Assembly (NCBI GenBank): GCA_019455065.1
Contig: JACFNC010000001.1
Span: 1 to 64,000, forward strand
Reading direction: 5' to 3'
DNA from: Rhodospirillales bacterium
Lineage (GTDB): Bacteria > Pseudomonadota > Alphaproteobacteria > Rhodospirillales > Magnetospirillaceae
DNA length: 64,000 bases
Shown: positions 1-64,000 of the stretch, piece after piece
Position numbering within the stretch: position 1 is the stretch's first letter
Layout: every line of letters starts with the position of its first letter
Program-made: the position numbers and the translations under genes
The notes under the pieces: model-generated
The model's input: only the letters and a program-made list of their open reading frames with translations
Database searches by the model: none
Told to the model about the DNA's origin: nothing

Positions 1-199
1 CATTGCGAAGTGGGGTAGCTTACGAAGCTATCCCGCTACCGGCGTTTGCGTAAGCCCCTCGCCCGGGTGCGGGATTGGGTGGGGCCAACGCGGGAGGCTT
101 GGGAGGGTGAGGGAGCGCCGCCGTCGCCGCGCCTTTCGCGCGGCGCCCTCACCCCGACCCTCTCCCGCAAGCGGGAGAGGGGGGAGCGAAGATAGGGAG
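1..199. other. Intergenic stretch with three hairpins
   Basis: No gene is seen here. It holds an imperfect inverted repeat (arms at 12-21 and 25-34, 3-nt loop), a GC hairpin (arms CGCCGCGC at 125-132 and GCGCGGCG at 138-145) and a REP-like palindrome listed separately. The stretch lies just beyond the 3' end of the truncated gcdH copy. It differs from the sequence beyond the 3' end of the intact gcdH at 3744-3934, apart from the shared REP-like palindrome, so the two gcdH ends sit in different contexts. Confidence 0.6.
158..181. repeat. REP-like intergenic palindrome, copy 1
   Basis: A perfect inverted repeat with arms CCCTCTCCCGC and GCGGGAGAGGG around an AA loop, preceded by CACCCCGA. A near-identical copy lies at 3775-3798. 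Palindromes of this form are common between genes in alphaproteobacteria. It could act as a bidirectional transcription stop, although no T-run follows. Confidence 0.75.
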
Positions 200-944
<745 letters not shown>

Positions 945-953
945 TTAAGGCCC

Positions 954-1002
954 AAAAAAATGCGAAGTTCGGAAAAAAAGCTGAGAGATTTCCGAAAAAA
1001 AA
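954..1002. promoter_or_regulatory. Phased A-tracts and inverted repeat before cassette A
   Basis: Three A-runs (7, 7 and 8 bases at 954-960, 973-979 and 995-1002) have centres about 19 and 22 bp apart, close to two helical turns, which predicts intrinsic DNA curvature. An inverted repeat TTCGGAAA (968-975) / TTTCCGAA (989-996) with a 13-bp spacer overlaps them and could be an operator. The site lies directly inside the left border of the inserted segment, about 90 bp before the first gene. A clear -35/-10 pair was not seen. The regulatory role is inference. Confidence 0.45.
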
Positions 1003-1089
1003 TGGCTAGTAGTTCCCGATTTTGGAAGGTCGCTACTCCCGCGGTTTGATAGCATTGGTTGTCTCGAGGCGTGGTGACGGGGGCAGGCA

Positions 1090-1419
1090 ATGGCTTTTGG
1101 TTTTTCTGCTACGGCGAGCAAGCATGCTAGGCTGCGAAGCCAACAACGGGGCATCACCAACGAGGTCGTTAATTTGGTCCTGGATCACTTCGACACCGTG
1201 CTTCACGCAGGTGATGGCTGTCAGACGGTCAGATTGTCACGTAGGGGATTGGCCGAACTGAGGAATACCGGCACTGATCGGCAGGTAATCGAGCGCGCGG
1301 CCCGGATTGTTGTTGTTATGCGGGAGGACAACTGGCGCATCGTGACGGTGATGCACGACACGGGTGCCGAACGCCATTATCGCCGCCAGGGTGAAACGAG
1401 GAAGAGGAACGTACAATGA
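1090..1419 (+). CDS. DUF4258-like small protein, first gene of cassette A
   Basis: This 109-residue protein resembles the DUF4258 family: near the N-terminus it reads KHARLRSQQRGIT, the family's H..R...RGI signature, and near the C-terminus IVTVMHD...RHYRR, a final strand followed by basic residues. DUF4258 proteins have been linked to the RelE/BrnT-like toxin fold, but their activity is mostly unknown. Start ATG at 1090 follows a GGGGGCAGG-like ribosome site. Its stop overlaps the next start (ATGA at 1416-1419), so the two are translationally coupled. GC content is visibly lower than in the flanking metabolic genes. It could be a toxin, a nuclease partner or an accessory of the cassette. The family call is moderately sure and the role unknown. 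Confidence 0.7.
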   Translation: MAFGFSATASKHARLRSQQRGITNEVVNLVLDHFDTVLHAGDGCQTVRLSRRGLAELRNTGTDRQVIERAARIVVVMREDNWRIVTVMHDTGAERHYRRQGETRKRNVQ

Positions 1420-2888
1420 GCGGGAAGGTCATCGCGTTCCCCAATCGCCCTCGGCACGAAACTAGCCAGGTAAACAAGACCCGCCCATTAAGCGAACGAG
1501 CCGCCGCGATACGACAGGCCGCCAAAAACAAGCGGATGTTAACCCGAGCCACCGAGCGGGGGATCGTCGCGAGGAACTTATACCGCATCTTGCTAGATTT
1601 TGAACGCGACAGCGGCATTTCCAGGGTGGAGGTACTGCGCGCTGTGGGGCTCGGCAATCCAGAAGTCGAATCGACCAAACGTTTGCACTACTACACCCTT
1701 CCTGGTGAGTTGGAGGAGGGGGGCAGAAAGCGGCGCGAAAAAAAACTGGCGAAAAGCGCCGCCCGCTACATTCGATTTGTAGACGCTGCTGCGAAGCTGG
1801 CAAAGGTGTCAGCGGATGAAAAACTCGTTGAGTTGTTCGCGGGCACCTCTTATGACGCTGGCACCCGCGAATTAGAATATCCTGCAGCCGTCTATGACCT
1901 CATCGACAAGTTGAACTCGATGGTGCGGTGGGTAGTCGCCGAAGCCAAGCTGGAGCATTACTGGCGCGAGGTGAGGGCCACGCGCGGCGCTTACGACGTC
2001 TATGAGGAAGCTATCCGGATTTCGGGCCGGAGGCTATCGACAATGGGTGACTTTTCGGGCGGCTCAATAGAGCATATCGACGACATCCCGCCGATTCCGG
2101 AGGTTTCGCTTTTCGAATACCGAGAGCCGGGCACGCTCTCAGCCCGTCTGAAGACTCAAGACGAGGCTGGGGCATGGCATGATCGGGGGGAAGCCAAGAT
2201 AGAGGTGTTCCGCGAGGTCCGGCTGGCGGTGGCGGAGGTCGGAAGTGTTCCCAGGGGAGTGTTCGCGGTCTATACCCGGATTGTGGCTACCGTGGGTAGC
2301 CTAGTACTCAATGCCATGCACACAGACGGGACCTTTACGGTGAGCCGCCCGCATTTCCCGAAGGACGCGCGTGGGCGTCGATGGGTTCCGGTGCTTAGTG
2401 CCGACGGTTCTGTTGAAGGATACTCGCCAGTTTGCGTTGAGGAGAAAGGGCGCTGGGTCGCGGCCGAATTAGACCACGGTCCTAACAATAATTGCCCTAT
2501 ACCAAGTCGCGCACCCGCGCCTTATGACGGCTTCATTGGCCCCGGAGAACCGTGGTGGGTGATTCTCGTACCTATCGTTGATACGGCCGTATTTGGATAC
2601 TGCTCGATGTGCGCGGGAAACGATGAGCCGCGAGGGCCATTATTTCATATGCCCCGCGAGTTCAGTTCCACTCCATGGCCTATTGGCTCTCTAGGCGAGG
2701 CGATCGAAGCGAACTTACTCTACGCTGATCAAGGACGTCTAGACGACTTGCTGCTCGCCGACGCTAGAGCAAAGGTTGAAATTCTCGCGCGCTACCGGGC
2801 AGCCGCAGCCGAGAAGCGGTCATCTGCTGAAGTCGCCGTGTACAAGAAATGGAAAAACAAGGGGAATGAGAATGAGTTATCAGATTGA
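1416..2888 (+). CDS. Unknown 490-aa protein, core of cassette A
   Basis: I do not recognise this protein. It starts with a basic N-terminus (about residues 1-60), followed by a helical segment near 50-75 (LYRILLDFERDSGISRVEVL) that could be a helix-turn-helix. A charged, mostly helical middle follows. A beta-rich C-terminal half, about 270-430, contains DGTFTVSRPHF, ELDHGPNNNCPI and GYCSMCAG. No signal peptide, membrane segment, Walker motif or known nuclease motif is evident. It overlaps the DUF4258-like gene by 4 bp (ATGA) and the GIY-YIG gene by 23 bp, so the three are probably one transcript and act together. Base composition differs from its neighbours. A sensor or regulator role is possible but not shown. 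Confidence 0.8.
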   Translation: MSGKVIAFPNRPRHETSQVNKTRPLSERAAAIRQAAKNKRMLTRATERGIVARNLYRILLDFERDSGISRVEVLRAVGLGNPEVESTKRLHYYTLPGELEEGGRKRREKKLAKSAARYIRFVDAAAKLAKVSADEKLVELFAGTSYDAGTRELEYPAAVYDLIDKLNSMVRWVVAEAKLEHYWREVRATRGAYDVYEEAIRISGRRLSTMGDFSGGSIEHIDDIPPIPEVSLFEYREPGTLSARLKTQDEAGAWHDRGEAKIEVFREVRLAVAEVGSVPRGVFAVYTRIVATVGSLVLNAMHTDGTFTVSRPHFPKDARGRRWVPVLSADGSVEGYSPVCVEEKGRWVAAELDHGPNNNCPIPSRAPAPYDGFIGPGEPWWVILVPIVDTAVFGYCSMCAGNDEPRGPLFHMPREFSSTPWPIGSLGEAIEANLLYADQGRLDDLLLADARAKVEILARYRAAAAEKRSSAEVAVYKKWKNKGNENELSD

Positions 2889-3735
2889 TATCTCTGCTAG
2901 AAATGATTTTCAAGTAGTCGAAGATGCGGGTCGCATTTCCGCCGTTATCGACAGCACCGCCTCGCAGTTTTACGTTTACCTCTTGCTCAGGCCAAACCGA
3001 GAACCGTTTTACGTGGGTAAGGGCACTAATAAGCGGTTGTTTCAACATGAAGCCGAAGCTAGGAACACGACTAGGCGGACGCACAAGTTAAATGTCATCA
3101 GGTCAATCCAACAATCTGGCCAACGTATCGGCTATGGCATTGCCTGCTTTTTCGATAGCGAGGTCGATGCGCATCAATGTGAAAGGCGGTTGATTCAGGT
3201 GATTGGTCGGCACGATTTGGGCACAGGGCCGCTGACCAATCAGACTGACGGAGGGGAAGGTACATCCAACCCATCAGACGAGAGCCGTGCGCGGCGCGCC
3301 GCTACTCTGGGCGGCGCGGCTGAGGATCCGGAGAGACGCGCTGCGAACGAGTTCTTCCATCGTATCGCCAGGCAGCAGGACTCCGTCCCCATAAAACCAC
3401 TTGGTTCCCGGCGCCTGGAACGTACGACGCCCCATTCGAGCCCGCGGCAGCCGACGCAACGCATGGCGGTGACCCTGGTCGCTGCCGCTCTGGTCGGAGA
3501 CGTGCCTATGGCTGCGGGCATCGCCGTCCCGCGCGTGTTTGCGATCGATGGACGACAGTACGCGATCGAAAATGGAGTGGCGAAAGATATGTTAAAGGCT
3601 GGCATGATCGAGATTACTGCTTCAGCACTCCCGGAGGACGAGCGCTTTGTAATAACGGACCGCGGCTTCAAGGCGGTAATAGCGCTAATCGGGCGGGACA
3701 GGTTGTTAGACTTGGGAGTGCTTGATCCCGCTTAA
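2866..3735 (+). CDS. GIY-YIG domain endonuclease, last gene of cassette A
   Basis: This 289-residue protein has an N-terminal GIY-YIG fold, LEM-3-like in type: YVY at about 36-38, YVG at 49-51, a likely catalytic Arg near 57 (KRLFQHE), a possible metal-binding Glu near 106 (QCERRLI), and LTNQTDGGEGT near 123-133. The fold makes metal-dependent cuts in DNA. The C-terminal 150 residues are unassigned; the last about 70 (AIDGRQYAIENG... to RFVITDRGFK) may be a winged-helix-like or target-recognition domain. The ATG at 2866 is chosen because an AAGGGG site lies just before it; ATG 2872 is an alternative. The gene overlaps the 490-aa gene by 23 bp. The likely role is effector nuclease of the cassette (inference). 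Confidence 0.85.
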   Translation: MRMSYQIDISARNDFQVVEDAGRISAVIDSTASQFYVYLLLRPNREPFYVGKGTNKRLFQHEAEARNTTRRTHKLNVIRSIQQSGQRIGYGIACFFDSEVDAHQCERRLIQVIGRHDLGTGPLTNQTDGGEGTSNPSDESRARRAATLGGAAEDPERRAANEFFHRIARQQDSVPIKPLGSRRLERTTPHSSPRQPTQRMAVTLVAAALVGDVPMAAGIAVPRVFAIDGRQYAIENGVAKDMLKAGMIEITASALPEDERFVITDRGFKAVIALIGRDRLLDLGVLDPA

Positions 3736-3774
3736 GGATCACATTCCTGCTTTAGTGCTTTGCACCCACCCCGA

Positions 3775-3798
3775 CCCTCTCTCGCAGGCGGGAGAGGG
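3775..3798. repeat. REP-like intergenic palindrome, copy 2
   Basis: Arms CCCTCTCTCGC and GCGGGAGAGGG, one mismatch from perfect, preceded by CACCCCGA exactly as in copy 1 at 158-181. It lies between the end of cassette A and the 3' end of gcdH. Confidence 0.7.
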
Positions 3799-3875
3799 AT
3801 GATGATGGCCTTGATCGCTTCGCCGGCTCCGAAAACCCGATTCGTCATTGCCTGGCTCGACCCGGCAATCAATGG

Positions 3876-3898
3876 ACCCCCGGGACGAGCCCGGGGGT
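3876..3898. terminator. REP/terminator-like hairpin after gcdH
   Basis: Arms ACCCCCGGG and CCCGGGGGT with a 5-nt loop, in the context ATGG...GACG. Intergenic repeats of this kind are frequent in alphaproteobacteria. It lies about 40 bp beyond the gcdH stop on the minus strand, where it could end the kor-gcdH transcript. There is no clear U-tract, so intrinsic termination is uncertain. Confidence 0.45.
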
Positions 3899-3934
3899 GA
3901 CGTGGAAAGGCGAAGGCACTCTGGGGTGCCGCCG

Positions 3935-5121
<1,187 letters not shown>

Positions 5122-5148
5122 CGTCTTCGTCTCCAAAATCGCTTGATG

Positions 5149-5547
5149 TCAGGTGTTATCGGGGATGACGGCGGTTGCCTCAAGCTCAATCTTGCCGGGC
5201 GAGTCCAACAGGTCGCTGACGAAGATCATGCTCATCGCCGGGTAGTGCTTGCCCATGTGCTCGCGCCAGATGCGGCCCAGTTGGTTGCGGGCGGCCAGAT
5301 ACATCGGCTTGTCGCAGCAGAAGGCGGTCATGCGGCAGATGTGCTCGGGCTTGCCGCCGGCTTCGGCCAGGATGGCCAGCACGTTGCGCAAGGCCTGGTC
5401 GAACTGCGGGACGATGTCCTCGCTGTGGAACTTCTGCTGTTCGTCCCAGCCGACCTGGCCGGCGACGAAGACGATGCGACCGCGGGCCGCGATGCCGTTG
5501 GCATAGCCGATGGCCGGCGCCCAGCCGGCGGGATGTAGAACCTCCAC
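5149..5547 (-). CDS. RidA/YjgF-fold protein lacking the catalytic Arg
   Basis: This 132-residue protein of the RidA (YjgF/YER057c/UK114) family normally forms a trimer of small subunits. The family hallmarks are [11 protein letters not shown] near 27-37 and the C-terminal [11 protein letters not shown]. The Arg that archetypal RidA uses to hydrolyse enamine/imine intermediates (PARS motif, Arg105 in E. coli) is Met here (PAMS, 103-106). It is therefore probably not a classical deaminase but a Rid-like protein of unknown ligand, perhaps a CoA-thioester pathway accessory. A GTG start at 5547 is chosen because GGAG lies upstream and the frame begins MEVLHPAGW. It sits between the ferritin-like gene and gcdH in one operon. 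Confidence 0.85.
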
Positions 5548-5558
5548 GGACTCTCTCC

Positions 5559-6047
5559 TCACATGTCGTAGTTGGGTGGATCCAGATCGTCGTCCCATCC
5601 CGGCTCGGGCTCGGGCGTCGCCGCCAGCCGATCGCGGATGAGGCGAACATGCTCCTGTTCGCGCTCCGCCAGTTGCCAGGCGAGATCGCGCACGTCGCCG
5701 GAGGTGCGCTCGGCGACCGCCTGGAAGAAGGCGAGGGAGCGTTCCTCGTTGGTCAGCGCGATTTCCCAGGCATGGTAGGGGCGCATGAGGTAGTGGACGG
5801 CCTCGGGGTCGCCGGGGTCGTATACGAACCATTGAAAGCCGGGCGGGGGCGCGCCGTTGGCGGCCGACATCAGGTGTTCGCCCTCCCACTCGGCCAGCCA
5901 CTTGAAGACCTCGGCGGTCTCAACATTGTTCGACATCTCGAACGAGTCGGCGAGTTCCTCGTATTGCTCCGCCGACGATTCCTCGATGATCTGGCGCGCG
6001 CCCAGCAGATCCTCGACGGTGTCGATACCCTCGGCGCCGCCCGTCAC
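5559..6047 (-). CDS. Ferritin-like (rubrerythrin-type) diiron protein
   Basis: This 162-residue helical protein carries two carboxylate/histidine pairs typical of ferritin-like diiron proteins: EE near 23-24 with EGEH near 55-58, and a second half with NEER and EREQEH. No C-terminal rubredoxin domain is present; the tail is acidic (PEPEPGWDDDLDPP). It starts with GTG at 6047, overlapping the korB stop (GTGA), so it is coupled to KorB. Being cotranscribed with an oxygen-sensitive ferredoxin oxidoreductase and next to the benzoyl-CoA reductase operon, a role in peroxide or oxygen protection, or iron supply, is plausible (inference). The exact function is unknown. Confidence 0.75.
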   Translation of the reverse strand: MTGGAEGIDTVEDLLGARQIIEESSAEQYEELADSFEMSNNVETAEVFKWLAEWEGEHLMSAANGAPPPGFQWFVYDPGDPEAVHYLMRPYHAWEIALTNEERSLAFFQAVAERTSGDVRDLAWQLAEREQEHVRLIRDRLAATPEPEPGWDDDLDPPNYDM

Positions 6048-6877
6048 AGCGCGAACTCTGCTTCGAGGTCGGCAGCCGTCATCCGGGCCCGCAGGGGAGG
6101 CTGGTAGGGCGTGCGGTCGCCCTTGAACAGGATGCCGATGTTGAAGCCGTCGTCCGTCATCAGCCGTCGCGCCGCCTGCGAGCGGTCCGAGGTCGCGGGA
6201 ACCGGCGAGGGCCGCACCTGCGTCTTCCACTGGCGCTGTTCGTCACGGAAGGTCACGCACGGGCTCATCACTTCGATGAACGAGAATCCGGGATGCTTTA
6301 TCGCCTCGGCGATGATCTCGGCGGTGCCGTTGGGATCGCCCGAGAAGGCGCGGGCCACGAAATTGGCGCCGGAGGCCAGCGCGATGACCAGCGGCCGGAA
6401 CGGCGACAGACCCGTGCCCCCCGGGGTGAGGGCCGAATCCCAGTCGGGCTCCGTCGTCGGCGAGGGTTGGCCCTTGGTCATTCCGTAGACGCGGTTGTCC
6501 ATGACCACATAGGTGAAGTCGGCGTTGCGGCGGGCGGCATGCAGGAAGTGGTTGCCGCCGATCGAATAGCCGTCGCCATCGCCGCCGGCGGCAAGGACCG
6601 TGAGTTCCGGGCGCGACAGCTTGAGGCCCGCCGCGGTGGGCAGGGCGCGGCCGTGCACGCCGTGGAAGCCGTAGGTGTTCAGATATGCGGGCAGGCGCGA
6701 CGAGCAGCCGATGCCCGATACCACCGCCACCTCCTCGGGGCGCAGCCCGAGCTCCGCCAGCGCCTTGGTGATCGACGACAACACGGTGAAGTCGCCGCAA
6801 CCGGGGCACCAGACGGGCTTGAGGTCGGACTTGAAGTCCTTGGCGGTCAGGGCGGGGGCGGCGGTCTTGCTATCCAT
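6044..6877 (-). CDS. korB: 2-oxoglutarate:ferredoxin oxidoreductase, beta subunit
   Basis: The 277-residue TPP-binding subunit of a 2-oxoacid:ferredoxin oxidoreductase. Cys residues in CPGCGDF (24-30) and GIGCSSR (55-61), together with a Cys near 205 (MSPCVTF), are the usual [4Fe-4S] ligands. GGDGDGYSIGGNH (98-110) is the TPP/Mg motif. In Thauera and Magnetospirillum this enzyme makes the reduced ferredoxin that drives benzoyl-CoA reductase. The ATG at 6877 is preferred because GGAG lies 9 nt before it; ATG 6886, overlapping the korA stop, is the alternative. It is the second gene of the minus-strand operon divergent from bcr. Confidence 0.9.
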   Translation of the reverse strand: MDSKTAAPALTAKDFKSDLKPVWCPGCGDFTVLSSITKALAELGLRPEEVAVVSGIGCSSRLPAYLNTYGFHGVHGRALPTAAGLKLSRPELTVLAAGGDGDGYSIGGNHFLHAARRNADFTYVVMDNRVYGMTKGQPSPTTEPDWDSALTPGGTGLSPFRPLVIALASGANFVARAFSGDPNGTAEIIAEAIKHPGFSFIEVMSPCVTFRDEQRQWKTQVRPSPVPATSDRSQAARRLMTDDGFNIGILFKGDRTPYQPPLRARMTAADLEAEFAL

Positions 6878-6882
6878 GACAC

Positions 6883-8610
6883 TCATCTCCACGACAGGAG
6901 CCGCTGGCGGATCTCCCCGGGCCGCATGGGCAGGGGACCCGGCCGGTTGAACAGGGTGACGTCGCGGGTGGGCAGATCGTATTCGGCCCGCAGGTACTTG
7001 TGGAACTGGCCAAGGTGGCTCTGCTCGACGACCAGGATGCGCTTCACCCCGTCGAGCGCCTCGGCCATCTTTTCCGGCTGAGCCGGGTAGAGCAGGCGGG
7101 GGGCGACGAGGCGCGCCTTGAGGCCGTCCGCCTGGGCGAGGGCCAGCGCCTCGCGGACCGCGCCCGTGGTCGATCCCCAGGTCAGCACGGCGACGTCGCC
7201 CTCGCCCTCGACCACGGCCCAGTGATCGCCATACTGGTAGTCGGTCAGCTTGTGCAGGCGCTTGTCCAACTGGGCGAGGTGGTCCGAGGCCTGGCTGGAC
7301 GGAGAGCCGGTCTCGGAGTGCTCGAGGCCGTCGGCCGTGTACTGGCAGCCGGGGGTTCCCGGAATGGCCATCGGCGAGACGCCGGTGCCGGTGAGCGCAT
7401 AGCGCTTGTAGGTTTCTTCCGCAGCGAGAGCGCTTACCGTTTCGCGCCGGGCGACGAAGGCGAGGTCGGCAGGCCGGTCGATGACGGCCCGCGTCTGTGC
7501 CATCGACTGGTCCGAGAGCACGATCGCGGGGCATTGCACCGCCTCGGCCAGATGCACCGCCCATTGCGTGGTGAACAGGCAGTCGGCGACCGAGGTGGGG
7601 GCGAGGACGAGGTGGGGAGCGTCGCCATGCAGGCCGTAGAGGGCGATGTTCAGGTCGCTCTGCTCGGTCTTGGTCGGAATGCCGGTGGACGGCCCCCCGC
7701 GCATCACGTCGACCACGACCACCGGGGTCTCGGAGGCGACGGCGAGGCCGATGGCCTCGATCATGAGCGCCAGTCCGGGGCCGGACGTCGCGGTCAGGGA
7801 GGGCGTGCCGCCGAACGAGGCACCGATCGCCATGTTGATCGAAGCTAGTTCATCCTCGGCCTGGACGAGCGCGCCTCCGACCTTTTGCAGGGCCGGAGCC
7901 ATCCATTCCAGCATCTCGGTGGCCGGCGTGATCGGATAGGCGGCGACGAACCGTACGCCGCCGCGGATGGCGCCGTACCCCGCCGCGCTGTTGCCGGTGA
8001 TCGCCCAGCGTGGCGGCAGGTCGCCTTGCGGGACGCCCAGGCGCGCCGTTGCCTGCAGCGCCTTCGCAGCCTCGGCGCCGGCGTTGACGGCGGCGATGCT
8101 GGCCTCCAGCGCGTCCTGCCGCTTCTTCTTCAGCGCCTTGCCCAGCGTCTCGGTGAAGGCCGACACCGGCAAACCCACCAGTTCGGCGACGGCGCCCAGG
8201 GCGATCATGTTGGCGCGCCCGCCGGGAATCTTCTTCGCCAGCTCCTTCATCGGCAGTTCGACGATGCGCGCGCCATAGGCGGCAATCGCCGCCGGCACCT
8301 CACCGGCGTCGGGATCGGTGATGATCAGGCTGTCCGGCGTCAGGGGCAACTCCGCCGCGAAGCGCTGGACGTTGAGCCAGTCGATCGCCAGCAGAATGTC
8401 GAAATGGTCGTCCGGGGCTTCGACCGGAACGGGGCTGAGGCGCAGCAGGGCGGCCGCCTCGCCGCCGCGGATCTGCGGTCCCGACGTACGGCCCATCAAC
8501 CCATAGAACCCCGCATGGGCGGCGGCGTCCAGCAACATGCTGCCGGCGGTCATCACCCCGGCGCCGCCGCTTCCCGCGAGTGCTATAGAAACTGATCCTG
8601 TGCTGGACAT
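6883..8610 (-). CDS. korA: 2-oxoglutarate:ferredoxin oxidoreductase, fused gamma-alpha subunit
   Basis: A 575-residue protein with the gamma domain at the N-terminus (about 1-190, starting SIALAGSGGAGVMTAG) and the alpha (pyrimidine-binding) domain after about 205 (FVAAYPITPATEMLEWM, then ATSGPGLALM). The C-terminal part includes VEQSHLGQFHKYLRAEYD. It oxidises 2-oxoglutarate to succinyl-CoA and CO2 while reducing ferredoxin. The gamma-alpha fusion is as described for the KorA of aromatic degraders. Start ATG 8610 has GGAG 9 nt upstream (ATG 8625 possible). It is the first gene of its operon, sharing a 173-bp intergenic region with the divergent had-bcr operon. Confidence 0.92.
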   Translation of the reverse strand: MSSTGSVSIALAGSGGAGVMTAGSMLLDAAAHAGFYGLMGRTSGPQIRGGEAAALLRLSPVPVEAPDDHFDILLAIDWLNVQRFAAELPLTPDSLIITDPDAGEVPAAIAAYGARIVELPMKELAKKIPGGRANMIALGAVAELVGLPVSAFTETLGKALKKKRQDALEASIAAVNAGAEAAKALQATARLGVPQGDLPPRWAITGNSAAGYGAIRGGVRFVAAYPITPATEMLEWMAPALQKVGGALVQAEDELASINMAIGASFGGTPSLTATSGPGLALMIEAIGLAVASETPVVVVDVMRGGPSTGIPTKTEQSDLNIALYGLHGDAPHLVLAPTSVADCLFTTQWAVHLAEAVQCPAIVLSDQSMAQTRAVIDRPADLAFVARRETVSALAAEETYKRYALTGTGVSPMAIPGTPGCQYTADGLEHSETGSPSSQASDHLAQLDKRLHKLTDYQYGDHWAVVEGEGDVAVLTWGSTTGAVREALALAQADGLKARLVAPRLLYPAQPEKMAEALDGVKRILVVEQSHLGQFHKYLRAEYDLPTRDVTLFNRPGPLPMRPGEIRQRLLSWR

Positions 8611-8783
8611 GATGCCGTTCTCCATAGACCTGGCGCCTTCGGCGACCTTCTGAATGTGCCCTTGACGGGGAAATCGGTATTGTGGTACGCCTTTGCCTGT
8701 ATCGCGATCATAGAGTCCTCCCCAGTCGGGCGTCAAGAGCCCACTCGACAGGGCGGGAAAGCAAGAGAGGGTATGAGGGGGCC
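8611..8783. promoter_or_regulatory. Divergent korA / had regulatory region
   Basis: This 173-bp gap separates the two operons of benzoyl-CoA metabolism. A weak sigma70-like pair on the plus strand, TTGACG (8662-8667) and a poor -10 near GTACGC (8685-8690), could serve had. No clear FNR box, sigma54 site or known BzdR/BoxR operator was recognised. Strong ribosome sites precede both start codons. Control of both operons from here is inferred from the arrangement. Confidence 0.4.
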
Positions 8784-9848
8784 ATGACCATTTCTGCTTA
8801 TCGTTGGATGATGACCGCCGTCGGTGAACCGATGGTCAGGGACACCTTCGAGGTTCCCAAGCCAGGTGCGGGCGAAGTTGTCGTCGAAGTGGCCGGCTGC
8901 GGGGTCTGTCATACCGATCTCGGCTATTATTACGATGGCGTGCGTACCAATCACGCCCTGCCGCTTACCCTGGGTCACGAGATCAGCGGCCGTGTCGTCG
9001 CGGCCGGGCCGGACGCCGAGGGCATGCTGGGCAAGGCGGTGATCGTGCCCGCGGTTATACCTTGCGGCAAGTGCGATCTGTGCAAGCGCGGCAAGGGCAC
9101 CATCTGCAAGGCGCAGAAAATGCCGGGCAACGACATTCAGGGCGGCTTCGCCTCGCACATCACCGTTCCCGTCTTCGGCCTTTGCCCGGTCGACGAGGGG
9201 CGCCTCGCCAAGGCGGGGCTCGCGCTCGCCGACGTCTCCGTGGTCGCCGACGCGGTCACCACTCCCTATCAGGCCGTCATCCAGACCGACCTTCGCCCGG
9301 GCACCCTGGCGGTCGTCATCGGCGTCGGCGGGGTGGGCGGATACTGCGCCCAGATGGCCAAGGCCTTCGGCGCCACCGTGGTGGCCATTGACGTCGATCC
9401 CGTGAAACTCGAGGCGATGAACGGCATCGCGGCGTTCACGATCAACGCCCGTGAGGTTCCCGCCAAGGACATGAAGAAGGTGATCGGCGGATTCGCCAAG
9501 GAAAGCGGGCTTCCCGGCACCGAATGGACCATTTTCGAATGTTCCGGCACCGCCGCCGGGCAGACCACGGCCTGGGGGCTGCTGGTGCACGGCGCCACCC
9601 TGGCCGTCGTTGGCTTCACGATGGACAAGGTCGAGGTGCGCCTGTCCAACTTGATGGCGTTCCACGCCCGGGCGATGGGCAACTGGGGGTGCCCGCCCGA
9701 GTATTATCCGGCAACCCTCGACCTGGTGCTCGACGGCAAGGTCGAACTCAAGAAATTCGTCGAACAGCATCCGTTGGAAGAGATCAACCGGGTGTTTGCC
9801 GACGTGCATTCCCACAAGCTGAAGCGCCGCGCCATTCTGGTGCCGTGA
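8784..9848 (+). CDS. had: 6-hydroxycyclohex-1-ene-1-carbonyl-CoA dehydrogenase
   Basis: A 354-residue zinc-dependent MDR-family alcohol dehydrogenase that oxidises 6-hydroxycyclohexenecarbonyl-CoA to the 6-oxo compound with NAD. Zinc-binding features are Cys39 and His43 in [13 protein letters not shown] at 64-66, and the structural four-Cys loop [15 protein letters not shown] (94-108). The nucleotide fold motif GVGGVG lies at 180-185. The assignment to Had rather than another alcohol dehydrogenase rests on its place directly before oah-dch-bcr and on overall resemblance. The ATG at 8784 follows AGGGGG; the upstream in-frame extension has no ribosome site. Confidence 0.92.
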
Positions 9849-9874
9849 CGAAATCGAGAGGAGAAGGGGGAGTA

Positions 9875-11014
9875 ATGACCGCCGATACCGCCACCGTGAT
9901 CAGAAACACCGCGCCCGCACATCTGAACGACCACAATCTGGTGCCGGAGACCGTGGTGCCCGGCGTCCTGGTCGAGAAGCGCCCGGCCAAAACGCCCGAC
10001 GGCAAGGTCGCCGAGGGCCTCTACAACTACTGGATCACGCTGGACAATCCCAAGCAGTACAACTCCTACACCACCGAGATGGTGAAGGGCGTGATCATGG
10101 CTTTCCGCGCCGCCTCGAACGCGCGCGACGGCGTCGCCGTGGTGTTCACCGGCGCCGGCGACAAGGCCTTCTGCACCGGCGGCAACACCAAGGAATACGC
10201 CGAATACTACGCCGGCAATCCGCAGGAATACCGGCAGTACATGCGGCTGTTCAACGACATGGTGTCGGCGATCCTGGGCTGCGACAAGCCGGTGGTCTGC
10301 CGCGTCAACGGCATGCGCATCGGCGGCGGCCAGGAAATCGGCATGGCCTGCGACTTCTCCATCGCCCAGGACCTCGCCAAGTTCGGACAGGCCGGCCCGA
10401 AGCACGGCTCGGCCCCGATCGGCGGCGCCACCGACTTCCTGCCGGTGATGATCGGCTGCGAGAACGCCATGGTCTCCGGGTCGCTGTGCGAGCCGTGGTC
10501 GGCGCACAAGGCCTACCGCATGGGCATGATCATGGACATCGTGCCGGCGCTCAAGGTCGACGGCAGGTTCGTCGCCAATCCGCTGGTCGTCACCGACCGC
10601 TATCTCGACGAGTTCGGCCGCATCGTGCATGGCGAATCCCGGACCGGCGAGGAGCTGGCAAAGGGCAAGGAGCTGCTGAAGCAGGGCGCGGTCGACCTCA
10701 GCCTGCTCGACGCCAAGGTCGAGGAGGTGTGCGCCAAGATCCTGCTCACCTTCCCCGACTGCTTCACCAAGACCATTCAGGAACTGCGCAAGCCCAAGCT
10801 GATCGCCTGGAACGCCAACAAGGAGAACAGCCGCGACTGGCTCGGCCTCAACATGATGACCGAGGCGCGCGCCGGCTTCCGGGCCTTCAACGAGGGCACC
10901 AAGGAGGACCGCGAGGTCGACTTCGTTGCCCTGCGCCAGGCGCTGGCCAAGGGCACGCCGTGGACCGACGCGCTGACCGAGAGCCTGATGCCGGCCACGA
11001 GGGCGGGGAAATGA
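9875..11014 (+). CDS. oah: 6-oxocyclohex-1-ene-1-carbonyl-CoA hydrolase
   Basis: A 379-residue crotonase-fold ring-opening hydrolase (Oah/BamA type) that adds water twice to 6-oxocyclohexenecarbonyl-CoA and cleaves the ring to 3-hydroxypimelyl-CoA. Oxyanion-hole elements are AFCTGGNTKEY (99-109) and GMRIGGGQEIG (146-156). The length of about 380, longer than ordinary enoyl-CoA hydratases, is typical of this family. A GAGAAGGGGG ribosome site lies just before ATG 9875. Its stop overlaps the dch start (ATGA at 11011-11014). Confidence 0.94.
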   Translation: MTADTATVIRNTAPAHLNDHNLVPETVVPGVLVEKRPAKTPDGKVAEGLYNYWITLDNPKQYNSYTTEMVKGVIMAFRAASNARDGVAVVFTGAGDKAFCTGGNTKEYAEYYAGNPQEYRQYMRLFNDMVSAILGCDKPVVCRVNGMRIGGGQEIGMACDFSIAQDLAKFGQAGPKHGSAPIGGATDFLPVMIGCENAMVSGSLCEPWSAHKAYRMGMIMDIVPALKVDGRFVANPLVVTDRYLDEFGRIVHGESRTGEELAKGKELLKQGAVDLSLLDAKVEEVCAKILLTFPDCFTKTIQELRKPKLIAWNANKENSRDWLGLNMMTEARAGFRAFNEGTKEDREVDFVALRQALAKGTPWTDALTESLMPATRAGK

Positions 11015-11781
11015 CCGACTCCCCGCTCCGGGTATGGCGCGACCGGGAGGGCAAGCTCCTCCGCCTGCGCCTCGCCCGGCCGAAGGCCAACATCGTCGAC
11101 GCCGCGATGATCGCGGCGTTGCAGGCGGCGTTGGACGAGGCCGCCGGCGATGCGCACCTGCGGGGTGTGCTGCTCGACCACGAGGGGCCGCATTTCAGCT
11201 TCGGCGCGTCGGTGCAGGAGCACATGCCCGAGCAGTGCGCCGCCATGCTGAAGAGCCTGCATGCGCTGGTGCTGCGCATGGTCGAGTTTCCGGTGCCCAT
11301 CCTGGTCGCGGTGCGCGGCCAGTGTCTGGGCGGCGGGCTCGAGGTGGCCATGGCGGGACACCTGATGTACGTCGCTCCCGACGCACGCCTGGGGCAGCCC
11401 GAAATCCAGATCGGCGTGTTCGCCCCCGCCGCCTCATGCCTGATGCCCGAGCGGATGCCGCGTGTGCAGGCCGAAGACCTGCTGTTCTCCGGCCGCAGCA
11501 TCACCGGTGAGGAGGCGGCCCGTCACGGCCTCGCGAACAGCGTCGCCGAAGATCCCGAGGCCGCCGCCCTTGCCTGGTTCGACGGCTCGGTCGCCAAGCA
11601 CAGCGCGGCCGTGCTGCGCTACGCCGTGCAGGCGGTGCGCGCCGACATGGTGGAGCGCGTCAAAGCCCGTATCGCCTTTGTCGAGACCCTTTATCTTTCC
11701 GGCCTTATGTCCTCTCACGACGCCGTCGAAGGGTTGACGGCGTTCCTCGAGAAGCGGCCGGCCAAATGGGAGGACCGTTGA
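11011..11781 (+). CDS. dch: Cyclohexa-1,5-diene-1-carbonyl-CoA hydratase
   Basis: A 256-residue crotonase-family protein that hydrates the dienoyl-CoA produced by benzoyl-CoA reductase. CoA-binding and oxyanion segments are HFSFGASVQEH (61-71) and GQCLGGGLEVAM (103-114). It is translationally coupled to oah by a 4-bp overlap and lies 2 bp before bcrC. The function is assigned by family resemblance and by its position between the other two modified beta-oxidation enzymes and the reductase genes. Confidence 0.92.
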   Translation: MTDSPLRVWRDREGKLLRLRLARPKANIVDAAMIAALQAALDEAAGDAHLRGVLLDHEGPHFSFGASVQEHMPEQCAAMLKSLHALVLRMVEFPVPILVAVRGQCLGGGLEVAMAGHLMYVAPDARLGQPEIQIGVFAPAASCLMPERMPRVQAEDLLFSGRSITGEEAARHGLANSVAEDPEAAALAWFDGSVAKHSAAVLRYAVQAVRADMVERVKARIAFVETLYLSGLMSSHDAVEGLTAFLEKRPAKWEDR

Positions 11782-11783
11782 GT

Positions 11784-12953
11784 ATGTCTACAGCCGAAAT
11801 CGTCAGCCGCGCGCAGCAGCTGTTCGAAGATCTCAACTTCACCTATGCCCGCGAATGGAAGGCGGCGGCGCCTGGGCGCAAGGTGGTGGGTTTCATGCCG
11901 GTCTACGTGCCGCGCGAGATGATCTGGGCGGCGGGAGCGCTGCCGTTGGGCATCTTCGGCGGCGGTGACGAACTCGAGGTCATCCACGGCGACGCCTACT
12001 ACCAGAGCTACATTTGCCGCATTCCGCGCTCGACCATCGAACTCGGGGTGTCCAACCGCCTCGACTTCGTCGACGGCATGCTGTTCCCGTTCGTTTGCGA
12101 CGTGATCCGGAACCTCTCGGGTATCTGGAAGATCATGTTCCCGAACGTGTATTCGAAGTTCTTCGACACCCCGCAGAACTACCAGAGCAGCATCGGCGGC
12201 AATTACTACGTCCAGGAACTCCACGAACTCCGCGAGGGGCTGGAGAAGATGGCCGGCCGCAAGATCACCGACGACGACTTGCGTCGCTCCATCGCCGACT
12301 ACAACGAGAACCGCAAGGCCGTGCGCGAGGTCTACGACTTCCGGATCGAGCAGCCGTGGAAGGCTCCCGCCTGGGAGGTCTATCTGCTCATGCGCGCCGG
12401 AATGGTCCTGCCTCCTGACGAGCACACGAAGATGTTGCGTGACTACGTCGCCGCAGCCAGGGATGAGGATCGGCCGATCCGCGACAACTGCCGCATCGTC
12501 GTCACCGGTTCGTTCTGCGAGCAGCCGCCGCTCAACCTGGTGAAGTCGATCGAGATGGCCGGCTGCTACGTGGTCGACGACGACTACATGCTGGTCAACC
12601 GCTGGCTGATGACCGACGTACCCACCGAGGGCGATCCTCTCGTCAACCTCTCCGAGGCGTTCATCAAGCATTCCGTCGAGACGGCGTGCAAGTACGTCGA
12701 CAAGGAAGAGGTCAAGGGGCAGTTCCTGGTCGAATCGGTGCGCAGGAGCAAGGCCGAGGGCGTGATCTTCGCGGCGCCCAGCTTCTGTGATCCGGCCCTG
12801 CTGGATCGCCCGATGCTGCAGCATCGCCTGACCGAGAACAACATCCCGTTCATCGCCTTCAAATACGCCGAGAACTCCGGGCAGATGCAGCCCATCCGCG
12901 AGCAGGCTGGCACTTTCGCCGACTCGATCAAGCTGTGGAGCGAGCAACAATGA
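11784..12953 (+). CDS. bcrC: Benzoyl-CoA reductase, gamma subunit
   Basis: This 389-residue protein is one half of the substrate-reducing BcrBC module of ATP-dependent class I benzoyl-CoA reductase (HgdB/HgdC-like fold). Family features include FMPVYVPREMIWAAGALP near 32-50, Cys residues in SYICRIPR, and VTGSFCEQPPLNLV and AAPSFCDPALLDRP in the second half. Length matches known BcrC (about 387). The ATG at 11784 has a GGGAGGA site upstream; ATG 11766 is a less likely alternative. Its stop overlaps the bcrB start (ATGA). Confidence 0.95.
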   Translation: MSTAEIVSRAQQLFEDLNFTYAREWKAAAPGRKVVGFMPVYVPREMIWAAGALPLGIFGGGDELEVIHGDAYYQSYICRIPRSTIELGVSNRLDFVDGMLFPFVCDVIRNLSGIWKIMFPNVYSKFFDTPQNYQSSIGGNYYVQELHELREGLEKMAGRKITDDDLRRSIADYNENRKAVREVYDFRIEQPWKAPAWEVYLLMRAGMVLPPDEHTKMLRDYVAAARDEDRPIRDNCRIVVTGSFCEQPPLNLVKSIEMAGCYVVDDDYMLVNRWLMTDVPTEGDPLVNLSEAFIKHSVETACKYVDKEEVKGQFLVESVRRSKAEGVIFAAPSFCDPALLDRPMLQHRLTENNIPFIAFKYAENSGQMQPIREQAGTFADSIKLWSEQQ

Positions 12954-14236
12954 GCGCCAAGGAAACCGTCAAAGAACCTTCGATGCTGAAGCAGAAGGAG
13001 ATGATCGCGCGCAACTATGACGCGATTACATCCGCGAAGGAAACGGGCCGCAAAGTTTCTTCGACCTTCGTGCCGGGAAACTTGAACGAACTGGTGATGT
13101 CGTTCGGCATCCTCAACAACCTGCCGGAGATCAACGCCATCCAGAACGGGATGCGCAAGGCCTCGGGCCCGATGATCATGGACGCCGAGAAACGCGGCCA
13201 CTCCGAGGACGTGTGCACCTACGTCAAGGCCGACATCGGCATGATGGCCAGGGGCAACATCGCGCCCAACGGCAAGCCGATGCCCGATCCGGACGTGCTG
13301 CTGCTCAGCTACACCGGCTGCTTCACCTTCATGAAGTGGTTCGAACTGCTGCGCGAGGAGTACAAGTGCCCGACCTTGATGCTGCATGTGCCCTATGAGG
13401 GCGACGGCCACATGACCAAGAACATGGTCGACTACGTGGTGAAGCAGCTCAAGGAAGTGATCATCCCCGGCCTTGAAGAGGTCAGCGGGGTGAAGTTCGA
13501 CATCGACCGCCTGCGCGAATACATGCGCAACTCGGCCAAGGCCGAGGACGACCTCGTTTGGGTGCTCGAAACCGGCAAGCTGAAGCCGTCGCCGATCGAC
13601 GCCTATTTCGGCGGCGTCTACTACATCGGCCCGATGTTCACCGCGTTCCGCGGCACCGAGGACGCGGTGGAGTACTACAAGCTGCTGCGTAAGGAAATCC
13701 AGTACCGCGTCGACAACAAGCTGGGCCCGATCACGCCGGATGGCGAGATGAAGGATCAGAAGTATCGGCTGGTCGTCGAAGGGCCGCCGAACTGGACGCA
13801 TTTCCGCGAGTTCTGGAAGATGTTCTACGACGAGGGCGCGGTCGTCGTCGCCAGCACCTACACCAAGGTCGGCGGCACTTACGACCAGGGCTTCCGCCAC
13901 GACGAGACGCGTCCGCTGGAGTCGCTCGCCGAGTACTGCCTGTCCTGCTACACGAACCGCAATCTCCCCGACCGCATCGGGATGATGGAGCGCTACATCA
14001 ACGAGTACGAGGCCGACGGCCTGCTGACCAACTCGATCAAGAGCTGCAACAGCTTCTCGGCCGGTCAGCTCCTGATGATGCGTGAAATCGAGCGCCGCAC
14101 CGGCAAGCCGGGCGCGTTTATCGAAACCGATCTGGTCGACCCGCGCTACTTCTCCGCCGCTAACGTCAAGAATCGCCTGGAAAGCTATTTCCAGATGATC
14201 GACCAGAAGCGGAAGGGCGCGAAGTCCGCGGCGTAG
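12950..14236 (+). CDS. bcrB: Benzoyl-CoA reductase, beta subunit
   Basis: A 428-residue partner of BcrC that binds benzoyl-CoA and a [4Fe-4S] cluster at the active site. It shares the HgdB-type fold, with conserved Cys in SYTGCFTFMKW, YCLSCYTN and IKSCNSFSAG, and the segment FVPGNLNELVMSFG near the N-terminus. Length fits the Thauera/Magnetospirillum-type subunit (about 430). The start ATG at 12950 overlaps the bcrC stop; the bcrA start is 15 bp downstream. Confidence 0.95.
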   Translation: MSAKETVKEPSMLKQKEMIARNYDAITSAKETGRKVSSTFVPGNLNELVMSFGILNNLPEINAIQNGMRKASGPMIMDAEKRGHSEDVCTYVKADIGMMARGNIAPNGKPMPDPDVLLLSYTGCFTFMKWFELLREEYKCPTLMLHVPYEGDGHMTKNMVDYVVKQLKEVIIPGLEEVSGVKFDIDRLREYMRNSAKAEDDLVWVLETGKLKPSPIDAYFGGVYYIGPMFTAFRGTEDAVEYYKLLRKEIQYRVDNKLGPITPDGEMKDQKYRLVVEGPPNWTHFREFWKMFYDEGAVVVASTYTKVGGTYDQGFRHDETRPLESLAEYCLSCYTNRNLPDRIGMMERYINEYEADGLLTNSIKSCNSFSAGQLLMMREIERRTGKPGAFIETDLVDPRYFSAANVKNRLESYFQMIDQKRKGAKSAA

Positions 14237-14251
14237 GAAGGATAGATACAA

Positions 14252-15562
14252 ATGCAAAGCTTCATCGGAATCGATCTCGGCTCGACCACGACCAAGGCCG
14301 TGCTGATGGACGACACGGGCACCGTGCTCGGCCGCGGGATCACCAACTCGCGCTCCAACTACGACACGGCCTGCGCCGTGGCCAAGCAGGAGGCGCTCAT
14401 CAACACCCGGTTCACCTTGTTCCGTCAGAACCTCGGCCACGACTCGGGCGACGCGAACAAGGTCGAGATCTTTCTCGAAGGACTGGAGCGGAACTTCCGC
14501 CTCGTCCAGTTCATCGAGCAGCTCAACGACCTGCACGAGACCTGCGTCCGCAACACGGCCGGTAGCCGCTTCGAGGGCAAGGAGAAGGCGGTCGCCGAGG
14601 CGTTGGGTCATCTTTTTGACCAGCTTCGCGAGGACGCCCTGTCGCTGTTCGCCCCGGGGGCCGAGCGCAAGTCGGACTTCTTCCGGGATATCGCCGGCTC
14701 GCGCTACATGCACTTCGGCGAGTTGGTGGCCAAGGATACGGGCCTAGGCTTCGACCTGCTGCTCAACGTCTATGACAAGTCGATCATCGAGGTCGAGAAT
14801 CGGCCGCCGTCGGGCGAAATGAAGAACAAGTTCCTCGAGGCCCTGAATCGCGTCGTGAAGGAGGGCAGCCTGCCGTTCAACGCCGCCGAGGTCGAGGAAC
14901 CGGTCAAGAAGGCGCTCGACGTCGACATCATCGAGACGAGCGTGGTGGGCACCGGCTATGGCCGCGTGCGTCTGCCCTTCGCCAAGGAGTTCATCCGCTC
15001 CGAAATCCTGTGCCACGGTCTGGGCGCGCACCTGATGTATCCCCAGACCCGCACCGTGCTCGACATCGGCGGCCAGGACACCAAGTCGATCCAGGTCGAC
15101 CCCAAGGGCATCGTCGAGAACTTCCAGATGAACGACCGCTGCGCCGCCGGGTGCGGCCGCTACCTGGGATACATCGCCGACGAAATGAACATGGGCCTGC
15201 ACGAGCTGGGCCCGATGGCGATGAAGGCCAACAAGGTGGCGCGCATCAATTCCACCTGCACGGTGTTCGCCGGCGCCGAGCTGCGCGACCGGCTGGCGAT
15301 GGGCGAGCGGCGCGAGGACATCCTGGCCGGTCTGCACCGCGCCATCATCCTGCGCGCCATGTCGATCATCTCGCGTTCGGGCGGCATTACCGACGAATTC
15401 ACGTTCACCGGTGGCGTCGCCAAGAACGAGGCTGCGGTGCGCGAGCTTCGCAAGCTGGTCTACGAGAACTACGGCGAGGTGACCATCAACATCAACCCGA
15501 ACTCGATCTACACCGGTGCCCTCGGGGCCGCCGAGTTCGCGCGCCGCGCGGTCATCAACTGA
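14252..15562 (+). CDS. bcrA: Benzoyl-CoA reductase, alpha subunit (ATPase)
   Basis: A 436-residue ASKHA-fold ATPase of the electron-activating BcrAD module. It couples ATP hydrolysis to ferredoxin-derived low-potential electron transfer onto BcrBC. The first phosphate loop is [13 protein letters not shown] (5-17). Cys residues in CAAGCG (about 297-301) and STCTVFAG (about 335) are the expected ligands of the cluster shared with BcrD. The C-terminal [11 protein letters not shown] is the ASKHA adenosine motif. It contains an insertion relative to BcrD, as usual for the larger subunit. Confidence 0.95.
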
Positions 15563-15585
15563 CCGGCCGTAGAAGGAGGAACGAG

Positions 15586-16694
<1,109 letters not shown>

Positions 16695-16713
16695 GGCCGC
16701 GTCGGAACAAAAG

Positions 16714-16749
16714 AAAACCCCGGGAGGCGCTCACCTCCCGGGGTTTTTT
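16714..16749. terminator. Bidirectional intrinsic terminator after the bcr operon
   Basis: A perfect 14-bp stem (AAAACCCCGGGAGG and its complement) with a 6-nt loop, ending in a run of T on the plus strand and, because the arm starts with AAAA, a run of T on the minus strand too. It lies between the convergent ferredoxin and porin genes and can stop both transcripts. Confidence 0.92.
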
Positions 16750-16761
16750 GTTGTCCGCCAG

Positions 16762-18093
16762 CTAGAACCGATAGCGGGTCGCGAGTTGGAGGCGGTGCGC
16801 CTCGCCTTCGCCGGCACCGTTGGACTCCAGCTTGCCCCATAGCCATTCGGCGCCGAGGTCGATCATGGAGACGGGGTTCCAGATGACGTTGGCCGCCAGG
16901 TAGTGGGACTTCTGGAAGGCCGTGGCCGCCTGAGTTGCCACATTGTCGACCTCGACGTAGCCGTAGGTGGCGTTCGACCGAAGGGTCGGATTCCAATGGT
17001 GCTGGAAGCTGGCATAGCCGCCCCAGGATTCCAGAACCTCCAGCGACGAGGTCGCAGTGACGAACACCGCCCCTTGGCCGCCGGCCGCCGCCAGGTCGTT
17101 GACGTAACGGCCGATGCCGTTGCCGAAATAGAGCTGGCCGCGAATGTTGTCCTTTCCCAGGGCCGGGAGATTGATGCGGGTGCTGACATTCAGGCCCCAG
17201 CCGAACTCTTCGTCGCCGGTGCCAGGGCCGGAGTCGTTGGCGATTTGACGGACCAGGCCGCCGGCCTGGAAGTGCCCCCAATCCGCCTCCATGCGCCACC
17301 GGCCGGCAAAGTCGGGGTACTGGTCCAGGTTGCTGCCGCCGCTGATGTCGCCTTCCGGGTTCTCGACGGCGACCGCGACGCTCATTCCGCCGCCCATCGG
17401 CTGGGTCCAGCGGACCTGGCCCTGGCGAACGCTGATCTGGGCGTTGACACCCTGAAAATCGAGTGTCTCGGGCAAAGCGGTAACGTCCATGAACGTGGTC
17501 CAGGTCTGGCCTGCCGTGAAATTGCCCACCTCGCCATACGCATGGCGTAGGCGGAACCCGAAGGAATTGGTGGCCACCTGCGTGCCACCGGCGCCGTAGA
17601 AGTCGCCTTCCACATAGGCGCGTACCACGCCCAGCGCCGACGGGCTGCGGGCATCGATGTTGAACCGCGACTCCCGGGCATGAAGGATGGTGCGGCCATT
17701 CTGCCCGGCCGCTGCCGTACCCTCCAGCGGGATGGCGGAGGTCGGGAAGGTGAACTCGGAATTGATGGCGTCGAAATCATGGATGGCGTCGAGTTTGACG
17801 TACCCGCCGATTTTCAGCGAGATGTCGGTCTCGGGAAGTTTTATCGAACCGGGAAAGGCGCCAGCCGTAACCACGTTGGTCGCGGGCTGCGGTGCCGGCG
17901 TCCCGCGCGCGAGCGTGTCGAGGCGCTGGCGGAGTTCGTTGATTTCGCGGCTTTGCTGCTGAATCTGGTCTTGCTGCCGGTCAACCGTGCGCCGCAACTC
18001 CTCGACTGTCTGGGCCCCGGCCGGTGGGGCGCTGAGGAGCGGAATCGAGGCCACTAGCGCAGCGCAGATCGACGTCGTCAAACGTGGTTTCAT
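16762..18093 (-). CDS. DcaP-like outer-membrane porin
   Basis: A 443-residue protein with a signal peptide (cleavage near AGA-QTVE, about 27-28), an N-terminal periplasmic coiled coil (about 30-62: EELRRTVDRQQDQIQQQSRE and on), then a beta-barrel with GGYVKLDAIHDFD and a final aromatic residue (ATRYRF). This matches DcaP-type trimeric porins, which pass dicarboxylates and other small acids. Placement tail-to-tail with the bcr operon suggests uptake of aromatic or dicarboxylic acids (inference). The start codon and signal peptide agree. Confidence 0.85.
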   Translation of the reverse strand: MKPRLTTSICAALVASIPLLSAPPAGAQTVEELRRTVDRQQDQIQQQSREINELRQRLDTLARGTPAPQPATNVVTAGAFPGSIKLPETDISLKIGGYVKLDAIHDFDAINSEFTFPTSAIPLEGTAAAGQNGRTILHARESRFNIDARSPSALGVVRAYVEGDFYGAGGTQVATNSFGFRLRHAYGEVGNFTAGQTWTTFMDVTALPETLDFQGVNAQISVRQGQVRWTQPMGGGMSVAVAVENPEGDISGGSNLDQYPDFAGRWRMEADWGHFQAGGLVRQIANDSGPGTGDEEFGWGLNVSTRINLPALGKDNIRGQLYFGNGIGRYVNDLAAAGGQGAVFVTATSSLEVLESWGGYASFQHHWNPTLRSNATYGYVEVDNVATQAATAFQKSHYLAANVIWNPVSMIDLGAEWLWGKLESNGAGEGEAHRLQLATRYRF

Positions 18094-18388
18094 GCTTCAC
18101 CCCTCTCGCTCATGCAGGTGACTCCATCGGCCAACTGCCAACTGTTTAGTGCTGCCGCGAGAAGGATAAACAAGCAAAACACCAGAGAAATGGCGCGCAT
18201 GTATTATGGGAGGATTAAAGGGAGCGTCGATCGTCCCCTTCGGGCCGATCGGTCACTTGCGAAATGTTTGTTCACCTATGGGAGAATTATCGGCACCGAC
18301 AAAATAGCCGCGTCGCTCGCCGAACTGGTTAGGCGTTGGAAATCGACGCGCGGGTTGGACCCGCGCATCGATCCAGCAAATTGCCACT
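18094..18388. other. Intergenic region upstream of the porin
   Basis: No convincing gene is seen: a 98-codon plus-strand frame here has no ribosome site and no family resemblance. The stretch is the likely promoter region for the minus-strand porin. I see no clear operator or terminator in it. Confidence 0.4.
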
Positions 18389-18922
18389 CTAGTCCAACGG
18401 GTACGTAAACGACAGCCGCTGCGAGGGATTGAAACCCAGCCGCTTAAGGAAGCCCAGAAGCGCGAAGTTGTCCCAATCCAGCTGCGTGTAAACGCGCTCG
18501 ACGCGCAGAGACGCGAGATTCGAGAGGAGTTGTGAAAGCAAGGCGCGCCCGACGTTGCGATGCGAGAAGGCGGGATTCACCCCGATGGTGTCGATGACGG
18601 CCGCAGGAACAGTTCGCCCGTATTCGCCGAAATCGACGCGGGCCATTACGAATCCGGCGAACTGGCCGTCCACCTCGGCAACGAGCGATACCCGCACGCC
18701 GGACTCGTTCAATGCCTCGGCAAGCTTGCGTTTGTAGTACGAGCTGCGATCGCGGCCGGTGATCTTGCGGTCGATGCCGATGATTGCGGGCAGGTCTCGC
18801 TCCTCCATCGAGCGTACCGGAACGATGTCACGCGACAGCGCCTCGAAGTCGTCACCCGACGGGTCACTGAAATCGACCTCGTCGGCCACGTTGAGGTTAT
18901 GGGGAATCTGGGTAGTGGGCAT
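18389..18922 (-). CDS. GNAT-family acetyltransferase, paralogue 1
   Basis: A 177-residue GNAT-fold protein: an N-terminal extension of about 35 residues, IVPVRSMEERDLPAIIGIDR as the first strand and helix, then FVMARVDFG and VIDTIGVNPAFSHRNVGRAL. The acetyl-CoA loop is degenerate (HRNVG instead of R/QxxGxG/A). The C-terminal TQLDWDNFALLGFLKRLGFN matches the second GNAT gene beside it (QADWTQYDIVHFFGAAGF), so the two are paralogues. ATG 18922 is chosen over an upstream frame that overlaps the neighbour. The substrate is unknown. Acetyltransferase genes also occur in other benzoate clusters (for example badL of Rhodopseudomonas), hinting at control by acylation. Confidence 0.78.
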   Translation of the reverse strand: MPTTQIPHNLNVADEVDFSDPSGDDFEALSRDIVPVRSMEERDLPAIIGIDRKITGRDRSSYYKRKLAEALNESGVRVSLVAEVDGQFAGFVMARVDFGEYGRTVPAAVIDTIGVNPAFSHRNVGRALLSQLLSNLASLRVERVYTQLDWDNFALLGFLKRLGFNPSQRLSFTYPLD

Positions 18923-18935
18923 GGCGGCGGGCTCC

Positions 18936-19406
18936 TCAGAAGTCGGCGCTGGCGGTGGTCTGGCGTTCGAGTACGAGGCGCGGCGCGAGGGTGAAGCCGG
19001 CGGCGCCGAAGAAATGGACGATGTCGTACTGGGTCCAATCCGCTTGCGTCTGCAACTCGCGCACGCCACGCCCGCGCAGGGCCTGGGTGAGGGCGGTCAT
19101 GAGTTGGCGCCCCACACCCCGCCCCTGGGCATCGGGATGCACGTTGACCGCGTCCAGGACGGCGACGGGAGCGACACCGCCAAATTCGCCATCGAGAACG
19201 TAGGCGAACGCGAAACCCACAAGCGAGCCGTCAACCGCGGCGCCCAGGGAAAGGAAAGCGCCGGGCTCGCGTGCCGCGGCGTCCAGCCGTTTCTCGAAAA
19301 ACCCACGGCGCGACTGGCCGGTGGTAAGGCGATCGAGGTCGATGACGCCCTCGAGATCCGCGGGAACGATCGGGCGTATAGACGCTTTGCTAGTCCTGTC
19401 CGTCAT
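18936..19406 (-). CDS. GNAT-family acetyltransferase, paralogue 2
   Basis: A 156-residue GNAT protein with an intact acetyl-CoA loop (VHPDAQGRGVGRQLM). The first motif is IRPIVPADLEGVIDLDR and the C-terminal strand pair is RELQTQADWTQYDIVHFFGAAGF. It lies 13 bp upstream of paralogue 1, so the two are probably cotranscribed. They may act as a pair, one catalytic and one degenerate. The substrate is unknown. Confidence 0.82.
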   Translation of the reverse strand: MTDRTSKASIRPIVPADLEGVIDLDRLTTGQSRRGFFEKRLDAAAREPGAFLSLGAAVDGSLVGFAFAYVLDGEFGGVAPVAVLDAVNVHPDAQGRGVGRQLMTALTQALRGRGVRELQTQADWTQYDIVHFFGAAGFTLAPRLVLERQTTASADF

Positions 19407-19531
19407 ATCTCTCCCCTGTTCGCGAACGCCGGGGCGGTCTTGACTTCTTCCCGTACCGGCGATAGCCTAGCTTAAATAGATAATTCGGTACTAGAATACC
19501 TAAATCCCTCTCTGACAGTCAAGGAAAACAG

Positions 19532-20251
19532 ATGTCGGCAGTCTTCACTTGCGATTTCGCCGGGCGGGCGGCGATCGTCACCGGCGGCCAGCGTGGCATC
19601 GGCCGTCGCATCGCCGAACGGCTTGCCGCCGACGGGGCCGAGGTTCACGTCTTCGATCGCGAGGGCGGCGAGCATGTGCCGGGGATCACTTTCCATGCCG
19701 TGGACATCGCCGATTCTGCGGCAGTCACCGAGGTGGTGGCAAGCCTGGAAAATCCGCCGCTGCTTTTGGTCAACAATGCCGGCATCACCCGGGACCGCAG
19801 CCTGATGCGCATGTCGGACGCCGAGTGGCAGGCGGTGATCGACGTCAACCTGACCGGCGCGTTCCACATGCTGCGCGCCGTTGCGCCGCGTATGGTCGAG
19901 GCCGGCTACGGGAGAATTGTAAACATCACTTCGATCAACGGTATGCGCGGCAAGTTCGGGCAGGCCAACTACAGCGCCTCAAAGGCCGGACTGATCGGCC
20001 TGACGAAAACCGCGGCCCGCGAATTGGGGCCCAAGGGAATCAGCGTGAACGCCGTCGCGCCGGGAATGGTCCTGACCGAGATGACCTTGGCGCTGGCCGA
20101 GGAATTTCGCAAGAAGGCGCTGGATGAAACCGTCCTCAAGCGCCTGCCGGACGTTGACGACATGGCCAACGCCGTTCTTTTCCTGCTGTCCGATGCGGCT
20201 CGAATGATCACCGGCCAAGTGGTCAAGGTGGACGCCGGCCAGTACATCTAG
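19532..20251 (+). CDS. SDR-family 3-oxoacyl/3-hydroxyacyl reductase (FabG-like)
   Basis: A 239-residue classical short-chain dehydrogenase. It has the cofactor motif TGGQRGIGRRIA (17-28), NNAGITRD, the catalytic Ser in NITSINGM, and the YSASK catalytic Tyr/Lys pair, and it ends ITGQVVKVDAGQYI. FabG-like enzymes reduce 3-oxoacyl-ACP or oxidise 3-hydroxyacyl-CoA. Near a benzoyl-CoA cluster a role in oxidising 3-hydroxypimelyl-CoA is possible, but sequence alone does not fix the substrate. It is transcribed away from the GNAT pair; a hairpin follows its stop. Confidence 0.85.
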   Translation: MSAVFTCDFAGRAAIVTGGQRGIGRRIAERLAADGAEVHVFDREGGEHVPGITFHAVDIADSAAVTEVVASLENPPLLLVNNAGITRDRSLMRMSDAEWQAVIDVNLTGAFHMLRAVAPRMVEAGYGRIVNITSINGMRGKFGQANYSASKAGLIGLTKTAARELGPKGISVNAVAPGMVLTEMTLALAEEFRKKALDETVLKRLPDVDDMANAVLFLLSDAARMITGQVVKVDAGQYI

Positions 20252-20264
20252 GACGGGCGAGATA

Positions 20265-20292
20265 GCGACGGCGCCCGCCGGGGCGCCGTCGC
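20265..20292. terminator. Hairpin between convergent SDR and Gly-rich protein genes
   Basis: A perfect 12-bp stem (GCGACGGCGCCC / GGGCGCCGTCGC) with a GCCG loop, between two converging genes. There is no T-run after it, so it is terminator-like rather than a proven intrinsic terminator. Confidence 0.6.
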
Positions 20293-20308
20293 ATCCCTGA
20301 AGGGTCGG

Positions 20309-20887
20309 TCAGCGGCCGCCGCCGCCAGCACCGCCGCCGGCGCCGCCACCGGCCGCGCCGCCACCCATGCCGCCGCCGGTCGTGCCGCCCATTCCGCCGG
20401 TGGCTCCCTCACCAGCGCCGCCGCCCGGGGTGGCGCCGGGAGTCGTCGTACCCATGCCGGATTCGCCGGTGGGGGCTGCGCCTTGCTGCGTCGCCATGCC
20501 GGCCTGCACCTCGAGGGCCGCCATCGTCTGCTGGTCGAGCTGGCCGGTTGCCTGGATGCCCTGATCCTGCTGGAAGCGGGTCAGCGCCTGCCGGGTGTTG
20601 TCGCCCATGATCCCGTCGACCTCGCCGACGTCATAGCCCCGATCCCTGAGCTTTTGCTGGATTTCCCGCACGGTGGCCTCATCGGCCTGCATGCCGGCGC
20701 CGGAAGGAGCGGCGCTCTGCTGCTGGTCGATGGCCGCGCCGCCCGATTGCCCCATGGCCGACTCGCCGGTCTGCGACGTCTGCCCGCTCTGGTACGAGGA
20801 TTGTCCACTTTGGCTTTCCGCGCCGGCCGCCCAGGCGGGGCCGGCCGCGAGCGCACCAAGCAACGCGATCGATAGCACTTGTTTCAT
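20309..20887 (-). CDS. Secreted peptidoglycan-binding-domain protein with Gly-rich tail
   Basis: A 192-residue protein with a signal peptide (MKQVLSIALLGALAAGPAWA), a Ser/Gln/Gly-rich linker and one PG_binding_1 domain (about 80-135: VREIQQKLRDRGYDVGEVDG, then TRQALTRFQQ). A low-complexity C-terminus is almost only Gly, Thr, Ala and Met. Such domains bind peptidoglycan and often accompany hydrolases, but no catalytic domain is present here. The start ATG 20887 places the signal peptide correctly. It is a paralogue of the gene upstream at 21032-21484. Confidence 0.82.
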   Translation of the reverse strand: MKQVLSIALLGALAAGPAWAAGAESQSGQSSYQSGQTSQTGESAMGQSGGAAIDQQQSAAPSGAGMQADEATVREIQQKLRDRGYDVGEVDGIMGDNTRQALTRFQQDQGIQATGQLDQQTMAALEVQAGMATQQGAAPTGESGMGTTTPGATPGGGAGEGATGGMGGTTGGGMGGGAAGGGAGGGAGGGGR

Positions 20888-21031
20888 ACGAATCTCCTTT
20901 GCCGACCGAAGGCGACCTATTCGCCTTCGTTTAGGGCCACGGTTCGGGCTCTGCCCCATGAATGCCCGCCAGACGCGGAGGTTCCAGAAAAGGGTCGCGA
21001 AATTGGGAGGGGGCTGGATGCCCCCGCCCGA

Positions 21032-21484
21032 TCACTGCCGCTGCCCGTCTGTCGAACTAAGCGGCCTGCTGACGCCGGGGGTGGAGATGTTGCCGGGTTC
21101 CTGCGGCACATCGGAGATCGTTCCGCCCTGGCCGGCGCCCTGGGGAAGCTGGCCTTGCTGGGTCATTGCCGGCAGATTCAACGCTGCTAGCGTCTGGGCG
21201 TCGAGCGAGCCGGTCCCGGTCATGCCAAGATCACGCTGGAAGCTGCTCAGCGCCGAGCGTGTGTTGGGACCGACCACCCCGTCGACCTGTCCTACCGCAT
21301 AGCCGCGATCGCGCAGGGTCTGTTGGATGTCGCGGACCAGCGAGGGATCGAGGAACTGGCCGCCGGGTGAACTCTCCTGGAAGGCTGTGGCGCCGTTTGC
21401 CGGGGCGCCTGGTGACTGCTGGGCGAGGGCGGGGCTGACGGCCAGAGCGCCGATCGCCGCCAGGGCCAAAGCTGTTGATTTCAT
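21032..21484 (-). CDS. Secreted peptidoglycan-binding-domain protein
   Basis: A 150-residue protein with a signal peptide (about 1-22, ending ALAQQ) and a PG_binding_1 domain (VRDIQQTLRDRGYAVGQVDG near 55-75, then TRSALSSFQRDLGMTGTG). Same orientation and build as the neighbour at 20309-20887, without the Gly-rich tail. The two look like a tandem duplication. No enzymatic domain is seen. The start ATG 21484 is set by the signal peptide. Confidence 0.82.
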   Translation of the reverse strand: MKSTALALAAIGALAVSPALAQQSPGAPANGATAFQESSPGGQFLDPSLVRDIQQTLRDRGYAVGQVDGVVGPNTRSALSSFQRDLGMTGTGSLDAQTLAALNLPAMTQQGQLPQGAGQGGTISDVPQEPGNISTPGVSRPLSSTDGQRQ

Positions 21485-21614
21485 CGTCGTCTCCTTCGTT
21501 CCGGCCTTCATCACCCGAACAATGCGCGCCTCCAGGGAAGGTTCCCGGGGCGTGTTGCATGTTGGTCATTCGATGCCTAGAGTGGTCATACCAGTCCGAT
21601 GTGTGAAGACCGAC

Positions 21615-23102
21615 ATGCGGATGCCCGTTCCCGACACCCCCACGATTGCCCGAAGGCAGCAGATCGTCGGAGCTTTGCGGCGGATCGTGCCCGACGGCGT
21701 GATCGCCGACGAGGCCGCCATGCGGCCCTACGAATGCGACGGGCTGGCGGTTTACCGGCAGATTCCCCTGGTGGTGGTGCTGCCTTCGACCGTCGAACAG
21801 GTCTCGGCGATTCTCCGCTATTGCAACGCAAACAATGTGAAGATCGTGCCCCGCGGCGCGGGGACCTCGCTGTCGGGCGGGGCTTTGCCGCTGGCCGACG
21901 CGGTCACCATTGGCTTGGGGCGCTTCAACCGCATCCTCGAGATCGACTGGGACAATCGCTGTGTGGTGGCGCAGCCGGGCGTGACCAACCTGGCCATCAC
22001 GAATGCCGTTCAGCACCGCGGCTTCTACTATGCGCCCGATCCCTCGAGCCAGATCGCCTGTTCGATCGGCGGCAACGTCGCCGAGAACGCGGGCGGCGTG
22101 CATTGCCTGAAATACGGGCTGACGACCAACAACGTGCTCGGCCTCCAGATCGTCTTGCCCGATGGCGAGGTGGTGCGGGTTGGTGGCAGGCACCAACCCG
22201 AGGGTGAGGGCTACGACCTGATGGGCCTTCTTACCGGTTCGGAGGGGCTGCTCGGGATCGTGACCGAAGTGACCGTCCGCATCCTTCGCAAGCCGGAAAC
22301 GGTGCGCGCCATGCTCATGGGCTTCGCCTCCAACGAAGCTGCCGGCGACGCCGTCGCCGCGATCATCGGCGCCGGCGTCGTGCCGGCGGGCCTGGAAATG
22401 ATGGACCGCCTGGCGATCCACGCGGCCGAGGAGTTCGTCCACGCCGGCTACCCGCTCGACGTCGAGGCCCTCCTGATCGCCGAACTCGACGGGCCGCAGG
22501 CGGAGGTGGACTATCTGGTGGAACGTGTCGCGGCAATCGCTGCTCGATGCGGCGCGGCGTGCGTCCGGGTGAGCGCGAGCGAGGACGAGCGGCTGCGGTT
22601 CTGGGCCGGGCGGAAGGCTGCCTTTCCCGCCGTCGGACGCATCTCCCCCGACTATCTGTGCATGGACGGCACCATCCCGCGCCGCCGCCTTGCCGAGGTT
22701 CTGGCCCGCATTCGCGCTCTGTCGGAAAAACATGGGCTCAGGGTCGCCAACGTGTTTCATGCCGGCGACGGCAACCTGCACCCGTTGATTCTTTTCGATG
22801 CAAACCGGCCGGGCGAACTGGAACGGGCGGAGGAGTTTGGCGCCGACATCCTGCGACTGTGCGTCGAGGTGGGCGGCGTGCTGACGGGCGAACATGGCGT
22901 CGGAGTCGAGAAGCGCGACCTCATGCCCGTGATGTTTGACGAGGTCGACCTGGAGCAGCAGCAGCGCGTCAAATGCGCCTTCGATGCCGGCGGCCTTCTG
23001 AATCCCGGAAAGGTGTTTCCCACCCTGCACAACTGCGCCGAGATGGGAAGGCTGCGGGTCAGCGGCGGCCAGTTGCCTTTTCCCGACCTCCCGAGGTTCT
23101 GA
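21615..23102 (+). CDS. glcD: Glycolate oxidase FAD-binding subunit
   Basis: A 495-residue FAD-linked oxidase (VAO/PCMH fold) that oxidises glycolate, or D-lactate, to the 2-oxo acid. The FAD-binding region includes PRGAGTSLSGGALPL (about 77-91) and GSEGLLGIVTEVTVRIL. The C-terminal part has HAGDGNLHPLILFD and TGEHGVGVEKR, typical of GlcD. Length agrees with the family (about 499). ATG 21615 is chosen; the longer upstream frame runs into the neighbouring promoter. Its stop overlaps the glcE start by one base. Confidence 0.92.
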   Translation: MRMPVPDTPTIARRQQIVGALRRIVPDGVIADEAAMRPYECDGLAVYRQIPLVVVLPSTVEQVSAILRYCNANNVKIVPRGAGTSLSGGALPLADAVTIGLGRFNRILEIDWDNRCVVAQPGVTNLAITNAVQHRGFYYAPDPSSQIACSIGGNVAENAGGVHCLKYGLTTNNVLGLQIVLPDGEVVRVGGRHQPEGEGYDLMGLLTGSEGLLGIVTEVTVRILRKPETVRAMLMGFASNEAAGDAVAAIIGAGVVPAGLEMMDRLAIHAAEEFVHAGYPLDVEALLIAELDGPQAEVDYLVERVAAIAARCGAACVRVSASEDERLRFWAGRKAAFPAVGRISPDYLCMDGTIPRRRLAEVLARIRALSEKHGLRVANVFHAGDGNLHPLILFDANRPGELERAEEFGADILRLCVEVGGVLTGEHGVGVEKRDLMPVMFDEVDLEQQQRVKCAFDAGGLLNPGKVFPTLHNCAEMGRLRVSGGQLPFPDLPRF

Positions 23103-24322
23103 TGGGGGACCCGCTGATCGCGACCGATGAGGCGAGCGCGAGGGATGCCATCGGATGGGCGGTAAGCGAAAAGACGCCCATCGAGATCATGGGCGGGGGA
23201 ACGAAACGCGCCTTGGGCCGTCCCATACAGGTCGCAAGGGGACTGTCGCTCGCAGGCTTGAGCGGGATCGAGGACTACGAACCGAGCGAATTGGTGATGA
23301 CCGCGTGGGCCGGCACGTCGCTGGCGGAGATCGAGGCGACGTTGGCGGCGAACGGGCAGCGGTTGGCCTTCGAACCGCCGGATTACCGGGCGCTGCTCGG
23401 CGGCGCCGCCGACGGGGCCACGATCGGCGCCGTGTTCTCATGCAATCTGGCGGGACCGCGCCGGACCGCGGCGGGGGCCGCGCGCGACCACCTGCTTGGC
23501 ATTCGCGGGGTCAACGGTCGGGGCGAGATTTTCAAGGCGGGAGGGCGGGTGGTGAAGAATGTCACCGGCTTCGACCTCTGCAAGCTCGTCGCCGGTTCGT
23601 TCGGAACGCTTGCGGCGCTGACGCAGGTGACTTTCCGGGTCTTTCCCATTCCGGAGGCCGAAGCCACCGTACTCGTCATCGGATTGCTCGAGCAGGACGC
23701 GGTGGCCGTGATGATTGAGGGCGCCCAGAGCCCGCATGAGGTCTCGGGCGCGGCACATCTTCCGGCGGGAATTGCCGCGCTGTCAGGAGTGTCGGCGGTC
23801 GGCGGCGCCGGACGGGCGGTGACGGCCCTGCGCGTCGAGGGACCGGCCCCGTCCGTTGTCCATCGTGTCGCGGCGTTGCGGCGGTGTTTCGCACCGCTGG
23901 GCGAGATAGAGGTGCTGGAAGCGGAGGGCTCGCAAGCCTTCTGGCGTGAGGTGAGAGACGTGACACCCTTCGCTGGCGACTCCCGCCTCGTGTGGCGGTT
24001 GGCCGTTCCGCCGGCTGGCGGGGCGGCGGTGGTTGCCGAGGTCGGCCGGCGTATCGAGGCCGAAGCCATTCTCGACCGCGGCGGCGGCTGCGTGTGGCTG
24101 GCGACCGCGCAGAAAGCCGAGGAAGCGGCCGGGGCGGTGCGCGACGCTGCGGCCACGGTGGGCGGGTCGGCCACCCTGATCCGGGCCCCGGAGGCGGTGC
24201 GCTCCCATGCCGATGTCTTTCCACCTCTGGCGGCGGGACTTCGCGATCTCACCGCCCGAGTCAAGCGGGCGTTCGATCCTCTGGGCCTGCTCAATCCCGG
24301 GCGCATGTACGCGGGGCTCTGA
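23102..24322 (+). CDS. glcE: Glycolate oxidase subunit GlcE
   Basis: A 406-residue second FAD-binding PCMH-type subunit. It has the expected short FAD segment (EIMGGGTKRALGRP near 27-40; GAVFSCNLAGPRR) and the KNVTGFDLCKLVAGSFGTLAAL motif typical of GlcE, and ends FDPLGLLNPGRMY. It is coupled to glcD and followed after 4 bp by glcF, so the three form the usual glcDEF operon. Confidence 0.92.
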   Translation: MGDPLIATDEASARDAIGWAVSEKTPIEIMGGGTKRALGRPIQVARGLSLAGLSGIEDYEPSELVMTAWAGTSLAEIEATLAANGQRLAFEPPDYRALLGGAADGATIGAVFSCNLAGPRRTAAGAARDHLLGIRGVNGRGEIFKAGGRVVKNVTGFDLCKLVAGSFGTLAALTQVTFRVFPIPEAEATVLVIGLLEQDAVAVMIEGAQSPHEVSGAAHLPAGIAALSGVSAVGGAGRAVTALRVEGPAPSVVHRVAALRRCFAPLGEIEVLEAEGSQAFWREVRDVTPFAGDSRLVWRLAVPPAGGAAVVAEVGRRIEAEAILDRGGGCVWLATAQKAEEAAGAVRDAAATVGGSATLIRAPEAVRSHADVFPPLAAGLRDLTARVKRAFDPLGLLNPGRMYAGL

Positions 24323-24326
24323 CGCC

Positions 24327-25625
24327 ATGCAGACGAGCTTCACGCCCGATCAGTTGCGTGACCCGGCGATCACGGCTGCGGACGAAATCCTGCGGAAATG
24401 CGTTCATTGCGGCTTCTGCACGGCCACCTGTCCCACTTATGTCCTTCTGGGCGACGAGAACGACAGTCCGCGCGGGCGGATCTATCTCATCAAGGACATG
24501 CTGGAGAACGACCGGCCCGCTTCGGACGCGGTCACGCGCCATGTCGATCGCTGCCTGTCCTGCCTGTCCTGCATGACGACCTGCCCGTCAGGGGTGAACT
24601 ACATGCATCTCGTGGACGTGGGGCGCCAGCGGATCGCGCGGACGGGGCGGCGTTCGGCGGCGGATCGCCTGCTGCGCTGGCTCCTGGCGCGCGTGTTGCC
24701 GAGCCCGGAGAGGTTCCGGCTGGCCCTGCTGGGCGCCCGGATGGCTCGTCCCTTCGCCGCATTCCTGCCGGGGCGCCTGAAGGCGCTGGTCAAGCTGGTG
24801 CCGCCCGCGGCGCGCACCGCCATCCTCGAGCCGCGTGTGTTTCCCGCCGAAGGGGTGCGCCGCAGGCGGGTCGCCCTTCTCGCCGGTTGCGTTCAACAGG
24901 TGTTGGACGCCGAGATCAACGCCGCCACCATTCGGCTGCTGACCAAGCATGGTTGCGAGGTGGTGGTGGCCGAGGGCGCGGGATGCTGCGGCGCTCTGGC
25001 GTATCATCTGGGGCGCGAGGAAGAGGCCCTGGCCGGCGTGCGGTCCAATGTCCGGGCATGGATTCGGGAGAGGACGGCGAGGGGCCTGGACGCCATCGTC
25101 ATCAACGCCTCCGGATGCGGGACGATGGTCAAGGACTACGGCTTCCTGTTGCGCAACGATCCGGAATTGGCGCCCGGCGCGGCCGAGGTGTCGGCTCTTG
25201 CGCGCGACGTGACCGAGGTGCTGGCCGCAGTCGGGCTGAAAGCCGCGGTGGCCGGAGCCGGCACCACGGTCGCCTATCACGACGCCTGCTCGTTGCAGCA
25301 TGGGCAAGGGGTGCGCGAGGCGCCGCGCCTGCTGTTGCAGGGCGCCGGCTTCGAGGTGCGCGACGTGCCCGAAGGGCATCTGTGTTGCGGTTCGGCGGGC
25401 ACCTACAACATTCTCCAACCCGAGCTTGCGACGCGGCTGCGAGACCGAAAGGCGGCGAACGTGGACGGAGTTGGCGCCGACGTGGTCGCGGCCGGCAACA
25501 TCGGTTGCATTCTTCAGTTGGCGCCGGCCATCGGCCGACCGCTGGTGCACACCGTGCAACTCCTCGATTGGGCGACCGGAGGACCGCGCCCTCGTGTCCT
25601 CGATCAGGCGAATTGGCTGAACTAG
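24327..25625 (+). CDS. glcF: Glycolate oxidase iron-sulfur subunit
   Basis: A 432-residue iron-sulfur subunit. Two N-terminal [4Fe-4S] motifs, CVHCGFCTATCP and CLSCLSCMTTCP (about 25-95), precede two CCG domains (GAGCCGALAYHLG and HLCCGSAGTYN). It passes electrons from GlcDE to the quinone pool. The gene ends 4 bp inside the convergent CDF transporter gene. Confidence 0.92.
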   Translation: MQTSFTPDQLRDPAITAADEILRKCVHCGFCTATCPTYVLLGDENDSPRGRIYLIKDMLENDRPASDAVTRHVDRCLSCLSCMTTCPSGVNYMHLVDVGRQRIARTGRRSAADRLLRWLLARVLPSPERFRLALLGARMARPFAAFLPGRLKALVKLVPPAARTAILEPRVFPAEGVRRRRVALLAGCVQQVLDAEINAATIRLLTKHGCEVVVAEGAGCCGALAYHLGREEEALAGVRSNVRAWIRERTARGLDAIVINASGCGTMVKDYGFLLRNDPELAPGAAEVSALARDVTEVLAAVGLKAAVAGAGTTVAYHDACSLQHGQGVREAPRLLLQGAGFEVRDVPEGHLCCGSAGTYNILQPELATRLRDRKAANVDGVGADVVAAGNIGCILQLAPAIGRPLVHTVQLLDWATGGPRPRVLDQANWLN

Positions 25626-26266
25626 CTAGTCTCTGCCGCCATGTGGGCCGACGCTGGGCGGAGTTCACCCAGCGCCTGACGAATGATCTGGACGGCACCG
25701 GATATTGCCAGTACAGCCATGATGGCCGCTACGACAACGTCCGGCCAACCTGTGCCGGTGCCGAATACGCCCGCTGCGGCAGCCAAGACAGCAAGGTTGG
25801 CGATAGCGTCGTTGCGCGAACAAATCCATACGGACTGGCGGTTGGCATCGCCATTGCGGTGGTAATACAGCAAAAGAGCGCATCCGAGGTTCGCCGCGAG
25901 AGCCAATGCGCCGACCACCCCCATTACCTCGGCTTGGGGAATGGTCTGGTAGACCGCATTCCAAGCAGCCTGTCCGGCCACCCAGACTCCCAAGACTCCC
26001 AGTGACATGCCTTTGACCAACGCCGCGCGGGCGCGCCAGGCCAGCGACATGCCGAGAACCAGGAGGGAGATGACGTAGTTCGCCGCATCGCCAAGAAAAT
26101 CCATGGCGTCAGCTTGGAGCGAGGCGGAGCCGGCGGCGGCCCCTGCAGCGAGTTCGAGAACGAACATCGAAGCGTTGATGCCGAGTGCGATCCACAGAAC
26201 CCGCCGATAGGTTAGATCGATGGGCGGCTTGTCTGTGGCGCACCCGCTACTGCAACAGCCGGCCAT
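25622..26266 (-). CDS. CDF-family (cation diffusion facilitator-like) metal exporter
   Basis: A 214-residue integral membrane protein with about six hydrophobic segments and an N-terminal Cys cluster (CCSSGC). LQADAMDFLGDAANYVISL carries the D...D metal-site pattern of CDF transporters and CSRNDAIANLAVL the second pair. It lacks the usual C-terminal cytoplasmic domain, so it is a short form. It is divergent from a MerR regulator with a classical operator between them, which points to metal-induced efflux. The metal is not certain; Zn, Co, Cd or Pb are possible. Confidence 0.83.
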   Translation of the reverse strand: MAGCCSSGCATDKPPIDLTYRRVLWIALGINASMFVLELAAGAAAGSASLQADAMDFLGDAANYVISLLVLGMSLAWRARAALVKGMSLGVLGVWVAGQAAWNAVYQTIPQAEVMGVVGALALAANLGCALLLYYHRNGDANRQSVWICSRNDAIANLAVLAAAAGVFGTGTGWPDVVVAAIMAVLAISGAVQIIRQALGELRPASAHMAAETS

Positions 26267-26301
26267 GGCAGTCCCTTCCTTGCGCGAACCATGCTAGGAT
26301 G

Positions 26302-26324
26302 GACCCTATAGTCGCTACAGGGTC
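26302..26324 (-). promoter_or_regulatory. MerR-type operator/promoter of the CDF gene
   Basis: A near-perfect dyad ACCCTATAG-N3-CTACAGGGT (flanked by G and C) is the typical site of CadR/PbrR/ZntR-like MerR proteins. On the minus strand it sits between a TTGACC -35 element and an ATCCTA -10 element, with the characteristic over-long 20-bp spacer that MerR proteins untwist. It therefore drives the CDF exporter. The merR start codon is only 7 bp from the dyad on the other side. Confidence 0.88.
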
Positions 26325-26331
26325 AAGGGGC

Positions 26332-26739
26332 ATGTCAGGAAAAGCCGGGCTAAGCATCGGGGCCCTGGGAAGGGCAACGGGAACCAAGGTCGAGACGATC
26401 CGCTTCTACGAGAAAGTCGGTATCCTTCCAGCGCCTCCAAGGACGAGCGGAAACTACAGGTGCTATGGGGACGATCACGTTCGCCGGCTGGGGTTCGTGC
26501 GTCGGGCGCGGCGCCTTGGCTTTCCGTTGGACACCATACGGGCCATGCTTGCCCTGGCTGACCAGCCCGATCGCGCCTGCGGAGAGGTGGACGCGCTCGT
26601 CATCGGGCAATTGCAGGACGTGGAGGGAAAGATCGCCGACCTCGAACGGCTGCGCGAAGAGTTGAGCCGGTTGGCACGGCTGTGCCGTGGTGGGCTGCGA
26701 ATCGCCGATTGCCGAATTATCGAGGCTCTTTCCCCTTAA
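26332..26739 (+). CDS. MerR-family heavy-metal-responsive regulator
   Basis: A 135-residue protein. The winged-helix DNA-binding domain begins LSIGALGRATGTKVETIRFY (about 7-26) and continues with GILPAPPRTSGNYRCYGDDH. The dimerisation helix spans about 85-115. Cys residues in DRACGEVDAL (about 84) and ARLCRGGLRIADC (about 119-129) match metal ligands of CadR/PbrR-like proteins. It is divergent from the CDF exporter and its operator lies directly before it, so autoregulation is likely. The start ATG 26332 gives the standard length. Confidence 0.9.
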   Translation: MSGKAGLSIGALGRATGTKVETIRFYEKVGILPAPPRTSGNYRCYGDDHVRRLGFVRRARRLGFPLDTIRAMLALADQPDRACGEVDALVIGQLQDVEGKIADLERLREELSRLARLCRGGLRIADCRIIEALSP

Positions 26740-26793
26740 GAAGGGCCTGTCCGGCCTTCTTGTCGGGTGCCCCATTATGCCCACATCAACGGG

Positions 26794-27354
26794 ATGAGGC
26801 GCTTCGGACTATATCTCTTGGTGATGTTTTCCTTGGTTCTGGGAGCCTGTTCCTCGCCGGCGCCGAAGGCGCTCAGCGCGCAGCTCGACGACCTTTTCTC
26901 GCGCCTTCGGACGGCCGCGAGCGCCGAGGAAGCGGAAGTCATCCAGTTCACCATCCAGCATGTCTGGGCCCAGCACAAGGACCCCGACATACGGACGCTG
27001 ATGCGCCACACCGTCGGCGCCGTCCATCGCGGTGACTACGACGCCGCGCTGACGATGCTGGACGAGGTGGTGCGCCGCGATCCGCACTTCCTCGAGGGGT
27101 GGTATTTGCGCTCGCGGGTGTATCTCGCCCTCGAGGACTATAGCCAGGCGATCGGCGACATCGAAAAGGTGCTGGCCCTGGAGCCCCGGCATTTCGGCGC
27201 CCTGGTGGGCCTGGGCCGGATCTTCTCCGCTCTGGGCGATCAGAAGGCGGCCCTTGGCGCCTATGAGGCGGCGCTGGCCGTCAACCCGCACCTTCAGGAG
27301 GCCAGGGAAGAGGCCAGGCTGCTGCGCGACGCCGTTCTGGGCGTGGCGATCTGA
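26794..27354 (+). CDS. TPR-repeat lipoprotein
   Basis: A 186-residue protein with a lipoprotein signal peptide (lipobox LGAC, Cys at about 19) followed by a helical region and about three tetratricopeptide-like repeats between residues 75 and 175 (GDYDAALTMLDEVVRRDPHF; EDYSQAIGDIEKVLALEPRH; GDQKAALGAYEAALAVNPHL). It probably acts as a periplasmic scaffold. ATG 26794 is chosen because it starts the signal peptide. It is convergent with and abuts pyruvate kinase. Confidence 0.8.
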   Translation: MRRFGLYLLVMFSLVLGACSSPAPKALSAQLDDLFSRLRTAASAEEAEVIQFTIQHVWAQHKDPDIRTLMRHTVGAVHRGDYDAALTMLDEVVRRDPHFLEGWYLRSRVYLALEDYSQAIGDIEKVLALEPRHFGALVGLGRIFSALGDQKAALGAYEAALAVNPHLQEAREEARLLRDAVLGVAI

Positions 27355-28782
27355 TCAATCGCCGTCGTTCTCGACCCGAGCCACACGCAGGATGTTCGTG
27401 GTCCCGGACGTTCCGAACGGCACGCCCGCGGTGATCACGATGCGTTCCCCAGGCTGGGCGAAGCCCTCCTCGCGCGCCTTCGTCAGGGCGACGCTGACCA
27501 TTTCGCTGAAGCTCTGGACATCGCCCGCCAACGAGCTGTGGGCGCCCCATACCAGCGACAGCCGGCGGGCCACCGCCATGTCGGCGGTCAGGCTGACGAT
27601 CGGCACCTCGGGGCGCTCGCGGGCGGCCCGCAGGGTGGTCGAGCCTGACGAGGTGAAGGTGACGATGGCCGCAACCTCCAGGGTATGGGCGACCTGTCGG
27701 GCGGCGGCGCTGATGGCGTCCCGGGTGGTGCGTTCGGGCTCTACGCGGGCCGCCTCCACCATCAGCCGGTACTGTTCGTCATGCTCCACGCGATCGATGA
27801 TGCGGTCCATCATGGTCACCGCGTCCACCGGGTACTCTCCCACCGCGGTCTCGGCCGAGAGCATGACGGCGTCGGCACCGTCGTAGATGGCGGTGGCGAC
27901 GTCCGAGGCTTCGGCGCGGGTCGGCGCCGGAGCATGGATCATCGAATCGAGCATCTGCGTCGCCACAACGACCGGCTTTCCGGCGCGGCTGCATGCCCGC
28001 AGGATGCGCTTCTGAAGGATGGGAACCGTTTCGGGCGGGCATTCCACCCCAAGGTCACCGCGCGCCACCATGACCGCGTCGGACAACTCGATGATGTGCT
28101 CGAGGTAATCGATCGCCGACGGCTTCTCGAGTTTCGACAGGATGCCGGCCCGGCCGGCCACCAGGCGGCGGGCATCGGCCACGTCCTCGGGCCGCTGCAC
28201 GAAGGACAGGGCGATCCAGTCGACGCCCATGTCGAGTCCGAATTGCAGATCCGCATGATCCTTCTCGGTCAGCGCCGAGATCGGAAGTACCACGTTGGGG
28301 ACGTTCACGCCCTTGTGGTTCGACAGTTCGCCGCCGGTGATCACCCGCGTATCGGCGAAGTCGCCGCTGTGGCGTTCGACCCTCAGCCGGATGCGCCCGT
28401 CGTCTAGCAGAAGCTCGGTGCCGACGGACAGCGCGGCGAAAATCTCGGGGTGCGGAAGGGGAGCCCGGCGTTCATCGCCAAGCTCGTTCGACAGATCGAG
28501 GCGAAATTCGGCCCCCGGGTGAAGCTGCGCCTTGCCGTCGCGAAAATTCCCCACCCGCAACTTGGGCCCCTGGAGATCGAACAGTACACCAATGGGCCGG
28601 CGCAGCTTCCTTTCGATTGCGCGAATGGCAAAGATGCGCTCGCGGTGTTCGTCATGGGTGCCGTGACTGGCGTTGAGGCGAAAGACGTCCGCTCCGGCCA
28701 CGAACAGGCTTTCTATGGCCTGCGGGGACGCCGTGGCGGGACCAAGGGTGGCAATGATCTTGGCGTTCCGTGTTCTTCTCAT
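27355..28782 (-). CDS. pyk: Pyruvate kinase
   Basis: A 475-residue pyruvate kinase: the N-terminal KIIATLGPA strand, FDLQGPKLRVG, the B-domain, and the signature AVMVARGDLGVECP (about 240-253), followed by the C-terminal regulatory domain with SSGSTTLRAARERPEVPIVSLT. It converts phosphoenolpyruvate and ADP to pyruvate and ATP. Length is normal. Upstream on the minus strand, before the insertion, lay the MFS transporter gene now split off by the Gabija segment. Confidence 0.96.
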   Translation of the reverse strand: MRRTRNAKIIATLGPATASPQAIESLFVAGADVFRLNASHGTHDEHRERIFAIRAIERKLRRPIGVLFDLQGPKLRVGNFRDGKAQLHPGAEFRLDLSNELGDERRAPLPHPEIFAALSVGTELLLDDGRIRLRVERHSGDFADTRVITGGELSNHKGVNVPNVVLPISALTEKDHADLQFGLDMGVDWIALSFVQRPEDVADARRLVAGRAGILSKLEKPSAIDYLEHIIELSDAVMVARGDLGVECPPETVPILQKRILRACSRAGKPVVVATQMLDSMIHAPAPTRAEASDVATAIYDGADAVMLSAETAVGEYPVDAVTMMDRIIDRVEHDEQYRLMVEAARVEPERTTRDAISAAARQVAHTLEVAAIVTFTSSGSTTLRAARERPEVPIVSLTADMAVARRLSLVWGAHSSLAGDVQSFSEMVSVALTKAREEGFAQPGERIVITAGVPFGTSGTTNILRVARVENDGD

Positions 28783-28953
28783 GACCCGTCACCGGATGCG
28801 CTGGAGAGCATGACGACTGCGGTGGGAAATCCACCAGGAACAGGTCTAACTGAAATAATTTCCTCATTGGGACGCGCTGAATGCGTCCGCCCGGGCTGAT
28901 ATCGACCACGCGTCGGCAAACGTCAAGCCCGCCGCGGCATGCGGCCCGGCTTT

Positions 28954-29125
28954 TGCCGCGGGCAAGGAATATCCGTGCGCCGTCAGCGCTGCGGGCGACA
29001 GTATGTTTCACGGACCATCGTGGCCGACAGCAGCCCCACCAGCAAACAGGCCGGCAGGACGATCAGCGCGGCAGCATAGGCATCGGTGGAATAGGCCCTC
29101 GCCCCGTTCTCCATCGCCCCGTCCC
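28954..29125. repeat. Direct repeat B, left copy (MFS gene 3' end)
   Basis: Matches 33029-33200 at a constant offset of 4075. From 28971 on only two mismatches were seen (28987 and 29121); the first 17 bp are more diverged. Identity ends sharply at 29125. The pair brackets the gajAB segment, in the same way as repeat A brackets cassette A. Confidence 0.93.
28983..29125 (-). pseudogene. Truncated 3' end of the MFS transporter gene
   Basis: About the last 47 codons of the MFS gene at 33058-34323 with its stop codon (ending ATMVRETYCRP plus one or two residues), cut off at 29125. It cannot be expressed as a useful protein. It marks the left border of the inserted Gabija segment and shows that the original neighbour of pyk was this MFS gene. 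Confidence 0.9.
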
Positions 29126-29273
29126 TTAACGGCGGGTCAGGCGGCCATGATCACATAAATTCATCCTCCTTTCTGGGAGCCCCCTGAGGGCGGGCCCTAC
29201 TACCAATATTGTTATTGTGCGGCAGGCGGTTAAACTTTCTATCACGCTAAACTCCTACCACCGAGGAAGAGGA

Positions 29274-31091
29274 ATGTATATTAATCGCATTCTCATCCGG
29301 AATTTTCGGTCGTTCGAGATTCTCGACCTTCCGCTCGGCCCAGGCACGACCTGCGTCATTGGGGAAAATAATACCGGTAAGTCCAATCTCCTTCACGCCA
29401 TCCGGCTCTGCATCGACTCCACGCTTTCCTCCGCTTATCGATCCCTCGCCCCCAACGACATCCACTCGACGGTGGATATCTCGCACCCCAACCAGGTGCT
29501 TGTCGCCCTTGAGATCACTGATTTCCAGGGAAAAATCAACGAGGAAGCCCTTGTCGGAGCGTGGCAATTCAAGCCAGGCAAAGCGCGCCTGATTTACCGC
29601 TACCGCCCGAAACTGAGCGCCCGCGAGGATTTGGAAACCGGCGACCTAAAGGCCGGCGAGCTGACGAGAGAAGATTACCACTGGGAGATCACTGCCGGCG
29701 GCGATCCGGCTCTCGATCCTGCCGAGATCGAGTGGGACGAAGACGTGGGATCGTCCATCCGGTTCGGCGATCTCCAGTCCTTTCTGGTCGTTTTCCTGCC
29801 TGCGCTTCGCGATGTGGAGAGCGACCTGCGGCAGTTTCGCACTTCCCCGCTGGCCCGTCTCATTGATGCCATGGAGATCGATCTCTCCGAACAGGAGTTG
29901 TTGCTTGATGCCCTCCGCAAGGCCAATGCCGAAATCGCCGCAGCCCCGACGATCAGCAAGATTGCCGACGTCATCGATGCCTCGTTTAAGAAAGTCACTG
30001 GTCCCGCCTTCAGCATGGACGTAGGACTTGGCCTCGCCGAGCCGTCGTTCCAGGCAATTATCCGGGCTCTTCGCATACTGCTCTCGAATGCGGCCATGGA
30101 GAATTTCGACCCGACATCCAATGGCCTGGGGCTGAATAATATTTTGTACGTTTCGATCCTGATCGAGTACTTCCACAAGAGGCTTGCTCAGCAAAAATCG
30201 GCGGGACAAATCATTCTGTTTGAAGAGCCGGAGGCCCATCTGCACCCGCAGCTTCAGCTCACCCTTTTCAAGGCGCTTCAGGAACTGCCCTTCCAGTCGA
30301 TCCTTACCACCCACAGCACTCACATCACCGCCAATGCCGCTCTCAGCTCCTATGTGGCACTTACACAGACCGGCGCGCCCGCAGTCGCGTCCGCCGTGCC
30401 TGCGCATACGGCAGACCTGGACGAGGGGGAAATCCAGGATTTGGAGCGATATCTCGACGCCACGCGCTCAAACCTGCTTTTTGCCCGCAAGGTCATGCTT
30501 GTCGAAGGCCCGGCTGAACTTTTTCTGATCCCGGCGCTGCTCAAACAGGTGAATGGGATCGACCTGGAGCGAGAGGGCGTCTCCGTCATCCCCATCTACG
30601 GGGTCCACTTCGACGTGTACGCCAAGCTCTTCTCGGAAGATGCCCTGCCCAAGAAATGCGCCATCGTATCGGACGGCGACCTGAAGCCAAGCGACGCCGA
30701 TCCTGACCTTGATGGTGAGGACGATATTCCTCCGCCGCCAAACCTTAGCGACCTGGAAAGCGATTATGTTCAGGTGTTCGCCTGCAAGACGACCTTTGAG
30801 AGGGCCGTCACTATCGAGGGAACGCTGCAAATGCTCGCCAGAGCCGCGGACGATATCGGCGCTCCCATCGTCGCCGGCAAGCTTCGCGAAGGCGCTGAAG
30901 CCCTGGACGATGATAGCCTCGACAGCGCGGCGCGCGCCGCCATTCTGAATCCCCTGCGCAAGTCAGTTCTCAATACCGCGAAGCGGTTTGGCAAGGCACG
31001 CTTCGCACAAATCGCCGCCCGCCACGTAGATCAGGCAACCGATGTTCCCAAGTACCTTACCAATGCGGCCGAGTGGCTGATCGAAAAATGA
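29274..31091 (+). CDS. gajA: Gabija GajA: OLD-family ATPase-TOPRIM nuclease
   Basis: A 605-residue protein with an N-terminal ABC-type ATPase (MYINRILIRNFRSF; Walker A GENNTGKS at 30-37; Walker B region LFEEPEAHLHPQ near 313; TTHSTHI). The C-terminal TOPRIM domain shows MLVEGPAE near 409 and the acidic motif VSDGD near 465. This is the class 2 OLD architecture known as GajA, a nucleotide-sensing DNA nuclease that cuts invading DNA. ATG 29274 is preferred because GAGGAAGAGG lies just before it; an upstream GTG at 29217 is weaker. Its stop overlaps gajB (ATGA at 31088-31091). Confidence 0.93.
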   Translation: MYINRILIRNFRSFEILDLPLGPGTTCVIGENNTGKSNLLHAIRLCIDSTLSSAYRSLAPNDIHSTVDISHPNQVLVALEITDFQGKINEEALVGAWQFKPGKARLIYRYRPKLSAREDLETGDLKAGELTREDYHWEITAGGDPALDPAEIEWDEDVGSSIRFGDLQSFLVVFLPALRDVESDLRQFRTSPLARLIDAMEIDLSEQELLLDALRKANAEIAAAPTISKIADVIDASFKKVTGPAFSMDVGLGLAEPSFQAIIRALRILLSNAAMENFDPTSNGLGLNNILYVSILIEYFHKRLAQQKSAGQIILFEEPEAHLHPQLQLTLFKALQELPFQSILTTHSTHITANAALSSYVALTQTGAPAVASAVPAHTADLDEGEIQDLERYLDATRSNLLFARKVMLVEGPAELFLIPALLKQVNGIDLEREGVSVIPIYGVHFDVYAKLFSEDALPKKCAIVSDGDLKPSDADPDLDGEDDIPPPPNLSDLESDYVQVFACKTTFERAVTIEGTLQMLARAADDIGAPIVAGKLREGAEALDDDSLDSAARAAILNPLRKSVLNTAKRFGKARFAQIAARHVDQATDVPKYLTNAAEWLIEK

Positions 31092-32860
31092 AGCTCACCA
31101 CCGAACAGCGGGAAGCGATCCGCTGCAATGAAGACCTGATACTGACGGCGTGTCCGGGCAGCGGCAAGACGCGCGTCATCATCTCGAAATTGCTGCGTGT
31201 CATCGATGAGGTGCGGGACACGCCCCGCGCCGTTGCCTGCATTACTTACACCAACACAGCGGTTCATGAGATCGAAGGGCGGCTGCGCCATCATATCCAG
31301 CCCGGAGACGACGCCTACTACGACATCTGTACAATCCACTCTTTCTGCCTCAATCACATTTTCCGGCCGTTCTGTCATCTGATTAAGGGCTTCAAGCGAG
31401 GCTTCAAGGTTTTAACGCCCGAATGTCCTGAATTCGAAGAGCACGTGACGGCTGTCTGTAAGAGGCATGGCCGCCACGACCTAAACTATAGGGATTTTGA
31501 GGAGTTCACCCAGCTTCGGGTGAGCCTGGATGGCAACCCTGTTGGCGCGGGGATCGATCGCGGCGCTCTGAAACCGGAGGTGGCGAGGGAGTACTGGAAG
31601 CAAATCCGGGAGGCGGGTTTCATCGATTTTGCCAACATTATTTATTATTCTTTCTTGCTCCTGAAAAAACGCCCCGAAATCCTTAGCTATATATCCTCCA
31701 AGTTTGCGTGGATACTCGTGGACGAATTCCAGGATACGACCGACCTTCAGGTCGAAATACTTACGTTGATTGCGAAGGCAGGGCATACCAAATTCCTTCT
31801 CGTCGGCGACCCTTTCCAATCCATCTTTCGCTTTGCAGGCGCGCGGCCTGACCTTGCCGATGCATTTGCCGGCCGGATAGGAGCCCGCTGCGACATGCAG
31901 CTCTCCGGCAACTTCAGGTCAAGCAAGCCGATCGTGGCCCATGCCAACCTGCTGTTGCCCCGCAATCCTCCGATGGTGGCTGTCGGACGCGCAAAGTGCT
32001 ACACGGAGGTGCCAGCATGGCGGCACGGGACTTCGGCATTTCAGGTGATGACCGACGAGTTCCTGCCTGCCCTGGAAGGGCTGGGTATACCGATTGGCGA
32101 AGCCGCAATTCTAGCGCCGACGTGGGACTCCCTGTTTCCGCTGGGCCGCCGGCTGCGCGAGTACGGTGTAAGCATCGTTGGGCCAGGTGCGCGTCCATAC
32201 CGCAAAGCCAGGCAGTTTTCCCAGCTTGCCGAGCATCTGTGCGGTTTTTTGATGGAGCCTCGGCCGGACGCCATCGGGAGTATCGAACGCGCCCTGTTCA
32301 ATTCGCTGCTCGATGTGACAGGCAGGGCGCATTTCGACATTTTCTCCTACGCTGGCCGCACCGCCGTCTATCGGCTGCTCGCTGTTGCAAAAGAACTGTA
32401 TAAGGCGCACTTCGGGGCGATTTCCTGGCTTGAGCAGGCATCGAGGGCGGTCTCGCAGGTCTTGATCGAGGAAGGCTATATCAGTCCGGCGGAGCAGGAC
32501 ATTTTTCCGCTCTCCGTCGAGGAAATGAAAGCCGACATGCGCAATAACAATGTCGATTTAGCCAATCTCACAATCGACGAATTGGGGATCTATGCTTCTC
32601 CGGACTCGGCGCTCAAGCTCGCCACGCTGCACAATGCCAAGGGCCGTGAGTATGAGGCCGTCGCCCTGATCGATCTTCACGACAATCGTATCCCTCACTA
32701 TTACGCCCGCACCGCGGAAGACGTCGAGGAGGCCAAAAGGCTATTCTACGTGGGCATCACGCGAGCAAAACGATTCCTGATGTACGTCACCGACGACTCC
32801 AAACGCCGCAACGGCCCGTCCAGGTTCCTGCGCAAGGAGAACGGCATTGGCGTTTGCTGA
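31088..32860 (+). CDS. gajB: Gabija GajB: UvrD-like helicase
   Basis: A 590-residue superfamily 1A helicase. Motif I is TACPGSGKTRV (20-30), motif II ILVDEFQDTTD (about 207-217), motif III LLVGDPFQSIFRFAGA, motif V-like LHNAKGREYEAVALI and motif VI LFYVGITRAKRFLMY. In Gabija, GajB partners GajA in sensing or processing phage DNA. It is longer than the best-known GajB (about 494). ATG 31088 overlaps the gajA stop; a GTG at 31073 is possible. No other defence gene is in the segment. Confidence 0.92.
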   Translation: MKLTTEQREAIRCNEDLILTACPGSGKTRVIISKLLRVIDEVRDTPRAVACITYTNTAVHEIEGRLRHHIQPGDDAYYDICTIHSFCLNHIFRPFCHLIKGFKRGFKVLTPECPEFEEHVTAVCKRHGRHDLNYRDFEEFTQLRVSLDGNPVGAGIDRGALKPEVAREYWKQIREAGFIDFANIIYYSFLLLKKRPEILSYISSKFAWILVDEFQDTTDLQVEILTLIAKAGHTKFLLVGDPFQSIFRFAGARPDLADAFAGRIGARCDMQLSGNFRSSKPIVAHANLLLPRNPPMVAVGRAKCYTEVPAWRHGTSAFQVMTDEFLPALEGLGIPIGEAAILAPTWDSLFPLGRRLREYGVSIVGPGARPYRKARQFSQLAEHLCGFLMEPRPDAIGSIERALFNSLLDVTGRAHFDIFSYAGRTAVYRLLAVAKELYKAHFGAISWLEQASRAVSQVLIEEGYISPAEQDIFPLSVEEMKADMRNNNVDLANLTIDELGIYASPDSALKLATLHNAKGREYEAVALIDLHDNRIPHYYARTAEDVEEAKRLFYVGITRAKRFLMYVTDDSKRRNGPSRFLRKENGIGVC

Positions 32861-33057
32861 GCAATCGTCCGCAGGCACCGCAGCGCAGGCTTCACGGAGC
32901 GGTCTGCGTCTCGAAAACCTTGCCAAGCTCTGCCGCGGGATGCGCCTCAAGCACATCGGCACCCGACCCTAGCGCCGTGTTGGCGATGCCTTCGGAGCGG
33001 GCTTGTCGAAGGACGCTGACCAACCCGCTGCCGCAGACGAGGAACATCCGTGCGCCG
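32861..33057. other. Spacer between gajB and the MFS gene
   Basis: No supported gene. Beyond the short shared part (33029 onward) it differs from the sequence beyond the left MFS fragment (28783-28953). In a single-crossover model it is donor DNA from downstream of the donor's MFS gene. A minus-strand frame at 32892-33086 is open but overlaps the MFS end and has no family resemblance. Confidence 0.4.
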
Positions 33058-33200
33058 TCAGTGCTGCGGGCGACAGTATGTTTCACGGACCATCGTGGCC
33101 GACAGCAGCCCCACCAGCAAACAGGCCGGCAGGACGATCAGCGCGGCAGCATAGGCATCGGTGGAATAGGCCCTCGCCCCGTTCTCCATCGCCCCATCCC
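33029..33200. repeat. Direct repeat B, right copy (MFS gene 3' end)
   Basis: Partner of 28954-29125, here within and just beyond the 3' end of the complete MFS gene. Confidence 0.93.
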
Positions 33201-34323
33201 AGCGACGGTCGAGCACCCAGCCGATGAGCGGTTGGAAGATGGCCCCCGTCGACATGACGGTCATGTTGACGACGCCCAGCGTCGCCCCGCTTGCCCAGGC
33301 GGGATTGTGTTCGCGGGCCGTGGCGAAGCACAGCACCATCCCGCCCGAGAACAGGCCGGTGGCGAAGAGCAGGACGTGGACCACCGGCAACGAGAGCCCC
33401 GGCAGGTAAAGCAAGGCGACCATGAGGACGAGCGCTGTCGTTGAATTGACCAGCATCGGCAGCCGTCGGCGGCCGATATGGTCGGTGAACCATCCGGCGA
33501 CCGGTGCGCCCAAGGCCCACCCCACCATCATCGTCGACATGGACAAGGCGGCGGCAGGGCGCTCGAGTCCGTATCTCGCCATCATGTAGGGAACTCCCCA
33601 CAAGCCGCCGAAGGACAGCATGGGGGCGGTCAGCATGGCGCCATAGATGCCCACGAACCAGGTTTGCGGGTTGGCCAGCACGGCGCGCAGCCCCGCCAGC
33701 AGGCCCCGTCCGGCCTCGGCCGGTCGTGCCTCAGGCTGACGGCCACCCTCGCGGCGGTCCCGTACGAGAAGCCAGATCGCGGCGGCAAGAACCAGAGCGG
33801 CCGCGGCCGCGGCCCACATGGTGCCCCGCCAGCCTATGGCGCTGACGGCCGCGGCCAGAGGGGCTTGGCCGCCGATGGCGCCGGCCATTCCCATCGCCAG
33901 CGTCAGGCCGGAGAGCATCGCGAAACGTTTGGGAGGAAACCAGGCGGCGACCAGGTTGAGGGTCCCGACCCAGGTGACCGCCGCCCCGGCGCCGATCAAT
34001 AATCGTCCGAGATAGGCCGGCCACAGCCCAGGGGCCGTCGCGAACAGGGCGCTCCCGAGGGCGGCCAGGGCGGCGGCGACGGCGAGCAACCGACGCGACC
34101 CCCAGCGGTCGAGAAGCAGCCCGACCGGAACCTGAAGACCGGCGTAGGTATAGAAATACAGCGCCGACAGCATCCCGGTGATCGTCGCCCCGACGGCGAA
34201 GTCGCGCATCAAATCGGCGACCATCACGCTGGGCGCGACGCGCTGGAAGAATCCGTAGCAATAGAATGCCGCGCCCAGCCCCCACATCACCCACGGCAGC
34301 AGCGGGTGCCGCTCGTCTCTCAT
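33058..34323 (-). CDS. MFS transporter (intact copy)
   Basis: A 421-residue major facilitator with about 12 hydrophobic segments, a GLLLDRWGSRRL loop 2-3 motif (about 68-79) and GWFTDHIGRRRLP in the second half. Its start overlaps the stop of the GntR regulator by 4 bp (ATGA on the minus strand), so regulator and transporter are coupled. It may import an organic acid such as lactate, glycolate or an aromatic acid, but the substrate cannot be read from the sequence. Its 3' end is duplicated at 28954-29125 on the far side of gajAB. Confidence 0.85.
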   Translation of the reverse strand: MRDERHPLLPWVMWGLGAAFYCYGFFQRVAPSVMVADLMRDFAVGATITGMLSALYFYTYAGLQVPVGLLLDRWGSRRLLAVAAALAALGSALFATAPGLWPAYLGRLLIGAGAAVTWVGTLNLVAAWFPPKRFAMLSGLTLAMGMAGAIGGQAPLAAAVSAIGWRGTMWAAAAAALVLAAAIWLLVRDRREGGRQPEARPAEAGRGLLAGLRAVLANPQTWFVGIYGAMLTAPMLSFGGLWGVPYMMARYGLERPAAALSMSTMMVGWALGAPVAGWFTDHIGRRRLPMLVNSTTALVLMVALLYLPGLSLPVVHVLLFATGLFSGGMVLCFATAREHNPAWASGATLGVVNMTVMSTGAIFQPLIGWVLDRRWDGAMENGARAYSTDAYAAALIVLPACLLVGLLSATMVRETYCRPQH

Positions 34324-35060
34324 CCCGGCGTGGGGGAACGGCGTCGCCGCTCGGCGTCGTAATGGCCTGCCACCCATCCGAGGTGATCATGCATGGCGGC
34401 CGCCGCCCGGTCCGGATCGCCGTCCCGGATGGCCGCGAAAATAGCCTGGTGGTGACCGAGGAGGGTGCGGTCCTCCTCCGCGGTCGCGAACAACTCGTAA
34501 CGGTGGTATTCGAGCATCTGCCGGAGGATGTCGCGAATGACGCTCACGATATGCATGTAGACTGCGCTGCCCGAGGCCTTGGCCACCGCGAGATGAAAGG
34601 CCACGTCATCCTCGGCCTTGTGCCGTCCGCGAAGGCAATCCTTCTCCATCGCCGCCACGATCCCGGCCATCTCGGCAAGATGCGCGGCCGAGGCGTTGGA
34701 GGCGGCGCGGCGGGCCGCCCAGACCTCCAGGCTGGCGCGGATTTCGGCCAGGTCGTGGAGGTTGTCGTGATTGAGTCGGACGAGTTGGGCAAGGCCCGGA
34801 TCCATGATGGCGGCCGAGGAAATCACGCGCGTGCCGCCACCCTGCACGGCGGCCAGAAATCCCTGGGTCTTGAGCCGCTGCAGCGCCGCGCGGACGGACA
34901 CCCGGCTGACCCCCATGTCCTCGGCGAGTTGTCGCTCCCCCGGCAGCCTTTGTCCTGGAGCAAGCTGTCCCGAGGCGATCAGGGCAAGAACCTGCTCCGC
35001 CACTCGGTCGGAAACACGCTCGCTATGTGTGTTGGGGAGCGGAGCAAGGGTCACAGTCAT
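34320..35060 (-). CDS. GntR/FadR-subfamily transcriptional regulator
   Basis: A 246-residue protein with an N-terminal winged helix-turn-helix (about 14-80: RVSDRVAEQVLALIASGQLA, PGERQLAEDMGVSRVSVRAAL) and a C-terminal FCD ligand domain (LAEIRASLEVWAARRAA; HLAVAKASGSAVYMHIV; HHQAIFAAIRDGD). These regulators usually bind small organic acids and control the genes next to them. Here the target is presumably the coupled MFS transporter, perhaps also pyk or glcDEF. ATG 35060 gives a typical length; longer frames lack support. Confidence 0.88.
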   Translation of the reverse strand: MTVTLAPLPNTHSERVSDRVAEQVLALIASGQLAPGQRLPGERQLAEDMGVSRVSVRAALQRLKTQGFLAAVQGGGTRVISSAAIMDPGLAQLVRLNHDNLHDLAEIRASLEVWAARRAASNASAAHLAEMAGIVAAMEKDCLRGRHKAEDDVAFHLAVAKASGSAVYMHIVSVIRDILRQMLEYHRYELFATAEEDRTLLGHHQAIFAAIRDGDPDRAAAAMHDHLGWVAGHYDAERRRRSPTPG

Positions 35061-35206
35061 GGGCGCCTCGTTCCTTCCAGGGGACGAAGTGGACATACCA
35101 TTTCCCTGGTCGCCTGTAAACGCGCCTCGGCTCGCCTTCAACGGCGCCTTACGTCCTTGGCTTGGGCGTGAACCGATTGCTACCATAAGGGGTTAGCAGG
35201 GTGAAC

Positions 35207-35815
35207 ATGATGCGCTCGAGCCTCCTGGCACTGTTCCTGTCTGGCGTCCTCGCCACGCCCGCCTTCGCCGACGCGGTCACCGACCGCATCGACCGGGCGT
35301 TTGCCCTCTATCGCGACGGCGCTCTGGCTGACGCGGCGATCGCATTGGGCGCCGCGGCACTGGACGTCCAGACGAGGCTGGGCAACGCTCTTGCGGAAGT
35401 GATGCCGACGCCCCCCGATGGCTGGCAGGCCGGCGCGGCCCATGTGTCGGCGATGGGCCCCATCGGCGGGCTCACCGTGAGCCGGGACTACCGCGGGGCG
35501 GATGGGGTCATGGACGCGGCGGTGGTGGTCGGCAGTCCGGCCGTGGCGGGCGTGGCGTCGCTCATCGGGGAACCGGGGGTGCTGGCAACACAGCCGGGAT
35601 TGCGCCTGGTGCGCCTCGGGGACCGCGATGCGCTTCTGCGGTGGGAGCCGTCGACCCGTTCGGGCCAGGTGATGACGGTGCTTGGGCAGACCGTGCTTGT
35701 GCAAGTCGTCGGGCGAGGGGTGGCCGATGGCGAGGAACTGGTCGCGCTGATGCGGGCCTGGGACCTGTCCGCGGTGGCGGCCCGCGCCGGTGTCGCCGAG
35801 CCCAACGGAAACTAG
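35207..35815 (+). CDS. Periplasmic protein of unknown function
   Basis: A 202-residue protein with a signal peptide (cleavage after TPAFA, about residue 22). The mature part is helical at first (RIDRAFALYRDGALADAAIA) and then alpha/beta. No family is recognised with confidence. A GCAGGG site precedes ATG 35207. It converges with lrgB and overlaps its end by 4 bp. Confidence 0.7.
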   Translation: MMRSSLLALFLSGVLATPAFADAVTDRIDRAFALYRDGALADAAIALGAAALDVQTRLGNALAEVMPTPPDGWQAGAAHVSAMGPIGGLTVSRDYRGADGVMDAAVVVGSPAVAGVASLIGEPGVLATQPGLRLVRLGDRDALLRWEPSTRSGQVMTVLGQTVLVQVVGRGVADGEELVALMRAWDLSAVAARAGVAEPNGN

Positions 35816-36531
35816 GACAATAGAGCGACCAGCAGCGGGAGCAACAGGGCCGTCGCCAAACCGTTGAGGCCCATGGCGAGGCCGGAGAAAGCACCGGTCA
35901 CCTCGCTCTCCTGCAAAGCCCGGGCGGTTCCGATGCCGTGCGAGGCGACGCCGAGCGCCAGACCGCGCGCGGCGGGCGAGCCGACCCTGATCCGGTCCAG
36001 GATCCAGGTGCCGAACGCCGCGCCCAGAATGCCGGTGAGAATCACCAGGACCGCGGTCAGCGACGGCAGGCCGCCAATCTGTTCCGCGATGCCCATGGCG
36101 ATCGGGGTGGTGACCGACTTCGGTGCCAATGACATGAGGGTCTCGCGCGATGCTCCAAGTGCCCACGCGAAGCCCACGGCGGTTACTGCCGCCGTCAGGG
36201 AACCGGCCACCACGGCCGCGATGATCGACGCCCATGAGCGGCGCAGGACCGACAACTGGCGATAAAGCGGCACGGCAAGGGCCACGGTAGCCGGACCGAG
36301 AAGGAAATGAACGAACTGGGCACCGTCGAAATAGGTGCCGTAGGCGGTTCCGGTAAGCTTCAGCGTCAATACGATCGCCACGACGGCGAACAGTACGGGG
36401 TTCAAAAGCGGGTTGCGGCCCAACCGCTCGTGGATCCACGTACCGACTTGATAAGCGATCAGCGTGACGGTGAGGCCGAGGAGGGGCGTTGTCGCCAAAT
36501 AGACCCATATCGCCTGAAAATCCTGCTTCAT
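35812..36531 (-). CDS. lrgB: LrgB-family membrane protein
   Basis: A 239-residue polytopic protein of the LrgB/CidB/YohK family, with family segments APKSVTTPIAMGIAEQIGG (about 136-154) and ASHGIGTARALQESEVTGAFSGLAMGLNG (about 196-224). LrgAB/CidAB pairs modulate membrane permeability, murein hydrolase activity or pyruvate/organic-acid transport. The start codon overlaps the lrgA stop by 4 bp. Confidence 0.92.
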   Translation of the reverse strand: MKQDFQAIWVYLATTPLLGLTVTLIAYQVGTWIHERLGRNPLLNPVLFAVVAIVLTLKLTGTAYGTYFDGAQFVHFLLGPATVALAVPLYRQLSVLRRSWASIIAAVVAGSLTAAVTAVGFAWALGASRETLMSLAPKSVTTPIAMGIAEQIGGLPSLTAVLVILTGILGAAFGTWILDRIRVGSPAARGLALGVASHGIGTARALQESEVTGAFSGLAMGLNGLATALLLPLLVALLS

Positions 36532-36878
36532 CCGTCGCTGCTCCGGCGGGGTGCGAGCGCGCGCATGACGGCGGCGGTCACGGCGATGGTGGCCGCGGTG
36601 CTCGCGAGCAGGGAGAACGAGATCGGCAGCCACTCGTCGGCGATCAGCGGCAGATAAAGCGTTACTCCCACGCCGGCCGGAACGAACAGCAGCGCCAAGT
36701 GCCGCAAAAGGCCGTGCGCGGTTTCCTCCAGCCCGACCGGCATTCGGCGCCGCGCGACCAGGCCGCCGAACAGCAGAGCCATCCCGACGACCGGCCCGGG
36801 CAAGGGCAGCCCCAGCAGGCGGGCCAGCACTTCGCCGGCCAGTTGACACAGGAGAAGGAGGGTGAGATTGCTCAGCAC
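36528..36878 (-). CDS. lrgA: LrgA/CidA-family holin-like protein
   Basis: A 116-residue protein with four hydrophobic segments (LTLLLLCQLAGEVLARLLG, GPVVGMALLFGGLV and others) and FVPAGVGVTLYLPLIADEW, the LrgA family core. A GTG start at 36878 gives the usual length; a longer TTG-initiated frame to 36923 is possible. It is coupled to lrgB. It is divergent from pmtA with a gap of about 90 bp. Confidence 0.85.
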   Translation of the reverse strand: MLSNLTLLLLCQLAGEVLARLLGLPLPGPVVGMALLFGGLVARRRMPVGLEETAHGLLRHLALLFVPAGVGVTLYLPLIADEWLPISFSLLASTAATIAVTAAVMRALAPRRSSDG

Positions 36879-36967
36879 TTCGGCGTCCCGGGCTCGACGA
36901 GGCGGCACAGTTGCTCGCGGCAAGGTATCATGAAATGCTTGTGCCTCCCCAGACGTGAACTCGCACC

Positions 36968-37582
36968 ATGGATCTCACCTCGGTACGCAAGGCCTATCAG
37001 CGGTACGCCCCCATCTACGATCGGGTTTTTGGCCCTGCGCTGAACGCCGGGCGCATGCGTACCGTGCGCGCGGTGAATCGGCTGCCGGCCGCGCGCCTGT
37101 TGGAGGTCGGCGTGGGCACGGGGTTGTCGTTGCCGCATTACCGGCGCGACCACCGCGTCGTCGGCGTCGACATCTCCCGGGAGATGTTGGCGGTGGCGAA
37201 GCAGCGGGTCGAGCGGGACCGCCTGAACAACGCCGAGATACTGGAGATGGACGCGGAGAGCCTGGCGTTCGCGGACGGGGCCTTCGACGTGGTGGTGGCG
37301 ATGTATGTCGTGTCGGTGGTTCCCCACCCGCGCCGTTGCCTGGACGAAATCATGCGTGTGTGTCGGCCCGGCGGGACGATCTTCATCTGCAACCATTTCC
37401 TGTCGCCGCGCAAGGCGGGGATCGCAAGGTCGATCGCCCCGCTGGGCCGCTGGCTCGGTTGGCGTCCGGAATTCACGCTGCACCAGCTACTCGGCGACAG
37501 CCGGCTCGAGGTGATCAACCAGCGGCCGGTTCCGCCGCTGGGATTGTTCACGATCATCGAATGCCGCAATCCGGCCGCGTAA
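36968..37582 (+). CDS. pmtA: Phosphatidylethanolamine N-methyltransferase
   Basis: A 204-residue SAM-dependent methyltransferase of the Rhodobacter PmtA type, which makes phosphatidylcholine from phosphatidylethanolamine. YDRVFGPALNAGR (17-29) is the family's N-terminal motif, LLEVGVGTGLSLPHY (44-58) the SAM loop, and AMYVVSVVPHPRRCLDEI the post-motif region. Length matches the family (about 203). Membrane phosphatidylcholine is typical of many alphaproteobacteria. A related UbiE-like activity is the alternative. Confidence 0.85.
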   Translation: MDLTSVRKAYQRYAPIYDRVFGPALNAGRMRTVRAVNRLPAARLLEVGVGTGLSLPHYRRDHRVVGVDISREMLAVAKQRVERDRLNNAEILEMDAESLAFADGAFDVVVAMYVVSVVPHPRRCLDEIMRVCRPGGTIFICNHFLSPRKAGIARSIAPLGRWLGWRPEFTLHQLLGDSRLEVINQRPVPPLGLFTIIECRNPAA

Positions 37583-37621
37583 GCGGCGCGCAGGCGGCGG
37601 GCCGTTCGACCCGCCGTCCGT

Positions 37622-40219
37622 TCATACCTTCGACGACAGCATCTGCGTGCGCGTCCGAGCCCTCCGGCTGGGCAGCGCGCTGATCATTGAGGTCGTCAGG
37701 GCGGCGGCAAACGGCACCGACTGAATGAACAGCACTACCGCCCACAACTTGGCGTCGGTCGGGTTGTAGGGCTGGGACATGGTCAGTACCGCGACCGCCG
37801 CCGTCCACTGGGCGAGCATCAACAGGCTTTCCTCACCGGCCATCAGGAAGCCCTTGGTGAAAGCCGCCTTGTTCTCGCACTTGGGAGTGCGGATGAAGGG
37901 CGTGCTCTTCTTGAAGAAGCCCTGCCACACCGCAAGCGCGATGGAGTAGGTGAGCGCCATGCCGGCGATGGCCGAGCCGATACGCTGGCGCCAGGTGCAA
38001 TCCACGCGCGTTCCATAGAGGAACAGGTGATGGGCGACCTTGGCGATGAAAACGCCGATGGTCGGCACGACGAACATCTCGAGCGGGAAATCGAAGAAGC
38101 GGGGCGCCACCACCAGCCCGACCGACCACACCAGGCTGAACATCACGAAGAGCAGGTAGAAGGCGTCGGCGAGCCATGGCAGCCAGCCGGCAAGGAAATG
38201 ATACTTCTGGGCAAGGGTCAGGCCGCTGTGGTTGAAGGGCATCAGGGCGCGCCAATGATGCTTCATGATCTGCATCGCCCCGAAGGCCCAACGGAAACGC
38301 TGCTTCTTGTAGCCGAGGAAGGTATCGGGCGTGAGGCCGTGACCGAAGCTGCGGTTCACGTAAACCGACTCGTAACCCGCTTGCAGCATGCGCAGGCCGG
38401 TTTCCGCGTCCTCGCAGATGCACCATTCGCCCCAGTTGCCGACGTTGGCCAGCGCTTCCTTGCGGATCAGCGTCATCGTCCCGTGTTGGATGATGGCGTC
38501 GTCCTCGTTGCGGGCGACCATGCCGATGTGGAAAAAGCCGGCATATTCCCAGTTGATCATTTCCTTGAAGGGGTCGTTCTCCCACTCGCGATGATCCTGG
38601 GGCGCCTGCACCCAGCCCACCCGGGGATTGTCGAAATACGGGACGAGGCTGCGCAGCCAGTCCTTGTCGACGACATAATCGCTGTCCACCACGCCGACGA
38701 TCTCGGCGTCCGGGGCCGTCTGCGAGAGGGCGAAATTCAGCGCGCCCGCCTTGAACCCCGGCCACTTGCCGAGGGTGAAGAAACGGAACTTCTCGCCGAG
38801 CTGTTCGCAATACTCCTTGACCGGCTGCCAGACCGCCGGGTCCTTGGTGTTGTTGTCGATGATCAGGACCTCGAGGTTGGGGTAATCGAGGCGGTTGAGG
38901 CTGTCGAGCGTCAGCTTCACCATCTGCGGCGGCTCGTTGCATATGGCCAGATGGATCGACACCTTGGGAAAGCGCCGGATGCTCTCGGGCGTGAAGGGCA
39001 GGAAGCGGCGGCGCATGCGGCCCGCCCAGGTCAGTTCGGTCATTTCCAGGCCGGCGATCAGGACGACGGTGAACAGCAACAGCTGTCCCGGCACCAGCAG
39101 CCCAAACATAAGGCCGAATTCCGGCGCGAAGTCCTTGATGATCGGCACCGTGGTCATCCACACCGCCAGCGAGGCGGCCGCCTGCACCATGACGCCGAAG
39201 AACAGCTTGCCGCGGGCCCGCAAGTGCTGCCATCGGGACACGAACCAGGCCAGCGGCAGCAGGGCGATCAGCGTCGCCGCGCCGGCCTGGAGCGGCCAGG
39301 CCGAAATCTCGACCACTGGCGCGGTAAACGAGAACTTCTGATTGCGATCGGCGTCCCAGATGCCCCAGTGGGCACCCACCGACCATTCAAGCTGCTTCTT
39401 CCACGGCTGATCGAACGCCTCGATGACGTTGTACTCGATGCCGCGTTCCTCGGCGACGTTGAGGAAGCGCCGCAGGAACGCCGCCTCATTGACCAGCGAC
39501 GGCTCGGCCAAACGCCGGGCCTTGCCGGCGCTCGGCCAGCCGACCTCGGTGATGACGATGCGCTTGTTGGGGAATGCCCGCTGGAGCTCGTAATAGCGAT
39601 CGAGCAGGAAATCCATCGCGTGTTCGATGGGTATTCCTTCCCAGTAGGGCAGGATGTGCGCGGCGACATAGTCGACCTCGCGCGCCAGTTCCGGGTATTG
39701 CAGCCAGACATGCCATGGTTCGGCGGTGCTGACCGGAACCTTTACCTTCTCCCTGACTCGCCGGAGGTAGCGAATGAGCTGCTGTACGGTGACGTCGTCA
39801 CGGTAGAGCGACTCGTTCCCGACCAGGACCTGCTTCACGTTGCGGCTGTTGCGGGCCATCGAGATCAGATTGCGTATCTCGGCCTCGTTGCGCCCGAGGC
39901 TCTCGTCCAACCAGGCGCCGACCATCACCGAGATGCCGTATTTTTCGGCCAACTCGGGCACGTATTCCATGCCGTCCATGGTGGAATACGTGCGCACCGT
40001 GGTTACCTTCCCCTCCAGCATCTGGAGGTCGCGGTCGATGTCATCGAGCGTCGGATGGCGACCCTCGATGGGATTGTCGTCCTTTTGATTGGGGCTGAAC
40101 GAGATGCCTTGGATGACGCCGTTCCAGGGCACGTCGGCATGGGGGCGGTTCATCCACCACCAGACGCCCAGGTTGGCCAGCACTATCGAAACCAGAACCG
40201 CGATACCAGTTGCGCGCAT
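37622..40219 (-). CDS. NdvB-like beta-glucan synthase, GH17-GT2 fusion
   Basis: An 865-residue inner-membrane protein: an N-terminal anchor (about 7-22), then a GH17 domain facing the periplasm with acid/base Glu136 in VGNES and nucleophile Glu225 in ITEVGWPS. Hydrophobic segments near 310-400 follow, then a GT2 processive glycosyltransferase (about 415-650) with DSDYV, an ETGLRM motif and QKQRFRW, and C-terminal membrane segments. The same layout is known from NdvB-type beta-1,3 (1,6) cyclic glucan synthases of Bradyrhizobium and Pseudomonas. Products are periplasmic glucans for osmoadaptation or biofilm. ATG 40219 is preferred over an upstream TTG; no strong ribosome site is visible. Confidence 0.88.
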   Translation of the reverse strand: MRATGIAVLVSIVLANLGVWWWMNRPHADVPWNGVIQGISFSPNQKDDNPIEGRHPTLDDIDRDLQMLEGKVTTVRTYSTMDGMEYVPELAEKYGISVMVGAWLDESLGRNEAEIRNLISMARNSRNVKQVLVGNESLYRDDVTVQQLIRYLRRVREKVKVPVSTAEPWHVWLQYPELAREVDYVAAHILPYWEGIPIEHAMDFLLDRYYELQRAFPNKRIVITEVGWPSAGKARRLAEPSLVNEAAFLRRFLNVAEERGIEYNVIEAFDQPWKKQLEWSVGAHWGIWDADRNQKFSFTAPVVEISAWPLQAGAATLIALLPLAWFVSRWQHLRARGKLFFGVMVQAAASLAVWMTTVPIIKDFAPEFGLMFGLLVPGQLLLFTVVLIAGLEMTELTWAGRMRRRFLPFTPESIRRFPKVSIHLAICNEPPQMVKLTLDSLNRLDYPNLEVLIIDNNTKDPAVWQPVKEYCEQLGEKFRFFTLGKWPGFKAGALNFALSQTAPDAEIVGVVDSDYVVDKDWLRSLVPYFDNPRVGWVQAPQDHREWENDPFKEMINWEYAGFFHIGMVARNEDDAIIQHGTMTLIRKEALANVGNWGEWCICEDAETGLRMLQAGYESVYVNRSFGHGLTPDTFLGYKKQRFRWAFGAMQIMKHHWRALMPFNHSGLTLAQKYHFLAGWLPWLADAFYLLFVMFSLVWSVGLVVAPRFFDFPLEMFVVPTIGVFIAKVAHHLFLYGTRVDCTWRQRIGSAIAGMALTYSIALAVWQGFFKKSTPFIRTPKCENKAAFTKGFLMAGEESLLMLAQWTAAVAVLTMSQPYNPTDAKLWAVVLFIQSVPFAAALTTSMISALPSRRARTRTQMLSSKV

Positions 40220-40225
40220 TTTCAA

Positions 40226-40625
40226 TGGCCTGTGGAAGGTCGGGGCCGCTCACGTGCAGGCATCGCGGTCGGCCGCCCGCAAACGCGCACGTATGAACGC
40301 GTCCACGGATTCCATTCCAGCGATGCTATGGTCTTGGCCGGAGCAGCCCCAGGTCCGGCGGAGAATCCTCTTCGAGGTAGATGAACGTCCATGCTCCGGA
40401 AGGGCCGGGGTCCGGCCATCACGAGCGGAGTGTGACGAACGGCACGGAATATACTGATAACGCTGCATAAAGTCGAGGGGGTTGATGCAGCGTCGGCAGC
40501 ATGCCTGCGTTGCCGATCGGAAGGGTCGGCGGAGGCTGCGACGACACCTTGGCTAGCGAAGTATTGGCATTCGCGGGCGGGGGGATATAAACGGTCAGCT
40601 TTCAAACGGAACCTTCCCAATCGAC
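40226..40625. other. Intergenic region between ndvB-like gene and tex
   Basis: About 400 bp without a supported gene between divergent genes. A probable tex promoter lies at 40564-40591. GC-rich inverted repeats near 40395-40430 could form a leader hairpin. No tRNA or riboswitch was recognised. Confidence 0.45.
40564..40591 (+). promoter_or_regulatory. Sigma70-like promoter for tex
   Basis: TTGGCA (40564-40569) and TATAAA (40586-40591) are separated by 16 bp, 34 bp before the tex start codon. Both elements are close to consensus for a high-GC genome. Confidence 0.55.
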
Positions 40626-42944
40626 ATGATCTCCATCGCCAGCCAGATAGCATCGGAACTTGGCGCGAATGAGGCCCAAGTGGCCGCCGCCGTCCGCCTT
40701 CTCGACGAGGGGAGCACGGTGCCGTTCATCGCGCGCTATCGAAAGGAAGCGACCGGCAACCTGGATGACACGCAGTTGCGCCGTCTCGAGGAAAGGCTTC
40801 ATTACCTTCGCGAGCTCGAGGACCGCCGCACCGCAATTCTCAAGAGTATCGAAGAGCAGGGAAAGCTCACCGGCGAGTTAGAGCGGCAGATATTAGAGGC
40901 GGATACAAAGACCCGGCTGGAGGACTTATACCTTCCGTACAGGCCCAAACGGCGCACCAGGGCACAGATCGCCAGAGAGGCCGGCCTTGAGCCGTTGGCA
41001 GACGCGCTTTTGGGCGACCCTACCCGATCTCCCGAGTATGCCGCACTCTCGTTCGTCGCACCGGACAAGGGGGTTCCCGATCCGAAAAGCGCATTGGACG
41101 GGGCGCGGCAGGTGTTGATGGAGCGCTTTGCCGAGGACGCCGAGCTCCTTGCCGGCCTGCGGACGTGGTTATGGGATATCGGGATCGTCGTTGCGAAGGT
41201 TGCCGAAGGCCGGGCGGAGGCGGGGGCCAAGTTCGCCGATTACTTCGCCTACAACGAGCCGATCCGGGCCGTGCCGTCACACCGCGCAATGGCTTTATTC
41301 CGGGGGCGAAATGAGGGGGTGCTCCAGTTGCGCCTGGCGCCACCCGACGAAGTGGAGGACGGGCGGCGCCCGGAAGGCGCGGCCGAGCGCCGGATCGCGG
41401 CGCGCTTCGGAATTTCCGATCAGGGGCGGGCCGCCGATCGTTGGCTGATGGAAACGGTACGCTGGACCTGGCGCGTCAAGCTGCACCTGCATTTGGAGTT
41501 GGAGTTGATGACCCGGTTGCGGGAAGCGGCCGAGGACGAGGCCATTCGGGTGTTCGCCCGAAACCTGCGCGCGCTGCTGCTCGCGGCGCCAGCAGGCGGC
41601 CGGACGACCATCGGTCTTGACCCGGGCCTTCGGACGGGCGTGAAAGTCGCCGTCGTGGATGCCACCGGCAAGCTCGTCGAGACGGCCGTCATCCATCCGC
41701 ACCCGCCGCAAAACGCCTGGGACGCATCGATCGCCGCACTGGCCGGCCTTGCCCGGCGTCATCACGCCGAACTGGTCGCCATTGGCAACGGCACGGCCTC
41801 ACGGGAAACCGACCGGCTGGCCGCCGAATTGATAAGGCGCCATCCCGATCTCGGCTTGACGAGAGTGGTGGTGTCGGAGGCGGGTGCCTCGGTTTATTCC
41901 GCCTCGGAGTTGGCGGCGCAGGAATTTCCAAACCTCGACGTCACCCTGCGCGGTGCGGCGTCGATCGCGCGCCGGCTGCAGGACCCGCTGGCCGAGTTGG
42001 TCAAGATCGACCCGAAGGCCATCGGCGTTGGCCAGTACCAGCATGACGTCAACCAGGCCGCGCTGGGCCGCACGCTCGATGCTGTTGTCGAGGATTGCGT
42101 CAACGCCGTCGGGGTGGACGTGAACACCGCGTCGGTGCCGCTGCTGGCGCGGGTCGCCGGTCTCACCCCGACCATCGCCCGCAACGTCGTTGCCCATCGT
42201 GAGCGTCAAGGCCCCTATCGAACGCGGACCGCCCTGCTCGAGGTGGAACGCCTGGGCGCCAAGACATTCGAGCAGGCGGCAGGCTTTCTGCGCGTCATGG
42301 GCGGCGACGATCCCCTGGACGCCTCGGCCGTGCATCCCGAAGCCTATCCCGTGGTCCGGCGGATCGTCGCTGCCAGTGGACGAGAAGTCGCGTCGCTCAT
42401 CGGCGATAGGGACTTCTTGCGATCGCTGGCGCCCGCAGCTTTCACCGACGACAAGTTCGGCGTGCCGACGGTTGTCGATATCCTGGCGGAACTCGAACGG
42501 CCGGGCCGCGACCCGCGCCCTCAGTTCAAGACCGCCGCCTTCAGGGACGGCGTAGAGGAGATCAAGGACCTGGCGCCGGGAATGGTGCTGGAAGGCGTGG
42601 TCACCAACGTGACCAACTTCGGCGCCTTCGTCGACGTCGGTGTGCATCAGGACGGCCTCGTTCACGTTTCCGCCCTTGCCAATCGGTTCGTCAAGGACCC
42701 GCACGCGGTGGTCAAGGCCGGCGACGTGGTAAAGGTCAAGGTTCTGGAGATCGACCTCAAGCGGCGCCGCATCGCACTCTCGATGCGGCTCGACGAGCAG
42801 GCTGGCGCTCGCGCGGTTGGCGGGGCGGGGCGGCCGGAGGCGAGGGCGGCCAAGCCATCCAAGGCCGACAAGCCCTCATCCGGGAGCGCAGGGGCGCTCG
42901 CCGAGGCTTTTGCGCGGGCGCGCAACAGGCCTGGGGGATCCTAG
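40626..42944 (+). CDS. tex: Tex-family RNA-binding transcription accessory protein
   Basis: A 772-residue protein with the Tex N-terminal domain ([17 protein letters not shown] near 32-48), the YqgF-like RNase H fold ([18 protein letters not shown] near 328-345), helix-hairpin-helix repeats ([36 protein letters not shown]) and a C-terminal S1 domain ([18 protein letters not shown] near 655-672). It binds structured RNA/DNA and affects transcription termination and stress survival. Length is normal for the family. Its end overlaps the convergent esterase gene by 4 bp. Confidence 0.96.
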
Positions 42945-43765
42945 TCCAGGCGCCCGTCGATCATGTCGAGAACGGTGCCGAACAGGCCATGGTCCCGGTC
43001 GCCGAAGGCGTCGATCACCGAGTAATGGTGGCGGCCGGGGATTTCCAGCGAGCGTGCCACTCGCCAAATGGCGGCGAACTCCGCCTGATGGCGCTTGAAT
43101 TCGGCGGTCTCCTCGGAGCCGATGGCGAGGACGACCGGGGTGTTGGCCGGCGGTGCGAGGTGCTGCGGACTGTTGCGGTGCGCCGTCGCCTCGTCGAGCC
43201 CCAGGTCCTCGTTGACGAAGGCGTGTCGTACCGGTTCCAGATCGTACAGCCCGCTGACCGAACAGACGCCTTGTACGGGATTCGGCGTCGCCGCCATCGT
43301 CGCCAGATGTCCGCCCGCGGAGTGGCCGGCAACGAAGACGGCGGACGGGTCGCAGCCCAGCGTGCGGGCCTTGGCGCGCACCCAGGCGACCGCCGCACGG
43401 GCCTGGCGAACGATCTCATCCATCCTGACGTTCGGGGCCAGCGCGTAATTCACCGAGACGAATGTCACTCCGGCCTCCACATAGGCCGGTGCCAGATAGC
43501 TGAAATCGCCTTTGTCCAGCGATCGCCAGTAGCCGCCGTGAATGAACACCAGAACGGGCGCACCCTTTCGGGCGGCCGGAAAGACGTCCAGCCGCTCAAT
43601 GTCCGAGCGCCCGTAGGCAACGTCCAGCTTGCAGCGCAGCGAGCGCCGCACGGCTGCGCTCTCGGCGGCCCAACGGGCAAAGAATTCGGGGTGCTCCGGT
43701 ACGCGAGCGCGCAGGTTGTATTCGGCGTCGAGGGCGTGTTGATCGAAGTGGCGGTAGACGGCCAT
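42941..43765 (-). CDS. Alpha/beta hydrolase, kynurenine-formamidase-like
   Basis: A 274-residue alpha/beta hydrolase with HGGYW (76-80, oxyanion-hole motif typical of arylformamidases), the nucleophile elbow GHSAGG with Ser149, a likely catalytic Asp in the C-terminal half and His near 256 ([11 protein letters not shown]). Arylformamidases of this group hydrolyse N-formylkynurenine. General carboxylesterase activity is the alternative, as no tryptophan-degradation genes are nearby. ATG 43765 is chosen because the longer frame overlaps the tamA promoter region. Confidence 0.83.
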
Positions 43766-43908
43766 GGCGGGCTCCGGGGCGTGTTTCCGCGTTGTGCCCG
43801 AGGCGATTACCGCTGTCCAGAGGTTTTCGGCCCCTTGCCGCGGGGGCAGGCGGGTGCCATACGGACGGAGGACTTCTGGGGGCAACCCAAGCCGGATAGA
43901 GTTTGCCC

Positions 43909-45690
43909 ATGACTCGATTTCGCAGGCTGCTCATCTACCTGGCGACCATCTTGGCGGCATGGCCCGGAGGGCGCCCATTGGCGCAGGACGTCGGCTATAT
44001 GGTCGATATCGTCGGGGTGGAGGGAGACCTTGCCGAGCAGGTACGGGAAGCCTCGATCCTCGTCCGCCTGCGCGACCGGCCGCCCGGGAGCATGGTCGCC
44101 TTGCGGCGGCGGGCGCAGGCGGACGAGGAGAGGGTGATGGACGTCTTGCGCTCGAACGGATTCTATGCCGGCGAGGTCGAGATCACCCTGGCCGAGACCG
44201 CCCGGCCGGTGCCGGTGACCATAGCCGTCAGCCTCGGAAAACCGTTCGTTCTCGGGGCATTCCGCGTGTCCTCGGAGCGTCCCGATCCCGATGCCACGCC
44301 CCTCGTTGTCGGCCTCGAATCCCTTGGTCTTGAACTCGGTCGCCGCGCCATCGCGCGCGAGGTGGTCGAGGCCGAGCGGCGGCTGCTTCTCGAGTTGGCC
44401 CGCCGGGGCTATCCGCTGGCGCGCATTGTGGATCGCAAAGCCGTCGCCGACTTCGCCACCCATCGCCTGGCCGTGGACGTGAGCGTGGATACCGGTCCGT
44501 TTGCCCGTTTCGGTCGCGTGGAAGTCGCAGGCCTGGAGGACGTGGCCGAGGCCTACGTGCAGCGTCGACTGCCGTGGGAGCAGGGCGACTCCTTTGACAG
44601 CCGCGACATGGAGCAAGCCCGACAGGAACTCGTGGCGACCGGCCTGTTCAGTTCGGTGCGTCTCAGCACGGGTGAGGCGGTCGAGGCGGGTGGGCTGCTG
44701 CCCATCCGGATCGAACTGCGCGAGCGGCCGCACAGGTCGATCGGCGGCGGGGTTCGCTATTCGACCTCGCAGGGGCCGGGCGTGGCGCTGTTCTGGGAGC
44801 ACCGCAACCTGTATGGCGAGAACGAGTTTTTCCGCGTGAGTGCGGAATACGATTCGACGGTAAGCGCCTTCAATACCACCTTCCGCAATCCCGACTTCGG
44901 CGGCAAGGATCAGGACCTCGTTCTCAGCAGCCGCCTGCGCGAGGAAAGCACCGAGGCGTTCGACAGCACCGCCTTGAGTGCGTCCGCGGTAATGCAGTGG
45001 CGCCTTACGGAGACGTGGCGCGCCTCGGCGGGCCTCGCGGCCGAGCGCAGCCGCCAGGAAGAGGCGGGCATGCGGCGCAACTTCACCCTGGTGTCAATTC
45101 CTGGACAACTCTACCACGATTCGACGGATGACCTGCTTGATCCCACGCGTGGTGGCCGCCTGCAACTGGACGTCGAACCGGTGCTCGAGGCCCTTGGCTC
45201 GTCACTCAATTTCGTCCGCACTGAACTCGCGGACAGCGTCTACTTCCAGGCCTCCGAAGAGCCGCGCGTGATCTTGGCCGGGTGGGCTCGGCTGGGGGCC
45301 ATCTTTGGCGCTCAACGCCAGGAACTTCCGGCTGACCGGCGGTTCTACGCCGGTGGCGGGGGCTCGGTGCGCGGCTACGGCTTCCAACTCGCCGGACCGG
45401 TGAATGCCGAGGGCGATCCGATTGGCGGCAAGTCGTTGCTTGCCCTCGGTGGCGAGGTTCGTTATCGGGCCACGGAGAACATTGGAGTCGTAGGTTTTCT
45501 CGAAGGTGGAAACGTCTATCGCGACCAACTGCCGTCACTGGCCGAGGATCTTTTCTGGGGCGCGGGTCTGGGATTTCGGTATTTCACGCCCATCGGCCCG
45601 GTTCGCGGCGACATCGCGATACCCCTGCGGCGTCGGGACGATGTCGACGATCCGTTCCAGATCTATTTGAGTTTCGGCCAGGCCTTCTAA
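43909..45690 (+). CDS. tamA: TamA, outer-membrane translocation and assembly module
   Basis: A 593-residue Omp85-family protein with a signal peptide (about 1-26), POTRA domains to about 270 (GVEGDLAEQVREA; FARFGRVEVAGLEDVAE) and a C-terminal 16-strand barrel with the RFYAGGGGSVRGYGFQ lid-lock motif (about 478-493) and a terminal aromatic (SFGQAF). TamA works with TamB to move lipids or proteins to the outer membrane. tamB starts 10 bp downstream, the usual operon. Confidence 0.93.
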   Translation: MTRFRRLLIYLATILAAWPGGRPLAQDVGYMVDIVGVEGDLAEQVREASILVRLRDRPPGSMVALRRRAQADEERVMDVLRSNGFYAGEVEITLAETARPVPVTIAVSLGKPFVLGAFRVSSERPDPDATPLVVGLESLGLELGRRAIAREVVEAERRLLLELARRGYPLARIVDRKAVADFATHRLAVDVSVDTGPFARFGRVEVAGLEDVAEAYVQRRLPWEQGDSFDSRDMEQARQELVATGLFSSVRLSTGEAVEAGGLLPIRIELRERPHRSIGGGVRYSTSQGPGVALFWEHRNLYGENEFFRVSAEYDSTVSAFNTTFRNPDFGGKDQDLVLSSRLREESTEAFDSTALSASAVMQWRLTETWRASAGLAAERSRQEEAGMRRNFTLVSIPGQLYHDSTDDLLDPTRGGRLQLDVEPVLEALGSSLNFVRTELADSVYFQASEEPRVILAGWARLGAIFGAQRQELPADRRFYAGGGGSVRGYGFQLAGPVNAEGDPIGGKSLLALGGEVRYRATENIGVVGFLEGGNVYRDQLPSLAEDLFWGAGLGFRYFTPIGPVRGDIAIPLRRRDDVDDPFQIYLSFGQAF

Positions 45691-45700
45691 ATATTGTCGG

Positions 45701-48700
45701 ATGGCACGTTTCCTGCGCTGGCTGGCGATCACCCTGTCACTGGTCGTCGCCGTTCCAGCCCTTCTCCTGCTGTCAGGCCTGCTCGCCCTGCAATTGCCGG
45801 CCGTGCAGCGCGGCCTTGCGAAGTCAATCGAGTCCATCGCCAGCGAGCCCGACCGGCGGATCGAAATCGGCGGCCTCTTGGTCGATTGGCCCCTCGACCT
45901 CCGGATTCCCAGCTTGCGGGTCGGCGACAGCGAGGGGGTATGGCTTACGGGTGACGAATTGCGCCTGAGCTGGAGCCCTCTGAGGCTTCTTGCGGGCACC
46001 TTGGCTATCGACGAACTCGTGGTCGGGCAGGCCAGGGTCCATCGTCTGCCGCGCACGGCCGAGACGCCGGCGGAACCAGCGCCGGCCCCGTCCCTTCCAA
46101 GGTTGCCGGTGTTCCTGGAGGTTGACCGCCTGTCCGCCGAGATGGTCTTCGATGAACCGGTGGTCGGGGAGCGCGCCGCAATGCGCGCCGAGGGCCGCGC
46201 GGCCCTCAAGCCAGGTGCGGCCCACGTCGATCTGCGGCTTCAGGAAACCGGCGGGCCGGCTGCGATGGCCGCGCGGATCGACTACGACGAGGACGCCGGG
46301 TGGCTGGGGGTGCATGTCAAGGCCGACGAGGCGGCGGTTGCGCTCCTTGCCGAGGTCGGCGGCTGGCCGGTACAGCCGCTGGGCATACTGGTGGCGGGCG
46401 AGGGGCCGGTGGCCGACTGGCGGGGACGGGCCGAGGCGACTGCCGGTTCCAGGGTCTGCGTGGCCGCCGATCTCAGGGCCTCCCGTGGCACGGCGCTCGA
46501 ATTCTCCGTGGACGGCGGCCTCGACAGCGATTGCTTCGACGACGCGACTTTGCGGACGCTGGCGCCCGAAGGCGTCGCCTTCGACGGGTCCTTCGCCTGG
46601 ACGGGTGGAAAGCGCCTCCATATCGGCGAGGCGAGCGTCGCGGGCGCGGCGGGACGCGTGCAGCTTCGCGGGGCTCTGGTCGGCGGTATCGCCGACGATC
46701 TCGAATTCTCGGTCGACATCGAGGAACTGAGCCGGCTGGGAGCCCTGGCGGGTGTCGACATGAACGGTCGGGCGTCCGTCACCGGGGGGGTGGGCGGGCC
46801 GCTTGCCGCCCCGGAGGTCCGTGCGAGGGTAACATCTGCGGCGGGCACCTTGGGCGGCTCCGGCTGGTCCGGGCTCAACGGCGGCGTGACGATCGTGGCC
46901 GCCCCGGGGGGGCATGGCTGGGTCGTCGCATCCGACGGGCGAGTCATCCTCGACATGGCGCAGACCCCGATACCCGGCGGCGAGACCTTCTGGCGGGTCG
47001 GCGGCGCCGTGGATCCGCAGCGCGCGATCACGCGCATCGCCACCCTTCAGGTGGATACGGGCGCCCTGCGTCTGGCGGCCTTGGGAACGGTTCATGACTG
47101 GGGTGGGCGACTGGCCTTGCGGCTCGATGCGCGCGGCGAGGATCTGGCGGCCCTTCTCGAGCCGTTCGGGCTCGCGCTCGACGGGCGTGGGGTCGTGGGT
47201 GCCGAGGTGGCAGGAAGCCTTGCACATCCGATCGTTGCGGTCGCGGGCAGGGTTGTCGAGTTCCGGGCCGAGGTTGCCCGCCTGCGCGATATTCTCGGTC
47301 CCCGGCCAAACTTCCAAGCGGTTGCGGCGGTTAGGGCGCCGGGGCTGCCATTCGCCGCGGCGCTGGAAACCCGCGCGGGCCGGGCCGCGGCGGGCGGCCT
47401 TTGGGAGCCGGCCCGAAGCGTGGGCTGGCTGACGGAGGCGGCCGACCTGTCGCTTGCCGGCTTGAGCGGGGGCAGGGCATCTGCCAAGGGGCTCCTGGCC
47501 GGTGGTCCCGCCAAGCTTGCGGCATCGGGGATCCTTGATGCCGCCAGCCTGCCCGGCGGAGCGGCCGGGCCGTTGCGAGCCAGATTGGTGCTGGGCGGGG
47601 CTGACCTCATTGCCGATCCGCGCGTGGCCTTGAGAGGGACGGTCCTGGGAAGGTCGCTGGAGATCGACGGCCGGGCAGAAATCGAGGTGGGCGACACCCT
47701 GCGCGTTTCGAACCTCCTCGTTACCGCGGGCGCGGACAGGCTTTCCGGGAACGTCGCCTACGATACCGGCGCCGAATCCATGTCCGGCGTCCTGAATGGG
47801 CGGGTGACAAGCCTTGCGAAATGGGGCCACTTCGCGGGCCTTTCGATGTCCGGGGCGGCGACGGTCGAGGCGCGATTGGCCGGCCAATCGGCGGTGATCG
47901 GGCTGGAGGCGCAGAGCTTGACGGTCGAAGGGATCGAAACGGCACGCCTCTCAGGTCGGGCGGAGTTGGCCGAACTTTTCGATCGGCCGCGCGGGACCGT
48001 CCGGCTGTCGGCCTCCTCGCTCTCGGGTGGTGAACTGAAACTGGACGAGGCCACGCTCGTCGCGCAAGGCGATCTCAATGCGTTCGAGTTCGATTTGCGG
48101 GGAAGCGGCGAACGCGCATCCGACCCGTCCATCAGTGCCGCGGGCAGCGCTTCGCTCGTCGGCCGCGAGCGGTCCGTCGAACTGGCTGCCCTGCGCGTGG
48201 CCTATGGTGGCCAAACCGCGCGGCTTGCCGGCTCTTCCCGCATGATCGTCGGGGGCGATGGCGTCGTCGTCAGACCTACGACCCTTCTCGTTGGCGATGG
48301 CCGGGTTGAATTCGAGGGCTCGTTCACGGGGCGGGCGATCGCCGGCACCGCGCGGCTGTCGGCGATGCCGCTCGCCGTGGCGGAAATTTTGCGGCCCGAA
48401 CAGGAATTTGCCGGCCGAGTGTCGGGCGAAATCCGGGCGTCGGGGACCCTGCCTTCACCCGACGTTACGGTGTCGCTGTCGGGCCGAGGCCTTGGTCTGC
48501 CGCGGGCCGGCGGAAGGGCGACGCTGGTGGACGCCCAGGTCGAGGGCCGGTGGAGCGGTGGTCGCGCGAACGCCAACCTGCGGGCGGTCAGCGGCGATCG
48601 CGTGGCGGCACAGGCCAGCGGATCCTTTCCTCTTGTGCTGGACGGCACCGGCATCGGGATACCGGAAGGTCCCATCGAAGGCCGCCTGAACCTCGATGCC

Positions 48701-49975
48701 GATCTCGGCCGGATCGGCGATCTTCTGCCGTTGGTCGATCAACGCTTCGCAGGGGCGATCCGGGCCGACCTGCGGGTCGCGGGCACGGTGGCCAACCCCA
48801 GCGTTGCAGGATTGGCGAGCCTCGACAACGGCTCCTACGAGCATTACTCCTCGGGAACCTACCTTCGTGACGTGTCGCTCACGGCGACGGCCGAGAATCT
48901 GGGGGGCGTCAGCGTGGTCGGTAGCGCCGACGACGGCCGCGGCGGGCGGCTTTCGGTGCGGGGGCAGGTGGCGATCGATCCGGCCGGCATTGCTTACCAA
49001 CTCAGCGGCGACCTTGTCGATTTCAGGGCGGTGCGTCTCGATACCGCCACCGCCCAGGCGTCGGGCGCCCTTCGGCTGGAGGGCAACGAAACGCGGGGGA
49101 TGTTGACGGGAAGTCTGGTGGTGGGACCGGCCGAGATCGACCTTGGCGAACGCGGACCCGCAAACGTGGTGACGCTGGACGTCGTCGAGGTCAACAAGCC
49201 CGGGGCCGCGGAGGGGCGGGCGCGGCCGGAGGACCGCGAGGAGGGGAAGGTTGAGTTGCCGTACACACTGGCCCTGGAGGTGCAGGCGGAGGTCAGGCGG
49301 CTTTTCGTGCGGGGGCGAGGCCTGGAATCGGAATGGCGGGGAGAACTGGAGGCGAGGGGGACGGCGAGCGATCCCGCGCTGACGGGGCAGTTGCAGGCGG
49401 TGCGCGGGCGCTACGAGGTGTTCGGCAGGACGTTCAACTTGACCAAGGGGCAGATCGGGTTCGCCGGTGAGGACCTGCTCGACCCGCAAGTCGCATTGGT
49501 GGCCGAGGCGAAGGCGCGCGACATCCTGGCGCGCGTCAACGTTGGCGGCACGGTCCGGGACCCGAAAATTGAATTCAACTCCGAACCGCCTTATCCCTCG
49601 GACGAAATCCTGGCACGGCTGCTGTTCGGCAAGGAGGCCGGCCGCTTGTCGGTCGCGCAGCAACTCCAACTCGCCCGGGCCGCGGCCAGCCTGGCGGGCG
49701 GCGGCGGCGGCTTCGACCCCATCGCCGACATCCGCGGCGCACTCGGCCTCGACCTCTTGGAAATAGGCACCGAAGAAGGGAACGGGGGGAGCCTGGGGCC
49801 GACGGTGAGCGCCGGCAAGTATCTCGACGAGGATACGTTCCTACGGCTCGAGGAGGGCGCAGGGGGAGGGCGGGTAACCATAGAGCGTGAACTCGGTGGC
49901 GGCTTCAGCGTCGAGACCGAACTTGGCGAGCAGGCGGGCGGAGGCGTGGGGTTGAACTGGCGGAAGGATTACTGA
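45701..49975 (+). CDS. tamB: TamB, AsmA-like bridge protein
   Basis: A 1424-residue protein. An N-terminal membrane anchor (about 5-30, FLRWLAITLSLVVAVPALLL) is followed by a very long beta-rich region of AsmA/TamB-type repeats, and ends in the conserved C-terminal domain (about 1180-1424: LTKGQIGFAGEDLLDPQVAL; YPSDEILARLLFG; VSAGKYLDEDTFLRLE; GVGLNWRKDY). It is thought to form a hydrophobic groove across the periplasm that contacts TamA. Length is in the normal range for alphaproteobacteria. Confidence 0.94.
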   Translation: MARFLRWLAITLSLVVAVPALLLLSGLLALQLPAVQRGLAKSIESIASEPDRRIEIGGLLVDWPLDLRIPSLRVGDSEGVWLTGDELRLSWSPLRLLAGTLAIDELVVGQARVHRLPRTAETPAEPAPAPSLPRLPVFLEVDRLSAEMVFDEPVVGERAAMRAEGRAALKPGAAHVDLRLQETGGPAAMAARIDYDEDAGWLGVHVKADEAAVALLAEVGGWPVQPLGILVAGEGPVADWRGRAEATAGSRVCVAADLRASRGTALEFSVDGGLDSDCFDDATLRTLAPEGVAFDGSFAWTGGKRLHIGEASVAGAAGRVQLRGALVGGIADDLEFSVDIEELSRLGALAGVDMNGRASVTGGVGGPLAAPEVRARVTSAAGTLGGSGWSGLNGGVTIVAAPGGHGWVVASDGRVILDMAQTPIPGGETFWRVGGAVDPQRAITRIATLQVDTGALRLAALGTVHDWGGRLALRLDARGEDLAALLEPFGLALDGRGVVGAEVAGSLAHPIVAVAGRVVEFRAEVARLRDILGPRPNFQAVAAVRAPGLPFAAALETRAGRAAAGGLWEPARSVGWLTEAADLSLAGLSGGRASAKGLLAGGPAKLAASGILDAASLPGGAAGPLRARLVLGGADLIADPRVALRGTVLGRSLEIDGRAEIEVGDTLRVSNLLVTAGADRLSGNVAYDTGAESMSGVLNGRVTSLAKWGHFAGLSMSGAATVEARLAGQSAVIGLEAQSLTVEGIETARLSGRAELAELFDRPRGTVRLSASSLSGGELKLDEATLVAQGDLNAFEFDLRGSGERASDPSISAAGSASLVGRERSVELAALRVAYGGQTARLAGSSRMIVGGDGVVVRPTTLLVGDGRVEFEGSFTGRAIAGTARLSAMPLAVAEILRPEQEFAGRVSGEIRASGTLPSPDVTVSLSGRGLGLPRAGGRATLVDAQVEGRWSGGRANANLRAVSGDRVAAQASGSFPLVLDGTGIGIPEGPIEGRLNLDADLGRIGDLLPLVDQRFAGAIRADLRVAGTVANPSVAGLASLDNGSYEHYSSGTYLRDVSLTATAENLGGVSVVGSADDGRGGRLSVRGQVAIDPAGIAYQLSGDLVDFRAVRLDTATAQASGALRLEGNETRGMLTGSLVVGPAEIDLGERGPANVVTLDVVEVNKPGAAEGRARPEDREEGKVELPYTLALEVQAEVRRLFVRGRGLESEWRGELEARGTASDPALTGQLQAVRGRYEVFGRTFNLTKGQIGFAGEDLLDPQVALVAEAKARDILARVNVGGTVRDPKIEFNSEPPYPSDEILARLLFGKEAGRLSVAQQLQLARAAASLAGGGGGFDPIADIRGALGLDLLEIGTEEGNGGSLGPTVSAGKYLDEDTFLRLEEGAGGGRVTIERELGGGFSVETELGEQAGGGVGLNWRKDY

Positions 49976-51270
49976 TCGCCGATGGCGGCCAGCAACTCCT
50001 CGGTCCGGGTAAGCTTCTCTCGGGGGCGGCCGGGGGGCGCGGTGGCCTTCTCGCGTTCGTCGATGCGCAGCCAGTCGGCGAAGGTTACCGCGCGCACCGA
50101 CCTCTCCGACAACAACAGGTCGAGCGCCCGGCCGCCCGGCTTCGCGGTCAACGATTCGCCGATGCTTCCGACCGCACGCTCGATCACGGCGAACGAATCC
50201 GCCCTGTTGGTCGGTATGGTTCCCGATGGACCACGCTTGCTCCATCCGACGACACAGACGCCAGGCTCGACCTGGCCGTCGACGTTTCGAACCACCCCGC
50301 GTGCCGGATCGAACGGCAGCCCGGGCACGGCGACGGTGCGGTAGCCGATGCATGTGACGACGGCCCCCACCGCCAGTTCGAAGGTCTTGTCGGTCACGGC
50401 GCCGGCTTCGGCGGCGACCCCTGAACGCGCCAGGCGGATGCCTTCGACCCTCTCGCGGCCGAGAATGGCCTGCGGCGCGGCATGAAATATGAAATGAAGC
50501 GTCAGCGGTTTGCCCGCCGGCGGCTGCTGCGCGAGCCCGCGTAGAATCTCGAGATTTTTTTTCGCCGCCGGGCTGTCCGCGGGTAGGTTGGTCGCGACGT
50601 CCCGGGGGGCGACCTTGGGGGCGGTGCGCCGCAGACGGCCCAGTTCGGCAAGTTCGGCGGGCGTGAAACTCGCTTGCGCGGGGCCGCGCCGTCCGATGAC
50701 GTAAATGTCGGTGAGCGGTGCCGCGGCAATGACCTCGCCGGCATGGCGGCAGAGGTCCGAACCCGCCATTTCCTCAGGCGTCTTGGCGAGCACCCGAGCC
50801 ACGTCGATGGCGACGTTGCCATTGCCGACAATGGCCACGGCCGGGCAATCGAGCAGGGGCGCAAGGTCGCGGTGGTCGGGGTGTCCGTTATACCAGCCCA
50901 CGAAGGCGCCAGACCCGTAGACCCCGGGCAGATTCTCTCCGGGCACGCCGAGCTTGCGGTCGACGGGCGCGCCGAGAGCCAGCACGACCAAGTCGTAAAA
51001 ATCCTTCAGCTCCGCGTAGCCGACGTCGCGGCCGAGGCCGACATTGCCGAGGAAGCGCACGGAGGGATGCTGGCAGAGGCGTTCAAATTGGCGCGCAATG
51101 TTCTTGGTGCCCTGATGATCGGGCGCCACACCGCCGCGCACGAGGCCGTAGGGCGTAGGCAAGCGGTCGAGGATGTCGACGCGGATGTCGGGAACCCTTC
51201 GGAGGAGGGCGTCGGCGGCGAAGAAGCCCGAGGGCCCACTGCCGACGACGCACGCCTCGATGGCCTTCAT
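49969..51270 (-). CDS. Ferredoxin/adrenodoxin reductase-like NADP flavoprotein
   Basis: A 433-residue two-dinucleotide-fold flavoprotein of the adrenodoxin/FprA-type ferredoxin-NADP reductase family. The FAD motif is VVGSGPSGFFAAD (8-20), then LPTPYGLVRGGVAPDH and the NADP-binding AIVGNGNVAIDVARVLAK near 150, with GWSKRGPSGTIPTNR near the C-terminus. It moves electrons between NADPH and a ferredoxin. Its start overlaps the paaX stop by 4 bp, so the two are coupled. It may feed the PaaA-like diiron protein encoded divergently (inference). Confidence 0.9.
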   Translation of the reverse strand: MKAIEACVVGSGPSGFFAADALLRRVPDIRVDILDRLPTPYGLVRGGVAPDHQGTKNIARQFERLCQHPSVRFLGNVGLGRDVGYAELKDFYDLVVLALGAPVDRKLGVPGENLPGVYGSGAFVGWYNGHPDHRDLAPLLDCPAVAIVGNGNVAIDVARVLAKTPEEMAGSDLCRHAGEVIAAAPLTDIYVIGRRGPAQASFTPAELAELGRLRRTAPKVAPRDVATNLPADSPAAKKNLEILRGLAQQPPAGKPLTLHFIFHAAPQAILGRERVEGIRLARSGVAAEAGAVTDKTFELAVGAVVTCIGYRTVAVPGLPFDPARGVVRNVDGQVEPGVCVVGWSKRGPSGTIPTNRADSFAVIERAVGSIGESLTAKPGGRALDLLLSERSVRAVTFADWLRIDEREKATAPPGRPREKLTRTEELLAAIGDQ

Positions 51271-52202
51271 CCCGCCTCCTGCACCTCCGCCAGCCGGCCG
51301 AAGCGGTCGAAGAAATGGGGCGCCGCTTCCGGCAGGGGCCCGTCGGCCGTCTCCAGTATCGACATGAGATGGCGTTCCGCCGGCTCCAGCGCCACCCGGT
51401 AGATGTTCCGGCACAATATGCGCGATGCCGTGCCCGACCAGTCCGTGGGCAGGAGTTCGTCGGGTAGCATCGGATCGCGAAGGATCAGCCGCCGGAAGTC
51501 GTGGATGAGCAGGATGCGGATGAGGAAACAGTACCGGGGATCGAGCTCCCGCGCCGATTCCAGTGCCCGCCACACCGGCCGGAAGTGATCGAGAAACACG
51601 TTGTAGTCGGCGGCCAGTTGATCGAGGTCCCAGCAATTCTGGACGAGGTTGCGCAGGGCCTGGGTCGACGACAGGCTCGACGCCCGCATCACCACCACCC
51701 GCTCGGTAAGTTCCAGATCCTGGAGGACTTGGCGCAACGCCTCATGATCGGGCGAGGGGTGCGCGAACACCGATTGCGCCATTGCCCCGAAACCCATCCA
51801 GCCGAGGTCACGGCGCAGGCGCTCCCGCTCCGCGCCGTCGCAGTTCGTGGCGCTGACCACGCACCACTCTCCGTTCCAGGGGCGATGCAACGGCCCGTAG
51901 ATGCGCCGGTGCACCGCCTCCGTGCGGTGGCGACCGCTTTCGGTCATGCTGTAATAGCTGCGTCGGCCGATCTGCCGCGAGGTCAGCCAGTCGTCCTTCG
52001 AAAGGCGAAACACCGACGTGCGCACGATCCGCTCGCTGAGGCCGAAGGGCTCGACCAGTTTGATGACGCTCCCGAGCCAAGCGGTGCCGCCGTGAGGCAG
52101 AATCGCGTCACCATACACCGTAACGATCAGCGACTTGGCGCGCAGCCGCATGCTCTCGAGAAGATGCTCTACCTGAGCGTCCAGATTTCTTGCTTTTGCC
52201 AT
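51267..52202 (-). CDS. paaX: PaaX-family transcriptional repressor
   Basis: A 311-residue protein with the PaaX N-terminal winged helix (about 20-90: SLIVTVYGDAILPHGGTAWL, ERIVRTSVFRLSKDDWLTSR, IGRRSYYSMTESGR). The central/C-terminal effector domain follows (WNGEWCVVSATN; RRDLGWMGFGAMAQSVFAHP; RILLIHDFRRLILRDPMLP). Classical PaaX represses phenylacetate genes until phenylacetyl-CoA binds. Here it is divergent from a PaaA-like diiron protein and a Liv-type importer, which it probably controls, with an aryl-CoA as likely effector (inference). Confidence 0.92.
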   Translation of the reverse strand: MAKARNLDAQVEHLLESMRLRAKSLIVTVYGDAILPHGGTAWLGSVIKLVEPFGLSERIVRTSVFRLSKDDWLTSRQIGRRSYYSMTESGRHRTEAVHRRIYGPLHRPWNGEWCVVSATNCDGAERERLRRDLGWMGFGAMAQSVFAHPSPDHEALRQVLQDLELTERVVVMRASSLSSTQALRNLVQNCWDLDQLAADYNVFLDHFRPVWRALESARELDPRYCFLIRILLIHDFRRLILRDPMLPDELLPTDWSGTASRILCRNIYRVALEPAERHLMSILETADGPLPEAAPHFFDRFGRLAEVQEAG

Positions 52203-52481
52203 TAACCTTGTCCAGCCCGGGTGATCTTCTGACTCCGGCCTTCGGGCCGGTTTCCGGGGAGGCGGCCAGCATTGGAATAACTGCGGCTTGCCCCCCGATC
52301 CTCTAGTTATAAGCCAAAATCGCTAGGCAAACCGGCACTTTTAGGCCGCCGCTGCGCGTTAGAACCACTCCAAAACAGTTTGACAGTTCTCGACGTGATA
52401 CAATAACCTTTAGACGACGCTAGATTTTGTGTCACGTGTCCGATGGCGTCAAGCGGCAATCCGATCCGGTGGAGATTGGTC
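52203..52481. promoter_or_regulatory. Divergent paaX / paaA-like regulatory region
   Basis: A 279-bp AT-richer gap. It holds a hairpin CCGGCC-TTCG-GGCCGG (52235-52250, followed by TTT) in the paaX leader, and a possible plus-strand promoter with TTGACA at 52380-52385 and ATAACC at 52403-52408 (17-bp spacer, weak -10). A PaaX operator is expected here, but no clear dyad was recognised. Confidence 0.45.
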
Positions 52482-53288
52482 ATGAAGACCTACGACAAGG
52501 ACGACGTGCTGCCCGACGACTACAAGGCGGCGCTTCTCAATCTGATGTCTTTCCAGGCCGATTCCGAATATGCGGGAGGGCAGCGCGTGGCCGAGAACCT
52601 GCGCTTCGCACCCCGGCCCGAGGAAGCCTATCGCCTTTCGAAGAAGGTGATGGAGGAGATGGGCCACGCCTATTATGTCTGGAACCTGATGCAGCACCTC
52701 GGCGTCGACGTCGACGCGCGCCTGCAGGAACTGGTGCGCAACCCTGACAGTCCGGACCCGAAAAAGGTCAACGTCATCAACGGCTTCCGTAAGGAGAACT
52801 GGTCGAAGTGGTTTGAGTGCTGGGAGGACGTCGCACTATTCTCGACCGTCGTCACCCCGGCGGCGGTGGCCTTTCTCGGCCAATACCGCGAGTGCTCCTA
52901 TCTTCCCTGGGCCCGCGTCAACACGCGCATTCACAAGGAGGAGCATGGCCACCTTGCCTTTGGCGTGTGGGCGTCCAAGCGCTGCATCGAATTCGGCGGC
53001 GAACAGACACGCGAGTTCATGCAGCGGCGAATCCCGAAATTCATGCGCGTGGGCCTGGGATTCTACGGCCGGCCTTCGAGCGGCTCGGGCAAGTCGAAGA
53101 TGTTCGACATCTATTACGAATACGGCATCAAGGTGAAGAAGCCCGAGGAACTTCAGGCGGAATATCTCGAACTATTGGAGGATCGGTTGACCGAGGTCGG
53201 TTTCGAAATGCCGCGCGGGGTTGAGGCCGACTACGACATGCGGGTCGGCTACGAGGCGGAAGAGCCGGCCAGGCGCCTTGCCGGTTGA
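52482..53288 (+). CDS. PaaA-like ferritin-fold diiron protein
   Basis: A 268-residue protein of the phenylacetic-acid catabolism (PaaA/PaaC) family. It shows a diiron pattern: Glu in FQADSEYAG, EEMGHAYY (E..H) near 64-71, a Glu in FECWEDVALF, and RIHKEEHGHLAFG (EE..H) in the second half. PaaA is the oxygenase subunit of ring-1,2-phenylacetyl-CoA epoxidase, but genes for PaaB, C, D and E are not beside it. It is therefore an orphan relative that may oxygenate another aryl-CoA. ATG 52482 has GGAG upstream. A small unknown gene follows after 10 bp. Confidence 0.85.
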   Translation: MKTYDKDDVLPDDYKAALLNLMSFQADSEYAGGQRVAENLRFAPRPEEAYRLSKKVMEEMGHAYYVWNLMQHLGVDVDARLQELVRNPDSPDPKKVNVINGFRKENWSKWFECWEDVALFSTVVTPAAVAFLGQYRECSYLPWARVNTRIHKEEHGHLAFGVWASKRCIEFGGEQTREFMQRRIPKFMRVGLGFYGRPSSGSGKSKMFDIYYEYGIKVKKPEELQAEYLELLEDRLTEVGFEMPRGVEADYDMRVGYEAEEPARRLAG

Positions 53289-53298
53289 GGGGGCGGCG

Positions 53299-53676
53299 AT
53301 GGCGGCCCCCCGATTTCCCAACCGGCTGTTCCAGGACGGACGCCGGGTCTTAAGACGGTTCGGCTATCGGGCCAGACCGTCCGAACCCGATTGGGCGCGC
53401 GTCTGGGACCGTCAGCTTTCCGCCCGCGGGCGCCGGATCCCGCGGTTCACCCAGCTTACGGCCGAGCAGCGCGCGGCCGCGGTGGAATACATGCGCCGCC
53501 GCATGGCCGCGGACCAGAACTTGAATGTATGCGAACGGTTGCATTATTCGCTGTTCGCGAAGGGGATCGACACGGACCTGGTAGAACGCTACGCTGCCGC
53601 CCGCGAAGTCTATGAAGAATGCGTGGAGGACTTCGGGCGGGCCAGGGAACGACTTGACGCCATGTTCCCCGATTAG
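53299..53676 (+). CDS. Small protein of unknown function after the PaaA-like gene
   Basis: I do not recognise this 125-residue, strongly basic N-terminal, helical C-terminal protein (LTAEQRAAAVEYMRRRMAA; LVERYAAAREVYEECVEDFG). It follows the PaaA-like gene by 10 bp and is probably cotranscribed. It has no signal peptide or Cys motif. It could be a small subunit or assembly partner of the diiron protein (inference). Confidence 0.65.
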   Translation: MAAPRFPNRLFQDGRRVLRRFGYRARPSEPDWARVWDRQLSARGRRIPRFTQLTAEQRAAAVEYMRRRMAADQNLNVCERLHYSLFAKGIDTDLVERYAAAREVYEECVEDFGRARERLDAMFPD

Positions 53677-53762
53677 CTGACCGACACGTCCGCATCGACG
53701 GCAGGAAGGCGGCGGCACACTTCCCGGCTCGCGGCAACGCGCAATATTTTTTCTTTCACTTT

Positions 53763-53791
53763 TTGCCTTTTCCGGGCAAGAATTGTATCAC
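53763..53791 (+). promoter_or_regulatory. Possible promoter for livJ
   Basis: TTGCCT (53763-53768) and TATCAC (53786-53791) with a 17-bp spacer lie 35 bp before the livJ start, in a T-rich stretch. Low-to-moderate confidence. Confidence 0.4.
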
Positions 53792-53825
53792 ATGCGCGGT
53801 ACCTAGCCGTAGTTGGGAGGGAAAA

Positions 53826-54980
53826 ATGAAGATGATGTTGAAGGGAGGAGCGGTCGCTGGCGTGGCGTTGGCGGCCGGGCTGGCGGTTGGCGTGGCGCAA
53901 GCCGCTGATCCGATCAAGATCGGTGCGACCCTGTCGGTGACCGGGGGCGCCTCGTTCCTCGGTGATCCCGAGAAGAAGACCCTTGAGATGTATGTGGACG
54001 CCATCAACAAGGATGGCGGCGTGCTCGGCCGCAAGATCGAGTTGATCGTCTATGACGACGCCGGCGCGCCGGACAAGGCGACCAGCAACGTCAAGCGCCT
54101 GCTGCAGAACGACAGCGTCGACATCATCGTCGGCGGCAGCACGACGGCCACCACCATGGCCGCGGTGCCCCTGGTCGAGAAGGCCGAGGTGCCCTTCATC
54201 TCGCTGGCCGGCGCCGTGGTGATCATCGAGCCGGTGAAGAAGTGGGTGTTCAAAACACCCCACACCGACCGCATGGCGGCCGAGAAGGTCTTCGCCGACA
54301 TGAAGAAGCGCGGCATCACCAAGATCGGCCTGATCTCCGAGGACGCTGGCTTCGGCAAGTCCGGCCATGACGAGTCGCTCAAAGTGGCGCCCAACTACGG
54401 CATCCAGATCGTCGCCGACGAAACCTATTCGCCGAAGGATCCGGACGTCACGGCGCAGCTTACCAAGATCAAGAACGCCCCCGGCGTGCAGGCGGTGTTC
54501 AACTTCGGCTTCGGCCAGGGGCCGGCCGTGGTGACCAAGAACTACCGGCAGCTCGGCATCACCGTGCCGCTCTATCAGTCGCACGGCGTCGCGTCGAAGA
54601 GCTTCATCCAGCTGGCCGGCGAGTCCGCGGAAGGCGTTCGCCTGCCGGCTGCCGGCCTGGTCGTCGCCGACCAGCTTCCGGCCAACGATCCCCAGAAGGC
54701 GGTCGTGACCTCCTTCAACAAGGAATACAAGGCCAAGTGGGGCAGCGATCCGTCGACCTTCGCCGGCCATGCCTATGACGGCCTGCAGATCGCGTTGGCG
54801 GCCATTCAGCGCGCCGGCTCGAGCGACAAGGCCAAGGTCCGCGACGAGATCGAGAAGACCAGCGGCTACGTCGGCACGGGCGGCATGGTGTCCATGTCTC
54901 CGACCGATCACATGGGGCTGTCCCTGCAGGCCTTCCACATGGTGGAAATCCGCAAGGGCGACTGGGTCCTCATCGACTGA
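53826..54980 (+). CDS. livJ: ABC transporter substrate-binding protein (LivJ type)
   Basis: A 384-residue periplasmic binding protein with a signal peptide (cleavage after GVAQA, about 26), then IKIGATLSVTGGASFLG (type I fold start), GSTTATTMAAVPLVEKAEVP and FAGHAYDGLQIALAAI. It belongs to the HAAT/branched-chain amino acid group, which also includes aromatic-acid binders such as those of the Rhodopseudomonas Hba importer. Together with the PaaX/PaaA-like neighbours, an aromatic acid is a reasonable guess. A GGGAGG site precedes ATG 53826. It is separated from livH by a hairpin. Confidence 0.9.
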   Translation: MKMMLKGGAVAGVALAAGLAVGVAQAADPIKIGATLSVTGGASFLGDPEKKTLEMYVDAINKDGGVLGRKIELIVYDDAGAPDKATSNVKRLLQNDSVDIIVGGSTTATTMAAVPLVEKAEVPFISLAGAVVIIEPVKKWVFKTPHTDRMAAEKVFADMKKRGITKIGLISEDAGFGKSGHDESLKVAPNYGIQIVADETYSPKDPDVTAQLTKIKNAPGVQAVFNFGFGQGPAVVTKNYRQLGITVPLYQSHGVASKSFIQLAGESAEGVRLPAAGLVVADQLPANDPQKAVVTSFNKEYKAKWGSDPSTFAGHAYDGLQIALAAIQRAGSSDKAKVRDEIEKTSGYVGTGGMVSMSPTDHMGLSLQAFHMVEIRKGDWVLID

Positions 54981-55001
54981 TCGAGAAATAGCTGAAGCAT
55001 C

Positions 55002-55032
55002 CGGCCCGCCCCGCCACAAGCGGAGCGGGCCG
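55002..55032 (+). terminator. Hairpin between livJ and livH (attenuator-like)
   Basis: A 13-bp stem with one mismatch (arms CGGCCCGCCCCGC and GCGGAGCGGGCCG) and a 5-nt CACAA loop, in the 76-bp gap between the binding-protein gene and the permease genes. There is no U-run. Such hairpins protect the upstream mRNA and allow excess binding protein over permease. Confidence 0.65.
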
Positions 55033-55056
55033 AATGACTGTTAGTCGGAGCATTGG

Positions 55057-55932
55057 ATGTTCGCGGAATTTCTACAGTTTTTGTTAAGTGGTATTACCAT
55101 CGGCGCGATCTACGCGCTGGCGGGCTTAGGTTTCTCGATCATCTATAATTCCAGCCACGTGATCAATTTCGCCCAGGGCGAATTCATCATGGTCGGCGCC
55201 ATGTCGACGGTCGCCCTGGTGGGAACCGGGGTTCCGTTGCCGGTGGCGATCCTCATCGCGATCGTCGCGACGATGCTGGTGGGGCTCGCACTCGAGAAGT
55301 TCGCCATCGAGCCGGCCCGCAATGCCGACGTGGTGACGCTGATCATCATCACCATCGGCGCCTCGATCTTTCTCAGGGGCGTGGCGCAGGTGCTGTGGGG
55401 CAAGGACTTCCATTCGCTGCGGGCGTTCACCGGCGATACGCCGATCAATATCATGGGCGCCACCATAGTGCCGCAGAGCCTGTGGGTGCTTGGTGTCACG
55501 ATGGTGGTCATCATCGCGCTCGGCTGGTTCTTCAGCCGCACCCTCGCCGGCAAGGCGATGCTGGCGACCTCGTATAACCGCCTCGCCGCGCAACTGTGCG
55601 GCATAGCCGTGAAAAGGGTGCTGATGCTGTCGTTCGGGCTGTCGGCGATGCTCGGCGCGATCGGCGGCATCGTCGTGACGCCCATCACCTTCACGTCCTA
55701 CGAAGCCGGCATCATGCTCGGGCTCAAAGGATTTACGGCCGCCGTGCTCGGCGGGCTGGGCAACGGCGCCGGCGCGGTGGTGGGCGGCCTGATCGTGGGC
55801 GTCGCCGAGGCCATGGGGGCGGGTTATATCTCTTCGGCCTACAAGGATGCGATCGCCTTCGTGATCATCCTTTTCGTACTGTTCTTCATGCCGAGTGGCC
55901 TCTTCGGCAAACGCGCTACCGACCGGGTGTGA
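55057..55932 (+). CDS. livH: ABC transporter permease (LivH type)
   Basis: A 291-residue inner-membrane permease with about eight hydrophobic segments. Family segments are GAIYALAGLGFSIIYNSSHV (near 16-35), NFAQGEFIMVGAM and GGLGNGAGAVVGGLIVGVAEAM (the permease-ATPase coupling region). It pairs with LivM to form the channel. Confidence 0.93.
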   Translation: MFAEFLQFLLSGITIGAIYALAGLGFSIIYNSSHVINFAQGEFIMVGAMSTVALVGTGVPLPVAILIAIVATMLVGLALEKFAIEPARNADVVTLIIITIGASIFLRGVAQVLWGKDFHSLRAFTGDTPINIMGATIVPQSLWVLGVTMVVIIALGWFFSRTLAGKAMLATSYNRLAAQLCGIAVKRVLMLSFGLSAMLGAIGGIVVTPITFTSYEAGIMLGLKGFTAAVLGGLGNGAGAVVGGLIVGVAEAMGAGYISSAYKDAIAFVIILFVLFFMPSGLFGKRATDRV

Positions 55933-55933
55933 C

Positions 55934-56869
55934 ATGCAGCGAAATCGTTACATCGGGTTGGCGGTTCTGGCGATCGTGATCGCCCTCCTGCCGTTGGCCT
56001 TTTCGAACAACTACCATTACGACATCGCGATCCTGGCCGGGTTCAACGCCATCGTGTGTGTGGGGCTCAACCTCCTAGTCGGATACGCGGGGCAGATCAG
56101 CCTGGGACACGCCGGCTTTTTCGCACTCGGCGCCTATGCTTCGGGCATTCTCACCACCCGTTACGGGGTGCCTCCCTTGTTGGCGCTGCTGTCCGGTGCC
56201 GTCTTCGTCGGCTTTCTCGCCTTCGTGCTGGCGCGGCCGATCCTGCGCCTCAAGGGCCACTATCTGGCGATGGCCACCCTGGGCATCGGGATCATCATTT
56301 CCATCGTTCTCAACACCGAATCCTGGATCACCGGCGGACCCGACGGTTTGATGACCGATGCCTTCTCGGTGGCTGGCGTGGCGTTGACCACCGAAAAGAC
56401 GTGGTACTGGGTCGTCGGTGGGCTGCTGCTGTTCGCCGTATGGTTGGCCCTGAACATAATCGATTCACCGATTGGCCGCGCCCTGCGGGCCCTTCACGGC
56501 TCGGAGGTCGGAGCCCAGGTCGTCGGCGTCGATACCACGCAATACAAGGTTCTCGTATTCGTGATTTCAGCCGTGTTCGCCAGCGTGGTGGGCAGCCTTT
56601 TCGCCCATTACGTGGGCTTGATGACGCCGACCAGCGCAGGGTTCATGAAATCGGTCGAACTGGTGGCGATGGTGGTGTTCGGGGGCATGGCGTCGACCTA
56701 TGGTGCCGTTGTGGGAGCCGCCATTCTGACAAGCTTGCCGCAATTCCTTGCCACTCTTCATGATTACGAGGCGGTCGTGCTCGGCGCGGTGCTGATGGGG
56801 ACCATGATCTTCATGCCCCGCGGCCTGCTGCCCACGATGGTTCGCCTCATCCGGCGATGGGGGCAGTGA
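55934..56869 (+). CDS. livM: ABC transporter permease (LivM type)
   Basis: A 311-residue permease. NLLVGYAGQISLGHAGFFAL (about 47-66) and VFGGMASTYGAVVGAAILTS (near the C-terminus) are the LivM signatures. It starts one base after the livH stop and overlaps livG by one base, so translation is tightly coupled. Confidence 0.93.
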   Translation: MQRNRYIGLAVLAIVIALLPLAFSNNYHYDIAILAGFNAIVCVGLNLLVGYAGQISLGHAGFFALGAYASGILTTRYGVPPLLALLSGAVFVGFLAFVLARPILRLKGHYLAMATLGIGIIISIVLNTESWITGGPDGLMTDAFSVAGVALTTEKTWYWVVGGLLLFAVWLALNIIDSPIGRALRALHGSEVGAQVVGVDTTQYKVLVFVISAVFASVVGSLFAHYVGLMTPTSAGFMKSVELVAMVVFGGMASTYGAVVGAAILTSLPQFLATLHDYEAVVLGAVLMGTMIFMPRGLLPTMVRLIRRWGQ

Positions 56870-57630
56870 TGTCGCTGTTGCGAGTTGAAAAACTGAGCAA
56901 GGAATTCGGGGGCGTCCACGCCGTCGAAGACCTGAGCTTCTCGGTGAGCCGGGGCACCATCCACTCGATCATCGGTCCGAACGGTGCAGGCAAGACCACC
57001 CTGTTCAACCTGATTACCGGGATCTACCAGCCCACGTCGGGAAAGGTGTTCCTGGAGGACGAGGAAATCACCAATCGTCCGGTCCATGCGTTGGCCGCCA
57101 AGGGGATGTCGCGGACATTTCAAAACCTGCAAATCTTCTTCAACATGACGGCTCTCGAGAATGTGATGGTTGGCCACCACCTCCATCTCGACCGCCGACT
57201 CCTGCCGGCGCTTCTGCACATGGGCACGCTCGTGAGGCGGGATCGCGAGTGCCGGGACTATTGCATCGAGCTGATGGAGTTCGTGGGCTGCGGCAAGTAC
57301 CGGAACAGCGATGCCGCGTCGATGCCCTATGGGGCCTTGAAACGGCTGGAAATCGCCCGAGCGCTGGCGTCGAAGCCGAAGCTCCTGCTCCTCGATGAGC
57401 CGGCCGCCGGTTTGAACGCCACCGAGAGTCGCGAAATCGACGAGGTGATCAAGAAGGTGGCCGCGCAGGGCGTGACCGTCGTGCTCGTCGAGCATGACAT
57501 GAAAATGGTGATGGGCATTTCGGACCACATCCTGGCGCTCGATTACGGCCGCAAGCTGGCCGAAGGAACGCCGGCCGAGGTGGGCAGCAACCCGGACGTG
57601 GTCGCCGCCTATCTGGGCGCCGCGGTATAG
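56869..57630 (+). CDS. livG: ABC transporter ATPase (LivG type)
   Basis: A 253-residue ATPase with Walker A GPNGAGKTT (about 37-45), QNLQIF after the Q-loop, signature-region ASMPYGALKRLEIARALA, Walker B LLLLDEPAAGLN and the H-switch VEHDMKMVM. The C-terminal extension AEGTPAEVGSNPDVVAAYLG is the LivG/BCA_ABC_TP type. The LSGGQ signature is degenerate (MPYGA), as usual in LivG. Confidence 0.94.
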   Translation: MSLLRVEKLSKEFGGVHAVEDLSFSVSRGTIHSIIGPNGAGKTTLFNLITGIYQPTSGKVFLEDEEITNRPVHALAAKGMSRTFQNLQIFFNMTALENVMVGHHLHLDRRLLPALLHMGTLVRRDRECRDYCIELMEFVGCGKYRNSDAASMPYGALKRLEIARALASKPKLLLLDEPAAGLNATESREIDEVIKKVAAQGVTVVLVEHDMKMVMGISDHILALDYGRKLAEGTPAEVGSNPDVVAAYLGAAV

Positions 57631-57640
57631 GAGGTTCGGG

Positions 57641-58345
57641 ATGCTGTTGGAAATCAATGGTCTGACCAGCCATTACGGGCGTATCCAGGCGCTGCGCGGC
57701 ATCGACGTGGCGGTTGCGGAGGGCGAGCTGGTGGCCTTGGTGGGCGCGAACGGGGCCGGCAAGACCACCCTGCTACGTGCCGTGTCTGGGGTGCAGCCGG
57801 TGACCGGCGGGAGCATCCGGTTCGAGGGCCAGGACATCACGCGGCTCTCGCCGGACCAGCGGGTGGCCAAGGGGATCATGCAGGTGCCGGAAGGGCGGCA
57901 GGTGTTCGGACCGCTCTCGGTCGAGGACAATCTGCGCCTCGGGGCCTACCGTCGGCAAGGGGCGGACACCGCGGCCGACCTCAAGCGCATGTATGCAATG
58001 TTTCCCATCCTCGAGGAGAAGCGCAACCAAGCGGCCGGCACCCTGTCGGGCGGCCAGCAGCAGATGCTCGCCATTTCCCGGGCGCTGATGGCAAACCCCC
58101 GGCTTCTTCTGCTCGACGAACCGAGCATGGGGCTGGCGCCGCTGCTGGTGAGTGAGATCTTCAAGGCGATTCAGATGCTCAAGGACCAGGGCACCACCAT
58201 CTTTCTCGTCGAACAGAACGCCTATGCGGCGCTCGCCATCGCGGATCGGGGCTACGTCCTCGAGACCGGCGAGATCGTTCTGGCGGACGAAGGGCGCAAC
58301 CTCCTGGCGGACGAAAAGGTCAAGCAGGCCTATCTCGGCCTCTAA
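57641..58345 (+). CDS. livF: ABC transporter ATPase (LivF type)
   Basis: A 234-residue ATPase with Walker A GANGAGKTTLLRA (about 35-47), PEGRQVFGPLSVEDNLRLGA, the signature LSGGQQQMLAI, Walker B LLLLDEPSMGL and the H-switch region VEQNAYAAL. It is the last gene of the importer operon; AGGAGG lies before its start. Confidence 0.94.
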   Translation: MLLEINGLTSHYGRIQALRGIDVAVAEGELVALVGANGAGKTTLLRAVSGVQPVTGGSIRFEGQDITRLSPDQRVAKGIMQVPEGRQVFGPLSVEDNLRLGAYRRQGADTAADLKRMYAMFPILEEKRNQAAGTLSGGQQQMLAISRALMANPRLLLLDEPSMGLAPLLVSEIFKAIQMLKDQGTTIFLVEQNAYAALAIADRGYVLETGEIVLADEGRNLLADEKVKQAYLGL

Positions 58346-58483
58346 GACAAGCCGGCTCAGCCGGGGGCATGACAAGGGGGCGTTACGGCCGGGCTGAGTC
58401 TCGGCCATCCGCCCGTTTCGTCTGTCCAAGAAGCACGTCCCACCCCATATCCCGAACATGCATGAGCGGTGCAGGAGCGGGGT

Positions 58484-59437
58484 ATGACGGACAAGGTGTT
58501 CGCCTCCCAAGGCGATCTGGAAGAGAAAAGGATCACGTTCTCCGAGTTGGCCGTGGGTGTATACGCCTACACGACCGAGGGCGATCCCAATACCGGGATC
58601 ATCATTGGCGACGACGGTGTGATGGTGGTCGACACGCAGGCGACGCCCGTCATGGCCCAGGGCGTGATCGACGCCATCCGCTCGGTCACGGACAAGCCTG
58701 TCAAACACGTCGTCCTTAGCCACTATCATGCCGTGCGGGTTCTCGGTGCGTCGGCCTTTTCCGCTCCCGTGACGATCGCCAGCCAGGGCACATACGAACT
58801 TATCCGCGAGCGGGGCGAGCACGATTACCGCTCCGAGGTCGGGCGTTTTCCCCGGCTTTTCAATGCGGTGGAATCCATTCCCGGCCTCACCTGGCCGACG
58901 ATCGTGTTCCGCGACGAGCTCACGGTGTTCATGGGCCGCCGGGAGGTGCGGATCATGCATCTGGGCCGCGGGCATTCCAAAGGCGACACCGTCGTCTGGC
59001 TGCCGCGCGAGCGGGTACTGTTCTCGGGGGACTTGGTGGAATACGGCGCGACGCCCTACACCGGCGACGCCTATCTCGAGGATTGGCCGCTTACCCTCGA
59101 CCGGGTTGCCGCCCTCGGGCCGGCCAAGCTGGTGCCGGGCCGCGGTGACGCCCTGACCACTCCCGAACAATGCCGCGAGGCGATCGAAGGAACCCGCGCG
59201 TTCCTCACGGCGATGTACGGGTCGGTCATGGAGGGCGTGCGGCAGGGCAAAAGTCTCAAGGACGTCTACGCCGAAACCTACGAGGCCCTCAAGCCGCGGT
59301 TCGGCCACTGGGTGATTTTCGACCACTGCCTGCCATTCGATGTCAGCCGGGCGTACGACGAGGCGTGCGGCGTGGCCGATCCCCGCATCTGGACCGCCGA
59401 GCGCGACCGGGAGATGTGGGCGGCGCTCGAAGGCTGA
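58484..59437 (+). CDS. Metallo-beta-lactamase-fold protein with degenerate Zn2 site
   Basis: A 317-residue MBL-fold protein. The first metal motif reads SHYHAVR (79-85): His80 and His82 are kept, but the Asp and His of canonical HxHxDH are Val84 and Arg85. GHSKGD (His164) and FSGD (Asp183) are present, while the last His, usually PGHG, is Arg220 (PGRG). So the Zn1 ligands are kept and the Zn2 site is largely lost, which suggests a mononuclear hydrolase or altered metal use. GGAG lies before ATG 58484. It lies 138 bp after the Liv-type importer and may act on the same substrate class (inference). Confidence 0.85.
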   Translation: MTDKVFASQGDLEEKRITFSELAVGVYAYTTEGDPNTGIIIGDDGVMVVDTQATPVMAQGVIDAIRSVTDKPVKHVVLSHYHAVRVLGASAFSAPVTIASQGTYELIRERGEHDYRSEVGRFPRLFNAVESIPGLTWPTIVFRDELTVFMGRREVRIMHLGRGHSKGDTVVWLPRERVLFSGDLVEYGATPYTGDAYLEDWPLTLDRVAALGPAKLVPGRGDALTTPEQCREAIEGTRAFLTAMYGSVMEGVRQGKSLKDVYAETYEALKPRFGHWVIFDHCLPFDVSRAYDEACGVADPRIWTAERDREMWAALEG

Positions 59438-59497
59438 GGTCTCCTTTATTCGCCGGGCTCTCGACCCAAGATACGAAAGGGAAGGGAGGGCACCCGC

Positions 59498-60865
59498 ATG
59501 CCGCGAGTCGTGCTCGCTATCGCGCTGGCGCTGTTCACTCTGGCGGGGCTTGTGGCGGCGCAGCAGCCGGCCGCCAAGCTGGCGGTCCTGATCCGCATCG
59601 AAGGTCCGATCGGGCCGGCGACCAGCGAATATGTCGGGCGGGCGATGGAGACGGCCGCCGAACGGCAGGCCGCGCTGGTCATCCTCCAGATGGACACTCC
59701 GGGCGGCCTCGATACCAGCATGCGCGACATCATCCGCGACGTGCTGTCATCGGCGGTGCCGGTGGTGGGGTTCGTGGCGCCGCAGGGTGCCCGGGCGGCC
59801 AGTGCCGGTACTTACATCATGTACGCCAGCCATGTCGCGGCCATGGCTCCCGGCACCAATCTGGGCGCCGCCACGCCGGTACAGTTGGGCGGCGGCTCCC
59901 AGCCCTTGCCCGGCGGTGAGGCACCGGAGAAGGACGGGGAGGGCGCCGCCGGCAAGCCGGGCCCCGATGCGATGGCCTCCAAGGCGATCAATGACGCCGC
60001 GGCCTACATCCGCAGCCTCGCCGAACTGCGCGGGCGCAACGCCGATTGGGCGGAGCGCGCTGTGCGCGAGGCGGCCAGCCTGTCCGCCAACCAGGCGCTC
60101 AAGCTGGGCGTGATCGAGGTAATCGCCGAGGACGTCGCCTCGCTGCTGGCGCAGCTCGACGGCAGGACGGTGTCGGTCGGCGCCGGAGAGCGCCGGCTCG
60201 ACACCGACGGGGCGGTGGTCGAGGTGATCGAACCCGACTGGCGAACCGAACTGCTGTCGTTGCTCACCAACCCCAACGTCGCCTTCATCCTGATGCTGGT
60301 CGGCGTCTACGGGCTGATCTTCGAGCTTTCCAACCCGGGTGCCATCTTTCCCGGCGTCCTCGGCGCCGTGTGCCTGATGTTCGGGCTCTACGCCCTCAAC
60401 GTGCTGCCGGTCAACTACGCGGGTCTGGCCCTGGTGGTCCTCGGCATCGCCTTCATGGTGGCCGAAGCCTTCCTGCCCTCGTTCGGGGTTCTCGGGATCG
60501 GCGGCCTGGTGGCCTTCGCCGCCGGCGCCACCATCCTATTCGACACCGACATTCCCGGCTACAGCCTGTCCTGGCCGGTCATCATCGGCACCACCGTCGT
60601 GATGGCGGCGGCCTTGCTCCTGCTTCTCGCCTATGTGGTGAAGGCGCAGCGGCGGCCGGTCACCACCGGGCAGGAGCATATGATCGGGGCGCTCGGCAGA
60701 GTGGTGGAGTGGCAGGGGACGGCGGGGCGCGTGCGCGTCGACGGCGACCTGTGGCGGGCGGTGGGCCATCCCGGGCTGGCGCCGGGGAAGGGGATCCGGG
60801 TGATCAAGATTCGCGGCCTCACGCTCACTGTGGAAGCCGCCGACAACCTCGTCGACAGGGGGTGA
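59498..60865 (+). CDS. nfeD: NfeD-type membrane serine protease
   Basis: A 455-residue protein with a signal peptide, a ClpP/SppA-like protease domain (about 28-240) with catalytic Ser in [11 protein letters not shown] and Lys in [13 protein letters not shown], then four to five membrane segments (about 255-380) and a C-terminal OB-fold NfeD domain ([16 protein letters not shown]). NfeD proteases cut slipin/stomatin proteins encoded beside them. The slipin gene starts 2 bp after its stop. Confidence 0.92.
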
Positions 60866-60867
60866 TC

Positions 60868-61614
60868 ATGGTCAACGCCGCAATTCTGGTCGCGCTAGCC
60901 GTCCTTATCGTCGCCTTCCTCAGCGCGGCCATCCGCATCCTCCGGGAGTACGAGCGCGGGGTCGTCTTCACCCTCGGCCGCTTTTCCGGGGTCAAGGGGC
61001 CGGGCTTCATCATCCTCATTCCAATGGTTCAGCAGATGGTGCGGGTGGATCTGCGAACGCTGGTGCAGGACGTCCCGAGCCAGGACGTGATCTCGCGCGA
61101 CAACGTCTCGGTCAAGGTCGACGCGGTGCTTTACTTCCGCGTGATCGACCCGGAACGCGCCATCAATCAGGTCGAGGACTATCTCCGCGCCACCAGCCAG
61201 CTCGCGCAGACCACCTTGCGTTCGGTCTTGGGCAAGCACGAACTCGACGAGATGCTGGCGGAGCGCGACCGTCTCAATCGCGACATTCAGGAAATCATCG
61301 ACGAACAGACCGACGCCTGGGGGATCAAAGTCTCCAACGTCGAGATCAAGCACGTCGAGATCGACGAGAGCATGGTGCGGGCCATCGCCAAGCAGGCGGA
61401 AGCGGAACGGGTGCGGCGCGCGAAGGTCATCAATGCCGAAGGCGAGCAGCAGGCGGCGGGGAAACTGGTCGAAGCGGCCGAGATCATGGCGGGAAACCCG
61501 CAGTCCATGGTCCTGCGCTATCTGGGCGCCTTGCAGGACATCGCCGGAGATCGTGCCTCGACGATCGTCTTCCCGCTGCCGATCGACATTCTCCCCGGTC
61601 GCCGCGGTGAGTAG
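60868..61614 (+). CDS. Slipin/stomatin-family membrane protein
   Basis: A 248-residue SPFH-domain protein with an N-terminal membrane segment (about 4-22). [19 protein letters not shown] and [13 protein letters not shown] start the SPFH domain, followed by a long coiled coil ([29 protein letters not shown], about 170-200). It is the usual partner and substrate of NfeD in membrane quality control. Confidence 0.93.
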
Positions 61615-61622
61615 GGCCCCGC

Positions 61623-62927
61623 TCAGGCCACCCGACGCAGCGTTTCCAGGAAGCCGCCGACCTCGCTCTGAAGCCTCTCGGCCTGCCGGGAGAGGTCGCC
61701 CGCCGCCGTCAGGACCTCGGAGGCGGCATGGCCGGTTTCCGCGGCGGCACCGGTGACCTCCTGCACGTTGTCGCTGACCCCGCCCGTCCCGGCGGAAGCC
61801 TGCTCGACATTACGGGCGATTTCCTTCGTGGCCGCCCCCTGTTCTTCGATGGCGGCGGCAATGCCACCGGTGATGGTTTCGATTTCGGTGATGGTGCGGC
61901 CGATGGACTGGATGGCCTCCACCGCGCGTCGGGTCGCGGCCTGCATGCCGGCGATCTGCTCGGTGATCTCGCCGGTGGCGCGCGCCGTCTGCGTCGCCAG
62001 ATTCTTGACCTCCGATGCGACGACGGCGAAGCCCTTGCCGGCTTCACCGGCCCGCGCCGCCTCGATGGTGGCGTTGAGGGCGAGCAGATTGGTCTGGTGC
62101 GCGATGTCGTCGATCAGATTGACGACGGTTCCGATTTTCTCGGCGGCCTCGGCGAGCGAGGTCACAGTCGCGTCCGCTCGTTCCGCCTCCGCCACGGCGG
62201 ACATGGCGATGCGCGAAGAGGTCGACACCTGCTCGGATATTTCGCTGACCGATGCCGAAAGCTGCTCGGCGGCCGATGCCACCGTCTGGACGTTTGCCGA
62301 GGTCTGCTCGGCGGCCGCCGCGGCCATCGTCGCCTGCTCGCTGGTGCGGGTCGCGGTGCCGCTCATGCTCGCGGCGGTCGCCTGAAGCTCGGTGGCCGCG
62401 GAAGCCACCCCCTCGGCGATGCGCTGGATGCTGGTTTCGAATTCGCCCGTCGCCGTCCGGAATTCGGCGATTTTTCCGGCCATGGCGGCGGACGCGCCAT
62501 TGATCGTCCTGGCCGCGTGGCGGAATCCGCCGCCCATTCCCCCTTCCATGATGCGGCGATGGTATCGGTGCTCGCGGACCGCCTCCATCGAGGCCGCCGC
62601 CTCGCGGACAAAGGCGTCGGTGCGGTCGACGAGGTCGTTGACCGACCACAGCAACTCTCCGACGAGCCCGCTATCGCCGATTCCCACCGTCCGGCGCTCG
62701 AAATCGCCGCCGGCCACCGCCCGGCAGGTTTCGGCCGCCCGCCGAAGATCGACTTCAATGCGGCGGAGCGACCACACCGCGGCCGCCGCGCCGATGACCG
62801 CGACAAGGGCAAGGCCGGCACTCCGCCAATCCCCGCCGATCGCGCTCGCTCCGCTTCCGAGAAGGGCGGCGGTCCCGGCCACGAGCGCGGCGATGCGCGC
62901 TCTAGAGAGAGAAGATCCACTCGTCAT
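61623..62927 (-). CDS. Methyl-accepting chemotaxis protein, Aer-like signalling half
   Basis: A 434-residue transducer with two membrane segments near the N-terminus (about 10-55), a HAMP-like region, a long helical linker and the conserved signalling hairpin [27 protein letters not shown] (about 290-316). It has no periplasmic ligand domain. It overlaps the PAS gene by 26 bp, so the two are coupled. Together they look like a split energy-taxis receptor of the Aer kind. The exact start is uncertain; ATG 62927 matches the membrane segment. Confidence 0.9.
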
Positions 62928-63426
62928 AGGTGACCCCCCTGGTCTTGAGCTGGTCCGCCAGTTGGTTGAAAGCGGCCTGCATGCCTTGCTTGCGATCGTC
63001 GTGCCGGTCTTCTTCCGCGAGCAGCGATCGATAAAGGGGAATGATCGTTGTCTCGAGGGTGCGTCGATCCGCCGTGCGCCGGTTCGAATGATAGCCCACG
63101 ATCTCGCCGGCGCCGTCATAGCTCGGCGTCACATGGGCCAACACCCAGTAGTGATCGCCATTCTTGGAGCGGTTTATTACGTAAGCGAAGATCTCGTGAC
63201 CTGACGCGATCCGGTCCCAAAGCAGCTTGAACACGCAGCGCGGCATGTCGGGATGGCGGATGATGCTGTGGGGAGCGCCCAGCAACTCCCCCTCCCCGTA
63301 GCCGGAGATTCGGACGAAGACCCGATTGACATAGGTCAGTCGCCCCTTGAGGTCCGTCTTGCTGACTATGATCTCCGAATCCTCGAAGGTTCGTTCGGTA
63401 CCTGTCAGGTGGATGGAACGGGCCAT
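62902..63426 (-). CDS. PAS-domain protein, Aer-like sensor half
   Basis: A 174-residue PAS protein: [20 protein letters not shown] (about 22-41), [20 protein letters not shown] (PAS core helix region) and [25 protein letters not shown] (about 92-116). This is the PAS type of Aer, which binds FAD and reports redox state. The C-terminal 45 residues are helical. The gene runs into the MCP gene with a 26-bp overlap, suggesting that sensor and transducer act as one receptor. Cofactor binding is inferred. Confidence 0.88.
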
Positions 63427-63553
63427 ATCGCTCTCCGGGTTTTCCCGTATCGACCCTAATATTTCCTCTTACCCTATTGGAATAGACTTAACCGCATATG
63501 CCTTCGCCTCACGAACACTGCGCTTCGTCTGCCGCAATCTTGGCGAGCGCCGG

Positions 63554-64000
63554 TTACCGGGTCGAGGTCGTCGAGGTCGTCGAGGTGGAGCCAGAGCCGC
63601 TTGTGTCGGCGCCGACCGCGATCGCCGCGCCGATGGCGGCGGCCGCGGCTATGGCGCCGCCGGCCATGCCCACGCCGAGTCCTCCGGCCGCAATCGCGGA
63701 GGCGCCGGCCCCGGCCGCCGCGCCGGCCGCGCCGGCGGCCCCGCCGGTCGCCGCCGCGCCTGTGGTGCCGCCGCCGGCAGCTCCCACTCCTGTTCCGCCG
63801 GCGGCTCCGCCCGCAACGCTGGTCGGCGTCAGCGAGGCGTTCAAGTTGGCCAACTGAGTCACCGCCATCGGCGGCGGAGCCGCCGGGGGTGTGGGTGGGG
63901 GCGGCGGGGCACCGGGAAGCGCCGGTCCGACGGTGGTCGAGAGTCCGGGCGCGCCGAGAGTGGTGGAGACACCCGCGAGGTTGCTGACCACCACCGTCCC
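63554..64000 (-). CDS. Partial Gly/Ala-rich protein at the window edge
   Basis: A minus-strand frame open to the window end, ending TSTTSTR at a TAA (63554-63556). At least 146 residues are visible: a Pro-rich stretch (LPGAPPPPPTPPAAPPP), then a Gly/Ala-rich region with a hydrophobic segment (GMAGGAIAAAAAIGAAIAVG) and a Ser/Thr tail. The coding strand has a short GTCGAGGTC-type repeat at the 3' end (63561-63586). It is probably the C-terminal part of a larger surface or membrane protein; no family is recognised. A plus-strand frame over the same bases is less convincing. Confidence 0.5.
   Translation of the reverse strand, partial: GTVVVSNLAGVSTTLGAPGLSTTVGPALPGAPPPPPTPPAAPPPMAVTQLANLNASLTPTSVAGGAAGGTGVGAAGGGTTGAAATGGAAGAAGAAAGAGASAIAAGGLGVGMAGGAIAAAAAIGAAIAVGADTSGSGSTSTTSTTSTR

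What the first reader, a model, noticed from the sequence alone, without database searches (positions are those of the whole stretch)
28954..33200. 172-bp direct repeat of the MFS gene 3' end brackets the Gabija system
A fragment of the MFS gene's last 47 codons sits beside pyk, and the complete gene lies beyond gajAB. Only two mismatches were seen over the inner 155 bp. The sequence downstream of the two stops differs. The insertion kept the target gene intact and left a displaced 3' end, the same outcome as at gcdH.
Basis: seen in the sequence. Interest (0 to 1): 0.72.

Follow-up and report, generated by a model that had tools for sequence, protein, structure and literature searches.

The report
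Gabija defence genes inserted beside transporter
A two-gene anti-phage defence system sits between two metabolic genes, with a copy of one gene's tail left on the far side and no recognised recombinase of its own; two other gene modules in the sampled part of the same genome sit the same way, so defence genes may be moving by the host's own DNA recombination.

Summary
28954-29125 and 33029-33200 are a 172-bp direct repeat (96.5%, 6 mismatches) made of the last 47 codons of an MFS gene plus 29 bp past its stop; between them the only recognised genes are gajAB (Gabija). Three relatives of the same family carry mfs and pyk side by side with no gajAB and no fragment, the predicted empty site; none of the 60 relatives drawn was of the same genus.

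The structure recurs. In the 42.5% of the genome I scanned there are three such inserts: Gabija at mfs, IetAS at sdhB (491-bp repeat) and a DUF4258/unknown/GIY-YIG module at an acyl-CoA dehydrogenase (746 bp). None has a recognised recombinase; each target gene is intact and convergent with the module; each repeat begins 3-29 bp past the target's stop and ends abruptly inside the gene. I saw none in 800 kb from two relatives.

Best reading: one-crossover homologous integration of a circle carrying the module and the donor's gene tail. This resembles the 'insertion with long target duplication' described for restriction-modification genes, here with non-RM defence systems. Mechanism inferred, donor unknown, reads not seen. 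Twelve other GajA loci and two IetS loci show no such repeat: not a general property of Gabija or IetAS.

The parts
28954..29125 (-). left repeat copy: displaced last 47 codons, stop and 29 bp of the MFS gene, beside pyk
29126..29273 (.). left inner end of the insert (upstream of gajA); no terminal inverted repeat found with the right inner end
   Evidence: best complementary match 7 nt, ungapped
29274..31091 (+). gajA, 605 aa, AAA ATPase + OLD-like TOPRIM
   Evidence: PADLOC PDLC00092 GajA 1.3e-288; Pfam AAA_15, OLD-like_TOPRIM
31088..32860 (+). gajB, 590 aa, UvrD-like helicase, start overlaps end of gajA
   Evidence: PADLOC PDLC00130 GajB 5.4e-279; Pfam UvrD-helicase
32861..33028 (.). right inner end of the insert; 168 bp with no convincing homologue
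33029..33200 (-). right repeat copy: 3' end of the intact MFS gene
33058..34323 (-). intact MFS transporter gene, 421 aa (target gene)
   Evidence: Pfam MFS_1 4e-38; nearly full-length relatives 57-59%
27355..28782 (-). pyk, pyruvate kinase: native neighbour of the MFS gene
   Evidence: NCBIfam PRK06247 9e-214; adjacency in relatives
34320..35186 (-). GntR/FCD regulator next to the MFS gene, also next to it in five of eight relatives
   Evidence: Pfam FCD, GntR
199..944 (-). second case: displaced 3' end of the acyl-CoA dehydrogenase ('gcdH')
1090..3735 (+). second case: module of DUF4258 protein (1090-1419), unknown 490-aa protein (1416-2888), GIY-YIG protein (2872-3735, start chosen by me)
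3934..4679 (-). second case: 3' part of the intact acyl-CoA dehydrogenase 3937-5121

Best explanation
The Gabija genes are a 4,075-bp horizontally acquired insert without a recognised recombinase of its own, placed between mfs and pyk. Shown: an insert relative to the gene order of family relatives, a long duplication of the MFS 3' end, an intact target gene, lower GC, and the same anatomy at two other loci of the genome. Inferred: the incoming DNA was a circular molecule (or behaved as one) carrying gajAB plus the 3' end of a donor's MFS gene; one crossover between that tail and the resident gene by the host's homologous recombination inserted the whole circle, giving the direct repeat and restoring the target. 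Later or simultaneous gene conversion made the middle of the two copies identical and left differences at the edges. The reverse crossover between the copies would excise the insert precisely as a circle bearing one copy, which could integrate again at the same gene elsewhere.
For: Repeat and mismatch map. Empty gene order in G010, G001, G023, one MFS 3' end each. No recombinase recognised among the insert's genes and no terminal inverted repeat found. Two sister cases: acyl-CoA dehydrogenase 746 bp and sdhB/IetAS 491 bp. A second near-identical tail is found in the own genome only: of 26 genomes searched with the dehydrogenase tail 18 match at E 1e-30, of 26 with the SdhB tail all match at E 1e-5, and the other genomes' second matches are 26-35% identical or, in G013, a second long copy at 78% on another contig. 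Repeats start 3, 29 and 5 bp past the stop: under random placement of the duplicated segment Fisher p = 0.0009, which fits a shared gene tail and not a random duplicated target. Longest mismatch-free runs are long for randomly placed differences at the dehydrogenase (688 of 746, p = 5e-5) and MFS (133 of 172, p = 0.0006), not at sdhB (p = 0.11). Five of 7 coding differences are synonymous, all 4 at the dehydrogenase, as expected of a functional donor gene. Insert GC 0.561-0.578 against 0.66-0.69 for the target genes.
Against: No donor, circular form or empty sister strain was found; searches of viral contigs for close relatives of GajA and of the unknown protein and for an exact piece of the repeat were negative. 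Twelve GajA loci from other genomes (50-82% identity) show no target duplication; the one flanking repeat there, L046, looks REP-like by eye. Two IetS loci elsewhere also lack one, and 367 kb more of the own genome gave no fourth case. The dehydrogenase insert holds a GIY-YIG protein and an unknown protein whose part in movement is not excluded. Edge statistics rest on three cases and were chosen after seeing them; repeat ends found by extension are biased towards mismatches; with the inner 155 bp of MFS only two differences remain; three of the four dehydrogenase differences lie in adjacent codons and may be one event. A 46-bp identical stretch at the inner edge of the 746-bp repeat is not what simple edge divergence predicts. 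Reads were not available.
Confidence: 0.55

Rival explanations
1. Site-specific integration into the gene's 3' end by a recombinase or nuclease supplied in trans (or, at the dehydrogenase, by the insert's own GIY-YIG or unknown protein); the element carries a replacement gene tail, as e14 and phage 21 do at icd (recalled, not looked up).
For: Repeats begin at the stop codon and restore the gene. Integrase-bearing elements do exist in this genome.
Against: No integrase recognised in the three inserts. No shared exact word longer than 7 nt at the three inner edges or insert left ends; looser motifs were not tested. Three unrelated targets; repeats of up to 746 bp. The two integrase elements seen have 85- and 99-bp repeats and an integrase close to one end.
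Confidence: 0.15
2. Insertion with long target duplication in the simple sense: a wide staggered break at a random site, insertion of the module and fill-in, as one could picture for RM genes.
For: Same outcome as described for RM systems: long, variable duplications of the order of 100 bp (passage in PMC3874152 section 7).
Against: Duplication starts just past the target's stop in all three cases (p = 0.0009) and differences are not spread evenly in two of three.
Confidence: 0.13
3. Homology-facilitated illegitimate recombination of linear DNA: crossover in the gene tail on one side, end joining inside the gene on the other.
For: Known route for one-sided homology; proposed for Vibrio cholerae effector genes (passages in PMC9711863). 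One repeat edge is abrupt, the other graded at MFS.
Against: Predicts that the left copy is wholly native, so no differences near the inner edge; all three have one or more within 51 bp of it.
Confidence: 0.1
4. Assembly artefact from mixed strains, joining alleles with and without the module.
For: Genome in 40 contigs, 96% complete, 2.5% contamination; differences lie near junctions; contig C8 starts 198 bp before one repeat.
Against: Same anatomy at three loci on two contigs with unrelated modules; 4 of 4 differences synonymous at the dehydrogenase, unlike errors; gajAB and ietAS match their families over nearly full length.
Confidence: 0.06

Closest known systems
Insertion with long target duplication of restriction-modification genes (Nobusato 2000; Furuta 2010; neither was read, known here through passages of PMC3874152, PMC1643837, PMC3031569 and PMC4978471)
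   Same: A selfish or defence module sits between long, variable direct repeats of the target, not linked to a known mobile element; direct repeats are expected to allow tandem amplification (PMC3031569 passage).
   Different: The cargo here is Gabija, IetAS and an unnamed GIY-YIG module, not RM; duplications reach 746 bp; one edge coincides with the target gene's stop; target genes stay intact. Whether published RM cases share these edge features I could not check.
Gabija (GajA + GajB)
   Same: Both proteins match the PADLOC families over nearly full length; two overlapping genes on one strand.
   Different: The system itself is ordinary; the unusual part is how it sits in the chromosome.
IetAS (sister insert at sdhB)
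   Same: IetA and IetS PADLOC families over nearly full length.
   Different: Same insertion anatomy as the Gabija case.
Integrase-bearing islands in gene 3' ends (e14 at icd, tRNA islands; recalled)
   Same: Gene tail duplicated, target restored.
   Different: No integrase recognised, no common core found; longer repeats than the two integrase elements seen here.
Campbell-type cointegrates of circular DNA (PMC545071, abstract read)
   Same: A circle sharing a homologous segment inserts whole and leaves that segment as a direct repeat (the second half is general knowledge).
   Different: Laboratory system in E. coli with RecA and Red.

Membership tests
Gabija | GajA with ABC-type ATPase and TOPRIM domain | tested here: met
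   PDLC00092 1.3e-288 over 1-604; OLD-like_TOPRIM 2.8e-17
Gabija | adjacent UvrD-like helicase GajB | tested here: met
   PDLC00130 5.4e-279 over 1-588
Gabija | protects against phage | not testable with these tools
   needs expression and plaque assays
Insertion with long target duplication | insert relative to an empty site | tested here: met
   mfs-pyk adjacent without gajAB in G010, G001, G023; family level only
Insertion with long target duplication | direct repeat of the order of 100 bp or more of target sequence at both ends | tested here: met
   172 bp; sister cases 491 and 746 bp
Insertion with long target duplication | cargo is a restriction-modification system (as in the published cases seen in passages) | tested here: not met
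   cargo is gajAB
Integrase-bearing genomic island | integrase gene in the element | tested here: not met
   gajA and gajB are the only recognised genes between the repeats
Transposon or IS-flanked element | transposase or terminal inverted repeats | tested here: not met
   no transposase match; best inverted match of inner ends 7 nt
Homology-driven (single-crossover) integration | circular intermediate, RecA dependence | not testable with these tools
   needs cells or reads

The most novel reading that the evidence does not exclude
Small defence modules that carry no recombinase can act as homology-borne mobile cassettes: a captured tail of a conserved core gene serves as the integration arm, keeps the host gene intact, and lets the module leave as a circle and re-enter other strains at the same gene by the host's recombination. 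This genome carries at least three.
Probability: 0.3. Interest if true: 0.75.

Novelty: new variant of a known kind. Interest (0 to 1): 0.52.

Why it matters
Defence systems come and go quickly between strains; in E. coli this is put down to prophages, ICEs and transposons (abstract of PMC10121019). A recombinase-free route, with a simple sequence signature, would explain lone defence operons outside islands and gives a way to find new ones: the third module here, with an unknown 490-aa protein, stands beside two known systems only by that signature. Long direct repeats also predict precise, reversible loss, which is easy to test.

Tried and rejected
Gene transfer agent: the three units are 3.7, 4.1 and 4.4 kb, close to the fragment size I recall for such particles, but the one marker family tried, GTA_TIM, has no match in this 96%-complete genome; dropped.

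Origin of the 168-bp right inner end: a 65-aa reading frame has only weak matches in 149 genomes (13 with E up to 0.1, own included; best outside hit E 0.007; the most suggestive, E 0.013 in its genome, resembles by eye an RNA-binding protein tail, 44% over 45 aa), no NCBIfam hit. Treated as unknown.

Gabija in general moving this way: not supported. Twelve GajA loci from other genomes were scanned; L046 has a 61-bp flanking repeat that is palindromic and REP-like by eye. Flanks were shorter than 2 kb on one side for L036, L042, L044 and L045 (in L045 the gajA start was estimated). IetS relatives in G382 and G181 had no repeat. Class samples of 385 genomes held 3 genomes each with GajA or IetS at E 1e-60, own genome included; G460's partial GajA was not followed.

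Viral or plasmid form: no close GajA or unknown-protein relative and no exact 34-base repeat piece in viral contigs; IetS at 38-39% in 2 loci. Plasmids hold GajA, all below 60%, in 185 records and IetS in 12, and nothing for the unknown protein; plasmid loci were not fetched.

Shared core at the three sites: none found beyond 7-nt exact words. Out-of-sample test: 367 kb more of the own genome (C4, C5, C7) gave no fourth case.

First sdhB and dehydrogenase searches used strict E limits that could have hidden short fragments; they were repeated with the tails alone and looser limits.

Full report
What is there. The direct repeat is real: 28954-29125 and 33029-33200, 172 bp, 96.5% identical, 4,075 bp apart. 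The right copy is the 3' end of an intact MFS gene (33058-34323, minus strand, 421 aa): 46.7 codons before the stop, the stop, and 29 bp beyond. The left copy is a fragment beside pyk (27355-28782, pyruvate kinase). Between the copies are gajA and gajB, overlapping, on the plus strand; both match PADLOC Gabija families over nearly their full length. No transposase or integrase was recognised and no terminal inverted repeat was found. The insert has 57.8% GC against 68.6% in the target gene.

It is an insertion. Of the relatives searched (60 besides the own genome, none of the same genus), eight had an MFS protein aligned over nearly its whole length at 47-59% identity, and a ninth (G049) two pieces on separate contigs. 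In three of the eight (G010, G001, G023, same family) the order is regulator, MFS, pyk with only a short gap, no gajA or gajB hit and one MFS 3' end; in a fourth (G039, same order) one further gene lies between MFS and pyk; for the other four pyk was not within the 1.5 kb examined.

It is not alone. I scanned contigs C8, C24, C25, C17, C4, C5, C3 and C6 whole, 140,000 of 140,687 bases of C7, and the first 20 kb of C1, C2 and C9: by my sum 1,683,512 of 3,959,733 bases (only repeats above 80-85% identity and 35-60 bp were printed, the limits differing between calls). The sdhB insert carries IetA and IetS (PADLOC 1.9e-153 and 2.9e-300). The dehydrogenase insert carries a DUF4258 protein (just over the Pfam cut-off), an unknown 490-aa protein without Pfam, NCBIfam or PADLOC match, and a GIY-YIG protein with a weak PD-T4-3 match. 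GIY-YIG nucleases occur in homing elements (general knowledge), so a part of that protein in movement is not excluded. Other repeats in the scan are of different kinds: two that bracket tyrosine integrases (99 bp on C25, 85 bp on C24), tandem or near-tandem repeats, and weaker or distant pairs that were not followed.

The displaced tails are peculiar to this genome. Searched with the tail alone, 18 of 26 genomes match the dehydrogenase (E 1e-30) and 26 of 26 SdhB (E 1e-5); a second near-identical tail appears in the own genome only. Second matches elsewhere are 26-35% identical, so paralogues, or (G013) a second long copy at 78% on another contig. Next to sdhB the gene beyond the displaced tail is also near sdhB in two (G015, G009) of 11 relatives compared, and the ietAS module has no match in those 11 stretches. 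The dehydrogenase could not be checked that way, because the contig ends 198 bp beyond the tail.

Control. The first 400 kb of each of two complete same-family genomes gave no case that I recognised: in G027 a transposase pair, a pair I read by eye as tuf, a distant pair and an 88-bp pair at 11.7 kb that was not followed; in G018, where 12,806 bases read N, only diverged (below 90%) or short repeats.

Regularities. In all three the module runs towards the target gene's 3' end. Each repeat begins just past the target's stop (3 bp at the dehydrogenase, 29 at MFS, 5 at sdhB) and ends inside the gene at unrelated points. If the duplicated segment were placed at random but had to include the stop, the joint chance is about 0.0009; three cases, chosen after the fact. 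Differences between copies: four at the dehydrogenase (all synonymous), six at MFS (four noncoding, one synonymous, one that changes the last residue), one at sdhB (changes a residue). They leave long clean middles at the first two (p = 5e-5 and 0.0006) but not significantly at sdhB (p = 0.11). All 11 lie within 51 bp of an edge, which says little for the short MFS repeat, and every case has one or more within 51 bp of the inner edge. Three of the four dehydrogenase differences lie in adjacent codons and may be one event.

How it most likely works. The tail of the target gene is the long stretch shared by insert and chromosome, and it lies once at each end. A circle that holds the module and one tail, crossing over once with the resident gene, gives exactly this product. 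It restores the gene, explains why the repeat stops where coding sequence stops (donor and recipient share the gene but not what follows it), and makes the left copy's inner edge and the right copy's outer edge donor-derived, so that differences are expected at both edges; conversion between the copies cleans the middle. Shown: the anatomy, the empty order, the recurrence. Inferred: the circle, the crossover, the conversion, the mobility. Poteete and colleagues report for a laboratory system that circular DNA gives mostly cointegrates and depends on RecA and, less, on Red (abstract of PMC545071).

Rivals. A recombinase in trans cannot be excluded, but no shared core was found and the targets are unrelated. 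A random wide staggered break does not explain the edges. One-sided homology with end joining predicts a wholly native left copy and no inner-edge differences. An assembly artefact at three loci is unlikely but reads were not available.

Known and new. Insertion with long target duplication has been described for restriction-modification genes since 2000; I read passages about it in PMC3874152, PMC1643837, PMC3031569 and PMC4978471, not the primary papers (PMC2853133 is not held; Nobusato 2000 not looked up). My searches for the same with other defence systems showed no title or abstract start that describes it; the lists were partly capped (15 of 17, 20 of 46, 15 of 28, 12 of 4,006 and 15 of 36), few of the papers were opened, and only the open library is covered. 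The Gabija system itself is ordinary. What seems new is the combination: non-RM defence modules, three in one genome, no recognised recombinase, target tails cut at the stop. Against a general rule: 12 GajA loci and two IetS loci elsewhere lack it, as does a further 367 kb of this genome.

Noticed in passing
window 1090-3735: Module at the acyl-CoA dehydrogenase: DUF4258 protein, 490-aa protein with no family match and no relative at E 1e-15 in 384 other class genomes or in plasmids, and a GIY-YIG protein; a candidate new defence or selfish module.
   Followed up: partly
L105 13386-18578 (genome contig C25 213386-218578): IetAS inserted at sdhB with a 491-bp duplication of the sdhB 3' end, same anatomy as the Gabija case.
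   Followed up: yes
C25 74261-82782 and C24 82027-87125: Two integrase-bearing elements bracketed by 99-bp and 85-bp direct repeats, probably ordinary islands, that serve as a contrast.
   Followed up: partly
L046 9667-9727 and 13636-13695: gajAB of a Thiohalocapsa genome lies between two copies of a repeat that looks palindromic and REP-like.
   Followed up: partly
L157 1-1095: A 534-bp near-tandem repeat (93%) lies just upstream of a gajA (1814-3616) near a contig start in genome G364.
   Followed up: no
window 32861-33028: The 168 bp between gajB and the right repeat hold most of a 65-aa frame, running into the repeat, with faint likeness to an RNA-binding protein tail; possibly donor DNA.
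   Followed up: partly
window 150-181 and 3767-3798: A 32-bp G+C-rich repeat, palindromic by eye, lies both beyond the displaced dehydrogenase tail and inside the insert next to the intact gene.
   Followed up: no
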